Below, piece after piece: positions 1 to 59,881 of a DNA stretch of 59,881 nucleotides. The notes beneath the pieces were generated by a model. The model saw nothing but the letters and a program-made list of their open reading frames with translations, made no database searches and was not told the DNA's origin. The first letter of the stretch is position 1; the number at the start of each line of letters is the position of its first letter. This stretch comes from Pelagibacteraceae bacterium (GTDB lineage: Bacteria; Pseudomonadota; Alphaproteobacteria; Pelagibacterales; Pelagibacteraceae). The stretch spans positions 1-59,881 of the forward strand of contig VTPO01000009.1 of assembly GCA_008638205.1 (NCBI GenBank). Reading direction: 5' to 3'. The position numbers and the translations under genes are program-made.

Positions 1-476
1 ACACTAGCTACTGCTTCTTCATATAATTTTCTTCCTCCACCATACTCCATCCATGCCATAACTTCTTGTGATGACATTCCGTATGAAGGACCAGTTCCAA
101 ATAGAGAAGCTGCAGCGTTCTTACCATACCAATATGCAGTCACCCAGTGACCCATATCAACGACCCCTGAACTTACTGCCTGTCCAATTTCTGAAGTTTT
201 AACAACGGCTCCAACTGGCTTAAGATCAATTGTCAAGCTTCCACCAGACATATCTTTCACCATGTTGCAATAATCTTGAGCCATTTCAAAGAATATATTC
301 GCTCCAGATGGCCAAGCTGCCTGCATAGTTAGTTTAACGGATTTTTCTGCAGCACCAGACTTTTTCGTATTATCCTCTGGCTTGCAGGCTGCAAGCAATC
401 CTCCAGCAACAACTGCGCTAGTTGCCACTTTAAAGAATTTTCGTCTAGAGTTAGACGAGATGTTTTTTTTTGACAT
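1..476 (-). CDS. TRAP transporter substrate-binding protein (DctP family), 3' part cut by window edge
   Basis: Reading the minus strand from 476 gives about 158 residues before the window ends. The N-terminus has a twin-arginine stretch (SRRKFFK) followed by a hydrophobic segment ending in a lipobox-like GLLAAC, so the product is probably a Tat-exported lipoprotein. The mature part resembles solute receptors of TRAP transporters for monocarboxylic oxo- or hydroxy-acids (SVKLTMQAAWPSG near the start of the mature domain; GTGPSYGMSSQEVMAWM further on). An in-frame ATG exists at 491, but a GGGAGA Shine-Dalgarno between the two ATGs favours 476. The membrane subunits (dctQ, dctM) would lie beyond the window. 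The substrate is inferred from the neighbouring hydroxyacid genes and is not proven. Confidence 0.85.
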   Translation of the reverse strand, partial: MSKKNISSNSRRKFFKVATSAVVAGGLLAACKPEDNTKKSGAAEKSVKLTMQAAWPSGANIFFEMAQDYCNMVKDMSGGSLTIDLKPVGAVVKTSEIGQAVSSGVVDMGHWVTAYWYGKNAAASLFGTGPSYGMSSQEVMAWMEYGGGRKLYEEAVAS

Positions 477-595
477 GTATTTTTCTCCCATGTTAGTTAA
501 TTAAAACATATAACCACCAAAAATTGTTATTGTCTCTATAAATAAAATTATAGATTTAGTAATTTTATCAGAAATAATTAAAATAACTTTTATAT

Positions 596-610
596 GCAAC
601 CTAAAGTTGC
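596..610 (-). terminator. Small stem-loop directly after the hydroxyacid dehydrogenase stop codon
   Basis: GCAAC and GTTGC form a 5-bp stem with a 5-nt loop immediately downstream of the stop codon of the minus-strand gene ending at 611. The following transcript is AU-rich but lacks a clean U-tract, so this is at best a weak terminator or 3'-end stabiliser of the glc operon. The rest of 477-595 is AT-rich and presumably holds the promoter of the TRAP gene, which I could not assign. Confidence 0.3.
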
Positions 611-1564
611 TTAATTAACTTGATCCTTTGGTTTTTTTCCTGAAAAAAAAACTTCTAAATTATCTATAGCTCTATCACCCATATCAATTCTAGTTCTTTT
701 AGTTGAGCTTCCAAGGTGGGGAAGCAGGAAAAGGTTATCAAGCTTTAAGTATTCTTCATTTATTTTTGGCTCTCCATTGTAAACATCTAAACCAAGAGCA
801 AAAATTTTTCCGCTTTTCATTGCTTCGATCATAGCCTTATCATCGATAATATCTCCTCTAGCAGCATTGGCAACAACCGCTTTATCTGGTAAAATTTTAA
901 TTGTCTCTTCATTTAATAAGTTAGTAGTTTCAGCAGTCGCAGGGCAATTAATAGATAAAAATTCACTTTCTGCAAAAAGAGATTTGGCATCTTTATGATA
1001 TATAGCGCCCAATTCTAAATCACTGCTTAATTTATTTCTGTTATGATAATGTATTTCCATTCCAAAACCTCTGGCTCTTTGGGCTACTGCCCTTCCAATT
1101 CTACCCATTCCTAAAATACCTAATTTTTTATTCGACATTTGTTTACCCATTAAAAAATTAGTAGACCAGTTCCAATTTTGTGCTTCCGCGTGCTTTCTTC
1201 CTTCATACGCTCTTCTAGAAGCTCCAAGCAAAAGCAAAATAGATATATCTGCCGTAGCGTCTGTTAAAACTTCTGGCGTGTTGGTTACTGCTATTCCTCG
1301 CTCCTCTGCAGCATCAACATCTACATTGTTATATCCTACTGCATAATTCGCTATTATTTTAACACTAGATGAAAGTTTGCTTATAATTTCTTTGTCAAAT
1401 TTATTTCCACCAACACACAAAATTCCATCACAGTCTTTAGATAAAGAAATTACTTCTTCAGTTGATAAAACTTTATCTTCTTTATTGAGTGTAGCATCAA
1501 ACAAATTCAAAATTCTTTTCTCATTTTCTGGCAAGAGATTTCTAGTTACTAATATTTTTTTCAT
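611..1564 (-). CDS. D-2-hydroxyacid dehydrogenase (glyoxylate/hydroxypyruvate reductase type)
   Basis: The 317-residue protein has the two-domain NAD(P)-dependent D-2-hydroxyacid dehydrogenase layout. The nucleotide-binding loop is GILGMGRIGRA near residues 150-160. The catalytic Arg lies in NAARGD, the Glu in YNGEP and the His in LPHLGSS. Family knowledge suggests reduction of glyoxylate or hydroxypyruvate, or the reverse oxidation. The start codon lies 23 bases inside the end of glcF, so translation is probably coupled to that gene. Its place at the end of the glcDEF run suggests that it handles glyoxylate made by glycolate oxidase, which is an inference. Exact substrate and NADH/NADPH preference cannot be read from the sequence. 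Confidence 0.88.
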   Translation of the reverse strand: MKKILVTRNLLPENEKRILNLFDATLNKEDKVLSTEEVISLSKDCDGILCVGGNKFDKEIISKLSSSVKIIANYAVGYNNVDVDAAEERGIAVTNTPEVLTDATADISILLLLGASRRAYEGRKHAEAQNWNWSTNFLMGKQMSNKKLGILGMGRIGRAVAQRARGFGMEIHYHNRNKLSSDLELGAIYHKDAKSLFAESEFLSINCPATAETTNLLNEETIKILPDKAVVANAARGDIIDDKAMIEAMKSGKIFALGLDVYNGEPKINEEYLKLDNLFLLPHLGSSTKRTRIDMGDRAIDNLEVFFSGKKPKDQVN

Positions 1565-2864
1565 TATATTCCTTCTTTATTTGCTTTGGTTTGATACCAC
1601 CCGTGAACCAATCTAACAATTCAATAGTATGCACTATTGGTATGGATGAGCCTGTTGCAATTTGTGTAATACAGCCAATATTTCCGGCTGAAATAAAATC
1701 TGGTTTAATCTTATCAATATTTTCTACTTTTCTCTTAAGAAGCTCACTTGCCATTTTTTCCTGTAACAAATTATAAGTTCCGGCAGAGCCGCAGCATAAA
1801 TGTCCGTCGGGTATCTCTAAAATAGTATTCCCTGAGTTTTTTAATAAATCTATTGGTTGTTGGTGCACTTTTTGTCCATGCTGCATAGAGCAAGCAGAAT
1901 GGTAAGCAATTTTATATGATTTTTCATTTTTAATAAAATTAAGCTTTATATTTTTCCCTAAGTATTCTGTCACATCTTTTACCAATTTTGAAACTTGCTT
2001 GGCTTTTTTTCTAAGATTTGTATCTGGGTGATTTTGAAAAATAAAACCATAGTCCTTTAAAGTTGTCCCACACCCTGATGTATTAACAATAATTGCATCT
2101 ATAGGGTTTGTTTCGGATATTTTTGTCCAAGCATTAATGTTTTGAATAAAAGAATTGTGCGCTAATTTTTCTTTTCCCAAATGATGGTTTAATGAACCGC
2201 AGCAACTCACCTCTTGGGACACATGAACCTCCACACCATGTCTGTTTAGAATATTTATAGTAGAATCGTTGATTTGTGGTGATATTACTTTTTGAACACA
2301 TCCGGTTAATAAAATTACTCTAGCAACCGTCTTGCCCTCAGGTTTAAAAACATTTTTTGCTTTATGTTGAGCTTTTGGAAAATTGGTTGGCATCAACGCA
2401 ACCATATTTTTAATTTTTCTTGGCATAAAAAATAAGAGTGGTTTTGTAATTTTAGTTAACCAACCAAGTAAAAGAAATATATTGGGTCTGGGAAGAACAT
2501 AGGAGAGCATGTTCCTTAACAATCTATCTAAAAAAGGTCTTTTGTAATTTCTTTCAATATGATTTCTTCCGTGATCTATAATATGCATATAGTTTACTCC
2601 AGATGGACAGGTGGTCATACATGCATAACAAGATAAGCAACGGTCTATGTGTTTTACTACTTTTTCAGTAGGAGCCTTGTTATTTTCAATCATATCTTTG
2701 ATTAAATAAATTCGACCTCTTGGCCCATCCAATTCATCTCCCAATACTTGAAACGTTGGGCAAGTTGCGTTGCACATTCCACAGTGAACACATTTTCTTA
2801 AGATATCTTCTGTATTTTTTATTTCAGGATCTTCTAGCTGTTTTTTTGTGAAATTAGTTTGCAT
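1542..2864 (-). CDS. glcF: Glycolate oxidase iron-sulfur subunit GlcF
   Basis: This 440-residue subunit passes electrons from the flavin subunits of glycolate oxidase to the quinone pool at the inner membrane. Two CxxCxxCxxxCP 4Fe-4S motifs are visible, at Cys25-Cys35 (CVHCGMCNATCPT) and Cys76-Cys86 (CLSCYACMTTCPS). They are followed by the two CCG-type cysteine-rich motifs of the family (SCCGSLNHH and LCCGSAGTY). The start codon overlaps the stop of glcE by one base, and the 3' end overlaps the next dehydrogenase gene. Length and motif order are typical of GlcF. Confidence 0.96.
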   Translation of the reverse strand: MQTNFTKKQLEDPEIKNTEDILRKCVHCGMCNATCPTFQVLGDELDGPRGRIYLIKDMIENNKAPTEKVVKHIDRCLSCYACMTTCPSGVNYMHIIDHGRNHIERNYKRPFLDRLLRNMLSYVLPRPNIFLLLGWLTKITKPLLFFMPRKIKNMVALMPTNFPKAQHKAKNVFKPEGKTVARVILLTGCVQKVISPQINDSTINILNRHGVEVHVSQEVSCCGSLNHHLGKEKLAHNSFIQNINAWTKISETNPIDAIIVNTSGCGTTLKDYGFIFQNHPDTNLRKKAKQVSKLVKDVTEYLGKNIKLNFIKNEKSYKIAYHSACSMQHGQKVHQQPIDLLKNSGNTILEIPDGHLCCGSAGTYNLLQEKMASELLKRKVENIDKIKPDFISAGNIGCITQIATGSSIPIVHTIELLDWFTGGIKPKQIKKEYNEKNISN

Positions 2865-4096
2865 TAAATACCTGCATAAATTTTACCTGGGTTGAGAATG
2901 CTTTTTGGATCAAAGCTAAGTTTAACTTTAGATGCTAAAGTTTTGATATTTTCATCAGAGCTAGAAAGGAAAAATCCAGAGGTCCTAAATGTATTGTCGG
3001 CTTTCATAATCATAATGTGCGCACTCTTTTCTTTGCAAAATTTTTTCATTTTTTCTAATATCAGATAAGAGGGATCCTCATTACCAATCTCTAAGAAAAT
3101 CAATCCACCCGCCCACTCTACAAAATATTTATTATTAATACCCATAATTTCATCTTCGCAAAATTGACTAATAAAATCAGTGGTTTCTGTCGGTGGAAGA
3201 GAGATTTTAGCAACTATTTTTGGTGAATTGTTAAAGCATTCAAGATTTGCACTAATTTTCCAAAATAAATCTGACTGATAAATTTCTAAAATTGTTTTTT
3301 CTTTTACTTCTTTGAAGATTTTGTTCAAACTTTCAATTCTTTCTTGAACTGAATTTTTTGGGCCCTCAATTCTCAAGGCCGTGATTGTCCTTGAGTTGTC
3401 TAAATCATTCAAACGAAGAAAATCAATATTATTTTTTGGGTAATGGCATGCTCCTGAAATCTCCAAAGAAGTTTTCATGACCTTAGAGAAAACTTCCAAA
3501 GCTTCTTTTGGTGTCAAACCATACATCACAAAAGTTTCAGAAAATTCTGGCTTGGGCACCACTTTAAGAGTCACCTCAGTTAAGACTGACAGTGTTCCAT
3601 ACGATCCAGCCAATAGCTTGCTAAGATCATAGCCAGTAACATTTTTAACTACCGTCCCCCCCGATTTAATACATTCTCCTTTTCCATTTACTGCGGTAAA
3701 TCCTAATAAGTGATCCCTTAAGGATCCAGATTTAAACCTCCTTGGTCCTGATAGATTGCAGGACACCACTCCCCCTATAGACCCATAATTTGGTTTTCCA
3801 TTATACAAATATCCAAGATCTACCGGTTCAAAACCCAGCATTTGATTTTTGGATTTTAAAACTTCTAGAATATCAATAAGAGGGGTTCCAGCTTTAACTT
3901 TAATATAAAGTTCGTCTGGCTGATATTCTACAATTCCACTGTTTTTACTTAGATCTAATGTTTGTGAACATTGAATGCTTCGACCTATGGGCTTAGAATT
4001 AAAAGTTATAATTTCTATTGGTCTATTGGATTCATAACAATCATAAATAAATTGAGAGATTTCCTCTTGGTTGTTTGGGCGGTAAATATCCGTCAT
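2864..4096 (-). CDS. glcE: Glycolate oxidase FAD-binding subunit GlcE
   Basis: This 410-residue protein is a PCMH-type FAD-binding subunit of glycolate oxidase. The N-terminal FAD domain contains VKAGTPLIDIL, the glycine-rich GSIGGVVSCNLSGPRR and GGTVVKNVTGYDLSKL, all characteristic of GlcE. The C-terminus ends in the usual KSILNPGKIYAGI. The gene lies between glcD and glcF with one-base overlaps on both sides, so the three subunits are one translationally coupled unit. Confidence 0.95.
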   Translation of the reverse strand: MTDIYRPNNQEEISQFIYDCYESNRPIEIITFNSKPIGRSIQCSQTLDLSKNSGIVEYQPDELYIKVKAGTPLIDILEVLKSKNQMLGFEPVDLGYLYNGKPNYGSIGGVVSCNLSGPRRFKSGSLRDHLLGFTAVNGKGECIKSGGTVVKNVTGYDLSKLLAGSYGTLSVLTEVTLKVVPKPEFSETFVMYGLTPKEALEVFSKVMKTSLEISGACHYPKNNIDFLRLNDLDNSRTITALRIEGPKNSVQERIESLNKIFKEVKEKTILEIYQSDLFWKISANLECFNNSPKIVAKISLPPTETTDFISQFCEDEIMGINNKYFVEWAGGLIFLEIGNEDPSYLILEKMKKFCKEKSAHIMIMKADNTFRTSGFFLSSSDENIKTLASKVKLSFDPKSILNPGKIYAGI

Positions 4097-5583
4097 TAAA
4101 AACTGGGAAGATCTGGAAATCTTGTTTTTCCTTTATGAACATGAACTCTTCCTTCTTCTGCACATCTATGAAGGATTGGAAAAACTTTACCAGGATTTAA
4201 AAGGCTTTTCTCATCAAACGCCTTCTTTAAACTGAGCTGTTGCTGAATGTCGTCATTATTAAACATTTCACACATAAGCTCCCTTTTTTCTATTCCCACA
4301 CCATGCTCTCCTGTAAGAACACCACCAACTTTAACGCAATATTTTAAAATATCCGCTCCAAAGAATTCTGCTTTTTTTAATTCTTTCTTATTATTTGAAT
4401 CAAACATAATGAGTGGGTGTAAATTACCATCTCCGGCATGAAAACAATTTGCAACAGCTAGTTCGTACTTTTTGGATAAACGGGTTATTTCGTTTAATAC
4501 TGTGCCTAATTTTTTTCTAGGTATAGAGCCATCCATGCATATGTAATCTGGTGAGATAGCACCCAAGGCAGTAAAGGCAGCCTTTCTTCCCTTCCAAAAA
4601 CGTAAACGCTCCTCATCGCTTTCGCTTGCACGGTTATAAGAAGCTTTATTTTTTTTTGCAATTTCCAAGACTTTTTCAATTAACGTGTTCACTTCAGATT
4701 CTGTTCCGTCTAATTCCACTATTAATAATATTTCTACATCCCTTGGGTATCCCGCTTTAGCAAAATTATCTGTGGCAATAATTAATGGCTTGTCCATAAT
4801 TTCCATTCCCGCAGGAATAATCCCGGCACTAATAATATCTGCTACGCAGTTACCGGCATCATCGTTGGTGTCAAAGCCGATGAGAACAGCGCGAACTGAT
4901 TGGGGTTTTTTTAAAATCTTAACTGTAATTTCCGTAATAACACCTAGCAACCCTTCCGAGCCAGTCACCACTCCTAACAAATCATACCCCTCTGCATCCA
5001 AATTTTTTCCTCCGAGCCGGATTATAGTTCCGTCTATTAAAACCATCTCTACTCCAAGAACATTGTTAGTAGTAACTCCATACTTCAGGGAATGAACACC
5101 TCCAGCATTAGTGGATATATTCCCTCCTATAGAGCAGGCCATCTGACTAGATGGATCTGGAGCGTAATAAAAACCTTCATGTTGAACTGCTCCTGTAATT
5201 GATAAATTTGTTACGCCTGGCTGAGTAACTACACATCTATTTTCAAAATCTATCTCTAAAATTTTATTAAATTTTCCCAAAACTACCAAGACCGAATCTT
5301 CTAATGGCAATGCGGATCCAGACAAGCCTGTTCCAGCGCCTCTAGGAACTACTTTTACATTATTATCATAGCAATATTTCAAAATCAGACTCACTTCTTT
5401 TGTGGTCTCTGGTAACACAACTGCAATTGGTTTTTGACGATGAATACTTAAACCGTCAGTTTCATAAACTGCTCTTTCTTCTTCTTCCGAAAGCACGTGT
5501 TTGGAAATTTTTTTTAGACCATTAATAATGCTACTTGATTTTAATAAAGTAGCCTCATCAGGCTTTGGCATAACTAAAGACAT
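4096..5583 (-). CDS. glcD: Glycolate oxidase catalytic subunit GlcD (FAD-linked)
   Basis: The 495-residue flavoprotein oxidises glycolate (or D-lactate in relatives) to the 2-oxoacid. The PCMH FAD domain shows VVPRGAGTGLSGSALP near residues 80-95 and PDPSSQMACSIGGNISTNAG. The FAD-linked oxidase C-domain shows CFHAGDGNLHPLI and GVLTGEHGVGIEKRELM, as in GlcD. It is the first gene of glcD-glcE-glcF. A 62-base gap separates it from the upstream aminotransferase gene on the same strand, so one transcript starting further upstream is possible. Discriminating glycolate from D-lactate rests on the presence of glcE and glcF. Confidence 0.94.
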   Translation of the reverse strand: MSLVMPKPDEATLLKSSSIINGLKKISKHVLSEEEERAVYETDGLSIHRQKPIAVVLPETTKEVSLILKYCYDNNVKVVPRGAGTGLSGSALPLEDSVLVVLGKFNKILEIDFENRCVVTQPGVTNLSITGAVQHEGFYYAPDPSSQMACSIGGNISTNAGGVHSLKYGVTTNNVLGVEMVLIDGTIIRLGGKNLDAEGYDLLGVVTGSEGLLGVITEITVKILKKPQSVRAVLIGFDTNDDAGNCVADIISAGIIPAGMEIMDKPLIIATDNFAKAGYPRDVEILLIVELDGTESEVNTLIEKVLEIAKKNKASYNRASESDEERLRFWKGRKAAFTALGAISPDYICMDGSIPRKKLGTVLNEITRLSKKYELAVANCFHAGDGNLHPLIMFDSNNKKELKKAEFFGADILKYCVKVGGVLTGEHGVGIEKRELMCEMFNNDDIQQQLSLKKAFDEKSLLNPGKVFPILHRCAEEGRVHVHKGKTRFPDLPSF

Positions 5584-5645
5584 GTTACAAAACTATAATA
5601 AATTTAACACTTTTTACAGATAATTCAGTGCAAATTGTGGAAGGA

Positions 5646-6806
5646 TTATAAAATATTTTTTATTTTTTCTAGAGCTTTTTCAATGTTTTCGTAAGAATTT
5701 GCAAAACTAAATCTTACAAAATCATTGGCTGATTTTCCAAAACTAGTACCTGGAACAATTGCAACACCAGCTTCATAGAGACATTTGTCGGCAAACTGAG
5801 CTCCTGTTAGACCTGTTTCACTAATATTGGGAAAAACATAAAATGCCCCTCCTGGATTATTGCAATTAATCCCATCTATAGAATTCAATCCCTCTATAAT
5901 TAGCTTTCTTCTTTTATTAAATTTACTCATCATATCTTCAAGAAAATCATGCGGGCCATCTAAAGCTGCTATGGCAGCAACTTGATTTGCTGCAGAAACA
6001 CAAGAATAACTATTAATTGCCATTCGTGTTACGAGCTCAATTAATTGTTCGGGCCAAACACTCCAACCAAGTCTCCAGCCGGTCATGGCATATGTTTTGC
6101 TCCAACCATCTAATACAATTAACCTGTCATATAATTTTGGATAATAAAAAAAAGAGGGCATTTTGTTTCCATCATAAATTTGTCTACTATAAATTTCATC
6201 ACTCATAATAGCTACATTGGGATATTGTTCTAATCCTTTAGCTAGTTCATCAATTTGATCTTTGGGAATTAATCCTCCTGTTGGATTTTGAGGGTTGTTT
6301 AAAATTAATAACCTTGTCTTATCATTAATTAAGGACAAGACTTTTTTGACATTAAAAGAAAAGTTATTTTTATCTGATAAATACATGGGAACTGCCTTAG
6401 CTCCAGAATAATTAATCATAGATTCATAAATAGGAAATCCAGGTTCTGGATAAATAATTTCTGCACCAGGCTCTCCAAAAAGCATCATGGCAAAGTACAT
6501 AGTTGGTTTTCCGCCAGGTGTGATTAGTACTCTGGATGGGTCAATGGTAGCTGAATACATTTTTTTAATATGAGCAGATACACTTTGTCTTAATTCGAGA
6601 GTCCCATTAGCAGCTGTATAACCATGATGTCCATCTTCTAAAGCTTTTTTTCCTGCCTCCACAATATGCTGTGGAGTTCTAAAATCAGGCTGACCAATTC
6701 CAAGATTTATTATTTCTTGTCCCTCCGATTCCAACTTTTTAGCTTTAGCAAGAACTTCAAAGGCTGACTCTGTTCCTAATCTAGAAAAACTTTGAGCAAT
6801 TTTCAT
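5646..6806 (-). CDS. Class I/II PLP-dependent aminotransferase (aspartate aminotransferase-like)
   Basis: This 386-residue fold-type I aminotransferase has the family's NNPQNPTGG loop near residue 170, the SDEIY segment, and the PLP-binding lysine in DGWSKTYAMTGWRLGW near residue 235. The C-terminal substrate-carboxylate Arg sits in DFVRFSFA. Relatives use aspartate, alanine or aromatic amino acids with an oxoacid acceptor. Its place between glcD and lldD suggests transamination of glyoxylate or pyruvate from the neighbouring oxidases (giving glycine or alanine), but the sequence does not fix the substrate. Only 5 bases separate it from lldD. Confidence 0.85.
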   Translation of the reverse strand: MKIAQSFSRLGTESAFEVLAKAKKLESEGQEIINLGIGQPDFRTPQHIVEAGKKALEDGHHGYTAANGTLELRQSVSAHIKKMYSATIDPSRVLITPGGKPTMYFAMMLFGEPGAEIIYPEPGFPIYESMINYSGAKAVPMYLSDKNNFSFNVKKVLSLINDKTRLLILNNPQNPTGGLIPKDQIDELAKGLEQYPNVAIMSDEIYSRQIYDGNKMPSFFYYPKLYDRLIVLDGWSKTYAMTGWRLGWSVWPEQLIELVTRMAINSYSCVSAANQVAAIAALDGPHDFLEDMMSKFNKRRKLIIEGLNSIDGINCNNPGGAFYVFPNISETGLTGAQFADKCLYEAGVAIVPGTSFGKSANDFVRFSFANSYENIEKALEKIKNIL

Positions 6807-6811
6807 ATCGT

Positions 6812-7960
6812 TTACCTGAACAAAACTTTATCTTTAGTTAATTCCTTTACCGATCTACATCCCATGAGCGTCATTCCTCTTTCAACTTCATCTCTTAATT
6901 TTCCGACTGCTCGCTCAACACCTTCTTGTCCACCAGCACTCAATCCATATAAGTAAGCTTTTCCGATTGAACAAGCATTTGCTCCTAAAGCTAATGCTTT
7001 TAACACATGAGTTCCTCTTTTAATTCCTCCATCCAATATAATTTCTATTTTACCTCCTACCGCATCAACAATGGTTTGCAGCTGATCAAACGGGGCTCTG
7101 GAGCCATCCAATTGTCTTCCACCATGATTAGAAATCATAATGGCTGAAGCTCCAATATCTATTGCTTTTTTTGCATCTTCTACGGACATAATTCCTTTTA
7201 AGGCAAAAGGCCCATTCCACTTTTTAATAGCATATTCAGCGTGTTTCCAATTCATAGATCTGTCGAACTGTTCATTAAGGTAGTCCATAATAGACATCTC
7301 AATACTACTACCTTTTTTTGTCACATGAGAAACATTTGCTAATGTTAATTTTCCTCCTAATAAATACTTTACACTCCATTCTGGATGCATAGCAAAGCTT
7401 AAGAGACTCGAAAGAGTAAGGGAAGGCGGTGTGGTAAAACCTGTACGATGATCACGCTCTCTATTCCCAGCAACAATCGTATCTACCGTTAAACACATTG
7501 CTTTAAAACCTGATGATTTACATCTTTCAATTAAATTATCTGTTAAGCCCTGATCTTTATGAATATATAATTGGAACATTTTGGGACCACCAGAAACTTT
7601 AGAGACGTCTTCAATACTAGTATTTGCCATTGTAGATAAACTAAAAAAAGTTCCAAGCTTTTCTGCTGCTTTGGCCGTTCCTTTTTCTCCATCAGGATGA
7701 TACATTCTATGCATTGCAGTCGGTGACAAAAAAAATGGAAATTTAATGTTTTGTCCTAAAACAGTTGTTGAAAGATCAACTTTGCTAACATCTGTCAATA
7801 CGGAAGGTATGAGGTCACAATTTTCGAATGCCTCTGTGTTTCTTCTTAGAGTAGCTTCATCATCGGCACCACCATCTATGTAGTGAAATATTGGTGAAGG
7901 GAGTTTTTGTTTTGCAAGTTTTCGAAAATCATCGACATTATAACAGTCGCTGATTTTCAT
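6812..7960 (-). CDS. lldD: FMN-dependent alpha-hydroxyacid dehydrogenase (L-lactate dehydrogenase type)
   Basis: This 382-residue TIM-barrel flavoenzyme belongs to the glycolate oxidase / L-lactate cytochrome reductase family. The catalytic-base region is clear in ISNHGGRQLDGSRAPFDQL (about residues 275-294), and the FMN phosphate loop is represented by ILDGGIKRGTHVLKAL. The N-terminal HYIDGGADDEATLRRN segment is typical. It probably oxidises L-lactate (or another L-2-hydroxyacid) to the oxoacid and passes electrons to quinone or cytochrome. It would complement GlcDEF, giving two independent hydroxyacid oxidases in one cluster. The gene symbol is by family resemblance. Confidence 0.87.
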   Translation of the reverse strand: MKISDCYNVDDFRKLAKQKLPSPIFHYIDGGADDEATLRRNTEAFENCDLIPSVLTDVSKVDLSTTVLGQNIKFPFFLSPTAMHRMYHPDGEKGTAKAAEKLGTFFSLSTMANTSIEDVSKVSGGPKMFQLYIHKDQGLTDNLIERCKSSGFKAMCLTVDTIVAGNRERDHRTGFTTPPSLTLSSLLSFAMHPEWSVKYLLGGKLTLANVSHVTKKGSSIEMSIMDYLNEQFDRSMNWKHAEYAIKKWNGPFALKGIMSVEDAKKAIDIGASAIMISNHGGRQLDGSRAPFDQLQTIVDAVGGKIEIILDGGIKRGTHVLKALALGANACSIGKAYLYGLSAGGQEGVERAVGKLRDEVERGMTLMGCRSVKELTKDKVLFR

Positions 7961-7966
7961 AGAAAG

Positions 7967-8479
7967 TTAAAATATTTTTGTAAAATTGAAATGATAATTA
8001 TTTACACCCGGGTTATATTCTGCCAAATCACCATTAGAAATATGGCTAACACCCAAAGACAACACTCCCAGGGAACCGATATCTAATCCTACGTCAATCT
8101 GAGACTTAAATTGTAGAATTTGTCCTAAAGGCTTAGAATATCCTTTGCCATTTTTACCACGTTTATCTGACCCATAAGAATATAGTCCAGGAGTAAATGA
8201 TGGGGTAATAACCAATCTTCCTATTTTATAATCTATTTTAGCCCCAGCATATGCCATTCCAGCATAATATTCTGTCATGAATGCGCCGGCTAAGGGCTTT
8301 ACTGTTCCAATCGGTGTTTCATAAGAATTGTCAAAACTATAATTAAAGCCTAATGACATTGCTTGCTGGTCTACATGCTCATAATCAAATTGAAATACTG
8401 AAGCTCTAAGCTCACCTGCATGAACTTTTGCTCCACTTACCAAAATTAAAAAAACGAAGGCTCTAATAATAAATTTCAT
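7967..8479 (-). CDS. PagL-like outer-membrane lipid A 3-O-deacylase family protein
   Basis: The 170-residue protein starts with a signal peptide (hydrophobic stretch ending SGAKVHA), followed by alternating beta-strand-like segments expected of an 8-stranded outer-membrane barrel. Near the C-terminus is the PagL-type block VSHISNGDLAEYNPGVNNY. The His-x-Ser pair that forms part of the PagL catalytic site is present. The position equivalent to the catalytic Glu, 14 residues after the His, is Asn here. The protein may therefore be a diverged or inactive relative. It follows lldD by only 6 bases on the same strand, and I see no functional link with that gene. Confidence 0.7.
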   Translation of the reverse strand: MKFIIRAFVFLILVSGAKVHAGELRASVFQFDYEHVDQQAMSLGFNYSFDNSYETPIGTVKPLAGAFMTEYYAGMAYAGAKIDYKIGRLVITPSFTPGLYSYGSDKRGKNGKGYSKPLGQILQFKSQIDVGLDIGSLGVLSLGVSHISNGDLAEYNPGVNNYHFNFTKIF

Positions 8480-8548
8480 AATTATTAAATAATATTTACT
8501 ATTAAATTATAAATAAAAAAAGATAATATTTACAAACTTTAGGGCTCT

Positions 8549-8917
8549 TTATTGCCTCAAATGGGGAGCAACTACCTTTATATAAAGAAAAACACCTCCT
8601 AGTAGAGCAAACATCAAGGGAAATCCCCATAATAGAAAAGTATTTATTTTTAAAGGGGGATTAAAAAGAATCCAATCCCCATAACGCTCTGTTAAATAAT
8701 TATAAATTTCCTTATCTGATTTTTTGTTGATTATTTTTTTCTTAATTACTTTCTTTAAATCAATAGCAAAGTCAGAATTTGAGTCATTGAGTGACTGACC
8801 CTGACAGACTAGACACCTTATATTTTTATAAATATTTATTTCTCTTTCAGTAGATGCCATTGCAAGTTGGACTGGGATAAAAAAAAAAAATAATATAATT
8901 AAAAATATATTTCTCAT
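8549..8917 (-). CDS. ccmH: Cytochrome c maturation protein CcmH (N-terminal type)
   Basis: This short 122-residue CcmH/CycL protein has a signal peptide, the apocytochrome-reducing thiol motif IRCLVCQGQSLNDSN (family LRCxxCQ), and a single C-terminal transmembrane helix. It would reduce apocytochrome c cysteines in the periplasm before heme attachment. It lacks the TPR (CcmI) domain found in fused versions. The start codon overlaps the ccmG stop by 4 bases. Confidence 0.93.
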   Translation of the reverse strand: MRNIFLIILFFFFIPVQLAMASTEREINIYKNIRCLVCQGQSLNDSNSDFAIDLKKVIKKKIINKKSDKEIYNYLTERYGDWILFNPPLKINTFLLWGFPLMFALLGGVFLYIKVVAPHLRQ

Positions 8918-9429
8918 TTTATTATTTCACTTATTCTTAGGTAAATTTTTTTATTAAGAGGACCCACATGCTTAAAAATAATTAAACCTTGAGAGTTAAC
9001 AACGTATGTTTCTGGAATACCATAAGCTCCTATTTCTATAGAAATACTTCCATCTTTATCAGATCCAGTAAAATAAAATGGATTACCCAATTTATTTAGG
9101 AAGGCGGTAGCATTTGTTTTTTTATCTTTATAATTAATTCCATAAATTTTTATTTTATCTTTTAACTTCATTAATATTGGATGTTCCTCCCTACAGGGCA
9201 CACACCAAGAAGACCAAATATTAATTAAATAATACTTGTCTCTATTGATCAGGGGCAATTCCTGCTTAAGGTGAGCATTAACCAAAGAAGTCAGCTCTAT
9301 TGCTGGCAATGGTTTATTCAGCATTATATTAGGATTGTTTTTGTTGTTAGCTTTTAAAGAATAATAAAAAATTACAAAAGAGATAACAGTAACAGAAACT
9401 AAAAGAGATATTTTAAATAGTTTTTTCAT
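8914..9429 (-). CDS. ccmG: Thiol:disulfide interchange protein CcmG/DsbE
   Basis: This membrane-anchored thioredoxin-fold protein has an N-terminal transmembrane helix and the active site SSWCVPCREEHP (WCxPC), with the cis-Pro region GAYGIPETYVV. It keeps CcmH and apocytochrome thiols reduced. A longer frame opens at 9444. I prefer ATG 9429 because a strong AGGAGGGG Shine-Dalgarno sits just upstream of it and would otherwise be coding. The gene overlaps the ccmF 3' end. Confidence 0.93.
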   Translation of the reverse strand: MKKLFKISLLVSVTVISFVIFYYSLKANNKNNPNIMLNKPLPAIELTSLVNAHLKQELPLINRDKYYLINIWSSWCVPCREEHPILMKLKDKIKIYGINYKDKKTNATAFLNKLGNPFYFTGSDKDGSISIEIGAYGIPETYVVNSQGLIIFKHVGPLNKKIYLRISEIIK

Positions 9430-11317
9430 TTCCCCTCCTAACAAAACTCACAATTCCCCCAATAGTAATTAAAGCAAATGAAATCCATATTAATCTGACA
9501 AAATAGTTGTAATAAAACCTCACTCCCATTCCCATACTTGGATCCCCCGCATAATCCATGGCAATATAAACGTCACTAAGACCGTCCCTTTGGATACTTG
9601 TTTCTGAGGTAAACTGCTGAGGCTGTTTATACTTTCTTACACTAGGCTTAAGGATAAAAGTTTTATTATCTTTTGTTATTTTATAGATACCGAACAATTC
9701 TTCAAAGTTCTTTTCTTTACTAGATTCTGATTTTAAAAAATTAATTTTAATTCCCTGTTTAAAAAAAGATTCTCCTAGATGTATTTTGGCATTTATTTCC
9801 TTAGAAAAAAAATGATTGAGTGTGATTGCCAGTATTAGCAGGCCGAATCCTAAATGAGAAAATAATCTTGAAAAATTTTGCTTAGTAAAAAAAGTTTTTT
9901 TACTCATGACTATTTCGTAAAAGACTGAGACAATCAAATACACGGAACACAAAACCCCTAATAGAAAAATAAAATTATACCTACTTAGATAAAGGCTTAT
10001 TAAAATTGTTAAAAAAATGGAGACTATAAAAAATGAAAATATTTTTTGCTTTATTGAAATGAGTGAATTGCCATTCCATTTCATCAAGGGTCCCATGGCC
10101 ATTAGAATAAGAAAAATAAAGATGAAGGGTGCTAAAATTGTATTATAGTACTGCGGTCCAACAGAAATGGTTTCTCCTGTAAAAACTGATAATAATATTG
10201 GGTATGTTGTACCAACAATTACTACGGTTAAAATGAAAATTAAAAAATAGTTATTTAATAAAATAGAAAAATCCCGACTGAATAGAGCAAAGCTATTGTT
10301 ATTCACCGATTCTTTTGGGAATTTTAAAATATAAATTATTAAAGATCCTAGAGTAATTATGGTAATGATAAAAAGTATATAAACTCCTCTTTCCGGATCA
10401 TTGGCAAATGCATGAACAGAATTTAGAACTCCTGATCTCACTAAAAAAGTCCCAAACAAACTTAATATGAAGGTGAGTATGGTTAAAATCGCTGTCCAGG
10501 CAAAAAGTTTTTTCAATTTTTCCATAACCACAATCGAATGAATTAAAGCTGTAGACGCAATCCATGGCATTAAAGAAGCATTTTCAACAGGATCCCAAAA
10601 CCAGTAACCTCCCCAACCTAACTCATAGTAAGCCCAAAAGGACCCAAGTCCTATTCCAAAAGAAAGAAATGACCAGGGTAACATGATCCATTTTTTAGCA
10701 ATAGAAGCCCAACGAGAATTGTACTGTTTCAAAATAAGAGCTGCTAATAGCAAACTAAAAACTAAAGAAAATCCTACATACCCCAAATATAAAAAGGGAG
10801 GGTGGATCGCTAATAGAGGATCTTGCAAAATAGGATTTAATCCGAGACCCTGAACTGGGACAGGAAATATTTTACTAAAAGGATTGGATGTAAAAATTAA
10901 AAAAGATAAAAAAATTAGCTGGATAATACTTTGAAAAAAAATGGTGCATGCTCTTAGGGAGTCATTTATATTTTTACTATTTAACAAAAATAAAATTCCA
11001 TATAAAGAAATCACCAAAATAAATAAAAGCATACTGCCTTCGTGGTTTCCCCAAGCAGCAGATATTTTATAGAACAAGGGCTTATCTGTATGAGAGTTTT
11101 CATAAACAGAAATTATTGAAAAATCTGAAATGGCAAAACAAACTATTAAAACAAAAAAAGAAAATAAAATTAAATAAAAACTAACTTTGTAAAATAAGAA
11201 AAATTGTAAATAAATTGAAGATTTTTGAATAATGTTGTTTTTAATATAAAGAAACAGCGTGGAACAAGTAGTTAAAAAAGATACAATTAGTAGTACAGCA
11301 CCCAAATTACTGATCAT
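9413..11317 (-). CDS. ccmF: Heme lyase / cytochrome c-type biogenesis protein CcmF
   Basis: This large polytopic membrane protein (about 634 residues) ligates heme from CcmE to apocytochrome c. The tryptophan-rich WWD-type motif is visible as GWGGYWFWDPVENA near residue 235, followed by SLMPW. Many hydrophobic helices and a late periplasmic loop (SETSIQRDGLSDVYIA) fit the family. The frame extends to a GTG at 11338, but family proteins begin with a sequence like MISNLGAVLL, so ATG 11317 is chosen. It overlaps the end of ccmE by about 11 bases. Confidence 0.94.
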   Translation of the reverse strand: MISNLGAVLLIVSFLTTCSTLFLYIKNNIIQKSSIYLQFFLFYKVSFYLILFSFFVLIVCFAISDFSIISVYENSHTDKPLFYKISAAWGNHEGSMLLFILVISLYGILFLLNSKNINDSLRACTIFFQSIIQLIFLSFLIFTSNPFSKIFPVPVQGLGLNPILQDPLLAIHPPFLYLGYVGFSLVFSLLLAALILKQYNSRWASIAKKWIMLPWSFLSFGIGLGSFWAYYELGWGGYWFWDPVENASLMPWIASTALIHSIVVMEKLKKLFAWTAILTILTFILSLFGTFLVRSGVLNSVHAFANDPERGVYILFIITIITLGSLIIYILKFPKESVNNNSFALFSRDFSILLNNYFLIFILTVVIVGTTYPILLSVFTGETISVGPQYYNTILAPFIFIFLILMAMGPLMKWNGNSLISIKQKIFSFFIVSIFLTILISLYLSRYNFIFLLGVLCSVYLIVSVFYEIVMSKKTFFTKQNFSRLFSHLGFGLLILAITLNHFFSKEINAKIHLGESFFKQGIKINFLKSESSKEKNFEELFGIYKITKDNKTFILKPSVRKYKQPQQFTSETSIQRDGLSDVYIAMDYAGDPSMGMGVRFYYNYFVRLIWISFALITIGGIVSFVRRGNEKTI

Positions 11318-11756
11318 ATTTTTTATTCCAATTTCCACTTTTCTTCAAAGCCTCGGCTACCTCTGGTGGCATATAATTCTCATCATGTTTTGCTAAAATA
11401 GTTTTGCCTAATAAAAACTTTTTATCTTTTAAGGTTCCTTCTACGACCACTCCTTTTTCTTCTTGAAATAAGTTTGGCAATATCCCTTTATATTCAACAT
11501 AAATGTCATTCTTTAAGTCTGTTACTACAAAAGTATAGGTAGCTTCATTTTTGTTTTCTTGAACTGAGCCCTTTTTAACTAGTCCTCCAACTCTTATAAG
11601 CCCTTTGGGATTTTCGCTGTTTAGATACAAATCTGTTGGTGAGAAAAAATATATAGTATTTTTTTGTAGTGAATTAAAAATAAACTTTCCTAATATTAAA
11701 ACCACTACAGCAGATACTAAAAAATAGGTTAATCTTTTTTTTCTGGATGGAGTCAT
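11307..11756 (-). CDS. ccmE: Periplasmic heme chaperone CcmE
   Basis: The 149-residue protein has an N-terminal membrane anchor (residues about 9-27) and an OB-fold domain. The covalent heme-binding His is in ILAKHDENYMPPE near residue 125. It carries heme from CcmC to CcmF. The basic N-terminus TPSRKKRL is usual. Its start overlaps the ccmC stop by 4 bases, which leaves no room for the small ccmD gene usually found between them. Confidence 0.95.
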   Translation of the reverse strand: MTPSRKKRLTYFLVSAVVVLILGKFIFNSLQKNTIYFFSPTDLYLNSENPKGLIRVGGLVKKGSVQENKNEATYTFVVTDLKNDIYVEYKGILPNLFQEEKGVVVEGTLKDKKFLLGKTILAKHDENYMPPEVAEALKKSGNWNKKYDQ

Positions 11757-12469
11757 TTTTTTAAAACTTTATTTAGTTTGTTTTCTTGTAGCTGCAAAAC
11801 TTCAATTTTGTATCGTATGAAAAAAATGAATAGTGCAAATACAGAAAATCCTAGAAACATAATTAATAAAGGCATGAGCATAGATGAGTGTATAGCTGGG
11901 GATTCGGTAAGTTTAATACTAGCCGGCTGATGCAAAGTATTCCACCATTCAACAGAAAATTTAATAATTGGAAGATTGGCTAGGCCTATAATAGCTAAAA
12001 TAGAAGAATATTTTTCAGCTACAAAAAAATTTTTAATAAATTTCCAAGATAGAATATAAAAAATATAAAAAAAGACCAGAACAAGCATGGATGTTAGTCT
12101 TGCATCCCACGTCCAGAAAGTTCCCCAAGTAGGTTGTCCCCATAACGAACCTGTAAAAATAGAAATTAATGAGAAAGTAAATCCTATAGGCGCTAAACTT
12201 TTAGCATAAATAGTAAAAACTCTAATTTTAAATACTAAAGTTATAATAGAGCTTATGCCCATCGCAGCAAAAATCATGAGCGCAAGCCAAGATGCCGGAA
12301 CATGCACATACATAATGCGAACGGTATCTCCTTGCAAATAATCCTTGGGCGAAATAATTAATGATAAAATTAATCCAAATATTATTAGGGAAAGAAAAGT
12401 AATTTTTAACCAATAAAAAAAATTTTCATTCAATTGAAATATTTTTTTTAATTGGAATAAACTGAACAT
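11753..12469 (-). CDS. ccmC: Heme handling protein CcmC
   Basis: This 238-residue, six-helix membrane protein loads heme onto CcmE. The heme-handling motif appears as GTFWTWDARLTS, and the family signature VEWWNTLHQPASIK (WWxxLHQP) lies near residue 175. It is the first gene of ccmC-E-F-G-H on this strand. The ABC subunits ccmA and ccmB and the ccmD gene are not in the window. Upstream lies the long hairpin at 12517-12565. Confidence 0.95.
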   Translation of the reverse strand: MFSLFQLKKIFQLNENFFYWLKITFLSLIIFGLILSLIISPKDYLQGDTVRIMYVHVPASWLALMIFAAMGISSIITLVFKIRVFTIYAKSLAPIGFTFSLISIFTGSLWGQPTWGTFWTWDARLTSMLVLVFFYIFYILSWKFIKNFFVAEKYSSILAIIGLANLPIIKFSVEWWNTLHQPASIKLTESPAIHSSMLMPLLIMFLGFSVFALFIFFIRYKIEVLQLQENKLNKVLKK

Positions 12470-12516
12470 GTAGAGATGTTATATATAAAAATAATGAGAA
12501 AAAATGTGACAAAGTT

Positions 12517-12565
12517 TGTCTGGTTTGGAGAAGGGAGATAAGAGAGTATCACTCCAAACCAGACA
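12517..12565. repeat. Perfect 14-bp inverted repeat between hspQ and ccmC (hairpin; possible UTR element or small RNA)
   Basis: The arms TGTCTGGTTTGGAG (12517-12530) and CTCCAAACCAGACA (12552-12565) match perfectly. The 21-base interior can form an extra GATA/TATC mini stem. The arms are clearly more GC-rich than the surrounding intergenic DNA. On the minus strand the element lies in the presumed ccmC 5' leader, with a pyrimidine-rich loop containing CTCCC. A T-rich stretch follows only after about 14 bases, so it is not a classical terminator. The remainder of 12470-12641 shows no gene. Confidence 0.75.
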
Positions 12566-12641
12566 CTTACGATTTATATATTTGGTTAATTTGTCTTATA
12601 ATTGTACTAATCTTGTTGAATTTGAGGCAGGTAACGTAGGG

Positions 12642-12974
12642 TTAGTTTACCGGTCTAAGATAAAGACCGTCTTTGGTCTTTCCTTTAAATATTTCATTTA
12701 ATAAAGGATGCCCAATTGGATCGCTTCTGTCATCAAGAACTAAATTTTGTTCAGAAACATACGCTTCATAGGTAATTTCATCATTCTCAGCTAAAAGGTG
12801 ATAAAAGGGCTGGTCTTTTCTTGGTCTCGCATCTTTTGGGATGGATTGGTACCATTCGTCTGAATTATTAAACTGAAAATCCACATCGTAAATTACACCC
12901 CTAAATTCAAACAGGCGGTGTCTGACAACTTCACCGATGGAAAACTTTGCTTTTTTAAGTTGTTTAGGTTGCAT
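12642..12974 (-). CDS. hspQ: Heat shock protein HspQ (YccV/hemimethylated-DNA-binding family)
   Basis: The 110-residue protein carries the HspQ domain: KFSIGEVVRHRLFEFRGV, then the IPKDARPRKDQPFYHLLAE block and the VSEQNLVLDDRSDPIGHP block. Relatives modulate Lon proteolysis or bind hemimethylated DNA. The frame extends to 13001, but ATG 12974 is preceded by an AAAGG ribosome-binding sequence and gives the usual length. It is followed downstream by the 12517-12565 hairpin and then ccmC. Confidence 0.88.
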   Translation of the reverse strand: MQPKQLKKAKFSIGEVVRHRLFEFRGVIYDVDFQFNNSDEWYQSIPKDARPRKDQPFYHLLAENDEITYEAYVSEQNLVLDDRSDPIGHPLLNEIFKGKTKDGLYLRPVN

Positions 12975-13024
12975 TGATACCTTTAAGATAGTGATGATCA
13001 AAAATTAATCAAGCGTTAAATAAA

Positions 13025-13747
13025 TTATTTCAAAAACATTTTAAGTGAAATTTTTGATTTCGTCCTCAAAAAGTAAGGCAAATATACTGCGTCTTGCTTT
13101 CCATAAAAAATATCCACATAAGACTTGTTAAATTTTTTTTCATCTTTTGCCTTGTGACCTGCAATTGTTTGATATTGCAATCTGCATTTTCTTAATGGTT
13201 TCTTGAAAGTAATTTTTGAAGAATTAACAATATGATCTTTATTACTCTGCTTCGATAAAATTAGATAAAAAACATCGGATCCATCAAAAACTTTCGTTCT
13301 TTGATTGCAATTTAATTTACTTTTTTGATTAAACAAAAGTTGATTTATAGCGGTAAGGGGATCAACAATATTTTGTAAGTGATGGGACTGAATTGGAATG
13401 ATATTTGTTTGTTTTTTTCTAGCAGGTTGGGAGATATTCTTGATAACTTTTTTATCTTTAAAAACAATAGTGGTTGATCTTGCCTTCTTTTTCTTTTGAT
13501 ATTGAAACTGATAGGAAGTTTGTTTAGCATGGGCTTTGGTTGAACCATTTCCTTTAAAAGAAACAAAAAAATTTAAAAGACCCTTGCTTTTAATTTTTGT
13601 TGCTAATTCCTGATGAGGACTGTTAGAGAACTGAATTTCCATAAATTTTAAGTTCAGGCCATAAATTTCATAAAAAAAATCTTTTGCATGCAAATTTTGT
13701 GTTACAAAACTGAATAATATAAATATAAAAATAAATAATTTTTTCAT
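13025..13747 (-). CDS. Periplasmic DUF3108-type protein
   Basis: The 240-residue protein has a signal peptide (FVTQNLHAK cleavage region) followed by a lysine-rich beta-type domain. DPLTAINQLLF, the C-terminal KVFDGSDVFYLIL and the IFYGK...LPYFLRTKSKI pattern match DUF3108 proteins of alphaproteobacteria. Two cysteines (CNQRTK and CRLQY) flank the KVFDGSD segment and may form a disulfide. Its function is unknown. The start codon interlocks with that of the divergent yciB gene, and no Shine-Dalgarno is visible. Confidence 0.7.
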   Translation of the reverse strand: MKKLFIFIFILFSFVTQNLHAKDFFYEIYGLNLKFMEIQFSNSPHQELATKIKSKGLLNFFVSFKGNGSTKAHAKQTSYQFQYQKKKKARSTTIVFKDKKVIKNISQPARKKQTNIIPIQSHHLQNIVDPLTAINQLLFNQKSKLNCNQRTKVFDGSDVFYLILSKQSNKDHIVNSSKITFKKPLRKCRLQYQTIAGHKAKDEKKFNKSYVDIFYGKQDAVYLPYFLRTKSKISLKMFLK

Positions 13748-14291
13748 GAATAAGTCGTTAATTAAATTTATTACAGATTTTGGACCATTACTAATTTTTT
13801 TTATATTTTATAAAAAATATGGAATGCAAGAAGCTATCTTGCCCTTAATAATTGCAACTACTATAGCTATATCTTTCATTTATTTAACTGAAAAAAAAGT
13901 TCCTACTATGCCTTTGATAAGCGGTATTTTACTTGCTGGATTTGGTGGACTTACATTGTATTTTAATGACAAGACTTTTTTTTACATGAAGCCAACCATT
14001 ATCAACTTGATGTTTGCCGTCGCTTTATTGTATGGAAAGCTCATATTAAAGACTTCCCTTCTAAAAAAAGTTCTTGGAGAAAGCTTAAAGTTAACAGACA
14101 CTGGATGGAATATTCTCACAGACAGATGGATTTATTTTTTTATTTTTATTGCTATACTTAATGAGCTGGTGTGGCGAACTCAATCTGAAGACTTCTGGGT
14201 TCAATTTAAAGTTTTTGGAATGATACCTATTACGATAGTCTATACTTTCTTTCAGATTTCGGTCATCGAAAAGTATAAAATAGAAGAATAA
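13746..14291 (+). CDS. yciB: Inner-membrane septation/envelope protein YciB (IspZ family)
   Basis: This 181-residue protein has about five hydrophobic helices. Family blocks include FITDFGPLLIFFIFYKKYG at the N-terminus, MKPTIINLMFAVALLYG, the WNILTDRWIYFF region and LNELVWRTQSEDFWVQFK. Homologues affect envelope integrity and division. The ATG shares bases 13746-13747 with the divergent DUF3108 start codon. The stop overlaps the next gene by one base, giving a yciB-DUF2794-DUF2256 run. Confidence 0.92.
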   Translation: MNKSLIKFITDFGPLLIFFIFYKKYGMQEAILPLIIATTIAISFIYLTEKKVPTMPLISGILLAGFGGLTLYFNDKTFFYMKPTIINLMFAVALLYGKLILKTSLLKKVLGESLKLTDTGWNILTDRWIYFFIFIAILNELVWRTQSEDFWVQFKVFGMIPITIVYTFFQISVIEKYKIEE

Positions 14292-14629
14292 TGTTTCGTT
14301 ACAAGGTTATCCATAATCAAAAATTCGAAGAAGAAAAATTTTTTAATAAAAAAGAACTTGGAGAAATACTAAATTTGTATGGCTCCATGGTGTCTGTCGG
14401 TGAATGGAAAGATTATGCTATTTTTATTAATAAAAACATTGTTGGTTTTAACATTTATCGAAAAGCAACGGAAAATCCACTTTACCAGATTATAAAGAAC
14501 TTAAGTACCAAAAGCAGAAATCATAAATACTCTATAAAAGACCAGGCAGGATCTATATTAAAAAATTCAAACCAATTAAAAAGTATTTTGGAAGTTATTA
14601 GCAAAAAAAAACTAAAAGTAGTTAAGTGA
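14291..14629 (+). CDS. DUF2794 family protein
   Basis: This small cytosolic protein of 112 residues shows FNKKELGEILNLYGSMVSVG, then EWKDYAIFI and the YRKATENPLYQI block. This pattern is typical of DUF2794 proteins restricted to alphaproteobacteria. No enzymatic motif is visible and the function is unknown. It overlaps yciB by one base and the following mini gene by 4 bases, so all three are probably translated from one message. Confidence 0.75.
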   Translation: MFRYKVIHNQKFEEEKFFNKKELGEILNLYGSMVSVGEWKDYAIFINKNIVGFNIYRKATENPLYQIIKNLSTKSRNHKYSIKDQAGSILKNSNQLKSILEVISKKKLKVVK

Positions 14630-14775
14630 CACACCGCAAAACTAATTTACCAAAAAAAAACTGTGTAAATTGTGGGCTGTCTTTTGCTTGGAGAAAAAAA
14701 TGGAAGCGATGCTGGAACGAAGTTAAATACTGCTCCAGAAAATGTGCTGGGTCAAAAAAAGCTCCCAAGATTTAA
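14626..14775 (+). CDS. DUF2256 zinc-ribbon-like mini protein (49 aa, GTG start)
   Basis: A 49-residue frame starts at GTG 14626 inside the GTGA overlap with the previous stop codon. Cysteines at 13, 16, 36 and 40 form two CxxC/CxxxC-type pairs around the family block FAWRKKWKRCWNEVKYC. This matches DUF2256, a tiny putative metal-binding family. The lysine/arginine-rich ends suggest nucleic-acid or ribosome association, which is inference. It ends in the stem of a shared terminator. Confidence 0.82.
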   Translation: MTHRKTNLPKKNCVNCGLSFAWRKKWKRCWNEVKYCSRKCAGSKKAPKI

Positions 14776-14790
14776 CCTGGAAGCTTTTTT
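14760..14790. terminator. Bidirectional terminator between the yciB run and the Bax-inhibitor-like gene
   Basis: AGCT-C-CCA and TGG-A-AGCT form an imperfect stem, extended by a run of A upstream pairing with a run of T downstream (T-tract 14785-14790). The A/T symmetry lets it act on both strands, which suits the two convergent genes. The DUF2256 stop codon lies within the loop. Confidence 0.65.
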
Positions 14791-14811
14791 ATTTAATTGA
14801 TTAACGCTGAA

Positions 14812-15567
14812 CTATCTTCTTTGACCAAAAAGTCTAAGCAGCATAATAAATAGATTAATAAAGTCTAAGTATAACGTTAGTGCACCCATAATGGCTTTTT
14901 TGCTCATTACTTCATTTCCATCACTAGCAAGATACATATTCTTAATTTTTTGAGTATCGTAAGCAGTTAAGCCTACAAAAATTAAAACTCCTAAAATTGA
15001 AATTACAAAATGCATTGCACTAGACTTTAAAAAGATATTAACAATAGATGCTATAATTATTCCAAACAGACCCATCATCAAGAAAGATCCCAACCCTGTT
15101 AAATCTTTTTTAGTTGTATATCCATATAGACTCATTGCACCAAAAGTTCCAGCTGTAATAAAAAAAACTCTTGCAATACTAGTTCCTGTGTATTGAACAA
15201 AAATAGATGACAATGAAGCACCCATTAAAGCTGCAAAAATCCAAAAGACAGTCTGTGCTCTAGAGGCACTCATGTTTCTAATTCCAAAGCTCATGTACAT
15301 AACAATTCCGAGAGGAGCTAACGCCACTACCCACATCAAAGCTGAATTATACATCGCATTACCTAAGCCCGTTAAGCCAACAATATTACCTGAACCGTCT
15401 GTAACGACAGCAAGTTTAAAAAATAGCATAGCAATAACACCCGTTAAAAGAACTCCTGAACCCATAAAATTATAAACAGATAACATATAGGTTCTTAAGC
15501 CTTCGTTTACTGCTTCAGATCCAGTAGTTGTGGACTTAATTGCATTTATTCGATCGTTTAAATTCAT
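14812..15567 (-). CDS. Bax inhibitor-1/YccA family membrane protein
   Basis: The 251-residue protein has about seven transmembrane helices. The family block near the C-terminus is seen as GLTAYDTQKIKNMY, followed by ALTLYLDFINLFIMLLRLFG. Homologues include YccA, which interacts with the FtsH protease, and BI-1-type proton/calcium-leak proteins. A clean AAAGGAG ribosome-binding site precedes the ATG. A palindrome lies further upstream in the divergent intergenic region. Confidence 0.92.
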   Translation of the reverse strand: MNLNDRINAIKSTTTGSEAVNEGLRTYMLSVYNFMGSGVLLTGVIAMLFFKLAVVTDGSGNIVGLTGLGNAMYNSALMWVVALAPLGIVMYMSFGIRNMSASRAQTVFWIFAALMGASLSSIFVQYTGTSIARVFFITAGTFGAMSLYGYTTKKDLTGLGSFLMMGLFGIIIASIVNIFLKSSAMHFVISILGVLIFVGLTAYDTQKIKNMYLASDGNEVMSKKAIMGALTLYLDFINLFIMLLRLFGQRR

Positions 15568-15661
15568 TTTTCTCCTTTGTTATTAATTCTACTAATTAAT
15601 TAATAGGTAATATGACTATAAAATTTGTCAATTTCAAGACCTTTAGACAAAGAAATTAATT

Positions 15662-15677
15662 AACTATAGCTATAGTT
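15662..15677. promoter_or_regulatory. 16-bp perfect palindrome in a divergent intergenic region
   Basis: AACTATAGCTATAGTT reads identically on both strands and lies between the divergent Bax-inhibitor-like and aldo/keto reductase genes, about 30 bases before the latter's ATG. It could be an operator for a dimeric regulator or contain -10-like TATAGT hexamers facing both ways. No regulator gene is adjacent. The rest of 15568-15706 is AT-rich without a gene. Confidence 0.45.
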
Positions 15678-15706
15678 TTGTAAAAATTTTGCTAGGATAA
15701 AAAAAA

Positions 15707-16753
15707 ATGAATTATAAAAAACTTGGTAACTCTAATTTAAACATAAGCACGATCTCCATGGGCACTATGACTTGGGGGGAGCAAAATACTCTGGAAGAAG
15801 CATTTGAACAAATGGATTATGCTTATGATCAAGGTGTAAATATTTTTGATAGTGCTGAGTTATACCCGGTACCCCCTTCTGCAGAGACCCAGGGAGAAAC
15901 AAGTAGAATTCTAGGACAATGGGTTAAAAGTCGAAAAATACGGGACAAAGTAATTATTGCAGATAAAATTGTGGGCAGGTCTGGAATGAATTGGTTTCGC
16001 CCTGAGGGAATAGAAACAAGACTAGATAAAAAACAAATTGAGTTTGCATTGGATAGAACATTAAAAAATCTCGAAATGGATTATGTAGATATTTACCAGC
16101 TACATTGGCCCGACCGACCTATCAATGTATTTGGAGGATTGGAATATGAGCACACCGACAGCGGAGATGCGATTTCAATTGAAGAGACTTTAACAGCTTT
16201 AGACGAATTGGTTAAACAAGGAAAAATTAGACACATAGGTCTTTCCAATGAAACTGCCTGGGGCACTAGTGAATTTTTAAAAGTTGCGTCTGAAAAAAAG
16301 TTTTCGAAAATAATTTCCATACAAAATCCTTACAATCTTTTAAATAGAAGTTTTGAAGTAGGTCTCTCAGAGATATCTATAAGGGAACAGGTGGGCTTAC
16401 TAGCTTACTCTCCTTTAGCTAGTGGAGTTCTGACCGGAAAGTATTTTGATGGAAAGCTACCAAAAGGAAGTCGTATGGATCTTTTTGGACACAGGTATCC
16501 CAGATACAAAACACTTAATGCCGAAGCTGCTGCTAAAAAATATCATGCCGTTGCTTCAAAACATGGTTTAAATCCATGCCAAATGGCCATTAAGTTTTGT
16601 GAAATACAAAAATTTGTTTCTTCTGTAATAATTGGACAGACTACTATGGAACAATTAAAAACTAATATTGGGAGTATCTCTTTAAACTTAAGCAAAGAAG
16701 TAATAAAAGACATTAATGAAGTTCAAATAATATATTCAAACCCATGTCCATAA
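15707..16753 (+). CDS. Aldo/keto reductase (Tas-like)
   Basis: This 348-residue NADPH-dependent TIM-barrel reductase shows the catalytic Asp-Tyr in FDSAELYPVPP, the Lys in IADKIVG, and the His in YQLHWPDRP. C-terminal cofactor residues lie in VIIGQTTMEQLKTNI. The N-terminal MNYKKLGNSNLNIST is typical of the Tas subgroup. The substrate cannot be told. AGGA about 10 bases upstream supports the ATG. The end overlaps the next gene by 10 bases. Confidence 0.9.
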   Translation: MNYKKLGNSNLNISTISMGTMTWGEQNTLEEAFEQMDYAYDQGVNIFDSAELYPVPPSAETQGETSRILGQWVKSRKIRDKVIIADKIVGRSGMNWFRPEGIETRLDKKQIEFALDRTLKNLEMDYVDIYQLHWPDRPINVFGGLEYEHTDSGDAISIEETLTALDELVKQGKIRHIGLSNETAWGTSEFLKVASEKKFSKIISIQNPYNLLNRSFEVGLSEISIREQVGLLAYSPLASGVLTGKYFDGKLPKGSRMDLFGHRYPRYKTLNAEAAAKKYHAVASKHGLNPCQMAIKFCEIQKFVSSVIIGQTTMEQLKTNIGSISLNLSKEVIKDINEVQIIYSNPCP

Positions 16754-17250
16754 AAAAATCCATACTTTATTTATTTGTATCTCTGCTCATTGCTGGACAG
16801 ACTTCCGCTGCAATTCAGATTAAAGGAAAATTTAAAAATTGGGAATCCCATTTTACTAAACAGGGTGATGATTTAATTTGTTTTGCAATATCAATGCCCA
16901 TGACAATGGAGCCAAAAAATTTAAACCGAGCTGAAGCAAGAATTTTTGTAACCTTCAGAACTAAGGACAACATTCGAGATGAAGTTAGTGTTACGGGGGG
17001 CTATCCTTATAAAAAAAATATTCCAGTAGATGTAAATATTGGAAGCAATAATTTTAAATTTTCATCTTCAGAAAAATTTGCATGGCTTCCAGGCAAGAAT
17101 GACGAAATTAAAATTGTTCGCCAAATGAAAAAGGGGAATCAAGCAAAAGTTATTGGCATCTCTGCAAGAGGAAACAAAACTACAGACACTTATTCTTTGC
17201 TAGGGTTCACAGACGCATATAATTCTGCAAAAAATCAATGCAAAAAATAA
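16744..17250 (+). CDS. Secreted IalB-like (invasion-associated locus B) protein
   Basis: The 168-residue protein has a signal peptide ([13 protein letters not shown]). The IalB-like core shows [37 protein letters not shown] and the [17 protein letters not shown] block with a terminal cysteine. Such proteins are common periplasmic proteins of alphaproteobacteria without a known biochemical role; the pathogenic name does not imply virulence here. The start overlaps the aldo/keto reductase and the end overlaps argG. Confidence 0.75.
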
Positions 17251-18425
17251 ATAAAATTGTTTTGGCCTATTCGGGAGGTCTCGATACTTCCGTAATACTT
17301 AGGTGGCTACAAGAAAAGTATGAATGTGAAGTTATTTGCTACACCGCTGATTTGGGACAAGACATAGATAGAAAAAAAATTATACAAAATGCAAAAAGAC
17401 TGGGTGTAAAAAAGATTATTATCGAAGATCTCCGAGAGATATTTGTAAAAGACTACGTGTTTCCTATGATCAGAGGAAATGCTTTATATGAAGGTATTTA
17501 TTTGCTGGGTACCTCCATTGCAAGGCCCCTGATTGCAAAAAGACAAATTGAAATTGCAAAAAAATATAATGCGCAAGCTGTATCACATGGATCTACTGGT
17601 AAAGGAAATGACCAAGTTAGATTTGAGTTGGGTTACTACTATTTTGGTCCCAATATTAAAGTTATTGCACCATGGAGAGACTGGGACTTGGCTTCAAGAA
17701 CCGATCTTATTCGTTATGCAAAAAAAAATAACATTCCAGTTCCTCAAGATAAAAAAGGGGCTCCTCCTTTTTCTGTAGATGACAATCTTTATCACACTTC
17801 AACGGAAGGCAAAGTGTTGGAAGATCCTAAAAAAGCAGCTCCAGAATTTATTTTTCAAAGAACGGTGTCTCCTCAAAAAGCTCCTAACAAAACTTCCTTC
17901 ATAACTATTGGTTATAAGAATGGTGATCCTATTTCTTTAAATAATAAAAAGCTTTCTCCTTCAAATATTCTAAAAAAGCTAAATGATATAGCTGGCAAGA
18001 ATGGTGTCGGACGTGTTGATCTAGTCGAAAATAGATTTATAGGGATAAAATCAAGAGGTGTTTACGAAACACCAGGTGGAACTGTTTTAACTTTTGCTCA
18101 TCGGGCGATAGAATCTATTACTTTGGACAAAGAAACCATGCATAAAAAAGATGAATTAATGCCAAGATATGCAGAACTGATTTATAATGGTTACTGGTTC
18201 TCAAAAGAAAGAGAAAAGTTACAAAAAATCATTGACCGAAAAAGAAATAAGGTAAACGGGACTATTAAAATAGCATTGTATAAAGGGAACCTAACTCTTG
18301 TCTCAAGAGTTACTAAGAGCAAAGCTTACTCCATGAAAAAAGTTTCTTTTGAAGAAAATAAAACTTTTAATAAAAAGAATGTTGAAAATTTTATTAAGAA
18401 GCATAGCAAAATGTTAAGAAAATAA
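17238..18425 (+). CDS. argG: Argininosuccinate synthase
   Basis: The 395-residue enzyme joins citrulline and aspartate using ATP in arginine synthesis. The ATP pyrophosphatase P-loop AYSGGLDTS is at about residues 9-17. Substrate-binding blocks include [17 protein letters not shown] and [15 protein letters not shown]. The length is standard. It starts 13 bases inside the IalB-like gene and converges on folD with a 12-base gap. Next-step gene argH is not in the window. Confidence 0.97.
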
Positions 18426-18437
18426 TTGCTCTAACTA

Positions 18438-19292
18438 TTAAATGGAATTAATTTTTTTATAAGCTTTAACAGTATTGTTTAATAGACAACTTATCGTCAT
18501 AGGACCTACTCCACCTGGCACAGGAGTAATTGCCTTAACTAAATCTTTAACGTTTTCAAAATCTACATCTCCCACAATTCTTTTAGTTCCATTGTCTTCC
18601 AGCCGATTAATACCAACATCAATAATAACACAGTCTTTTTTCACCCAGTCTGCTTTAACCATTTGTGGCCTTCCTACCGAAGCAATCAAAATATCTGCTG
18701 TTAGACAAAGGTCTTTTAAATTTTTTGTTTTAGAATGAGTAATCGTCACAGTGCAGTTTTCCTTAAGCAGCAGTTGCGCCATTGGTTTTCCATTAATATT
18801 AGATCTTCCAATAATCACTGCATGTAAACTACTTAAGTTAGGTATAACCTTTTTCAAAAGCAGATAACATCCGTACGGAGTACAGGGTACCAAGGCATCA
18901 TTGCCAGACGAAAGATTTCCTACATTGTTGGGATGAAAACCGTCTACGTCTTTAGCAGGATTAATCTCACTAATTATTTTCCCGGAATCGATGTGGCTTG
19001 GCAAAGGTAATTGAACTAAAATACCATGTACGGCAGAGTCATCATTTAATTTGTGAATTTCTTGGATTAAATCTTTCTCAGAAATTGTATCTTCAAATTT
19101 TAATAGTTTAGAATTAATACCAACCTCTTTTGCAAATTTTTCTTTATTCCTTACATAAATTTGGCTTGCTGGGTGGTCTCCAATTAAAATGACTGTTAGG
19201 CCTGGTTTGCTAAGGTTTTTGGGTAGTTGGTCGATTTCTTTTTTTAACTTGTGACGAAGCTCTTCTGCTATCTGTTTTCCATCAATAATCAT
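18438..19292 (-). CDS. folD: Bifunctional methylenetetrahydrofolate dehydrogenase/cyclohydrolase
   Basis: This 284-residue FolD interconverts 5,10-methylene-THF and 10-formyl-THF. The catalytic Lys is in YVRNKEKFAKE (near residue 54). Other signatures are ILVQLPLPSHID, KDVDGFHPNNVGNL, the NADP motif VIGRSNINGKPMA and the terminal PVPGGVGPMT. It supplies formyl-THF used by PurH elsewhere in the window. Its start overlaps the yggT stop by one base. Confidence 0.97.
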   Translation of the reverse strand: MIIDGKQIAEELRHKLKKEIDQLPKNLSKPGLTVILIGDHPASQIYVRNKEKFAKEVGINSKLLKFEDTISEKDLIQEIHKLNDDSAVHGILVQLPLPSHIDSGKIISEINPAKDVDGFHPNNVGNLSSGNDALVPCTPYGCYLLLKKVIPNLSSLHAVIIGRSNINGKPMAQLLLKENCTVTITHSKTKNLKDLCLTADILIASVGRPQMVKADWVKKDCVIIDVGINRLEDNGTKRIVGDVDFENVKDLVKAITPVPGGVGPMTISCLLNNTVKAYKKINSI

Positions 19293-19582
19293 TAAAATAA
19301 ATAAGGTGCAAATAATTCAAAAAATAAATTTCTTATAAAAATTAAACCAAGGACTAAAACCACGGGAGAAAAATCAATACTTGCGATAATTGGCAATACC
19401 ATTCTAATTTTTCTTAGGACCGGCTCAGTTAGTCTGTATGAAAATTCAATTAAACTATAAATAAATCTGTTTGAGGTGTTAATGATATTAAAGGTGACCA
19501 ACCAACCTAGTATTGCATTAATAATTACAATCCATAAATACAATTGAAAAAGACTATCTAGTAAAATAAATAAGGATTTCAT
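19292..19582 (-). CDS. YggT family membrane protein
   Basis: The 96-residue protein has two hydrophobic helices and the YggT block YRLTEPVLRKIRMVLP followed by SIDFSPVVLVLGLIFI. The family is linked to osmotic/salt stress and division in some bacteria; the precise role is unknown. It overlaps mscS by 4 bases and folD by one base, which places it in the hemC-hemD-mscS-yggT-folD string. Confidence 0.85.
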   Translation of the reverse strand: MKSLFILLDSLFQLYLWIVIINAILGWLVTFNIINTSNRFIYSLIEFSYRLTEPVLRKIRMVLPIIASIDFSPVVLVLGLIFIRNLFFELFAPYLF

Positions 19583-20676
19583 TTTTCTAGTTTTTCCACA
19601 TAAACAGATTGGGAAGGAAAAGCAAAAGAAGCACCATTTTTTTCAACTATTGCTTTGATCGCAATGATTAAACGATCTTTTGCATTTATCCATTCGAGAT
19701 ATTGATTGGTTTTGGTAAAACATCGAACTCGAATATCAATGGAACTTGCCGAAAACTGATTTAATTTAACAATTAATTGTGTGTCTTTGGAAACCAAAAA
19801 ATCCTCACTGGAAAGAATGTGTTTTTCTATCTGATCTCTGCATTTAGTAAGCTGTTCAGCAGTACTTTTATATTCAAGACCAATAATCCAATCAATTCTA
19901 CGGTTAGTCGTTTCTGTATTATTTATCACCGCTTTTTCCGCGAATTGAAAATTGGGAATAGTTGCTAGTGATTTGTCAAATTTACGAATGACTGTAGATC
20001 TAAAACCAATTCGTTCTACAACTCCTTCGATAATGCCTTCGACATATATCCAATCCCCAACCTTAAATCTTTTTTCTACTAAAACTAAAATTCCTGAAAT
20101 TAAATTTTTGAATAGATCTTGTGCACCCAGTGCGACTGCCACTCCAAACAGGCCCAAACCAGCAATTACCGGTCCAATTTTAATTCCCCAAATGTCTAGA
20201 ACTGCAGCTGCTCCTAAAATGAAAATAATAATTTTAAATGCTTTTAAAATCCAACTTAACAAATCTTTAGATAATAAATTTTCTACTTGCTTAATAAGAA
20301 AGGAAACTGGTTCAATAATTTGGTGGATAGACCAAAAAATCAAAACCGTAATCAAAGAACGATTTAGATTTTCAATAAAATAAGAAGCCTTTCCATCAAT
20401 TTGTAAATAATTAGTGGCAATAAAAAAGCCTATGACTAGTGGGAAGAATTTAACTGGGCCCTCTAAAGAAGTAACTAGCTGGTTGTCAAAACGATTGGTG
20501 CTTAAAGAAACAAATTTTTCTAATTTTTTAATAATAATTTTTGAAAAAAAACCTCTTAAGAATAGGAATAATAAAAAAATTAATACGGCAAGAAAAACTT
20601 CAGAGAAGTTTATGCCGCCAACTCCTTTAGACCAAACGTCTGAAAACAAATTTGTAAAATTACTGATAATATTCAT
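19579..20676 (-). CDS. Mechanosensitive channel MscS family protein
   Basis: This 365-residue small-conductance channel homologue has several N-terminal helices. The pore-lining helix region is GLGLFGVAVALGAQDLFKN, and the MscS beta-domain is KRFKVGDWIYVEGIIEGVVE followed by RSTVIRKFD. The C-terminal alpha/beta domain contains IDIRVRCFTKT. It would release solutes on hypo-osmotic shock. It is co-directional with yggT, whose start overlaps its end. Confidence 0.92.
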   Translation of the reverse strand: MNIISNFTNLFSDVWSKGVGGINFSEVFLAVLIFLLFLFLRGFFSKIIIKKLEKFVSLSTNRFDNQLVTSLEGPVKFFPLVIGFFIATNYLQIDGKASYFIENLNRSLITVLIFWSIHQIIEPVSFLIKQVENLLSKDLLSWILKAFKIIIFILGAAAVLDIWGIKIGPVIAGLGLFGVAVALGAQDLFKNLISGILVLVEKRFKVGDWIYVEGIIEGVVERIGFRSTVIRKFDKSLATIPNFQFAEKAVINNTETTNRRIDWIIGLEYKSTAEQLTKCRDQIEKHILSSEDFLVSKDTQLIVKLNQFSASSIDIRVRCFTKTNQYLEWINAKDRLIIAIKAIVEKNGASFAFPSQSVYVEKLEK

Positions 20677-20710
20677 GCCTTTAGGTATTGAATTATACTC
20701 CTAAATTGAT

Positions 20711-21400
20711 CTAATCAAGGCTAAATTGCTCATTTCCAGGGCTAAACATTTTTACATTCTTCCATTTTATTTTTTTTAAAGGAAAAAAAACATTTTCACT
20801 TAAAGATCGAAGTTGAACAGAGCTACACTTAGATTCTAAACCATTATTAAATATCAATTTTGAAAGATGTGCAGCCGAACGATTGGAGTAAACAAAGATC
20901 AGGTCGATACTCTGGTCTTTTAAAATTGTTAAAGTTTTTTGATCAAAATCTGGATTGAGAGAAGTAGTATAGTTAATGACGCTGTCGATACGATAACCAC
21001 TTGCTTTTAAGTCTTCTTCAAGTTTATGAGCAACGTCTTCACCTCTAATGTATAAAAATTTTCCATCATTTTTGTCTGCTATATTTAAGATTGTTTCTTT
21101 GAGTTGCAAATAATTTCCTCCAGCAGTAATAATGTTATTAAATCCTTTTTGTTTAGCCTGTACTGCTGTTACTTCTCCTACACAAAAACATCTGACATTA
21201 GATTGAATGTTTTGATCTAAACACAATACTGCATTAGAGCTAGTAAAAACTACAGAGTTATAATTAGTAAAATTTATATCTATAATTTTTTTTTTAACGA
21301 TATTGAGAATTGGAAACACACTCACTTGGTGTCCTAATTGAATAAATTTTTTAGCTGAATAAACTGAATCTATTTCAGGTCTTGTGAATAGTATGTGCAA
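20711..21400 (-). CDS. hemD: Uroporphyrinogen-III synthase
   Basis: The 229-residue protein closes hydroxymethylbilane to uroporphyrinogen III. Sequence conservation in HemD is always low, but the N-terminal TRPEIDSVYSAKKF, the VVFTSSNAV segment, the CVGEVTAVQAKQKG block and LIFVYSNRSA fit the family. The location directly after hemC, with a 26-base overlap, makes the assignment firm. Confidence 0.88.
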   Translation of the reverse strand: MHILFTRPEIDSVYSAKKFIQLGHQVSVFPILNIVKKKIIDINFTNYNSVVFTSSNAVLCLDQNIQSNVRCFCVGEVTAVQAKQKGFNNIITAGGNYLQLKETILNIADKNDGKFLYIRGEDVAHKLEEDLKASGYRIDSVINYTTSLNPDFDQKTLTILKDQSIDLIFVYSNRSAAHLSKLIFNNGLESKCSSVQLRSLSENVFFPLKKIKWKNVKMFSPGNEQFSLD

Positions 21401-22340
21401 GTTTAGTCTCCGATACTACAAAATCTTGGCCAGCTTTATCTAAAATTTCTTCAGCAACATCCAGCCCTATGCTTACTGCTTTTTCCGAAATTCCCGTTCT
21501 ATGAGCATTAAATACTTTTTTTCCATCTAAAGATAGTATCTCTGCTTGAATAAAAATTTCACCATCATCATTTAAAACAGCATTTACAGCAACAGGAGTA
21601 TCACAAGCACCATTTACCCTATGAAGAAAACTTCTTTCTGCACTAACAATAATTTCCGTTTCTTTATCGTTTACAGATTTTAATAACTTACTAAGCTCTT
21701 CATCATTAGCCCTACACTGAATTGCTACTACACCTTGGCCAGCTGCTGGTAACATTTTATCTTTATCTAAAATTTCTGAAACATGGTTGTGAAACCCTAA
21801 TCGTTTTAACCCAGCATAGGCCAATACAATAGAATCGTAGATCCCCTCTTTAACTTTTTCAATTCTTGTATCGATATTTCCCCTCATGCTTACAATATTT
21901 AAATCACTTCTTAATTTTTTTAATTGAGCAACTCTTCTAACTGATGATGTCCCAACGGTAGATCCTGGTTTAAGTGTCTCCAAAGATTTTGCAATTGGAG
22001 AAATAAAAGCATCCCTTTCATCTTTTCTTTTTAAAAATGCAGCTAACTTTAAGGAAGGCACGCCAAAAGTGGGCACGTCCTTTAAAGAATGAACTGCACA
22101 ATCAATATTGTTCTCGAGAAGCTCCTGTTCAATCTCTTTTACAAAAAGACCTTTGCCTCCCATGCTTGCTAAATTTTCTGTCTTAAACTTATCTCCAGAT
22201 GTTTTGATAACCTTAAGCTCAATTTGATCGGGGCGAAGATCTGGGTTGGCAAGAAGCAATTCATCTTTGAAATGCTCTGATTGAGCCAAAGAGAGCCTGC
22301 TGCCACGACTACCAATTATTAACTTTTGTTTTGCAATCAT
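21375..22340 (-). CDS. hemC: Porphobilinogen deaminase (hydroxymethylbilane synthase)
   Basis: The 321-residue enzyme polymerises four porphobilinogens. It shows IIGSRGSRLSLAQSEHFKD at the N-terminus, the catalytic Asp in VHSLKDVPTF, TVGTSSVRRVAQL and the dipyrromethane-cofactor cysteine in VNGACDTPVAV. It is divergent from tsaD, an arrangement common in alphaproteobacteria, and is the first gene of the hemC-hemD-mscS-yggT-folD run. Confidence 0.97.
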   Translation of the reverse strand: MIAKQKLIIGSRGSRLSLAQSEHFKDELLLANPDLRPDQIELKVIKTSGDKFKTENLASMGGKGLFVKEIEQELLENNIDCAVHSLKDVPTFGVPSLKLAAFLKRKDERDAFISPIAKSLETLKPGSTVGTSSVRRVAQLKKLRSDLNIVSMRGNIDTRIEKVKEGIYDSIVLAYAGLKRLGFHNHVSEILDKDKMLPAAGQGVVAIQCRANDEELSKLLKSVNDKETEIIVSAERSFLHRVNGACDTPVAVNAVLNDDGEIFIQAEILSLDGKKVFNAHRTGISEKAVSIGLDVAEEILDKAGQDFVVSETKLAHTIHKT

Positions 22341-22388
22341 TTTTTCTGTTTAAATATTATTTTTCATTATATTAGTATTAAATATTAA

Positions 22389-22403
22389 GCGACGGGAGGT
22401 CGC
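22389..22403 (+). promoter_or_regulatory. Mini hairpin carrying the tsaD ribosome-binding site
   Basis: GCGAC, GGGAG and GTCGC make a perfect 5-bp GC-rich stem whose loop is the core of the GGGAGG Shine-Dalgarno (22394-22399). The start codon follows 10 bases after the Shine-Dalgarno. It may tune tsaD translation, but such short stems also occur by chance. Confidence 0.45.
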
Positions 22404-22409
22404 ATAAAA

Positions 22410-23489
22410 ATGAGCAAAGAACTGATTTTTTTAGGTATTGAGAGCAGTTGTGATGAAACTGCGGCTTCAATTGTCAAAGAAGACAAAAAAGGCAATGTTA
22501 CTATTTTATCTAACATTGTCTCGAGTCAAATAGAAGAACACAAGCCTTTTGGAGGAGTGGTGCCTGAATTGGCAGCAAGATCTCACGTAGAGAAAATTGA
22601 TACTATTATTAAAAAAGCAGTTCAAAAAAGTGGTGTTGTGCTTGAAAATATTACTGGGGTTGCTGCTACGGCAGGACCAGGCTTACTAGTTTGCTTAATG
22701 GTTGGAATGAGTGCGGGAAAAACAATTGCAACTTTTTTAAACAAACCCTTTTTAGCAATTAATCATTTGGAAGGTCACGCCTTAACACCAAGACTAGTAG
22801 GGAAAGTCAAATTTCCTTATTTGTTATTATTAATTTCAGGAGGGCACAGTCAGTTCTTAGAAGTGCAAGGAGTTAATAAATACAAAAGATTGGGAACTAC
22901 TATAGACGATGCGTTAGGTGAAGCTTTCGACAAAACTGCAAAAATACTTGGGATAGATTTCCCAGGTGGTCCACAAATTGAAGAGTATGCAAAGCTTGGA
23001 AATAAAAATGGGTTCGTTTTACCAAAACCTATTTTAAACAAGAGTGGCTGCAACCTTTCTTTTGCCGGGCTAAAAACAGCTGTACTTCATGCTTCCAAAA
23101 AAATTAAAGATAAACAAGACAAGTATGATTTGGCAGCATCTTTCCAGTTTACTATTAACGAAATTCTAAGAGTAAAGTGCAAAAAAGCTATGGAATTGTT
23201 TTTGAGTACTAATAAAAAAAATAAAAAAAATTATTTTGTTATTGCAGGAGGGGTAGCGTCTAACAAAACCATAAGGTCTAACTTGCAACAAGTCTGCAAA
23301 GATATGGGTTTTGAAAATATTTTTCCTCCAGCAAATCTTTGTACAGATAATGCAGCTATGATTGCATGGGCTGGAATAGAACGATATAAAAAAAACCTAA
23401 TAGATGATACGACTTTTTCTGCTAGACCGAGATGGCCTCTAGATGAAAAAGCGCCATTTTTAAAAGGAGCAGGAGTGGATCATTCATGA
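22410..23489 (+). CDS. tsaD: tRNA N6-threonylcarbamoyladenosine transferase TsaD
   Basis: The 359-residue ASKHA-fold enzyme transfers threonylcarbamoyl to A37 of ANN-decoding tRNAs. Diagnostic parts are LGIESSCDETAASIV at the start, GGVVPELAARSHVEKI, the metal-binding INHLEGH (His near 117 and 121), LLISGGHSQF and FPPANLCTDNAAMIAWAG near the end. Partners TsaB, TsaC and TsaE are not in the window. The stop overlaps the EVE gene by 4 bases. Confidence 0.97.
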   Translation: MSKELIFLGIESSCDETAASIVKEDKKGNVTILSNIVSSQIEEHKPFGGVVPELAARSHVEKIDTIIKKAVQKSGVVLENITGVAATAGPGLLVCLMVGMSAGKTIATFLNKPFLAINHLEGHALTPRLVGKVKFPYLLLLISGGHSQFLEVQGVNKYKRLGTTIDDALGEAFDKTAKILGIDFPGGPQIEEYAKLGNKNGFVLPKPILNKSGCNLSFAGLKTAVLHASKKIKDKQDKYDLAASFQFTINEILRVKCKKAMELFLSTNKKNKKNYFVIAGGVASNKTIRSNLQQVCKDMGFENIFPPANLCTDNAAMIAWAGIERYKKNLIDDTTFSARPRWPLDEKAPFLKGAGVDHS

Positions 23490-23899
23490 AATATTGGTTA
23501 ATGAAATCAGAACCTAACGTATGGTCTATTGATCAACAAAAAAAAGCTGGCTCCAAAGGAACTGCTTGGGACGGTGTACGAAACTATCAGGCTGCAAATA
23601 ACCTGAAACAAATGTCTAGAGGAGATCTTTGTTTTTTTTATCATTCAAATATTGGAAAAGAGATTGTTGGAATAGTAGAGGTTATTAAAACTGCATTTGT
23701 AGATGTAACCGATCCAGATAAACGATTTGTCGCGGTTCAAGTAAAATTCAAACAAAAATTAAATCAGCCAGTTACGTTAGAAAATATTAAGAAAACTAAG
23801 GAACTGCAGGACTTATCGCTCGTCAAGCAAAGTAGACTATCCGTTACGTCTATTGACCCAAAAAGCTGGAAAATCTTATGTAAGATGGGTAAACTGTAA
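23486..23899 (+). CDS. EVE domain protein
   Basis: The 137-residue protein begins KYWLMKSEPNVWSID and continues with GTAWDGVRNYQAANNL and GDLCFFYHSN, the standard pattern of EVE domains. These PUA-like folds bind modified nucleobases in RNA or DNA in characterised relatives. It overlaps tsaD by 4 bases, so a link to tRNA modification is plausible but not shown. Confidence 0.92.
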   Translation: MKYWLMKSEPNVWSIDQQKKAGSKGTAWDGVRNYQAANNLKQMSRGDLCFFYHSNIGKEIVGIVEVIKTAFVDVTDPDKRFVAVQVKFKQKLNQPVTLENIKKTKELQDLSLVKQSRLSVTSIDPKSWKILCKMGKL

Positions 23900-23923
23900 A
23901 AAATTCTAACGGGGGAAAACTAA

Positions 23924-25867
23924 GTGTCAAATACAGATAAGGTTTTTAAAGTTAATGATGAGTGGTCGAAAATTGCTCACGCTAATAAAGAAATTTACGA
24001 AACAAAATATAAAAAATCTTTAGAAGATAATGATGCTTTCTGGGCAGAAGAAGGGAAGAGAATAGATTGGATTAAGCCCTATTCTAAAATCAAAGATGTG
24101 ATTTATAGTAAGGCCAAAACTGAAATTAAGTGGTTTTATGATGGAACGTTAAATGCCTCATACAACTGCATTGACAGACATCTAAAAAATAAAGCCAATC
24201 AAACTGCCATTATTTTTGAAGGGGATGATCCTACCGTCTCTAAAAAAATCACCTATCAAGAACTAAGTGATGAGGTTTGTAAATTAGCCAATGGCTTTAA
24301 AAAAATTGGAATTAAAAAAGGAGACCGAGTTACTCTATACATGCCCATGGTTCCTGCTGCTGTATATTCTATGTTGGCATGTGCAAGAATTGGTGCAATT
24401 CATTCTGTAGTATTTGGAGGATTTTCTCCAGAATCTTTAGCTGGAAGAATTATTGATTGTAAATCTGAATATGTCATTACGGCAGATGAAGGTGTTCGGG
24501 GACAGAAGTCTATTCCTCTTAAAAAAAATACAGATGAAGCACTAAAAAAATGTCCCAATGTTAAGAAAAATATTGTTTTAAAACATACGGGTGGTTCTAT
24601 TGATTGGAATGATAAAATTGATGTTTGGTATCATGATTTAATTAAAGACGAGACTACTACCTGCAAACCTGAAGAAATGAATGCAGAAGATCCTCTATTT
24701 ATTCTTTACACGTCTGGTTCTACAGGAAAACCGAAAGGCGTTATGCATACGACGGGTGGTTACATGGTGTACGCATCTATGACCCATGAATATATTTTTG
24801 ATTACAAAGACGGTGATGTGTACTGGTGTACTGCGGATGTGGGTTGGGTAACAGGTCATAGTTATATTGTGTATGGCCCTCTTGCCAATGGAGCTACTAC
24901 TTTAGTATTTGAGGGAGTTCCAAACTATCCAGACGCTGGAAGGTTTTGGCAAGTATGTGACAAGCACCAAGTAAATATTTTTTATACTGCTCCCACAGCT
25001 CTACGAGCTCTTATGAGAGAGGGAGATGAGTTAGTAAAAAAACATAGTAGAAAATCTCTAAAACTTTTAGGATCTGTTGGTGAACCTATTAACCCTGAGG
25101 CTTGGCTTTGGTATCATAAAGTGGTTGGTGATTCTCGATGTCCTATTGTAGATACTTGGTGGCAAACTGAAACAGGAGGAATCCTAATTGCTCCCCAACC
25201 TGGGGCAATCGATTTAAAACCAGGCTCAGCAACAAAACCATTCTATGGCATCAAACCAATTATTGTCGATGAAAAGGGTAATGAACTAGAAGGTGCTTGC
25301 TCTGGCAATTTATGCATTGGCCAATCATGGCCTGGACAAATGAGATCTGTTTATGGAGACCACCAAAGATTTATTGACACTTATTTTTCAGCTTACGAAG
25401 GAAAATATTTTACAGGTGATGGATGTAGAAGAGATGAAGATGGCTATTATTGGATTACCGGACGAGTAGACGATGTTGTTATTGTATCAGGTCACAATTT
25501 GGGAACCGCTGAAATTGAAAGTGCCTTTGTTGCTCATCCAAAAGTAGCTGAAGCAGCAATTGTGGGTTATCCTCATGATATTAAAGGTCAGGGTCTATAT
25601 TGTTATGTCACTCTTAATGCGGGCCTAGAAGGATCGGAAGAACTTATCAAAGATTTAAAACAATGGGTCCGAAAAGAAATTGGTCCTCTTGCAACGCCTG
25701 ACCTAATTCACTTTACTCCAGGTCTGCCTAAAACTAGATCGGGGAAAATTATGAGAAGAATTTTAAGAAAAGTTGCTGAAAATGACCATGGCAATCTTGG
25801 AGATACCTCTACTCTAGCAGATCCAACAGTAGTCCAGAGTTTAATAGATAATAGATTAAACAAATAA
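23924..25867 (+). CDS. acs: Acetyl-CoA synthetase
   Basis: The 647-residue AMP-forming ligase makes acetyl-CoA from acetate. The adenylation P-loop is [18 protein letters not shown] near residue 261. The Trp-containing acetate pocket is in [10 protein letters not shown], and the regulatory/catalytic lysine lies in [10 protein letters not shown] near residue 608. The start is a GTG at 23924, chosen because GGGGGA lies about 8 bases upstream and the N-terminus fits the family. It converges on the SDHAF4-like mini gene with one base between them. The nearby symporter may deliver its substrate. Confidence 0.97.
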
Positions 25868-25868
25868 T

Positions 25869-26036
25869 CTAAAAGTCAGAAACTATTCCTTTTTTTTCCC
25901 AGTCTCCGTATCTGGTTGGCTCCAGTCCTTTAGGACCACCAATCTCTTTTATCTTTATTTCTTTTGAAGAAAAATTTTTTTTTCTTATATCGGCTTCTTT
26001 TAAAGCTGTTTTTGCTATTTTTTTAAAATCTTTCAT
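25869..26036 (-). CDS. DUF1674 / SDHAF4-like succinate dehydrogenase assembly mini protein (55 aa)
   Basis: A 55-residue frame ends in the family hallmark [20 protein letters not shown] followed by GIVSDF (residues 31-55). In eukaryotes the homologous SDHAF4/Sdh8 assists assembly of flavinylated succinate dehydrogenase subunit; alphaproteobacterial members are small and similar. The start lies one base beyond the TAG stop of the upstream unknown gene on the same strand, so the two are co-transcribed. sdh genes are not in the window. Confidence 0.85.
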
Positions 26037-26037
26037 A

Positions 26038-26670
26038 CTAAATAATCTTATTAAGTAAAAGCATTTTAGGAAAGTCTTTTTTTATATTTTCCCACTTAAG
26101 ATGCATGGAATTGATAACAATTGCCTTGTCTAATTTTTTTAATTCGTCTGCAATTGGTGCCCAATAATAAAGTGCTTGAGAGCTTGTTAGAAAACAATCT
26201 GATTGGTAATGACTAGTCCAATTTATTTGAGAAAATCTTTCCTCAAACTGACTGATAGCTTTTTGATAAACCTCTTCCTCTAAACCGTTTTTTTTCTCTT
26301 CTGATAAAATTTCAAGATAAATGGATTTTGCTAAATCGGTATCTTTGTAAAGATTATGTGCATGCAAATAAGATAAGCAAAAGAAAGAAAGGTCTTGCAA
26401 TGAGACCACGTATATATTCCATTTAGCAATATCGACTGATTTGGCAAACTGTTCGTCATTAAACATCATGACAAATCTTGTTCCTATTCTTGTTTTTACA
26501 TACCCATAAAGTGTGTGCTGGGAAACTAAGGCTGATTTTTTTTGGATAAATTCTTTTAGATCGTCGGAGTTTTTAATTTTATCTTCTTTTTTAAAAATAC
26601 CTTTAAGGGGAGTTACAAAATATTCTTTGAGAGCAGCCAGATATTCTTGAAATTCTTTTTTTTTAATCAT
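26038..26670 (-). CDS. Conserved alphaproteobacterial protein of unknown function
   Basis: The 210-residue soluble-looking protein shows [38 protein letters not shown], then [16 protein letters not shown] and [16 protein letters not shown] recognise this as a pattern shared among alphaproteobacterial hypothetical proteins but know no function. No catalytic motif, signal peptide or confident transmembrane helix is evident. It is tightly linked to the SDHAF4-like gene, which hints at respiratory-complex assembly, but only by association. Confidence 0.7.
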
Positions 26671-26777
26671 TATCCTTCAATATCAAAAGCATGAACATAA
26701 GCACCAATTTATTGGCCAAGCTATAAATAAAGCAAAAAAATTCATAAAAATAGAGCTATACTATGCTTCTTTTGGCT

Positions 26778-26805
26778 TTGACTTAGGTTTTAAGATCAAT
26801 ATAGT
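26778..26805 (+). promoter_or_regulatory. Likely sigma-70-type promoter of the symporter operon
   Basis: TTGACT (26778-26783) and TATAGT (26800-26805) are separated by 16 bases and lie about 32 bases before the DUF4212 start codon, on its strand. The rest of 26671-26777 is AT-rich with no gene seen. This is the clearest promoter-like pair in the window, but it is unverified. Confidence 0.5.
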
Positions 26806-26837
26806 TTATCAAAAATAATAATAATAGGGAGAAAACA

Positions 26838-27104
26838 ATGGCATCAAAAAATCATGAGGCACATTGGAGTAAAACTTCTGGACTAATGAAAATTACATTA
26901 GCTTTATGGTTTTTCTTCGGATATGTGATTTTTATGTTTGGAAATGACATAAATAGTATGAGTTTTCTTGGTTATCCTTTAGCGTATTATATGACGGCAC
27001 AAGGTTCTCTTGCGGCTTTCGTAATAATACTTTTCTGGTCAACTGGGAAACAACAGAAAATCGACGAAGAGCATGGCGTGAGCGATGCAGGGAGGGATGA
27101 TTAA
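26838..27104 (+). CDS. DUF4212 sodium/substrate symporter small subunit
   Basis: The 88-residue protein has two membrane helices: LWFFFGYVIFMFG and the YYMTAQGSLAAFVIILFW region. The pattern HWSKTSGLMKITLALWFFFG is typical of DUF4212 partners of VC_2705-type symporters. GGGAGA precedes the ATG. Its stop codon (TAATG) overlaps the start of the large subunit, as expected for a complex made from one message. Confidence 0.92.
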   Translation: MASKNHEAHWSKTSGLMKITLALWFFFGYVIFMFGNDINSMSFLGYPLAYYMTAQGSLAAFVIILFWSTGKQQKIDEEHGVSDAGRDD

Positions 27105-28936
27105 TGTTTAAAGGAAAATTTACAGACAACCTTCCAAAGATCTACGGAGTATACACTGGAGGATTCTTAGTATTCTGTCTATTGATGGCAATACTAGAAA
27201 ATCAGGGTGTTACCGCTAAAACTATTGGAGTTCTATTCGTAGCTTTCACAGTATTGATCTATGCATTTATCGGATATTTATCTAGAACAATGCAAGCATC
27301 TGCTTACTATGTGGCAGGACGAGAAGTTCCGACGGTATTCAACGGTATGGCAACAGCCGCCGACTGGATGTCTGGTGCTTCGTTCGTTGCAATGGCTGGT
27401 GGAATTTACTTCGGTGGTTACACTTACATGGCATTCCTTGTAGGTTGGACAGGAGGATATATCCTTGTGTCTAGTTTGCTTGCACCATATTTGAGAAAAT
27501 TTGGTTGTTACACGGTGCCGGACTTTATTGGAACTCGATACGGTGGAAACGTTGCACGTTTCTGTGCTGTAATCGTTCTGGTATTAGCTTCGTTCACTTA
27601 TGTGACTGCCCAAATTAATGCAACAGGAACTATTGCTTCTAGAGCTCTAGGTATACCGTTCGAAACAGCGGTTTATGTAGGTCTAGCAAGTATCTTGATG
27701 TGTTCAATGCTTGGTGGAATGAGAGCGGTTACTTGGACCCAAGTGGCTCAATATATCGTTCTGATTATTGCTTACTTGCTTCCAGTTTTTTGGATCAGTA
27801 ATAAAATCGGAGCAGGCTTCTTCCCTCACTTTATGTTAGGCGATGAAGTTAAGAGAATAGCTGAACTAGAGGCACAATTTGGTTTGGTTACAAACAGTAA
27901 AGCTGCTTTAGCAGCTCATCCTGAAACTAAAGGATTGGCATATATTAAAACTGCCCATTCTGCGGTTCCTGTGGGAGCTATGGCTGCTTGGAAGTACATT
28001 TCATTAGTAATTTGTATGATGGTAGGAACAGCTTCTTTACCTCATATTCTAATGAGATACTTCACTACTCCTAGTGTAACAGCAGCAAGAAGATCAGTGG
28101 CTTGGTCATTGTTCTTTATCTTTTTGTTATACTTCTCAGCTCCAATGTTAGCGACATTATCTAAAATCTCTTTGATGGATCCAAATCTTCCAACCGGAAT
28201 TATTGGTAAATCAATTAGTGATGTTCAAAGCATTGAATGGGTTAAAAACTGGATGGCCGTTAAGCAAGTTGCAATTGTCGACTTTAATGGTGACGGAATA
28301 CTTCAGTTAAATGAGTGGTTCATGCGAGGTGGTGTTGTTGTGTTAGCAACTCCAGAAGTAGCAGGATTACCATATGTGATCTCAGGACTAGTTGCAGCCG
28401 GCGGTATGGCAGCAGCAATGTCTACAGCAGATGGTTTAATTCTAGCAATTTCTAATGCATTGTCACATGACGTGTATTACAAAATAATCAATCCTAAGGC
28501 GGACACGGCTAAAAGACTGATGGTGGCACGTGTGCTACTAGTTATAGTTGGTATTTTTGGAGCATACATTGCTTCGATGAGACTAACTGGAATTCTTGGT
28601 TCAGTTGCTTGGGCGTTCGATTTTGCAATGTCTGGATTGTTCTTCCCATTAGTACTTGGTGTATGGTGGAAAAGAGCAACTAGACAAGGTGCAGTCGCTG
28701 GTATGATTGGTGGACTTGCTGCAGGAACAGCTTATCTAATCTACGTTGGGCCTAAGTTTATGGCTATGACACCGTGGTTAGGTATTGACCATTTACGTTT
28801 TGGACTTATCGGTGCGCCGGTATGTTTGATTCTTATGGTTGTTGTAAGCTTAATGACTGATGAGCCAGATGCGAAGACACAAGCGATGGTTGATGAAATT
28901 AGAATCCCTAGCGGCAGAACTGTTACAGGAAACTAA
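27104..28936 (+). CDS. Sodium:solute symporter large subunit (VC_2705 / ActP-like)
   Basis: The 610-residue member of the SSS family has about 13 helices, including AADWMSGASFVAMAGGIYFG and the sodium-site block LVAAGGMAAAMSTADGLI. An inserted soluble loop, DFNGDGILQLNE (residues about 393-404), matches a canonical 12-residue EF-hand calcium loop. Relatives import acetate, pyruvate or other short carboxylates with Na+; nearby acs suggests acetate. Codons end in C or G more often than in neighbouring genes, suggesting high expression. A strong terminator follows. Confidence 0.92.
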   Translation: MFKGKFTDNLPKIYGVYTGGFLVFCLLMAILENQGVTAKTIGVLFVAFTVLIYAFIGYLSRTMQASAYYVAGREVPTVFNGMATAADWMSGASFVAMAGGIYFGGYTYMAFLVGWTGGYILVSSLLAPYLRKFGCYTVPDFIGTRYGGNVARFCAVIVLVLASFTYVTAQINATGTIASRALGIPFETAVYVGLASILMCSMLGGMRAVTWTQVAQYIVLIIAYLLPVFWISNKIGAGFFPHFMLGDEVKRIAELEAQFGLVTNSKAALAAHPETKGLAYIKTAHSAVPVGAMAAWKYISLVICMMVGTASLPHILMRYFTTPSVTAARRSVAWSLFFIFLLYFSAPMLATLSKISLMDPNLPTGIIGKSISDVQSIEWVKNWMAVKQVAIVDFNGDGILQLNEWFMRGGVVVLATPEVAGLPYVISGLVAAGGMAAAMSTADGLILAISNALSHDVYYKIINPKADTAKRLMVARVLLVIVGIFGAYIASMRLTGILGSVAWAFDFAMSGLFFPLVLGVWWKRATRQGAVAGMIGGLAAGTAYLIYVGPKFMAMTPWLGIDHLRFGLIGAPVCLILMVVVSLMTDEPDAKTQAMVDEIRIPSGRTVTGN

Positions 28937-28954
28937 TAGTTAATACTTAAATTA

Positions 28955-28984
28955 AAGGGGCGAATTAATTTTCGCCCCTTTTTT
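28955..28984 (+). terminator. Rho-independent terminator of the symporter operon
   Basis: AAGGGGCGAA and TTCGCCCCTT form a perfect 10-bp stem with a TTAATT loop, followed by four more T. It lies 18 bases after the symporter stop codon and is the best intrinsic terminator in the window. Confidence 0.92.
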
Positions 28985-29004
28985 AATATAAAACTCTAAA
29001 AATA

Positions 29005-29346
29005 ATGCACCCAAGTATTCTGATTTTTGATTACATATTAGGACTAATTATGTGGACCCTTATTGGAAGAGCTGCGATGAATTTTTTTCAAAAAGAGGAC
29101 TCTGAATTTTTCTTTATGAAGGCTTTTGTCAAGCTTACGGATCCAGTAATCAGACTGTTTAAAATTATAACACCTAGTTTTCTTATCAAGCCCATGGTTC
29201 CTTTATACGTTGCGTGGTTTTTTTATATGTTTCGTTTTTATGCGATGCCCTATATCTTAGGTTACTCAGTATTGGGTATGCTTTCATTTCCATTAGAAAG
29301 CGAAATTACTGAATTTTTAATTACTCTTTTCAGCAAGCAACACTAA
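29005..29346 (+). CDS. YggT-like small membrane protein
   Basis: The 113-residue protein has an N-terminal hydrophobic helix, the motif FVKLTDPVIRLFKIITP (similar to the TEPVLRPIR block of YggT proteins), and a second hydrophobic region PLYVAWFFYMF. The family assignment is tentative. It lies after the terminator, about 20 bases from the hairpin, with no clear Shine-Dalgarno; read-through or a weak internal promoter is needed for its expression. Confidence 0.65.
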   Translation: MHPSILIFDYILGLIMWTLIGRAAMNFFQKEDSEFFFMKAFVKLTDPVIRLFKIITPSFLIKPMVPLYVAWFFYMFRFYAMPYILGYSVLGMLSFPLESEITEFLITLFSKQH

Positions 29347-29419
29347 CCATCCACAGTTTAAATCTAAGCAAATTTTTTTGTTTTTTTTTGTATAAAGATT
29401 ATAAGTAATCAAACAAAAT

Positions 29420-30079
29420 ATGACAAAATCGATAAAAATAGCGCCTTCTATACTGTCTTCTGATTTTAGTAAACTGGGAGAGGTACTAGAAGAACTAAAT
29501 CAATCAGGTGCTGAAATGGTTCATGTCGATGTAATGGATGGACATTTTGTTCCCAATATCACTTTTGGGCCACCGGTGATAAAGAAAATTAGAAAGTATT
29601 CTGATTTGCCTTTTGATGTTCATTTAATGATAGCTCCTGTTCATAAATATATCAAAGATTTTGCTGATGCGGGTGCTGATATTATTACTGTTCACCCAGA
29701 GGCCACGGATAACTTGCTTCAAACTATCGAGCTTATTAAATCTCTTGGCAAAAAGGCCGGGGTTTCTCTTAATCCCAATACTTCTTTGGAATCGATATTT
29801 CCTGTTCTTCACTTAATTGATCTTACATTAATTATGAGCGTTAACCCAGGATTTGGTGGACAAAAATTTATGCCAGAAGTTTTGTCTAAAGTAAAAATTC
29901 TAAGGCAAAAAATAGATGAAGAAAATTTAAAAGTTGAAATTGAAATTGATGGTGGAATTGATTTTGATACTGGCAAATTAGCAAAAGAAGCTGGCGTAGA
30001 TATTTTAGTATCTGGAACCACCTTATTTGCGGGTAATGATGATCTTAAAAAAAATATTAAAAAATTAAGAAATTGTTAA
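29420..30079 (+). CDS. rpe: Ribulose-phosphate 3-epimerase
   Basis: The 219-residue TIM-barrel enzyme interconverts ribulose-5-phosphate and xylulose-5-phosphate. Metal and substrate residues are in IAPSILSSDFSKLG, HVDVMDGHFVPNITFGP, FDVHLMI, MSVNPGFGGQKF and EIDGGIDFDT. The 29347-29419 spacer is T-rich, with TATAAAG- and TATAAG-like sequences that may be a promoter. Heparinase-like and purH genes follow on the same strand. Confidence 0.97.
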   Translation: MTKSIKIAPSILSSDFSKLGEVLEELNQSGAEMVHVDVMDGHFVPNITFGPPVIKKIRKYSDLPFDVHLMIAPVHKYIKDFADAGADIITVHPEATDNLLQTIELIKSLGKKAGVSLNPNTSLESIFPVLHLIDLTLIMSVNPGFGGQKFMPEVLSKVKILRQKIDEENLKVEIEIDGGIDFDTGKLAKEAGVDILVSGTTLFAGNDDLKKNIKKLRNC

Positions 30080-30086
30080 GAGACAA

Positions 30087-31730
30087 ATGAAAGCAGGGTT
30101 TTTATTGTTATGGCTAACTGCAATTTGGAAATTTCTAAGGAATAAATATAGATTTATTTATTTTAACACTAAATATTATAACCATTCCTTAAAAGCCGAA
30201 CCGGTCTCGAGAATATACGATCTTCACAACACTCATTTTTTAGGTGAGCTACAAGACAAAAGTAATAAAAACTATTTATTAGCTTTAAAATTTAAAAAAA
30301 ATATTTGGAAATTAAATAATCTTGATCAAAATAGTATTAATGACTTACATAAATTTTCTTGGCTTAATTATGTAAATGCAAATAAGGATCTTGAATATTC
30401 TAAAAATATTATACAAGGATGGTTGGATAATTTTTCTAACTACAATTCAAAAATTTGGCATCCCACTATCATAGCCCACAGGCTTATTTTTTGGATTTCA
30501 AATACTTCCTCCACCATTAGAAGTGAAGATTTGGTATTTCGAACAAAAGTGGTTCATAATATTTTAAAGCAAACACTGCATCTTTCTAAAAACATATCTC
30601 TCATTAGCAACAAATTAGACAGAGTTTTGGCTATTTTTTCATTAATTTTGGTTAGTACTAGCTTTGAAGGATATAAAAAACTTCTCGATTCTTCTTTAAA
30701 AAAACTTAATGAATTAGTTAAAGAGCTGATTGATAAGAAGGGTTTGGTTAGAAGTAAAAGTATAGAAGATCAATTTTGGCTACTCCACCACTTAATTGCA
30801 ATTAAAGAAAGTCTTAAAATTTCTCAAAATTTAGTTCCAGAAACCTTGGAAGATAACATTGAAATTGTTGGTAAAAATTTTGTGTCTCTTTTATATGCCA
30901 ACAATACAATTCCTCTTTTTAATGGTTCCAAATTTTATGATTGTTCCAACTTTTTAAAATTTATTAAATTAAAGGGTTATAAATTTGATAACAGTTCTAA
31001 AGATACTAATTTTTTATTTGGTAAAGTAAATAAGTTAGAAGTCTGCATGGATACCAATTCACCTCCTCCTGACACCCACGCTCGTCATTACCAGGCGGGC
31101 TGTTTATCTTTTGAGCTATTGTACAATGGAACTAAAGTTATAACTAACTCAGGATCAGCTAAAAACTTTTCTAAGGAACTTTCTTATTTAGCTCAATCTA
31201 CCGCTGCCCATTCTTGCTTAACTATCAACGATACTTCTTCTTGTCTGTTCCAAAAAAATTCTTTTATCAAAAAATATTATGGAGATGCTCTATTGCAAAG
31301 ATTAAAAATAAATCGGAAAGAGTTTGTGCAGAACTCTATCACTGCTACTTTAAGTGGTGGTCACGATGGATATCTTAAAAAATATTCTACTTTATTTGAT
31401 AGAACTATTTCTATGAATGGTGCAGATAATATTATTCAAGGGGAGGATTTGCTAACAGTTTCTGAAAATGACTATGCTTTCCTAAATTTTTCAATTAGAT
31501 TTCATGTGCTTCCCGATGCCAAGTTAATCAAAACGAACGGCGGAGACGTATTAATTAGTATTAAAAATCAGGGCTGGAAATTTAAATCAGAGGGTCAAAA
31601 TATAAAAATTGAAAGCAGTCTGTACTTTGCGGAACACAATAAAATACAAGAAACTAGCTGTATTTTAATAGAAGGAACTCTCAAACAAACAATAAACAAA
31701 ATTCTTTGGTCTATAGAAAAAACTAATTAA
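30087..31730 (+). CDS. Heparinase II/III-like protein
   Basis: The 547-residue protein has an alpha-helical N-terminal half and a C-terminal beta domain resembling heparinase II/III lyases, with NSPPPDTHARHYQAGCLSFE near residue 326, then TNSGSAKNFS and QSTAAHSCLTINDTSSCLF. No signal peptide is convincing; the N-terminus MKAGFLLLWLTAIWKFLRN is short and hydrophobic, so membrane anchoring is possible. Relatives cleave uronic-acid polysaccharides, but this version sits between rpe and purH and may act on an envelope glycan. It is 8 bases after rpe. Confidence 0.8.
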   Translation: MKAGFLLLWLTAIWKFLRNKYRFIYFNTKYYNHSLKAEPVSRIYDLHNTHFLGELQDKSNKNYLLALKFKKNIWKLNNLDQNSINDLHKFSWLNYVNANKDLEYSKNIIQGWLDNFSNYNSKIWHPTIIAHRLIFWISNTSSTIRSEDLVFRTKVVHNILKQTLHLSKNISLISNKLDRVLAIFSLILVSTSFEGYKKLLDSSLKKLNELVKELIDKKGLVRSKSIEDQFWLLHHLIAIKESLKISQNLVPETLEDNIEIVGKNFVSLLYANNTIPLFNGSKFYDCSNFLKFIKLKGYKFDNSSKDTNFLFGKVNKLEVCMDTNSPPPDTHARHYQAGCLSFELLYNGTKVITNSGSAKNFSKELSYLAQSTAAHSCLTINDTSSCLFQKNSFIKKYYGDALLQRLKINRKEFVQNSITATLSGGHDGYLKKYSTLFDRTISMNGADNIIQGEDLLTVSENDYAFLNFSIRFHVLPDAKLIKTNGGDVLISIKNQGWKFKSEGQNIKIESSLYFAEHNKIQETSCILIEGTLKQTINKILWSIEKTN

Positions 31731-31751
31731 TAATTTATAAGTTGTGAACGC

Positions 31752-33314
31752 ATGGAATTAAAAAAAATCACAAGAGCTCTTATCTCTGTTTCAGATAAAA
31801 CAAATCTTGTAGACATGCTCCAAATTTTAAAAGAGTTTGATGTTGAAATTGTAAGCACAGGCGGTACTTACAAGGCCATTAAGGACCTTGGGTATCAATG
31901 TGTAGAAATATCAAATTATACAGGTTTTCCTGAAATGATGGATGGAAGGGTAAAAACTTTGCATCCTAAAATACACGGTGGTTTGTTAGGAGATGTTGAT
32001 AAAAAATCTCACCTGGATTCTATGCAGAATAACAATATTTCTGAGATCAATCTAGTGATCGTCAATTTATACCCCTTTGAAGAAAAGCTTTTAGATAAAA
32101 AATCTACTAAAGAAATTCTTATTGAAAATATAGATATTGGTGGTCCGTCGATGCTTAGATCTTCGGCCAAAAATTTTAAACATGTCACGGTTATACCCTC
32201 CACTAAATATTATGAAGAATTTATTACAATAATGAAAAAAAATAATGGTTCGATTGATTTAGGTTTTAGAACTAAAATGGCCAATGAAACTTTCAACGAG
32301 ACTGCATATTATGATACCATGATTGCCAATTGGATGAATCAAATTAACCAAAACAAGTTCTCTGAAAAAAAGGTAATGGGTGGAAAACTAACAGCTAAAC
32401 TGCGATATGGCGAAAATCCCCATCAAGAAAGTGCTGTTTATGAAATACCAAATAACGAACCTGGATTTTCAAACCTAACACAACTTCAAGGAAAAGAATT
32501 AAGCCATAATAATTACTTAGATAGCTACAGTGCCTATAGTTTAGTAACTGACTTTAAACCACAGGATCAAATTTGCGCTATTATTAAGCATAATAATCCT
32601 TGCGGTTGTGCAATAGACCCTGATGGCAAACATGCCTATTTAAAGGCCCTTAGCGGAGACCCAATCAGTGCTTTTGGAGGAGTTGTTGCTTTTAATTACG
32701 AAATTACAAAAGAAATAGCTGAAGAACTGATTAAGACATTTTATGAAGTAATTTTAACGCCTCTTATCACTAATGAAGCTTTAACAATTTTGGCACAAAA
32801 GAAAAATTTGCGCGTTTTAAAATATAACTATCCCGAAGAAAATAAAATTCAGCATTTAACCTTCCTGCAAAAAACTTTTCTAGCACAGGATGAAAATATT
32901 AAGCAACTAACCAAGGCTGACTTAAAAATTGTAACTAAAAAAGAACCCAGTAACGAAGAAATTGAAAACTTATTATTTGCTAACCAAATTTGTAAGCATG
33001 TTAAGTCTAATGCCATTGTTGTTACCAAGGCCAATACAACTTTAGGGATTGGAGCAGGTCAAACTAGTAGAGTTGGCTCTAGTGAAATTGCATGCGAACA
33101 TGCAAACAAATTCTTTTCGGGTAAATTAGAAAATTGTGGAGCAGCTTCAGATGCTTTTTTTCCTTTTGCAGACGGTCTAGAAAATCTCATCGAGCTAGGA
33201 GTAAAGTCAATTATCCAACCAGGCGGATCAATTCGTGATCAAGAAGTAATTGATGCGGCTGATAAAGCTGGAATATCTATGGTGTTTACAGGCACTAGGA
33301 ATTTTAAGCACTAA
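31752..33314 (+). CDS. purH: Bifunctional AICAR transformylase / IMP cyclohydrolase
   Basis: The 520-residue enzyme performs the last two steps of IMP synthesis. The N-terminal MGS-like cyclohydrolase domain has ALISVSDKTNL, DGRVKTLHPKIHGG and NIDIGGPSMLRSSAKN. The transformylase domain has the catalytic KHNNPCG near residue 280 and SDAFFPFADGLE near the end. Its 3' end overlaps the convergent phhB-like gene by 11 bases. FolD (18438-19292) makes its formyl donor. Confidence 0.97.
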   Translation: MELKKITRALISVSDKTNLVDMLQILKEFDVEIVSTGGTYKAIKDLGYQCVEISNYTGFPEMMDGRVKTLHPKIHGGLLGDVDKKSHLDSMQNNNISEINLVIVNLYPFEEKLLDKKSTKEILIENIDIGGPSMLRSSAKNFKHVTVIPSTKYYEEFITIMKKNNGSIDLGFRTKMANETFNETAYYDTMIANWMNQINQNKFSEKKVMGGKLTAKLRYGENPHQESAVYEIPNNEPGFSNLTQLQGKELSHNNYLDSYSAYSLVTDFKPQDQICAIIKHNNPCGCAIDPDGKHAYLKALSGDPISAFGGVVAFNYEITKEIAEELIKTFYEVILTPLITNEALTILAQKKNLRVLKYNYPEENKIQHLTFLQKTFLAQDENIKQLTKADLKIVTKKEPSNEEIENLLFANQICKHVKSNAIVVTKANTTLGIGAGQTSRVGSSEIACEHANKFFSGKLENCGAASDAFFPFADGLENLIELGVKSIIQPGGSIRDQEVIDAADKAGISMVFTGTRNFKH

Positions 33315-33645
33315 TTTGGTCAATTTTTGCAGCTAGTATAAAATCACTCTCTGTTAAACCTTGGACAGCATGAGTAAAAATAGTGATGTTTGCATAACCC
33401 CAACCAAACGAGATATCGGGGTGGTGCCCTTCATTTTCAGCGATAGTAGAGGTCTTATTAGTAAAAGCCAAACTTTCTTCGAAATTTTTAAATTTAAAAT
33501 ATTTACTTAACATAAAAACACCGTCCTGGTTTTTTATGGAATTCCAATTATTAATTTGTTTATTAAAAGTTATAATTTCTGCCTCAGAAAGCGCAGGGGT
33601 ATCTCCGCTACAAGCAATGCACTTTTTTTTGTGAAGGTTGCTCAT
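33304..33645 (-). CDS. phhB: 4a-hydroxytetrahydrobiopterin dehydratase (PCD/PhhB)
   Basis: The 113-residue protein has the pterin-4a-carbinolamine dehydratase signature EGHHPDISFGWGYANI with the paired His, followed by THAVQGLTESDFILAAKID. It recycles pterin cofactor in organisms with phenylalanine hydroxylase; in bacteria lacking that enzyme its role may be folate-related. It overlaps purH at the 3' end and lies 2 bases after the dehalogenase-like gene on the same strand. Confidence 0.9.
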   Translation of the reverse strand: MSNLHKKKCIACSGDTPALSEAEIITFNKQINNWNSIKNQDGVFMLSKYFKFKNFEESLAFTNKTSTIAENEGHHPDISFGWGYANITIFTHAVQGLTESDFILAAKIDQISA

Positions 33646-33647
33646 CT

Positions 33648-34547
33648 TTATTTATCAAAAAAATTTAAAAAATGATTAATAGTATCTTCGGGCTTTTCTT
33701 CTTGAATGTAATGACCGCAATCAACTGCAGCTCCGACCACTTCTTTACTACAGTAGTTTTGCCACACGTTTATTACGTCTCCCCAAACAATTCCTGTATC
33801 ACCTTTTCCTCCCCACAAGACTAAAGTAGGACAATTAATTTTACTTTGGCTGTCATAATCTTTGTTATCCATATCAAGATCGCAAGAAGGTGAGGCTCTA
33901 TAATCTTCGCAGGAAGCTCTGATCGTTTTAGAGTTAAAACACCTTACATACTCTTGAAAAGTATCTTTACAAAAATCTAGTCCTCCTCCTCTTTTGGACA
34001 TTTTTTTTTCTAAATAGAATTCTGCTGGAACAGAAGAAAGCATGCGCTCCGGAAGGTCATAAGGTTGCATCATTAAAAGCCAGTGCCACTTGCTCTTGGC
34101 CCAATCTTTTTTCTGAACGGTCCAAATGTGCCTATTGGGCATAATATCTAAAATAGCTGCTTTAGTGATTTTTTCTTTATGATCGAGGCACATTCTATGT
34201 GTGGTTCTTGCTCCACGATCATGGCCTGCAACCTGGAAAGATTTAAAACCGCATTGTTCCATTACATATATTTGATCCATAGCCATCGCTCTAAACGAGT
34301 AGTTAATATGATTGCTTCCGCCATCTTCCGGTCCAATGCTATCTCCATAGCCCCTAAGGTCAGCTGCAATTATATGAAAATGTTTTTTCAGCTCTGGAAC
34401 TATTTTGTTCCAAGTAATGTGCGACATGGGATTTCCATGTAATAATAAAAGAGGTGGTCCATCTCCTCCTCTTCGTAAACGGATTGTAGCCTCTCCATAA
34501 CCCTGGTCGGGGACTTTCATATCTTGTTTTTTAAAACCCTCGAACAT
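33648..34547 (-). CDS. Haloacetate (fluoroacetate) dehalogenase-like alpha/beta hydrolase
   Basis: This 299-residue alpha/beta-hydrolase shows the full residue set of fluoroacetate dehalogenases: nucleophile Asp110 in GHDRGARTTHR with carboxylate-binding Arg111 and Arg114, Asp134 in AILDIMP, halide-pocket His155-Trp156 in KWHWLLMMQP, a Tyr at 216, and the base His279 in CGHYIQEE. Most of these numbers match those I recall for the Rhodopseudomonas enzyme exactly, which also supports the start at 34547; a longer frame to 34568 would run into the tRNA. Only 8 bases separate the tRNA CCA end from the ATG. The natural substrate could be another 2-substituted acid. Confidence 0.82.
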   Translation of the reverse strand: MFEGFKKQDMKVPDQGYGEATIRLRRGGDGPPLLLLHGNPMSHITWNKIVPELKKHFHIIAADLRGYGDSIGPEDGGSNHINYSFRAMAMDQIYVMEQCGFKSFQVAGHDRGARTTHRMCLDHKEKITKAAILDIMPNRHIWTVQKKDWAKSKWHWLLMMQPYDLPERMLSSVPAEFYLEKKMSKRGGGLDFCKDTFQEYVRCFNSKTIRASCEDYRASPSCDLDMDNKDYDSQSKINCPTLVLWGGKGDTGIVWGDVINVWQNYCSKEVVGAAVDCGHYIQEEKPEDTINHFLNFFDK

Positions 34548-34555
34548 AGTTCTTT

Positions 34556-34630
34556 TGGAGCGGGTCAAGGGAATCGAACCCTCTGCCTAATCGTTGGCAA
34601 CGATTCGCTCTACCAATGAGCTAGACCCGC
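34556..34630 (-). tRNA. tRNA-Gly (GCC), CCA encoded
   Basis: On the minus strand a complete cloverleaf reads from GCGGGTC to GACCCGC with discriminator T and an encoded CCA. The D stem is GCTC/GAGC, the anticodon stem AATCG/CGATT with loop TTGCCAA (anticodon GCC), and the T arm contains GGTTCGATTCC. All stems pair well. It is the only tRNA seen in the window and lies directly upstream of the dehalogenase-like gene on the same strand. Confidence 0.97.
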
Positions 34631-34689
34631 TTATAATTTTTTTTGTTTAAAGTATTATCTATAATGTATATTTTCAATATAATTATTAG

Positions 34690-35358
34690 ATGAATAAAAA
34701 TAAAATTAATTTAGAAAATATTCCGGAGGAAATTCCTATATTTCCTTTGTCCAATGCAATTTTTTTTCCCAATACTGTTATGCCTCTAAATATATTTGAG
34801 CCAAGATATAAGCAAATGATTGAAGATGCTCTTGATAAAAATAAATTTATCGGGATGGCCCAGCCTAATTTACAAAATTTACAATCAGAAAAACCAGATT
34901 TGTTTAATGTTGGGTGCGTGGGGATGATTAGTAAACACAACAAAACCTCCCAAGGTACTTACTTGGTTAACTTAGAAGGCGTTGTTAGATTTAAAGTTAT
35001 TAAAGAAGTAGAAACTAAAAAAATGTACCGAACTTTTAAAGTATCTTACACAGAGTTTTCAGATGATTTGGATGAAAAGGTTAAAAAAGAAATAGATGAT
35101 CAGTCCTTACTAGAATTAATTGATAAAACAAAAAAATTTTTTAAAATGTTTCAACTATCAACCGATTGGAGTGTAATAGAAAAAGTAGAGCCAAGCCAAT
35201 TAATTAATTCACTAGCTATGATTTGTCCTTTTACTTCTGGAGAAAAACAGCGTCTTTTAGAAACAAGTTCCCTTCAGGAAAGAAACAGCATTTTAAATCA
35301 AATTATTAATTTTTATATTTTGGGTAACACAACCGACTCTCACAAAAAAATTCACTAA
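34690..35358 (+). CDS. Lon N-terminal-domain (LON substrate-binding) protein
   Basis: The 222-residue protein consists of a stand-alone LON N-domain: [35 protein letters not shown] and the [19 protein letters not shown] block. The ATPase and protease domains of Lon are absent. Stand-alone versions are common in alphaproteobacteria; their role may be as adaptor or peptide binder but is not established. The stop overlaps the start of the Trm112-like gene (TAATG). Confidence 0.9.
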
Positions 35359-35531
35359 TGGATTTAAAGACCGATTTAACCTCGATACTTGTTTGTCCTT
35401 TGTCTAAAGAAAAATTAATTTATGATAGAGATAATCAAGAACTCATTGCTAAACGTTCGGGCCTGGCCTATCCAATAAGAGAAGGCATTCCTATTATGCT
35501 TCCAGACGAAGCGAGAAAATTAAAAGATTAA
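35358..35531 (+). CDS. Trm112-like / UPF0434 (YcaR) small protein (57 aa)
   Basis: The 57-residue frame starts at ATG 35358 and shows [17 protein letters not shown] followed by [20 protein letters not shown], the standard UPF0434/Trm112 pattern. Most homologues have more than one cysteine for zinc; only Cys13 remains here, so metal binding may be lost. It converges on rho with an 8-base gap. Confidence 0.88.
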
Positions 35532-35539
35532 ATTAAATT

Positions 35540-36808
35540 TTAAGACTTATTCATAGAGTCAAAAAATTCAGCATTATTTTTTGTCTCTCTTAGTTTTCCA
35601 ATCATAAATTCAACTGCATCCATGGTACCCATCGGGTTGATAATTCTTCTTAGTACATTCATTTTAGAAAGTTCTTCTTTAGATAAAAGCAGCTCTTCTT
35701 TCCTAGTTCCGGACTTAGTAATATCTATTGCGGGATAAATTCTTTTATCAGCAACTTTTCTGTCCATAATTACTTCTGAGTTACCTGTACCTTTGAATTC
35801 TTCAAAAATAACTTCATCCATTCTTGATCCTGTTTCTATTAATGCTGTTGAAATAATAGTCAGTGATCCACCCTCTTCTATGTTTCTTGCAGCACCAAAA
35901 AATCTTTTTGGTCTTTGTAATGCGTTCGCATCCACACCACCGGTTAACACTTTGCCGGAACTTGGGACCACAGCATTATAGGCTCTTCCTAGTCTTGTTA
36001 TAGAATCTAATAAAATAACCACGTCTTTTTTATGCTCTGCAAGTCTTTTTGCTTTTTCAATTACCATCTCAGCCACTTGAACGTGTCTCATTGCTGGTTC
36101 GTCAAAAGTGGAGCTTACGACTTCTCCTTTTACAGATCGCTGCATATCAGTTACTTCCTCTGGTCTTTCGTCAATCAATAAAACAATTAAATAAACCTCT
36201 GGGTGATTGGTTGTAATAGAATGAGCAATGTTTTGTAATACCACTGTTTTTCCAGTTCTAGGAGGCGAAACAATTAGTGATCTTTGTCCTTTTCCTATGG
36301 GTGCAATCAAATCTATAAGTCTAGTTGTGACATCGGCTTTTTTTTCAATTTTAGTACTTTCGATTTCTAATTTTAATTTATCCTGAGGATACAGTGGAGT
36401 TAGATTATCAAAATTAATTTTATTTCTCGTTTTTTCAGGATCTTCAAAGTTAATTTTGTTAACTTGAAGTAATGCAAAATATCGCTCCTGCTCTTTGGGC
36501 GCTCTAATTTCTCCTTCTACCGTGTCTCCTTTTCTCAAACCAAATCGTTTAATTTGACTCGGACTAACATAAATATCATCTGGTCCAGGTAAGTAATTGG
36601 ACTCCATTGCTCTAAGAAAACCAAAACCATCTTGCAAAGTTTCTAAAACCCCGCTGGCTGTAATCTGTTCATTTTTTTCTGCAAGTTTTTTTAGAATTGC
36701 AAATAAAATTTCTTGTTTTCGCATTGTGCTAGGATTTTCAATCTCTAGTTTTTCTGCTTCCAAAATTAAATCAGCTGGCGTTTTATCTTTGAGTTCTTGA
36801 AGGTTCAT
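35540..36808 (-). CDS. rho: Transcription termination factor Rho
   Basis: The 422-residue hexameric RNA helicase has the N-terminal Rho domain ([19 protein letters not shown]), the RNA-binding cold-shock-like domain ([17 protein letters not shown] and [15 protein letters not shown]), the Walker [11 protein letters not shown] near residue 182 and Walker [17 protein letters not shown]. The Q-loop and R-loop regions are intact. Given how few intrinsic terminators are visible in the window, Rho-dependent termination may be the main mode here, which is inference. Confidence 0.98.
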
Positions 36809-36873
36809 TTGTATTAGGAGGGTTATTTTACTTTTGAAATAATTTTATAGCGGATACTAAATTTTTTGCAAGT

Positions 36874-37308
36874 CTACAGTGGTTTAAAAATAACTAAAAA
36901 AATAATAATAACCATTAAAACAGTAGGAATTTCATTGATTAATCGATAAAAATTTTCAGTCTTAACGTTTTGGTTATTGAGAAACTTTTTTCTACATACG
37001 CCTAAAAATCCATGAAAACCGGACATTGCAATTACCAAGCCTACTTTTAATTGAACCCAAAACTGCATGGCCGCCTCATGTCCCAACATTCCCAACAATC
37101 CAATTCCCAAGATCCAAGAAACAATCATGGCAGGGTTCATAATAAATTTTAGCAATCTATATTCCATTTGGACAAACTTCTCATGTGTCTCGGAACCAAA
37201 AGAAGTTTGACAATGATATACAAAAATTCTTGGTAAATATAAAAGTCCTGCCATCCAAGCAATAATGGAAATGATGTGCAAAGATTTTAATAAAAGGTAA
37301 ATATCCAT
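36874..37308 (-). CDS. hemJ: Protoporphyrinogen oxidase HemJ (UPF0093)
   Basis: The 144-residue membrane protein has four helices with HIISIIAWMAGLLYLPRIFV at the N-terminus, containing the conserved His, and the block VQLKVGLVIAMSGFHGFLG. This fits HemJ, the oxygen-independent-type protoporphyrinogen IX oxidase of many alphaproteobacteria. It lies 2 bases downstream of hemH, in the hemE-hemH-hemJ string. Confidence 0.9.
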   Translation of the reverse strand: MDIYLLLKSLHIISIIAWMAGLLYLPRIFVYHCQTSFGSETHEKFVQMEYRLLKFIMNPAMIVSWILGIGLLGMLGHEAAMQFWVQLKVGLVIAMSGFHGFLGVCRKKFLNNQNVKTENFYRLINEIPTVLMVIIIFLVIFKPL

Positions 37309-37310
37309 AA

Positions 37311-38327
37311 CTAAACTATATGTTTCTTAATAAGATATTCTAAAAGATTTATATGATCATTGCTATCATTTAAACAGGGCACCATAGAAAATTTTTCTCC
37401 TCCGTGCTCTCTGAATGTCTCTTGCCCTTCCATTTCTATTTCTTCTAATGTTTCGACACAATCAGAGGAAAAGCCGGGGCAAATAATTAAAATATTTTTT
37501 TTTCCTTCTTTTGCCAATCTTTCTAACGTTTTGTCTGTGTAAGGTCGCAACCATGACGCTGGTCCAAATCTAGATTGAAACGAAAGTTCTATAGGAATTT
37601 TGGTGCCAAACTTTTCTATTAAAAGTCTGTTTGTTTTGTGACAATAACATTGATACGGATCTCCCTTGTCAAAATATTTTTGCGGTATTCCATGGTAAGA
37701 AGACAAAATTACATCTGGCATCCAATCAATTGTCTTTAGGTGATTCTCAATGCTATTGGTTAGAGCCCCAATATACAGCGGCTCCGATTCATAGTGTGGA
37801 ATAATTTGTAGGCTTGGTTGCCATCTCATTTTCATTAGATTTCTATAAACCTCATCACATACTGTTGCTGTTGTTGCTGCAGCATACTGCGGATATAGGG
37901 GTAGAATGATTAATTTTTCGCATCCTTGCTCCTTCATTAATTTCATTTTGGAACGTATGCTAGGATTGCCATATCTCATGGCATAATCGACATGAATATT
38001 TTGGTTGGAAGAAAATTTTTGAATAAGCTTTTCCGATTGGCTTCTGGTGTAAAATCTTAGAGGAGATTCGTTGGTTTCTTTCATCCAAATTTTTTTATAT
38101 GCCCTAGCTGTTTTGTGAGGCCTTACGTTAAGGATAATAAAATTTAAAATAACCCACCACAATATTGGGTTTGTTTCAATTACTCTTCTATCCGATAAAA
38201 ATTCTTTTAAGTATTTTCTAATATCCCACCAAGAAGTGCTATCTGGAGTGCCTAAATTAACAATTAAAACACCGGTCTTTCCATATTTTACTTTGGGGTG
38301 ATTAATTTTTTCTAAATTAATGTTCAT
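37311..38327 (-). CDS. hemH: Ferrochelatase
   Basis: The 338-residue enzyme inserts ferrous iron into protoporphyrin IX. Typical parts are GVLIVNLGTPDS at the start, FLSDRRVIE, the catalytic His in SSYHGIPQKYFDKGD, and the acidic segment CVETLEEIEMEGQETF. Its start overlaps the hemE stop by 4 bases. Together with hemE, hemJ, hemC and hemD it gives five of the heme-pathway genes in this window. Confidence 0.97.
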   Translation of the reverse strand: MNINLEKINHPKVKYGKTGVLIVNLGTPDSTSWWDIRKYLKEFLSDRRVIETNPILWWVILNFIILNVRPHKTARAYKKIWMKETNESPLRFYTRSQSEKLIQKFSSNQNIHVDYAMRYGNPSIRSKMKLMKEQGCEKLIILPLYPQYAAATTATVCDEVYRNLMKMRWQPSLQIIPHYESEPLYIGALTNSIENHLKTIDWMPDVILSSYHGIPQKYFDKGDPYQCYCHKTNRLLIEKFGTKIPIELSFQSRFGPASWLRPYTDKTLERLAKEGKKNILIICPGFSSDCVETLEEIEMEGQETFREHGGEKFSMVPCLNDSNDHINLLEYLIKKHIV

Positions 38328-39334
38328 GAAAAAGATCTTACTACCTTAACTAGCTTATGAACAGTCTTGGGGCTGGTCTCTTTTGGCACCCCGTGCCCTA
38401 AATTAAAAATATAGTTTCTGCTTTTAAATTTATTTAAATAAAAATATATTTTTTTTTCCATTAATTTTTTTTTCGAGTTTAAATACTTAGGATCCATTCC
38501 TCCTTGAATAGCAATTTTTTTGTCGATTTTTTTTAATATTAGATTTACATCTATCTTGCTGTCTATACTTAAACCATCTGGCTTAACAATATTACAAAAC
38601 TCAACTACTTTTTTGCCTATGCCTTTCGGAAAGCAAATAATAGGAATGTGCGGGTATTTTCCTTTTATTTTTTTAACAATTCTTTTTGTTGGTTGAAAAC
38701 AAAAAAAATCGAGATGTTTTTTTTCTATTAGGCCGGCCCAGCTATCAAATAATTGAATAGTGTCTGCTCCTGCTTTTATTTGCTGCTCAATGTGAATGTA
38801 TATAAATTTTTCTATTATTTTTAATAATTCTTTTGCTTGTTTTGTGTTCTTTAAAACTTCTTTATAAACTTGATTTTTTTTGGGGGACTTCCTATTCAAA
38901 ACATAAACCAAAATAGTCCACGGGGATCCTGCAAATCCTATAAGAGAGATTCTTTTATTTAATAGCTTTCTGGTTTTTTTAATTGCTAAATAAACATTTT
39001 TTAATTTTTTAATAAATTCTTTATCTTGTGTTTTTTTAAATGTGTTTAATTCAAAATCTCCTAAAACAGGTCCTTCATTTTTTTTAAAGTCTACTGGTTG
39101 TCCTAGTGCATAAGGTATTACTAAAATATCCGAAAATATAATTGCAGCATCTAAATCATATCTTTGAATAGGTTGTAATGTAACTTTTGTTGCGGCGTTT
39201 ACATCTAAACAGAAATTAATGAAATTTTTCTGTTTTTTTCTTACTTCCTGATATTCGGGTAGATAACGACCTGCTTGTCTCATTAACCAAATAGGATTTT
39301 TTTTATTTAACGATTTTTTAAATAGCTCACTCAT
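38324..39334 (-). CDS. hemE: Uroporphyrinogen decarboxylase
   Basis: The 336-residue enzyme decarboxylates uroporphyrinogen III to coproporphyrinogen III. Key residues are in PIWLMRQAGRYLPEYQ, IIFSDILVIPYALGQ, GFAGSPWTILVYV and the C-terminal NLGHGVPKETSPKTV. Its lysine content is unusually high in surface helices, as expected in an AT-rich genome. The start faces the 39335-39598 region, the oriC candidate. Confidence 0.96.
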   Translation of the reverse strand: MSELFKKSLNKKNPIWLMRQAGRYLPEYQEVRKKQKNFINFCLDVNAATKVTLQPIQRYDLDAAIIFSDILVIPYALGQPVDFKKNEGPVLGDFELNTFKKTQDKEFIKKLKNVYLAIKKTRKLLNKRISLIGFAGSPWTILVYVLNRKSPKKNQVYKEVLKNTKQAKELLKIIEKFIYIHIEQQIKAGADTIQLFDSWAGLIEKKHLDFFCFQPTKRIVKKIKGKYPHIPIICFPKGIGKKVVEFCNIVKPDGLSIDSKIDVNLILKKIDKKIAIQGGMDPKYLNSKKKLMEKKIYFYLNKFKSRNYIFNLGHGVPKETSPKTVHKLVKVVRSFS

Positions 39335-39598
39335 ATATAATAATTAATTATAAGTATTAGTATTGGTAGGCACTGTTAGTTTTGTGGTTAAGTTTTAATT
39401 AACATTTTATACATAAGTTTTACAAATTTTAATCTCTTAATCATTGAAAATTTGTATTTTATAAACATAACTAACTTGTAATAAAAAACTTGCAAAATCT
39501 AATACTTTTTCAACAACAAACTATTAAAAAAGGATTAATAAAACAGCCGCACAAGAAGAGTGTATTAATCTAGGTTATATATTATTATTAACAAGCTT
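39335..39598. other. Candidate chromosomal replication origin (oriC)
   Basis: This 264-base AT-rich gene-free region lies between hemE and the DUF299 gene, the same pair that borders Cori in Caulobacter. Transcription diverges on its two sides. One-mismatch versions of the DnaA box (consensus TTATNCACA) occur at 39383-39391 (minus strand TTAACCACA), 39407-39415 (TTATACATA) and 39459-39467 (TTATAAACA). An 8-bp inverted repeat, GATTAATA/TATTAATC, lies at 39533-39570. It must also contain promoters for both flanking genes. No open reading frame is apparent. Confidence 0.6.
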
Positions 39599-40417
39599 AT
39601 GAACAAGGAATATAATTTTTTTTTAGTTTCTGACTCCACGGGAGAAACCTTAGATCGTATTTTCTTAGCTATAAAGGCGCAGTTTAGGAATATAAAATAT
39701 TCCCTTCATCACTTTTCTTTTATCAGAACAGGCGCCCAAACAGCACAGTTAATGAACAAATGCAAGAAGGTAAAAAATCCTATTATTATTTATACATTGG
39801 TTGAACCCTCAACTTCTAATTTTATCATAAATGAAAGCAAAGCTTTAAACATACCTTGCTTTGGCGTTCTTGATCATCTCATTCCTAAATTTGAAAGTTT
39901 GCTTAATGAAAAAGCTACCAGAATGCCAAGTGGCCAACATGAATTGAATAAAGAATATTACAAAAAAATAGAGGCTCTTCAGTACACTCTTGCACATGAC
40001 GACGGACAGCAAATAGAAAGTATTGTTGATGCAGATATAATTTTAATAGGTGTTAGCAGAACCAGCAAAACACCAACATCCATTTATCTTGCAGAAAAAG
40101 GGTTTAAAACAGGAAACATTCCATTAGTTAATCATCAGGAAGTTCCAGATTCTGTTTTTAAATCAAAGGCTTTATTAATAGGGCTTTATATTGACCCAGA
40201 GAGGTTGGTAGATATTCGAAAAACAAGAATGAATATTTTAAATGATAAACAGGAAGATCATGGATATGCAAATATAGAATTTATTAAGGAAGAGGTTGCA
40301 AGATCAAAAAAAATGTTTGCCTCAAAAAAAATACCTACGATTGATGTTACAAGAAAATCAGTGGAAGAAACATCTGCTGCGATTGTAAAAATTTTTGAGA
40401 TTAGACAAAATTCATGA
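39599..40417 (+). CDS. ppsR: Pyruvate-phosphate dikinase / PEP synthase regulatory kinase-phosphorylase (DUF299)
   Basis: The 272-residue bifunctional regulator has the N-terminal FLVSDSTGETLDRIF and the P-loop IGVSRTSKTPTSIYLAEKG near residue 150. Homologues reversibly phosphorylate PPDK or PEP synthase with ADP as donor. Which target it has here cannot be told from the window. It overlaps maf by 4 bases and is the first gene to the right of the oriC candidate. Confidence 0.92.
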   Translation: MNKEYNFFLVSDSTGETLDRIFLAIKAQFRNIKYSLHHFSFIRTGAQTAQLMNKCKKVKNPIIIYTLVEPSTSNFIINESKALNIPCFGVLDHLIPKFESLLNEKATRMPSGQHELNKEYYKKIEALQYTLAHDDGQQIESIVDADIILIGVSRTSKTPTSIYLAEKGFKTGNIPLVNHQEVPDSVFKSKALLIGLYIDPERLVDIRKTRMNILNDKQEDHGYANIEFIKEEVARSKKMFASKKIPTIDVTRKSVEETSAAIVKIFEIRQNS

Positions 40418-41001
40418 TTAAAAATATTATCTTGGCTTCTAAAAGCGAAATTAGGAAAAAGGTTTTAGAAAAAGAAGGCTTTGATGTTCGCGTAGAAGTG
40501 TCCAGTGTAGATGAGGATATTATTAAAGATTCTATGAGAGCCGAGGGCGCAACTAGCATCTCTATTGCCAAAAGCCTGGCGGAGCACAAAGCGAATAGGG
40601 TTAGCTCAAGATTTGCAGATTTTTTTGTTTTGGGGGCGGATCAGGTATTAGATTTTAATAATGATCAAATTAGCAAACCCAACAATTTACAAGAGGCCAG
40701 ATCCATTATGACTAAATTACAAGGCCAAACGCACTTATTGCATAGTGCTGTTTGTGTGTCTAAAAATGGAAGCATGATCTGGAATTATCATGAAACCTCA
40801 ACATTAAAAATGAAAACCATTTCACCTGAAGATTTAGAACTTTATTTAGAGGATGTGGGTATAGAGCTTATGCAAAAATATGGGGTTTATCAAATAGAAG
40901 GAAAAGGAAAAAAACTTTTTGAAAAAATTGATGGAGATATGAATAGCATTATGGGGATGCCCATTGTTGCTGTAACTAACTATTTTAACCAACAGGCATA
41001 A
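40414..41001 (+). CDS. maf: Maf nucleoside triphosphate pyrophosphatase
   Basis: The 195-residue protein shows the Maf signatures NIILASKSEIRKKVLE at the start, VLGADQVLDFN and LHSAVCVSKNG, with the late block GDMNSIMGMPI. Homologues hydrolyse modified or canonical NTPs to the monophosphate and may prevent misincorporation. It is overlapped at both ends by ppsR (4 bases) and aroE (1 base), a conserved near-origin order. Confidence 0.93.
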   Translation: MIKNIILASKSEIRKKVLEKEGFDVRVEVSSVDEDIIKDSMRAEGATSISIAKSLAEHKANRVSSRFADFFVLGADQVLDFNNDQISKPNNLQEARSIMTKLQGQTHLLHSAVCVSKNGSMIWNYHETSTLKMKTISPEDLELYLEDVGIELMQKYGVYQIEGKGKKLFEKIDGDMNSIMGMPIVAVTNYFNQQA

Positions 41002-41822
41002 TGAAAAAATTTTTTGTTATTGGTAATCCTATAGAGCATTCTTTATCTCCCATCGTTCACCAGCATTGGTTTGAAAAAAACAGTGTTCAGGCCACCTATG
41101 AAAAAAAATTATTAGAGGTAAAAGATTTAAAAAATATAATTAAGGATATTAAAAACGATCACGTAACAGGAATTAATGTGACGGTACCGTTCAAACAAAA
41201 AATTATTCCTTTGCTGGATGAGCTTTCCACAGTTGCTCAAAGCACACTTTCTGTGAATACAATTTATAAAAACAATAATAAGATAATAGGTGATAACACG
41301 GACGTTGGAGGTTTTCAAAAATCTTTAACGGACAATATTTCCAACGAATCTATCAAATCTGCATTACTAATAGGGGCTGGAGGAGTCGCTCCGTCTATTG
41401 TTTACGCTCTAAAAACATTAGGAATAGAACAGATTTTTATTACCAATCGAACGGAGGAAAAAATAGTTAATTTACAAGAAAAGTTCGGTCCCCTATTAAC
41501 CAAAATAGCGTGGGAAGATTTGAGCAAACAGCAACTCAATGTTGATATTGTTATCAATGCTACTAGTCTCGGCTTAAATAATGATCACATGATAGATTTG
41601 AATTTTTCTAGCATAGATAAAAAAACCATTTTTTATGATGTTATTTACAATCCAAGTGAAACCAGACTTTTACAAAAAGCGAAAAAACATGGATGTCATA
41701 CCATAAATGGGATGAAGATGTTTTTGTACCAGGCACAGCTAGCTTTTGAAATCTGGAATCAAATTAAACCAGCTATAAATGCGGATTTAACAAATATTTT
41801 AGCAAAGAAGCTATATGATTAA
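41001..41822 (+). CDS. aroE: Shikimate dehydrogenase
   Basis: The 273-residue NADPH enzyme reduces 3-dehydroshikimate. Substrate residues are in GNPIEHSLSPIVHQHWF and NVTVPFKQK (catalytic Lys). The NADP-binding loop is LLIGAGGVAPSIVYALK, followed by ITNRTEEK. It ends in the family GMKMFLYQAQLAFEIW. The 3' end overlaps coaE by 8 bases. Confidence 0.96.
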   Translation: MKKFFVIGNPIEHSLSPIVHQHWFEKNSVQATYEKKLLEVKDLKNIIKDIKNDHVTGINVTVPFKQKIIPLLDELSTVAQSTLSVNTIYKNNNKIIGDNTDVGGFQKSLTDNISNESIKSALLIGAGGVAPSIVYALKTLGIEQIFITNRTEEKIVNLQEKFGPLLTKIAWEDLSKQQLNVDIVINATSLGLNNDHMIDLNFSSIDKKTIFYDVIYNPSETRLLQKAKKHGCHTINGMKMFLYQAQLAFEIWNQIKPAINADLTNILAKKLYD

Positions 41823-42396
41823 AATATGTGTAGTTGGAGAGATTGGATCTGGAAAAACATATCTATCTAAATTGTTTTCTCCTAAAAAAAATTTAATATT
41901 TAATGCGGATATTGAAGTAAATAAAATTTACAAGCAACACAGACCCACATTTACTAAATTAAAAAAAAAATTGCCTCTTTTTATTAAAAGCTTTCCTGTA
42001 AAAAAATCAGAACTTTATAATTCTATTTGTTTTAATAAAAACAACTTAAAAAAAATTATTGAAATTGTGCACCCAGAAGTGAGGAAAAAAATGAATTCTT
42101 TTTTAAAAAAAAATAATAAACAAAAATTTGTTATTTTAGATGTGCCGTTATTACTAGAAAATAAACTCAATAAACCTGAAGATGTTATTATTTATATTGA
42201 CGCAAAGAAAAAGACATTGCAAAAATTTTTAAAACGAAGATCTGGCCACAACCCAAAGATAATTAAGTTGCTAAAAGAATTACAACTTACTCCAGAAAAG
42301 AAAAAAATTTCATCCGATATTATTATCAACAATAATTTTAACCCTAAAAAAATGAGATTGAGAGCCAAAGAGCTTATTGATAGTATTATTATTTAA
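41815..42396 (+). CDS. coaE: Dephospho-CoA kinase
   Basis: The 193-residue P-loop kinase completes coenzyme A synthesis. The Walker A is VVGEIGSGKTYLSKLF, with Thr at the position often occupied by Ser. NADIEVNKIYK, the HPEVRKKM block and FVILDVPLLLENKL are diagnostic. The sequence is very lysine-rich. It overlaps aroE and abuts dnaQ directly. Confidence 0.94.
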   Translation: MIKICVVGEIGSGKTYLSKLFSPKKNLIFNADIEVNKIYKQHRPTFTKLKKKLPLFIKSFPVKKSELYNSICFNKNNLKKIIEIVHPEVRKKMNSFLKKNNKQKFVILDVPLLLENKLNKPEDVIIYIDAKKKTLQKFLKRRSGHNPKIIKLLKELQLTPEKKKISSDIIINNNFNPKKMRLRAKELIDSIII

Positions 42397-43074
42397 ATGT
42401 TAGAAATTATTCTAGATACTGAGACCACAGGCCTTTCTTTTAATACAGATAAAATTATTGAAATTGCTTGTATTGAGCTAGAAAACCAAATTCCAACAAA
42501 GAATAAATTCCATGTTTTCATCAATCCCAACATGGACATTTCAGACGGAGCGTATCAAACTCACGGTATTTCAAGAGATTTTTTACGAGATAAACCAGTT
42601 TTTAAAGACGTAGCAAAAGAATTTTTAAACTTTATAAAAGATTCCAAATTAGTTATTCACAATGCTGATTTTGATTTAGCTTTTTTAAATAAAGAACTTC
42701 AAGAATTAGATCTAGAGCCCTTGTCCAAAGATCGCGTAGTAGATACGTTGTTTCTAGCTAGACAAAAATTTCCAGGATCTCAGGCCAGTTTAGATGCTTT
42801 GTGCAAAAGGTTTAAAATAAATACCTCAGAACGAGAAAAACACTCTGCGCTAGTAGACTGCAATTTACTTACAGAAGTGTACATCGAGTTACTTGAAAAA
42901 AAAGAACCTTTATTAGACTTGCAACCATCACAGCCTAATATTAATGACTTGGATAGTTCTAAAACAATAAACATAAATAGAAAAAAAATTATTGTTCCAA
43001 TCACAGAGGAAGAAAGAAATTTACATAGAGAATTTTTAAAAGTTCACGTGCCCAAGTCTTCTATGCTTAATTAG
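42397..43074 (+). CDS. dnaQ: DNA polymerase III epsilon subunit (proofreading exonuclease)
   Basis: The 225-residue DEDDh exonuclease has ExoI ILDTETTGLSF at residues about 6-15, ExoII VIHNADFDLAFLNKEL, and ExoIII EKHSALVDCNLLTEVY with the catalytic His and Asp. A short C-terminal tail may contact the polymerase alpha subunit. It converges on secB with an 8-base overlap. Confidence 0.95.
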   Translation: MLEIILDTETTGLSFNTDKIIEIACIELENQIPTKNKFHVFINPNMDISDGAYQTHGISRDFLRDKPVFKDVAKEFLNFIKDSKLVIHNADFDLAFLNKELQELDLEPLSKDRVVDTLFLARQKFPGSQASLDALCKRFKINTSEREKHSALVDCNLLTEVYIELLEKKEPLLDLQPSQPNINDLDSSKTININRKKIIVPITEEERNLHREFLKVHVPKSSMLN

Positions 43075-43501
43075 GAAACTGCTGGTTATACAATTCTTCA
43101 AAATTCACTTCCTTAGTAAAAGAAAATTCTTTAAAACCTGATTTTTGAAAAATAGTGGTAACTATTTCTTTCATAAAAGAAAAATTTTCAGTTGGCAGTT
43201 TTACTAAAATTAATTTTTTTACCTCATCGGTAGTAAGTTTTGTGTTTATTATTTTAAAGACAATAGCCAAACAAACCTCAGTATGAATTTTCTTCTTCGT
43301 AGATTCTGGAGCTTCTAAAATAAATTTGCAGTTAAGTTCAATGAGATTATTTTTAAAAGGTTTGCTACTTAGATCTAACTTAGTAGCATAGGTCCCTAAG
43401 TTTTGAGCTGCATCAATAAAGCAATCTGGATTAGGAATTTCAAAAGAAATATCCTTGATGTATTTGGCAACTATCTCATAATCTTTATTTAAATCTGTCA
43501 T
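43067..43501 (-). CDS. secB: Protein-export chaperone SecB
   Basis: The 144-residue chaperone holds preproteins unfolded for SecA. The pattern IVAKYIKDISFEIPNPDCFI at the N-terminus and the beta-sheet core (NLIELNCKFILEAPE) fit SecB. Sequence is more diverged than most members, so the assignment also rests on its place beside dnaQ and fxsA. Its start lies 17 bases inside fxsA, implying coupling. Confidence 0.87.
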   Translation of the reverse strand: MTDLNKDYEIVAKYIKDISFEIPNPDCFIDAAQNLGTYATKLDLSSKPFKNNLIELNCKFILEAPESTKKKIHTEVCLAIVFKIINTKLTTDEVKKLILVKLPTENFSFMKEIVTTIFQKSGFKEFSFTKEVNFEELYNQQFPN

Positions 43502-43898
43502 GCTCGTCTATTTCTTCTGGTTTAATTTCTATAATATTATCCTCTACGCCCTGAGGTTTATTAAAGAAATTTTTTAAAATAAAATTCCTTGTAAATGGTA
43601 TTAATAGTAAAAACCCAATTGTATCAGTTAAAAAACCAGGAAATATTAAAAACAACGCAGCTATAAGCAGGCAGAAGCCACTGAGTATATCTGCAATAGG
43701 TTTTTTATTTACCCTTAGGTTTTCTAAGGCAGAACGTAAAGTTGCAATACCCTGAAGCTTTGCAAAATACATTCCCAGAATAGCAGTTAAAATTGTTATA
43801 GAAATTGTATTGAAAGCTCCAATCGCAGAACCAACTTTGATCATTAGATAGATCTCAGTGAGTGGTAATAATATTAAAATTAGTAGTGCTATTTGCAT
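43485..43898 (-). CDS. fxsA: FxsA family membrane protein
   Basis: The 137-residue protein shows the FxsA core: LPLTEIYLMIKVGSAIGA, TAILGMYFAKLQGIATL and FLIFPGFLTDTIGFLLLIP. It has three or four hydrophobic segments and an acidic tail. In E. coli FxsA affects phage T7 exclusion by F; the wider role is unknown. It is divergent from the Tim44-like gene across about 40 bases. Confidence 0.9.
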   Translation of the reverse strand: MQIALLILILLPLTEIYLMIKVGSAIGAFNTISITILTAILGMYFAKLQGIATLRSALENLRVNKKPIADILSGFCLLIAALFLIFPGFLTDTIGFLLLIPFTRNFILKNFFNKPQGVEDNIIEIKPEEIDEHDRFK

Positions 43899-43940
43899 AT
43901 TGATGATTTATATATAAGCATTAATATTAAATATTCAAAT

Positions 43941-44564
43941 ATGAGCGAAAACTTTGGTTTTATAGACATAATTTTGCTGGCTATGATTGCTGGTTTCATC
44001 TTTTTACGTTTACGAAATGTTCTTGGAAAAGGAGCAGACAATTTTCCCGTCAAACCAAACTTTGCAAACAAATCGCGAGATGATTTTTCTTTTGTAAAAG
44101 AAGTTAGAGCGGAATCTAATAAACCTGTTTTTGACGAAGCCTCTTTTAAAAAAGGAGCTGAATATGCTTACGAAATGATCATTAATGCCTTTGCCAAAGG
44201 TGACAAACAAAGTTTAAAACCACTTCTTACAAAAAAATTATATCTAGATTTTGAGAAAATTATAGATGATAGAAATGAAAAAAAATTAACTTCAAGCTTA
44301 ACATTTATTGGAATTGAAAGAATGTCTATTGATAAAGTCAGTAATGTTGACACAAAATATAAAGTTACCGCACGTTTTATAAGTCAAATAATTAACTGTC
44401 TTAAAAATGAAAAAGGCGAAGTGATTGAGGGTGATGCGGAGAAGACCAAAACCACCACAGATGTTTGGAGTTTTGAAAGAGATCTAAAAGATTCAGATCC
44501 TACTTGGTACTTAACAGAACTATCTGCTGAAACAGAAAATAGTGAAAAAGAAACTAAGCATTAA
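43941..44564 (+). CDS. Tim44-like membrane-anchored protein (TimA)
   Basis: The 207-residue protein has one N-terminal helix (FIDIILLAMIAGFIFLRLR) followed by a linker and a Tim44 domain (FKKGAEYAYEMIINAFAKG, then LKPLLTKKLYLDFEKII). Alphaproteobacterial TimA is the likely relative of the mitochondrial import motor subunit Tim44. ATG 43941 is chosen over the further upstream frame at 43893, which overlaps fxsA's start and would precede the helix by extra residues. It overlaps smr. Confidence 0.9.
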   Translation: MSENFGFIDIILLAMIAGFIFLRLRNVLGKGADNFPVKPNFANKSRDDFSFVKEVRAESNKPVFDEASFKKGAEYAYEMIINAFAKGDKQSLKPLLTKKLYLDFEKIIDDRNEKKLTSSLTFIGIERMSIDKVSNVDTKYKVTARFISQIINCLKNEKGEVIEGDAEKTKTTTDVWSFERDLKDSDPTWYLTELSAETENSEKETKH

Positions 44565-44991
44565 AATATCTAAAGAAGACTTAGAGACTTGGAATAATTT
44601 TATCAAAGAAACAAGGTCAGTAGAAGACAAAGACATAAAGTTATCACCGGAACAAAACTTTGAAAATACCAAAACGTATGATCTTCGAATCGATTTGCAT
44701 GGATATACTATTGAAGAATCTTTTCGCAAAATTGATCAGTTATTTATTTTTGCAAAAGAAAATAACGTTAAAAAAGCTCTGATCATAACCGGTAAGGGCA
44801 TTCATTCTAATAAAGAAAATGATCCTTATGCATCTAAAGATTTAAGCCTTCTAAGATATGCTGTGCCAGATTATATAAATAAAAACTATTCTCAAAAAAT
44901 CATTTCTATCGAAACGAGTCCTATTAGTCTCGGAGGCGAGGGATCGATGATAGTTACACTAAAAAAATATAGCCTAGGTGATAGCTTTTAA
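44542..44991 (+). CDS. Smr domain protein
   Basis: The 149-residue protein has a charged N-terminal region and a C-terminal Smr domain with [31 protein letters not shown] and [11 protein letters not shown]. Smr domains are nucleases or RNA-binding modules, and stand-alone versions act in RNA quality control in other bacteria. It begins at GTG 44542 inside the Tim44-like gene and converges on hslU with a 4-base overlap. Confidence 0.9.
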
Positions 44992-46307
44992 AGAATAAAC
45001 TTAGATAAGTCTTTGTCTTTGATAATATCGCCAAGATTTTTTTGTACAAAAGATTTATCTACTACAATCTTTTCCCCACTTTTGTCAGGAGCTGAAAAAC
45101 TAATTTCTTCTAACACCTTTTCCAAAATAGTATGTAATCTTCGAGCACCAATATTCTCAATGGTTGAATTAATTTGACTAGATATTTCTGCAAGCTCTTC
45201 GATTCCATCGTCAGTAAATTGTAGCTCTACATTCTCTGTTTTCATTAAAGCAACATACTGTTTGATTAAACTGTTATCTGGCTCTTTAAGTATTCTAACA
45301 AAATCCTGCTTTGTTAGTGGTTGTAGCTCTACTCGGATAGGCAATCTTCCCTGAAGCTCTGGTAACAAATCTGATGGTTTTGCTAATTGGAATGCGCCAG
45401 ATGCTATAAATAGAATATGGTCAGTTTTAATGGGTCCGTGCTTAGTGTTAACCGTAGTACCCTCAATAAGTGGCAATAAATCACGCTGAACACCTTCTCT
45501 AGAGACATCTGTCCCAGAGCGCTCACTTCTAGCCGAAACTTTGTCAATTTCATCAAGAAAAACGATACCATTATTCTCAACAGAAAATTTTGCTTCTTTT
45601 ATAATTTGATCTTGATCTATTAATTTATCTGATTCTTCCTGAATAATGTATTCATAAGATTCTTTAACAGACATTTTTTTCTTTTTCTTTTTCCCAGCAG
45701 ATCCTTTGCCAAAAATATCTCCAATATTAACCATGCCGACACCACCTTGCATTCCTGGAATTTCAAAAGAGGGTGTAGATGGATTGTCCTGAACAGCAAT
45801 TTCTATAATAGTCTCGTCCAAGTCCCCTGCTCTTAGTCTTTTTCTAAAACTTTCCCTTGTAGCGGGCGTTGCACTTTTTCCAACTAGCGTATCCAAAACC
45901 CTTTCCTCAGATGATAGCTGGGACTTTGCCTCTACTTCTTTTCTTTTTTTTTCTTTAACAAGAGCAATGGAAATTTCTATTAAGTCTCGTATAATTTGTT
46001 CAACATCTTTACCAACATAACCAACTTCAGTAAATTTAGTTGCTTCAACTTTTATAAATGGGGCTTCTGATAGTTTAGAAAGTCTTCTGGATATTTCTGT
46101 TTTTCCAACACCTGTTGGACCAACCATTAATATATTTTTGGGAAGAACTTCTTCTCTCAAATCATCCGGTAACTCTTGTCGCCTCCATCTATTTCGAAGA
46201 GCTATTGCTACTGCCTTTTTCGCATCCGCCTGTCCAATTACATAACGATCTAACTCAGACACAATTTCTCTTGGTGAAAAAGAAACTATTTTTTGTTCGT
46301 TTTCCAT
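44988..46307 (-). CDS. hslU: ATP-dependent protease ATPase subunit HslU
   Basis: The 439-residue AAA+ unfoldase partners with HslV. It has [20 protein letters not shown], Walker [15 protein letters not shown] near residue 68, a lysine-rich I-domain stretch ([14 protein letters not shown]), and Walker [15 protein letters not shown]. The C-terminal [10 protein letters not shown] tail, which docks into HslV, is present. It directly abuts hslV. Confidence 0.97.
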
Positions 46308-46847
46308 TTATAATTTCTCGATAGTAATATTGTTATTTGTGAATACACAAATGTCTGAAGCAATTTCTATAGATCGTTTAGCAATTTCTTCTGCAGTTTT
46401 GGTCTTGTCATCTATCATAGCTCTAGCAGCAGCTAGTGCATAATTTCCACCCGATCCAATGGCTACCACTCCATACTCTGGTTCTAGTACGTCACCTTGC
46501 CCAGTAATTACAAAGCTTTTATCTTTATCGGCGACTAACATTAGCGCCTCTAGTCTTCTCAAATACTTGTCTGATCTCCAGTCTTTTGCTAATTCTACAG
46601 CAGCCCGAGTTAGCTGTCCTCCATGTTTCTCTAGTTTAGATTCTAACCTTTCGAACAAAGTAAATGCGTCAGCAGTAGACCCTGCAAATCCTGCAATAAT
46701 ATTTCTTTTTTCAATTTTTCTAACTTTTTTAGCAGTACTTTTCATAACAGTATTGCCAATGCTCACCTGTCCATCTCCTGCAATTACCACGTCCCCGTCT
46801 TTTCTAATCAGTGCAATGGTAGTCCCGTGCCAGCTATTATTATCCAT
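46308..46847 (-). CDS. hslV: ATP-dependent protease proteolytic subunit HslV
   Basis: The 179-residue threonine peptidase is cleaved to expose Thr9 (MDNNSWHG then TTIALIRK). [17 protein letters not shown] and [17 protein letters not shown] fit the family. The short propeptide is typical. The gene is upstream of hslU with no gap, and the intergenic 46848-46950 separates it from the divergent his genes. Confidence 0.97.
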
Positions 46848-46950
46848 ATTTTTGCTTTATTTAATTATTAAATTATATGTGGTGACGAATTCCATATCTT
46901 CAAGGTATAAATTTTATAGTATTTATTATATTAAGTAAGCATACTTTATT

Positions 46951-47538
46951 ATGAGAACAGCAAACGTAGAAAGAAAAACAAAAGAAACCAGTATTAGCGT
47001 CGATATAAATATCGATGGTACGGGGAAGTACGATATTCAAACTGGAATTGGTTTTCTAGACCATATGTTAGAACAAGTTTCAAAACATTCTTTGATCGAC
47101 CTAAAGATTAAAGCTAAAGGAGATCTGCACATTGATTTGCATCACACAACTGAAGATACAGGAATTGCAATTGGAGAAGCTTTATTAAAAGCCATGGGTG
47201 AAAAAAAAGGAATTAAGCGGTATTCTCATGCTGTTATTCCAATGGATGAAACATTAAGCAGAGTAGCTTTGGATATTTCAGGTCGCCCATACTTAGTTTG
47301 GAATGTAAAACTAAAAGTCGAAAAACTTGGAGAAATGGAAACAGAGTTATTTAAAGAATGGTTTCAAGGATTTGCACAAGCGGCAGGTATTACCTTGCAT
47401 ATTGAAAATATTTACGGAGACAATAGTCATCACATTATCGAGTCATGCTACAAAGGTTTGGCGAAAGCTTTGCGAAGTGCCTTAGAGATAGATCCTCGAC
47501 AGAAAAATTCTATCCCTTCCACTAAGGGCACAATTTAA
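46951..47538 (+). CDS. hisB: Imidazoleglycerol-phosphate dehydratase
   Basis: The 195-residue monofunctional HisB carries the manganese-binding motifs [17 protein letters not shown] and [16 protein letters not shown], and [16 protein letters not shown]. It lacks the phosphatase domain found in enteric HisB. It is the first gene of hisB-hisH-hisA-hisF-hisE. Confidence 0.97.
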
Positions 47539-47545
47539 TTTTTAA

Positions 47546-48181
47546 ATGATCATATCCATTTTTGATTATGGATCAGGCAATATCAAGTCAGTTTCAAAAG
47601 CTGTAGAATCTGCGGCTAACAGTTTACAAAAAAATGTTTCTGTTCAGGTTATTCATGATCCGAAAAAAATTAAAGAAGCAGACAAAATTATTTTACCAGG
47701 CCAAGGCTCATTTAAACAATGTGCAAAACATTTACGAGGCATTCCTGGAGTTGTAGATGAGCTCAATGACTTTGTGCTAAATAAGAAAAAAAATATTTTT
47801 GGTATTTGCGTGGGCATGCAATTATTTGCAGACTTTGGAGAAGAAGATGGAGGCTCTAAAGGTTTAGGATGGATACAAGGAGAGGTCAAAAAAATCAAAA
47901 TTACTAATCTAGAATTAAAGCTGCCTCATATGGGATGGAATGAGATTGTTTTAAAAGAAATTAATCCTTTGTTTCAAAATTTAAGTGAGGACAAGCATTT
48001 TTATTTTGTTCATAGTTATGAATTTATTGCACAAGATCAAATTAATGTTGCAGCATCTACATTTTATCAGGACGAGATAACAGTAGCTGTTTTTAAGGAT
48101 AATATTTTCGGGACACAGTTTCATCCAGAAAAAAGCCAAAAAAATGGGATCCAAATATTAGAAAATTTTATAAGTTGGTAA
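47546..48181 (+). CDS. hisH: Imidazole glycerol phosphate synthase glutaminase subunit HisH
   Basis: The 211-residue class I amidotransferase has the oxyanion/nucleophile block FGICVGMQLFADFGEE with the catalytic Cys, and the His-Glu pair in GTQFHPEKSQ. IFDYGSGNIKSVSKAVE opens the protein. It works with HisF, encoded two genes later. Spacing is 7 bases from hisB. Confidence 0.96.
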   Translation: MIISIFDYGSGNIKSVSKAVESAANSLQKNVSVQVIHDPKKIKEADKIILPGQGSFKQCAKHLRGIPGVVDELNDFVLNKKKNIFGICVGMQLFADFGEEDGGSKGLGWIQGEVKKIKITNLELKLPHMGWNEIVLKEINPLFQNLSEDKHFYFVHSYEFIAQDQINVAASTFYQDEITVAVFKDNIFGTQFHPEKSQKNGIQILENFISW

Positions 48182-48185
48182 TATT

Positions 48186-48899
48186 ATGATTATTTATCCA
48201 GCCATCGATCTTAAAAATCAAAAGTGTGTAAGGCTTTATAAAGGAGATTTTTCTAAGGAAGAAATTTTTAATGATTCTCCATTAGACCAAGCACAACAAT
48301 TTGAAAAACTAGGTTTTCAGAATTTACACATTGTAGATCTGGATAGAACATTAAGCTCTATCAATACAAACTTAAATTCCATAAAAGAAATTGCGGAAAA
48401 CACTTCTTTAAAAATTCAAGTAGGCGGTGGATTGAGAACTTTAGAAAACATTGAAGAGGTTTTAAGGTTGGGAGTTGAAAATGTTGTTATGGGTACTGCT
48501 GCAGTAGAAAATATTAATTTATTAAAAGAGGTTTCTATAAAATACCCCAATCAAATTTCAGTAGGGATAGATGTTAGAAAAGGATTTTTAGCTTTAAAAG
48601 GATGGACGGATCAAACGCAATTGTTAGCATTTGATTTTGTAGATCAGATTAAGGAATGCCCAATTAAAAGTATTATCTTTACTGATATTGATAAAGATGG
48701 AACAAAAGAAGGTGTAAATCTTGAGGAAACATTAAAGCTAGTGACTATAAGCAAAGTTCCAGTAATTGCTTCGGGAGGTGTTGCAAAAATAGAGGATGTG
48801 TTTGATATACAAAAAACTAAAAAGATTGGTGGAGTTATAATTGGCAAGGCTATTTACGACGGCTCTATTAATTTAGAAGAATTGGTTAAAGTTAAATAG
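48186..48899 (+). CDS. hisA: Phosphoribosylformimino-5-aminoimidazole carboxamide ribotide isomerase HisA
   Basis: The 237-residue TIM-barrel isomerase shows IYPAIDLKNQKCVRLYKGD with the catalytic Asp, the first-half phosphate site QVGGGLRTLENIEEV, and the second-half IFTDIDKDGTKEG and VIASGGVAKIEDV. It abuts hisF with no gap. Confidence 0.96.
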   Translation: MIIYPAIDLKNQKCVRLYKGDFSKEEIFNDSPLDQAQQFEKLGFQNLHIVDLDRTLSSINTNLNSIKEIAENTSLKIQVGGGLRTLENIEEVLRLGVENVVMGTAAVENINLLKEVSIKYPNQISVGIDVRKGFLALKGWTDQTQLLAFDFVDQIKECPIKSIIFTDIDKDGTKEGVNLEETLKLVTISKVPVIASGGVAKIEDVFDIQKTKKIGGVIIGKAIYDGSINLEELVKVK

Positions 48900-49658
48900 A
48901 TGTTAAAAAAAAGAATTATCCCTTGTCTTGATGTAAAAAATGGAAGAGTAGTAAAAGGAATTAATTTTGTTAATTTAGTAGATGCTGGCAACCCAGTAGA
49001 GCAAGCAAAAATTTATAGCGATGGCGGAGCAGACGAGATTTGTTTTTTAGACATTACTGCTTCTAATGAGAATAGGGATATTTTATTGGACACAGTTCAA
49101 AAAACGGCAGAGCAATGCTTTGTTCCTTTAACAGTCGGAGGCGGAGTAAGATCAATTCAAGATATACGAAATCTTTTGATGGCAGGGGCTGATAAAGTTT
49201 CTATCAATACAGCTGCAATTAAAAATCCAGATCTTATTAAAGAAGCAGCTCTACAATTTGGTTCTCAATGTATAGTGGTTGCTATCGATGCTAAACATGT
49301 AGCATCCAATAAATGGGGTGTCTTTACTCATGGTGGAAGAGAATCAGCAGAACTGGATGTCTTAGAATTTGCCTTATTGGCAGAAAATAATGGTGCAGGT
49401 GAAATTTTACTTACCTCTATGGATAAAGATGGAACAAAGTCAGGATACGATTTGCAGCTAACAAAGAGCATGACAAACAGTTTAAAAATACCAGTAGTTG
49501 CCTCAGGAGGGGTTGGAACTTTAGAGCACATCAAGGACGGAATTGTTAAAGGAGGAGCAAGTGCTGTTCTGGCTGCATCCATTTTTCATTTTGGAGAATT
49601 TTCTATTTCCCAAGTAAAAGAATATTTAAACTCAGAGAATGTTCCTGTAAGAATATAG
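48900..49658 (+). CDS. hisF: Imidazole glycerol phosphate synthase cyclase subunit HisF
   Basis: The 252-residue TIM-barrel cyclase receives ammonia from HisH. It shows [18 protein letters not shown] with the catalytic Asp11-equivalent, [29 protein letters not shown] with the second catalytic Asp, and [13 protein letters not shown]. The product feeds HisB and purine recycling through AICAR, used by PurH. Confidence 0.97.
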
Positions 49659-49660
49659 AT

Positions 49661-49963
49661 ATGTTTAAAGCCTTAGAAGAGTTAATAGAAATTATTCGTT
49701 CTAGAAAAAATGCAACTAAAGACAAATCTTACACAAACCAACTGCTTAACAACAAGACTCTAAGCAAAGAAAAAACAGAAGAAGAATTTCAAGAATTGTT
49801 GGAAGCGATTCAACTCAATAAAAATCAAACGCATGAGGCTGCAGATTTAATCTATCATCTATTGGTACTTCTGGAATGTAACAATATAAAGATTGAAGAT
49901 GTCCTGAATGAACTAAAAAAAAGACAACAACAGTCCGGATTAGATGAAAAAGCAAGTCGTTAA
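49661..49963 (+). CDS. hisE: Phosphoribosyl-ATP pyrophosphatase
   Basis: The 100-residue all-alpha protein carries the MazG-like metal motif TEEEFQELLEAIQ and EAADLIYHLLVLLE. It lacks the HisI cyclohydrolase domain, so hisI must be elsewhere. It is only 2 bases after hisF. Confidence 0.93.
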   Translation: MFKALEELIEIIRSRKNATKDKSYTNQLLNNKTLSKEKTEEEFQELLEAIQLNKNQTHEAADLIYHLLVLLECNNIKIEDVLNELKKRQQQSGLDEKASR

Positions 49964-49966
49964 ATT

Positions 49967-50341
49967 ATGAGTTATGATACGAACAATATTTTTGCAAAAA
50001 TATTAAGAAAAGAAATTCCTTGTGATAAAATTTATGAAAACGACCATGTGTTAGCATTTAAGGATATTAACCCTCAGGCAAAGATTCATGTCCTAGTTAT
50101 TCCAAAAGGTGCCTATGTTAATATGGATGATTTTTCTCAAAACGCTAAGAACGATGAGATTGTAGCTCTTACTAGAGCTTTGGGAGCAGTTACAAAAATA
50201 GTTGGCCTGTCATCTTATTCTGAAGGAAAAGGTTATAGATACATAGGGAACAATGGACCAGATGGAGGACAAGAAGTTCCTCACTTACACTTTCATATTA
50301 TAGGTGGTGAACCGCTCGGAAGAATGGTTTCTAAAAAGTAA
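49967..50341 (+). CDS. hinT: HIT-family nucleotide hydrolase (HinT-like)
   Basis: The 124-residue protein has the histidine triad HLHFHIIGGEPLG near its C-terminus, IFAKILRKEIPCDKIYEND at the N-terminus and HVLVIPKGAY. Relatives hydrolyse AMP-lysine and other phosphoramidates. Its place directly after hisE is common in alphaproteobacteria. Confidence 0.93.
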   Translation: MSYDTNNIFAKILRKEIPCDKIYENDHVLAFKDINPQAKIHVLVIPKGAYVNMDDFSQNAKNDEIVALTRALGAVTKIVGLSSYSEGKGYRYIGNNGPDGGQEVPHLHFHIIGGEPLGRMVSKK

Positions 50342-50343
50342 CC

Positions 50344-50853
50344 ATGACGCAAAGAGTTCAAAGATATTTTTTAGAAATAAAAAGTAAAAAAGATTTCAAT
50401 CCAGCAGTGTGTGGAATTTTTAATTTAAAAATTTTAGAACAAGGAAAAGAAGACCCCCAGTTTTGTAAGTTTTTATACCAAAAAATAGGAGAAGATTTTC
50501 ATTGGAAAGATAGGTTAGGTTGGAGCCTAGAAGAGTGGAAAAATTATTTAGATAGTAAAAAATTAAAATTTTATACAGCATATATCGGAGAAGAACCTGT
50601 TGGTTACTATGAATATCTCAACCATGAAGACACCAAAGAAGTAGAAATTACTTACTTTGGAATTTTTAAAAATTATTATGGAAAAAAAATAGGGGGTTAT
50701 TTATTAAGCCATGCTTTAGAAACAGCATGGAAACATAGTCCCAAAAGAGTCTGGGTGCATACGTGTACTTTAGACCATCCTAACGCTTTGAGAAATTATA
50801 TTGCAAGAGGGATGAATATTTTTAAGAAGGAAGCAGTCTCAGTTCTCGTCTAG
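50344..50853 (+). CDS. GNAT-family N-acetyltransferase
   Basis: The 169-residue protein ends in a GNAT core: VGYYEYLNHEDTKEVEITYF, then FKNYYGKKIGGYLLSHALE (acetyl-CoA pyrophosphate loop, with Gly-Lys-Lys-Ile-Gly-Gly) and HTCTLDHPNALRNYIARGM. The substrate is unknown. It converges on lolA with a 15-base overlap. Confidence 0.85.
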   Translation: MTQRVQRYFLEIKSKKDFNPAVCGIFNLKILEQGKEDPQFCKFLYQKIGEDFHWKDRLGWSLEEWKNYLDSKKLKFYTAYIGEEPVGYYEYLNHEDTKEVEITYFGIFKNYYGKKIGGYLLSHALETAWKHSPKRVWVHTCTLDHPNALRNYIARGMNIFKKEAVSVLV

Positions 50854-51423
50854 GTTAAAATTAGGAATTTCAAATTTCTCTTTAGTATTAACATTAGTCT
50901 GGCTATTTTTGATTATAAAGGATGTTGGTTGCTGATCGTAGCCAGTAGTTTCCCACCCAGCTATATTGAAAGTGTCTTTATCTATAAACAATCGAACAGA
51001 ACCAGCGTTTTCATTATTTTTAAATTCAATCACAAAATTATTATCTTCTATTATGATCTTTCGAATTTGATTTATTTGCTTAATAATTTTTTTTTTATCT
51101 AATATGGTTGCAAAAACAGAGTTAGCCATGCGGTAGTAATAAATTTTTTGATACTTTTTTTTTATAATTATTAGTGTATTATTTTTTATAATAATTTCTT
51201 TTTGTTCATCACCTAAATATCTACAAACTAACTTTTTGGTATAGGAGAGAAAACAAGAACCTTTTTCAATAAGCTCACTGTTAGTTTGAATAAAATCAAA
51301 TTGGATATTATTTATACCATCAAATTTATTTGTGATTTTCTGAATAATTTCTTGATTATTCTCTGCTTTAGTCGAGATGGATATTATAAAAAAAATAATT
51401 AAAAGACTTATTTTTTTGAGCAT
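50839..51423 (-). CDS. lolA: Outer-membrane lipoprotein carrier protein LolA family
   Basis: The 194-residue protein has a signal peptide (LLIIFFIISISTKAENN) and a LolA-type fold: IQFDFIQTNSE, KGSCFLSYTKKLVCRYLG, with a C-terminal NIAGWETTGYDQQPTSF block. It is strongly diverged in sequence and Ile/Lys rich, but the gene order ftsK-lolA is typical for alphaproteobacteria. Its start overlaps the ftsK stop by one base. Confidence 0.82.
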   Translation of the reverse strand: MLKKISLLIIFFIISISTKAENNQEIIQKITNKFDGINNIQFDFIQTNSELIEKGSCFLSYTKKLVCRYLGDEQKEIIIKNNTLIIIKKKYQKIYYYRMANSVFATILDKKKIIKQINQIRKIIIEDNNFVIEFKNNENAGSVRLFIDKDTFNIAGWETTGYDQQPTSFIIKNSQTNVNTKEKFEIPNFNLDEN

Positions 51424-53528
51424 TAAAAGGGAAGTATTTCTCTTTTGCCAGCATGGTTCGCTGGACTAATTATTTTAGATTCTTCCATTTGGTCAATAAT
51501 TCTTGCTGCACGGTTATACCCAATCTGCAACTTTCTTTGTAAATAGCTAGTTGAAGCTTTGCCCTCTGCTTTAATTAAACGTACTGCTTCATCAAATAAT
51601 TCATCCTTATCATTCCCTCCTACTTGATTTCCATTTTCATCGGTTACTTCTTGAATCTTTGTAACTTCATCTAAATATTCAGGAGCACCTTGAGACCTTA
51701 AAAAAGTTGTAATTTTTTCAATCTCTTCATCTGATACAAAAGGACCATGAATTCTAATTACCCTGCTTGCTGAAGACATGAACAGCATATCTCCCTTTCC
51801 AAGAAGCAATTCCGCCCCCTGTTCTCCCAAAATAGTTCTACTGTCAATTTTAGAAGTAACTTGAAAAGAAATTCTTGTTGGAAAATTAGCTTTAATAGTA
51901 CCTGTAATAACGTCCACACTGGGCCTCTGAGTGGCCATAACGATATGAATTCCTGCCGCCCTAGCCATTTGAGCCAAACGTTGAATGTAGTTTTCAATTT
52001 CTTTACCAGCGATCATCATCAAATCCGCCATCTCATCTACAATTACGACAATATAAGGAATAACTCTTTTAGGATCCTCCCCTACTTTTTCATTATACCC
52101 AGATATATTTCGCACTCCTTCTTCCGTCATTTTTCGGTACCTATTTTCCATCTCACCCACTACCCATTTTAATGCTGCAGTAGCTTTTTTAGGTTCTGTA
52201 ATCACGGGTGATAACAAATGTGGAATGCCTTGGTAAATTGAGAGTTCTAACATTTTAGGGTCTATTAAAATAAGTTTACAGTGTTCGGGTTTGTGTCTGT
52301 ACAAAATAGAAAGTATCAGAGTATTAATACAAACTGATTTACCCGAGCCAGTCGTACCTGCTATTAACAAATGAGGCATACTTACTAGGTCTCCAACAAT
52401 TGGATAACCAGAAATACTTTTTCCAAGAGTAATAGGAAGTCTAATGTTTTTATTTACGAATTCTTTGCTAGATAAAATCTCTTTTAAATAAACTGGTTCA
52501 ATATTTTTATTAGGAATCTCTATTCCAATAGTATTTTTGCCAGGAACAGTTGCTACTCTTGTTGCAATTGAGCTGGTACTTCTAGCAATATCATCTGATA
52601 AATTTATAATTTTTGAAGTTTTAATTCCAGCGGCAGGCTCAAATTCATAAAGAGTTACTACTGGACCTGCACTGACTCTTTTAATTTTTCCCATAATTCC
52701 AAAGTCTAATAAGGTATCTTCTAAAAATTTAGACTGCTTCTCGAAGCTATCACTTAGTTCTGTATCTGATGTTGGACTATCCGGTTCTTTTAAAAAAGAT
52801 ATAGAAGGCATTTTATATTCAAAAGAATTTAATTTAGTACTTTCTTGCAATGGAAGACTAGATTGAAATTCTTGGGACTTGGGCACTTCCAAAGTTTCAG
52901 TTTCTAGCTGAGTTTCAAAAGTCTCTAGCTCTTGATCTTGGCTATTAGATTGGTGGTTTAATATTTTAGATTTTAAAAAAACAAATGGTTTATAAATAGT
53001 TTTAAAAATATTTTTCCAGTTAGAAACAGATAGCCCCAAACTTAAAATGAAAAAAATAAGGGCAAGAACAGCAGAAGCATAAGTAACAATGTTTAAATTT
53101 AGAGAAAAAGAAGACATTAGCGTTAACAAGTAACTTCCCAAAAACCCCCCATTGCCATTTGTAGATAGCCAGAAACTTTGATCGTTATTAATTGTAAAAA
53201 ACAAAGATCCAAAAATTAAGTAGAGTGTGATGAACAGAAAAGAAATAGAAGTACTAATCTTTTTCTTTATTACAATCTGCACACCTAAAAAACAAAAATT
53301 GATAGCTATTCCAAAAGCCATTAGACCAAATGCCTGCAGTGTAAAATCTGTAAAGCTTACTGCGTATTTAAATAACCAAAAAACTTCGTTATCATTTGGA
53401 AATATTAAAGTGGGGTTATTTGGCGTATAATTAAAAATTAAATAAAGAAAGGAAATACTAATTGCAACAGTTATCAAACCTGCAATTTCAAGCATTCTTT
53501 CTTTAATAAAATTTAAAATTTTTTCCAT
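51423..53528 (-). CDS. ftsK: DNA translocase FtsK
   Basis: The 701-residue protein has four or five N-terminal membrane helices, a short Glu/Ser-rich linker (residues about 195-255), an alpha domain, and the RecA-like motor with Walker [14 protein letters not shown] near residue 394 and [12 protein letters not shown]. The C-terminal gamma winged helix ([20 protein letters not shown]) is present, for KOPS recognition. It acts in chromosome dimer resolution at division. The linker is much shorter than in E. coli. Confidence 0.97.
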
Positions 53529-53589
53529 ATATAACGAATCATTTGCTGTTGTTTTTTAGCATTTTTTATACAATTGATAAAAATTAATC

Positions 53590-54750
53590 GTGAAAAATTT
53601 AATTAAACAAAAAGTAGCAGTCCTTGGATCTGGTCTAACCGGCAAAGCTATAGCTATGGCTCTTTTAGACCTTAATATAGATGTAGATTTAATCGAACAG
53701 ACTTCACCACCCAAAAATTTCAAATCTAACGTTACCCTGTCCATAAGTGATGCTTCTCTAAAAATACTTCAAAGTTTAGGTATGAAGAAAAATAAGTTTA
53801 ACTCTTGGCCTCTTCAAAAAATTATTCTTTTTGATGGTCTTACAAAAGAAGCAAAACCTGATACAGAATTTTACAATATAGATAACAAAAAATTCTTAAG
53901 TCACATTGTTAAAAGAAATGTTCTAGAAAAAGAAATAAGCAATAAACTAAAAAAAGTTAAGTTTATTAAAAAAAAAATACTTTCTATCGAAGGTAAAGGG
54001 TTCTTAAAAAAAATAATTTTTCAAAATAAAAAAACGTCAGAATATAATTTAATTATTGCAACTCAATTTAGCAATTTAAAATTATTATCTAACGAAAAAA
54101 AATTAAACTGGGATTATTCTGAAACTGCTTATACTTTTGTTATCCACCATAAAAAGTTAACCAATAATTGCGCAAGACAATTTTTTTTAAAGGATGGCCC
54201 ATTAGCTTTTTTGCCAATTTCAAATACGCACACTTCTATTGTTTGGTCTGTTAAAAACAAGTCTGATGCAGAAAAAATTGTTTTAAATTATGAAGCTAGA
54301 TTAAATTTTCTAAAAATGATTTCAGTAGGTTTTTATGAGGTCATTGGTTGCACAAATAAGTTGGAAAAATTTGATTTAACTTTTGCGTTCTTGAGACGGA
54401 CTGTGCTTTCTAGAGTTATATTTATGGGTGATATTACTCATAAAATTCATCCTATCGCAGGACAAGGGTGGAATATGACTTTAAGAGATATCAACATTTT
54501 AGTTAGCATTTTAAAAGAAAAATTAAACAAAGGTTATGACATTGGTGATCTTGGGATTCTTAAAGAGTATGAAAAAAAAACCAAGGCAAGTAATTTATTA
54601 TTTGCTATGTCGATTGATCTAATAAGAAAAGCATTCAGAAGCCAGTCCCCTGCCATTTCTAAATTAAGAAAGAAAAGTTTTTCTATAGCTTCGCAACCTA
54701 CAGTGATGAATAAAATTATTGATCTAGCAGACAAAGGATTAAGATTTTAA
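53590..54750 (+). CDS. UbiH/COQ6-type FAD-dependent monooxygenase
   Basis: The 386-residue flavoprotein has a Rossmann motif VAVLGSGLTGKAIAMALLD at the N-terminus and the FAD-binding block IFMGDITHKIHPIAGQGWNM, followed by RDINILVSIL, all typical of ubiquinone-ring hydroxylases. Which ring position it modifies is unclear. The GTG start at 53590 is preceded only by weak Shine-Dalgarno-like sequence. mnmE follows after 1 base. Confidence 0.85.
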   Translation: MKNLIKQKVAVLGSGLTGKAIAMALLDLNIDVDLIEQTSPPKNFKSNVTLSISDASLKILQSLGMKKNKFNSWPLQKIILFDGLTKEAKPDTEFYNIDNKKFLSHIVKRNVLEKEISNKLKKVKFIKKKILSIEGKGFLKKIIFQNKKTSEYNLIIATQFSNLKLLSNEKKLNWDYSETAYTFVIHHKKLTNNCARQFFLKDGPLAFLPISNTHTSIVWSVKNKSDAEKIVLNYEARLNFLKMISVGFYEVIGCTNKLEKFDLTFAFLRRTVLSRVIFMGDITHKIHPIAGQGWNMTLRDINILVSILKEKLNKGYDIGDLGILKEYEKKTKASNLLFAMSIDLIRKAFRSQSPAISKLRKKSFSIASQPTVMNKIIDLADKGLRF

Positions 54751-54751
54751 A

Positions 54752-56092
54752 ATGACAATTTATGCACTATCCACTCCACCAGGAGTTTCTGGTATTGCCA
54801 TTATCCGCTTGTCTGGACCAAACTCTCTATCAATAACTAAAGATATAATTCATTGCACAATTGACAAGCCAAGAATGGCTTTCCTCAAAACACTTTACGA
54901 TTCAAAAAAAGAAATTATAGATGAGGGAATTGTTGTTTGGTATCCTAAAGGTCAAAGTTATACAGGTGATGATCTAATAGAGTTTCATGTTCATGGTAGC
55001 AAAGCTGTTATCAATAAATTTTTAAATGAGCTGTCATTACGGTCTGATTGCAAACTTGCAGAAGCTGGAGAATTTACTAAACAAGCATTTTTAAATAATA
55101 AAATTAATTTATACGAAGCTGAAAGTATTGCAGATCTTTTAAATGCTGAAACAGAAGGACAAAGAATTCAGGCTTTGCGACTAAAAAATAGCTCACCTTT
55201 ATTTATGAAATGGAGAGAACAAATCCTAGACGTAAGAAGTAAGTGTGAGGCTGCAATTGATTTTTCTGAAGAAGATCTTCCCGTTAGTATTCTTGAAGGA
55301 AATGATCAAAAAATAAAGGAAATTTTGCAAGAAATAACGGCAATGTTAGATGATAGCAATGCAGGGGAGATCATGAGAGAAGGCTTTAAAATAGCCATTT
55401 TTGGACCTCCTAACTCAGGTAAATCAAGCTTTTTGAACTTATTAGCCAAAAGAAAAGCTGCTATTGTTTCCGCAATCAAAGGAACAACTAGAGACGTTAT
55501 AGAAGTTCAGCTACAAATTCAAAACTTCCCTGTTGTGCTGTCAGATACGGCAGGCATAAGAGCTGCAAAAAACAAAATTGAAAAAATTGGAATTGGTTTA
55601 GCTCTTAAACAGATTGCAGATTCAAATTTAAATATTTTAATACTAGATGGAACAATTAAAAAAATTTCAAATGAAATAAAAAAATTAATTAATAAAAAAA
55701 CTTTAATAATTATTAATAAGCAAGATAAAAAAAATTTTGATGGAGGGTTTGTTTTAAAAAACATAAAGGGAAAAGGTTTTTTAGGAATTCATGAAATTTC
55801 TACTTTAACAAAATTTGGATATAAAAAGTTAATTGAAGATCTAAAAAATATTTTGAATAGCTTATATGAGCATGGAGATGATACGCTAATATCAAGGTCT
55901 AGGCACAGAACTTTACTAGTCAAAACATCTAAACATTTGAAAAATTATCTTAAAATTTCTCAATCTGCAGAAATAGAAAAAACTGCTGAGGAGCTGAGGA
56001 TAGCCTCAAATTACCTAAGCGAAATAGTAGGTTTTATAGGAGTAGAAGAGGTGCTTGGAAGAATTTTTAAAGATTTTTGTGTTGGCAAATAA
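54752..56092 (+). CDS. mnmE: tRNA uridine-5-carboxymethylaminomethyl modification GTPase MnmE
   Basis: The 446-residue protein has the N-terminal tetrahydrofolate-binding domain (IYALSTPPGVSGIAIIRLSG), a helical domain, and an inserted G domain: P-loop FGPPNSGKSSFLNLL near residue 218, GTTRDVIE, DTAGIR and INKQD. The C-terminal FCVGK supplies the catalytic Cys. It acts with MnmG on wobble uridine 34. Confidence 0.97.
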   Translation: MTIYALSTPPGVSGIAIIRLSGPNSLSITKDIIHCTIDKPRMAFLKTLYDSKKEIIDEGIVVWYPKGQSYTGDDLIEFHVHGSKAVINKFLNELSLRSDCKLAEAGEFTKQAFLNNKINLYEAESIADLLNAETEGQRIQALRLKNSSPLFMKWREQILDVRSKCEAAIDFSEEDLPVSILEGNDQKIKEILQEITAMLDDSNAGEIMREGFKIAIFGPPNSGKSSFLNLLAKRKAAIVSAIKGTTRDVIEVQLQIQNFPVVLSDTAGIRAAKNKIEKIGIGLALKQIADSNLNILILDGTIKKISNEIKKLINKKTLIIINKQDKKNFDGGFVLKNIKGKGFLGIHEISTLTKFGYKKLIEDLKNILNSLYEHGDDTLISRSRHRTLLVKTSKHLKNYLKISQSAEIEKTAEELRIASNYLSEIVGFIGVEEVLGRIFKDFCVGK

Positions 56093-56160
56093 GTCTCAAA
56101 ATTTGCCAGTAGGTCGGATTCCTCACTTGTAAATTAATCCATGAGATATACATTTCGTTC

Positions 56161-58023
56161 ATGGAAAATTTTGATGTCGTCGTAATTGGAGGGGGTCACG
56201 CAGGCTGTGAGGCAGCAGCAGCGTCTGCTCGCATGGGAGTAAGTACTGCTCTTGTTACAACGAATAAGAATTCAATTGGTGAGATGTCTTGCAATCCCGC
56301 AGTCGGAGGCCTAGGCAAAGGACATCTAGTAAGAGAGATTGATGCTTTCGATGGTGTGATGCCAAAAGTTGCTGATGCATCAGGAATTCAGTTTAAACTA
56401 TTAAATGCAAGTAGGGGTCCTGCAGTTCGTGGTCCAAGAACACAATCAGATAGAGCATTATACAAAAAATACATGCTAGAAAACTTGATAAGTCATTGTA
56501 ATTTAAGTATTATTTATGACCCTGTTACATCTTTTGTTTTTGAACAAAACAACATTAAATCAATCATCTTAGCTTCAGGAAAAGAAATAAAATTTAAAAA
56601 AATAATCTTAACCACTGGAACTTTTTTAAATGGAATGATTCATATTGGATCACAAATGACACCCGCTGGAAGATTTGGCGAAGCCCCTACTTCTGGTTTG
56701 TCAGAGCAATTACAAAAATTTAATTTAATGTTTGGAAGATTAAAAACTGGAACACCTCCACGCCTCGACGCACGTACAATTAATTTTAATGGTTTAGAAA
56801 AGCAGGTTGCAGATGAAAATCCTTTTTTCTTTTCTACTGAGACTAAAAAAATTAATTCTAAACAAATTGTATGCAGTATTACTTATACGAATGATGAAGT
56901 TCATAAAATTATTTCACGCAACATAAAAAAATCTGCAATGTATTCTGGGAACATTAAAGGTGTCGGTCCAAGATATTGTCCATCTATAGAGGACAAAATC
57001 GTCAAGTTTGCAGATAAGCAACGACATCAAATATTTTTAGAACCAGAAGGCCTAAATGATCATACTATTTATCCCAATGGCATTTCCACGTCACTTCCTG
57101 AAGACGTACAAAGAGAAATATTGTTTAATATCAATGGCTTATCCGAAGTTAAGATGATTAGACCTGGATATGCTATAGAATACGATTATGTTGATCCAAG
57201 AGAGTTAAAATCAACCCTTGAATTAAAAAAAATTTCCTCATTCTACCTGGCAGGACAGATAAATGGAACTACAGGTTATGAGGAGGCTGCAGCCCAAGGC
57301 TTGATGGCAGGTCTTAATGCATCCCTTTCCGTCAAAGGGCAGGACCCCTTAATCTTAGACAGATCGCAGGCCTACATAGGGGTAATGATTGATGATTTGA
57401 TTACTAAAGGAGTTGCGGAGCCTTATAGAATGTTTACTTCCAGAGCTGAATATAGACTGACTCTTAGGGCCGATAATGCTGATTTGAGACTGTCTCCAAT
57501 AGCAATGAGAATCGGATGTGTCAGTCTTGAAAGATCTAAAAAGCTAGAGGAAAAAATAAAAAAAATAGAAATGGTTAAAATATGTCTTTCGAGCGTATCT
57601 TTAACTCCAAATGAAGCAAAAAAACATGGTATTTCTATATCAATGGATGGGGTTAAAAGAAATGGAATAGATCTACTAAGATACAAAAATGTTGATTATG
57701 ATAAGTTAAAATCGATATTTAAAGAACTTCCTGAATCCGAAGAAAATATAATTAGTCAGCTAAAGATAGAAAATCACTACAAAGGGTACTATGCAAAGCA
57801 AGATGCTGACATAAAAAAATTCAAGAAAGATGAGGATTTAAAAATACCTAGCGATATTGACTATGATAAAATAAGTGGTCTCACAGAAGAAGTGAAGAAC
57901 AAATTAAGAGTAGTTAAGCCAGAAACCTTTGGACAAGCACTGAGAATAGATGGAATGACTCCTGCTGCAATAAACCTTTTACTTGCGCACACAAAAAGAT
58001 ATAAATTTAAGCATTCAGCTTAA
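56161..58023 (+). CDS. mnmG: tRNA uridine-5-carboxymethylaminomethyl modification FAD enzyme MnmG
   Basis: The 620-residue flavoprotein shows [20 protein letters not shown] at its N-terminus, [16 protein letters not shown], the conserved Cys in [12 protein letters not shown], and the [19 protein letters not shown] block. The C-terminus is usual. It is encoded after mnmE with 68 bases between them, in which I see no gene. No Shine-Dalgarno precedes the ATG. Confidence 0.97.
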
Positions 58024-58028
58024 ATTAA

Positions 58029-58646
58029 ATGATAAAAACTGCATATTTAGATAGCATTGTTTCACGTGAAACATCTAAGAAAATAGAGAAATATTGTGAT
58101 TTTCTCATAGAATATAACAAAAATCTTAACTTAATATCTAAATCTACAGAGGATATCATTATGAGTAGGCATATTGAAGACTCTGCTCAATTGCTTAAGT
58201 ATATTAATATTGAGGACAGTAATATTCTTGATATAGGCTCAGGAGCTGGTTTTCCAGGAATAGTAATGTATATTATTAAAAATGATCTTAATATCAAATT
58301 CAAGCTAGATATTGTAGAGAAGAGTTCGAAGAAATGCACTTATCTACAGAAGCTTTGTAAATTTTTAGAAATAGATGTGGCAATACATAATTATGATGTT
58401 AAGAATTTAAAAAAAAAGGATTACACAACTTTAGTAAGCAGGGCATTCAGACCCCTAGATTCTTTTTTAAATATTTTAGATATGAGTAATATTAATTTTA
58501 ACAAAATTTTACTCCTTAAGGGCCAAAGTTATAATATTGAGATTGATGAAGCTAAGAAACATTGGGAAATAAATTGTGATACGCATGAAAGCGTTACAAA
58601 TCCAGGTTCGAAGGTTTTGGTAATAAATAGTGTGAAAAAAAAATAA
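58029..58646 (+). CDS. rsmG: 16S rRNA (guanine527-N7)-methyltransferase RsmG
   Basis: The 205-residue SAM enzyme has the motif LDIGSGAGFPGIVMYI near residue 77, LISKST in the N-terminal helix region, and LVSRAFRPLDSFL. It modifies G527 of 16S rRNA. Codons for VSRET near residue 11 contain the parS site. It lies 5 bases after mnmG and 2 bases before parA. Confidence 0.96.
   Translation: MIKTAYLDSIVSRETSKKIEKYCDFLIEYNKNLNLISKSTEDIIMSRHIEDSAQLLKYINIEDSNILDIGSGAGFPGIVMYIIKNDLNIKFKLDIVEKSSKKCTYLQKLCKFLEIDVAIHNYDVKNLKKKDYTTLVSRAFRPLDSFLNILDMSNINFNKILLLKGQSYNIEIDEAKKHWEINCDTHESVTNPGSKVLVINSVKKK
58058..58073. promoter_or_regulatory. parS centromere-like site inside rsmG
   Basis: TGTTTCACGTGAAACA is a perfect 16-bp palindrome and matches the consensus parS of chromosomal ParB systems. 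It sits within the 5' part of rsmG and encodes part of the VSRET stretch. parA and parB follow within 1.4 kb. Other copies were not searched for exhaustively. Confidence 0.97.
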
Positions 58647-58648
58647 AT

Positions 58649-59437
58649 ATGAATCATATTGTATCAATCATAAATCAAAAGGGAGGGGTCGGAAAAACTA
58701 CCTCAACTATAAATCTTGGTTGTGCCTTTGCGAACTTAGGCCAAAAAATTTTAATCATAGATTTGGATCCACAAGGCAATGCATCTACAGGCGTTGGAAT
58801 AGAAAATAACGATAGAGATAACTCTATCTATAAACTCTTAAACGAAAGAAATAACTTGCAACATTACGTGAAGACAACAAAAATTGAAAATTTAGATATT
58901 ATTTGCGCAAATGTCGAATTATCTGGATTCGAAACAGAGGTGGCTGAGGTTAAAAATAGAGCCTTTATATTAAAAGAGATATTAGGCGATTTAAAAGAAA
59001 AAAATCAATATAATCAAATACTTATTGACTGCCCACCATCCTTAAGCCTTTTAACAGTGATGGCTCTGGTAGCGTCTAATTCAGTTATAGTCCCCTTGCA
59101 GGCAGAGTTTTTTGCTCTTGAGGGTCTTACGCAGCTCTTAAAAACAATAAATAGAATTAAATCTAGCTTAAATAAAAGGTTAGAAGTGGAGGGGATAGTC
59201 CTGACAATGTTTGATAAAAGGAATAAGCTTTGTTCTCAAGTAGAAGATGAAGCTAGAAAATTTTTTGGTGAACAAGTTTATCAAACAATGATTCCTAGAA
59301 ATATTAGAATTTCTGAAGCGCCTTCTCATGGTTTGCCAGCTCTTGTCTACGACAAATATTGTGCAGGTTCTATCGCTTATGAAAAGTTAGCATTAGAGAT
59401 TATAGATAAACAAAAAAAATTTAACTTTGCAGCGTAA
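58649..59437 (+). CDS. parA: Chromosome partitioning ATPase ParA
   Basis: The 262-residue deviant Walker ATPase starts HIVSIINQKGGVGKTTSTIN (signature Lys before the P-loop), then LIIDLDPQGNASTGVG and ILIDCPPSLSLLTVMAL. It works with ParB bound at parS to segregate the origin. The stop overlaps the parB start codon (TAATG). Confidence 0.97.
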   Translation: MNHIVSIINQKGGVGKTTSTINLGCAFANLGQKILIIDLDPQGNASTGVGIENNDRDNSIYKLLNERNNLQHYVKTTKIENLDIICANVELSGFETEVAEVKNRAFILKEILGDLKEKNQYNQILIDCPPSLSLLTVMALVASNSVIVPLQAEFFALEGLTQLLKTINRIKSSLNKRLEVEGIVLTMFDKRNKLCSQVEDEARKFFGEQVYQTMIPRNIRISEAPSHGLPALVYDKYCAGSIAYEKLALEIIDKQKKFNFAA

Positions 59438-59881
59438 TGGTATTAAATAATTTTAAGTCAAAAGGATTGGGAAAAGGATTGGCAGCATTGCTGGGTGAAT
59501 CAGAAACTAAAGAAGTTGTCATTGAACAAAATTTTACTTCCGAAAAAGTTGTAACTCATCTTTTAAAACCAAATAGGTTTCAACCAAGAAAGAATTTTGA
59601 TAAAAAACAATTAGATGAATTAGCTCAATCTATTAAGACTAGAGGAATTATTCAGCCCATTGTTGTGAGACCATCTAATGACAATACATTTGAAATTATT
59701 GCTGGGGAAAGAAGATGGAGAGCAGCACAGCTAGCACAACTTCATGAGATACCAGTCGTTAAATTAGATGTAGATGACACGTTAGCAGCCGAGTTTGCTG
59801 TATTAGAAAACATTCAAAGAGAGGGCTTGAATGCTTTAGAGGAAGCAGACGGATACGAACTATTAATGAATAAGTTTAGCT
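59437..59881 (+). CDS. parB: Chromosome partitioning protein ParB (5' part, cut by window edge)
   Basis: About 148 residues are visible. KGLGKGLAALLGE at the N-terminus, HLLKPNRFQPRKNFDKKQL, the CTPase/ParB motif GERRWRAAQ and ENIQREGLNALEEADGY identify the protein. The DNA-binding helix-turn-helix and dimer domain lie beyond the window. Confidence 0.96.
   Translation, partial: MVLNNFKSKGLGKGLAALLGESETKEVVIEQNFTSEKVVTHLLKPNRFQPRKNFDKKQLDELAQSIKTRGIIQPIVVRPSNDNTFEIIAGERRWRAAQLAQLHEIPVVKLDVDDTLAAEFAVLENIQREGLNALEEADGYELLMNKFS

Follow-up and report, generated by a model that had tools for sequence, protein, structure and literature searches.

The chromosomal origin of replication occupies the gap between hemE and the COG1806 gene in Caulobacter crescentus (Cori) and in Rickettsia, and the gap between hemE and a COG1253 gene in Wolbachia and Ehrlichia (PMC1914354). 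At a finer scale, the basal unwinding system (BUS) of Bacillus subtilis and other oriCs is composed of a DnaA box, a short spacer, trinucleotides with a central A, and AT-rich DNA, the distance from box to trinucleotides showing a peak at 10–13 bp (PMC8287927). The locus analysed here, the gap at positions 39335–39598 of a Pelagibacteraceae (SAR11) genome, is very probably the oriC of that genome and orthologous by position to Cori. It resembles the Caulobacter and Rickettsia origins in its divergent flanking genes, its AT-richness and its DnaA boxes. Unlike these origins, it spans only 264 bp, has no IHF consensus in the gap of the window, belongs to a genome in which no CtrA protein was recognized, and lies 63–73 kb from dnaA in closed relatives. 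Literature searches returned no paper defining a hemE–COG1806 origin in SAR11, although such an origin may stand in databases of predicted origins.

The window, the whole stretch of 59,881 nucleotides analysed, is one complete contig (C9) of a draft genome of 24 unordered contigs (1.12 Mb). The named relatives found by protein search were Pelagibacteraceae (SAR11), among them strains of Pelagibacter ubique, HIMB114 and the freshwater LD12/Fonsibacter, and the closest closed relative (G005; 1,284,727 bp) carries a DUF299 protein of 97% identity. The gap and its neighbours, with genes assigned by Pfam, are as follows:

35540–36808, minus strand: rho
36874–37308, minus strand: UPF0093/hemJ, between rho and hemH
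37311–38327, minus strand: hemH
38324–39334, minus strand: hemE (URO-D), left flank of the gap
39335–39598, no strand: putative oriC, the 264 bp noncoding gap between the divergent hemE and DUF299 genes
39599–40417, plus strand: DUF299/COG1806 (PF03618; ppsR-like kinase-pyrophosphorylase), right flank of the gap

Downstream of DUF299 follow maf, aroE, coaE and a gene for a dnaQ-like exonuclease, and then secB on the opposite strand (all Pfam). This order agrees with that given in the initial annotation, from rho, hemH and hemE across the gap to DUF299, maf, aroE, coaE and dnaQ, except that hemJ had been left out. The gap had also been described as AT-rich and free of genes between diverging transcription units; indeed, its AT content is 79% (approximately 67% for the window), ORFs of at least 90 aa are absent, and an Rfam scan of the gap gave no match to an RNA family. 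The largest stretch between ORFs (of 90 aa or more) near the middle of the window is a different one, 433 bp at 26671–27103 upstream of a sodium:solute symporter gene. PF03618 matches were found in 100 of 143 genomes of the class Alphaproteobacteria, and hemE was located upstream of DUF299 on the opposite strand in all 30 alphaproteobacterial loci examined, in support of the proposal that this neighbourhood corresponds to the surroundings of Cori.

To count DnaA boxes, we accepted TTATNCACA-like 9-mers with no more than one mismatch. Four one-mismatch boxes lie wholly inside the gap, whereas dinucleotide shuffling of its sequence predicts 0.67 (P=0.006); the boxes previously reported are thus present, but number four rather than three. 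Such boxes occur 15.2 times per kb in the gap and 1.19 times per kb elsewhere in the window. Over the whole window, one-mismatch boxes showed no excess (75 versus 86 expected), indicating that the cluster in the gap is local. The boxes, including a weak one and a fifth at the edge of the gap, are listed below:

39374–39382, minus strand: weak DnaA box TGTTAGTTT, proximal to the trinucleotide tract, four mismatches
39383–39391, minus strand: DnaA box TTAACCACA, one mismatch
39407–39415, plus strand: DnaA box TTATACATA, one mismatch, kept in five of six genus members
39459–39467, plus strand: DnaA box TTATAAACA, one mismatch, kept in six of six genus members
39585–39593, plus strand: DnaA box TTATTAACA, one mismatch, position kept in six of six genus members (TTATYAACA)
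39597–39605, plus strand: DnaA-box-like TTATGAACA, the fifth one-mismatch box, overlapping the DUF299 start codon

Conservation among relatives was found for most of these 9-mers: of the four positions, three are each found in five or all six of the genus members, while the other five members carry no match with one mismatch or fewer at 39383–39391. The position of the weak box at 39374–39382 reads TGTGAATAA or TGTGGATAA in many relatives, both of which are exact DnaA boxes on the opposite strand. Across 54 non-redundant Pelagibacterales gaps, exact boxes numbered 20 (expected, 2.0; maximum over 60 shuffles, 7) and boxes with up to one mismatch 204 (expected, 43), every one of the 54 gaps being positive. 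Exact boxes occur at 1.29 per kb in the gap and at 0.026 per kb in the flanks, an approximately 50-fold difference. Judged by enrichment and conservation, the 9-mers of the gap make strong putative DnaA boxes at the level of sequence.

Alignment of the gaps showed that conservation is highest at the hemE end, where two further features were recognized in the window:

39335–39354, no strand: AT-rich stretch adjoining hemE, all A/T except one G, candidate DNA unwinding element
39355–39369, plus strand: DnaA-trio-like tract TAT TAG TAT TGG TAG, within the block where the gap is best conserved

The AT-rich stretch, the TAN-type trinucleotides and the DnaA box (39335–39391) together form the strongest conserved feature, and this unit is absent from the initial annotation. 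Relatives carry an AT-rich stretch at the same place. From the left 95 nt of the 54 non-redundant Pelagibacterales gaps, a motif search with random starts recovered TAgTAtTAGTA.TAggtccTGTtAATaA at 25.3 bits; motifs from the middle and right parts of the same gaps, which share the same phylogeny, reached 11.5 and 13.7 bits, and shuffled sequences 8.3–8.9 bits. With a profile built without the genus of the window, the top match in the window was 39353–39389, and with a 41-position profile of the element the gap ranked first within the window. Locating the origin by motif alone was rejected, since these AT-rich genomes give equal or better profile matches elsewhere. Likewise, the tract in the window alone was not accepted as stand-alone evidence (P=0.075–0.13).

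Compared with the BUS, the gap shares the AT stretch, the central-A trinucleotides, a spacer of about 13 nt with a weak box, and a better box beyond it. The 13 nt between the tract and the box at 39383–39391, which hold the degenerate box 39374–39382, agree with the published 10–13 bp peak. In contrast to the BUS, where TAG (3'-GAT-5') predominates, the trinucleotides here are TAT, TAG and TGG, and the window has a degenerate proximal box. Under the published rule (at least three NAN trinucleotides no more than 16 bp from a DnaA box that has up to two mismatches), the window tract matches in part, one of its five trinucleotides being TGG: the unbroken TAT TAG TAT run ends 19 nt from TTAACCACA, and only the whole tract including TGG comes within 16 nt. 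Many Pelagibacterales members fit the rule better than the window, and the arrangement is conserved across the order. These observations suggest that the whole SAR11 order shares one putative melting signal, found at a constant place beside the predicted DnaA sites. Outside this order, the best gap motif of alphaproteobacteria consists of an AT stretch with TNG triplets after it (27 gaps; 23.2 bits versus 12.4–13.8 bits shuffled). Individual alphaproteobacterial gaps (L226–L250) display this AT stretch with TNG triplets, in several cases with a CCTGTGGATAACGG-like box next, and the combination is a candidate unwinding element for the class.

Since the gap separates two divergent genes, it must hold their promoters, and the conserved block starts approximately 20 nt from the hemE start. 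Accordingly, we considered whether the gap is merely a divergent promoter or 5' leader region for hemE and DUF299, the block being a promoter or leader of either gene. Loci that have lost a flanking gene bear on this reading. In the HIMB114 genus (G014, G026 and G034), hemE is absent from the DUF299 locus, and a divergent hemE of 32–34% identity is located elsewhere in the genome (loci L011–L013, L141–L143 and L145); in the flank of L013, as read from the sequence, a rho-like gene abuts the gap. Nevertheless, the block persists: a profile made without the HIMB114 genus matched L011 and L012 at 17.1 and 16.6 bits, and the distance from the element to DUF299 is 211 nt in both, compared with 210 nt in the window. 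The opposite loss is seen in a sister family (f2), for which searches by protein (24 genomes) and by family (10 genomes, with positive controls) detected no DUF299. In this family (L132–L140), hemE is followed by a gap of 271–281 bp and then by a maf-like gene in the place of DUF299, and the gap retains a TATATATA-type stretch, (TAG)n or (TTG)n, and TGTG boxes. As in Wolbachia and Ehrlichia, the origin gap of f2 would thus still be beside hemE with the other neighbour replaced, the replacement being a CBS-domain gene in the former and maf in the latter. An element kept after the loss of either hemE or DUF299 is tied to neither gene, contrary to what would be expected of a promoter. Together with the approximately 50-fold enrichment of exact DnaA boxes over the flanks and with the skew reversal and parS described below, which indicate the gap, this makes a purely promoter or leader function highly unlikely.

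A cumulative GC-skew minimum had been predicted at 39.3–39.6 kb, but the raw skew in the window reaches its minimum at approximately 22 kb; near 39 and 47 kb the minima are local. Raw skew was therefore not decisive as an origin locator in the window; over 60 kb it is a weak guide because of the strong effect of gene orientation. We then sampled stretches of closed relatives and determined the gene-strand-corrected GC skew of third codon positions. When five closed relatives were pooled, with dnaA placed to the left, all bins left of the gap were negative and all bins right of it positive: −0.026±0.012 at −35 to 0 kb, +0.029±0.013 at 0 to 35 kb and +0.080±0.010 at 35 to 70 kb. In single genomes, some bins were near zero or of opposite sign. 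Step fits for each genome placed the origin at −2 kb (G014), +10 kb (G010) and +25 kb (G021) from the gap, so that the reversal lay near the gap (within 25 kb) in three of four single-genome fits. The skew of G005 was weak and equivocal, its best fit being 339 kb away and the gap 1.35 log units worse. In G014, of the HIMB114 genus, the fit fell at 140 kb and the gap lies at 141.4 kb, while hemE is now at 718 kb. Apart from the equivocal G005, the skew of the relatives, when pooled, agrees with the gap and does not point elsewhere.

The initial annotation had also noted a parS about 19 kb from the gap, and a perfect site was located 18.5 kb away:

58058–58073, plus strand: perfect parS TGTTTCACGTGAAACA, the sole parS of the genome when up to one mismatch is allowed

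This site is inside an ORF (58029–58646) between the presumed mnmG and parA genes, named from gene order. In each of eight SAR11 genomes, exactly one parS (up to one mismatch) was detected, 8–20 kb from the gap. The change of skew sign at the gap and the lone parS 8–20 kb away place the gap at the origin. Many bacteria have their origin next to dnaA (dnaA/dnaN), but such a location here, with the hemE gap as a relic, is extremely improbable: dnaA does lie in the same general region, 63–73 kb from the gap in all seven closed relatives, and at least one closed family record (G010) begins at dnaA, but the pooled corrected skew is negative over the 70 kb from dnaA to the gap (−0.020±0.012 and −0.026±0.012), the sign expected for an origin in the gap, and 3.5 kb of the dnaA locus contain just three scattered one-mismatch boxes.

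The gap as origin position is strongly supported by comparative evidence, and the candidate origin proposed initially is sustained by synteny across the class, boxes across the order, the skew of relatives, the lone parS and an element that outlives the loss of its flanking genes. With regard to its regulation, two CtrA-like sites (TTAA-N7-TTAA) are present in the gap (P=0.018), and such sites showed a mild excess (21 versus 11 by mononucleotide shuffle). The genome encodes five Trans_reg_C proteins, none of which reached the NCBIfam cut-off for CtrA (a model named for Rhodobacterales); their best scores were for PhoB or other regulators. Two proteins, L267 and L269, have a C-terminal OmpR-type DNA-binding domain and an N-terminal part not recognized as a receiver by NCBIfam. 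Because no CtrA was recognized in the genome, the CtrA-like sites were not taken as a sign of CtrA control; Pelagibacter has been reported to lack ctrA (PMC2877005). We infer that the origin is controlled without CtrA. The IHF consensus gave no match in the gap of the window, where a degenerate site would escape, and no enrichment across Pelagibacterales (6 versus 5.6 expected); Caulobacter-like regulation is thereby less well supported, whereas the case for an origin at the Cori position is unaffected. Apparently, this lineage has retained the Cori location and the melting core and has shed the known Caulobacter regulators.

In the proposed working of this origin, DnaA would bind the middle and right boxes of the gap and the tandem pair at 39374–39391, from which a DnaA-ATP filament would grow leftwards onto the tract at 39355–39369. 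The filament would melt the AT-rich stretch 39335–39354, where the helicase would be loaded and from which two forks would depart in opposite directions. Unwinding by a DnaA-trio is likely, judging from its resemblance to the described element and its conservation. We propose only tentatively, leaning slightly to doubt, that the SAR11 origin may work with DnaA and the trinucleotide tract alone, without CtrA or IHF, and that the TNG tract on the hemE side may be a general alphaproteobacterial unwinding element.

SAR11 bacteria, which are difficult to manipulate, rank among the ocean's most abundant cells. A placed origin gives the correct zero point for growth rates from read depth, for strand-bias analysis and for studies of a minimal cell cycle, and the retained element provides a precise candidate melting site. 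Growth estimates that take position 1 as the origin would be shifted by approximately 70 kb for records starting at dnaA. One closed record of the family, G010:C1 (L259 and L092), begins at dnaA, approximately 70 kb from the hemE gap.
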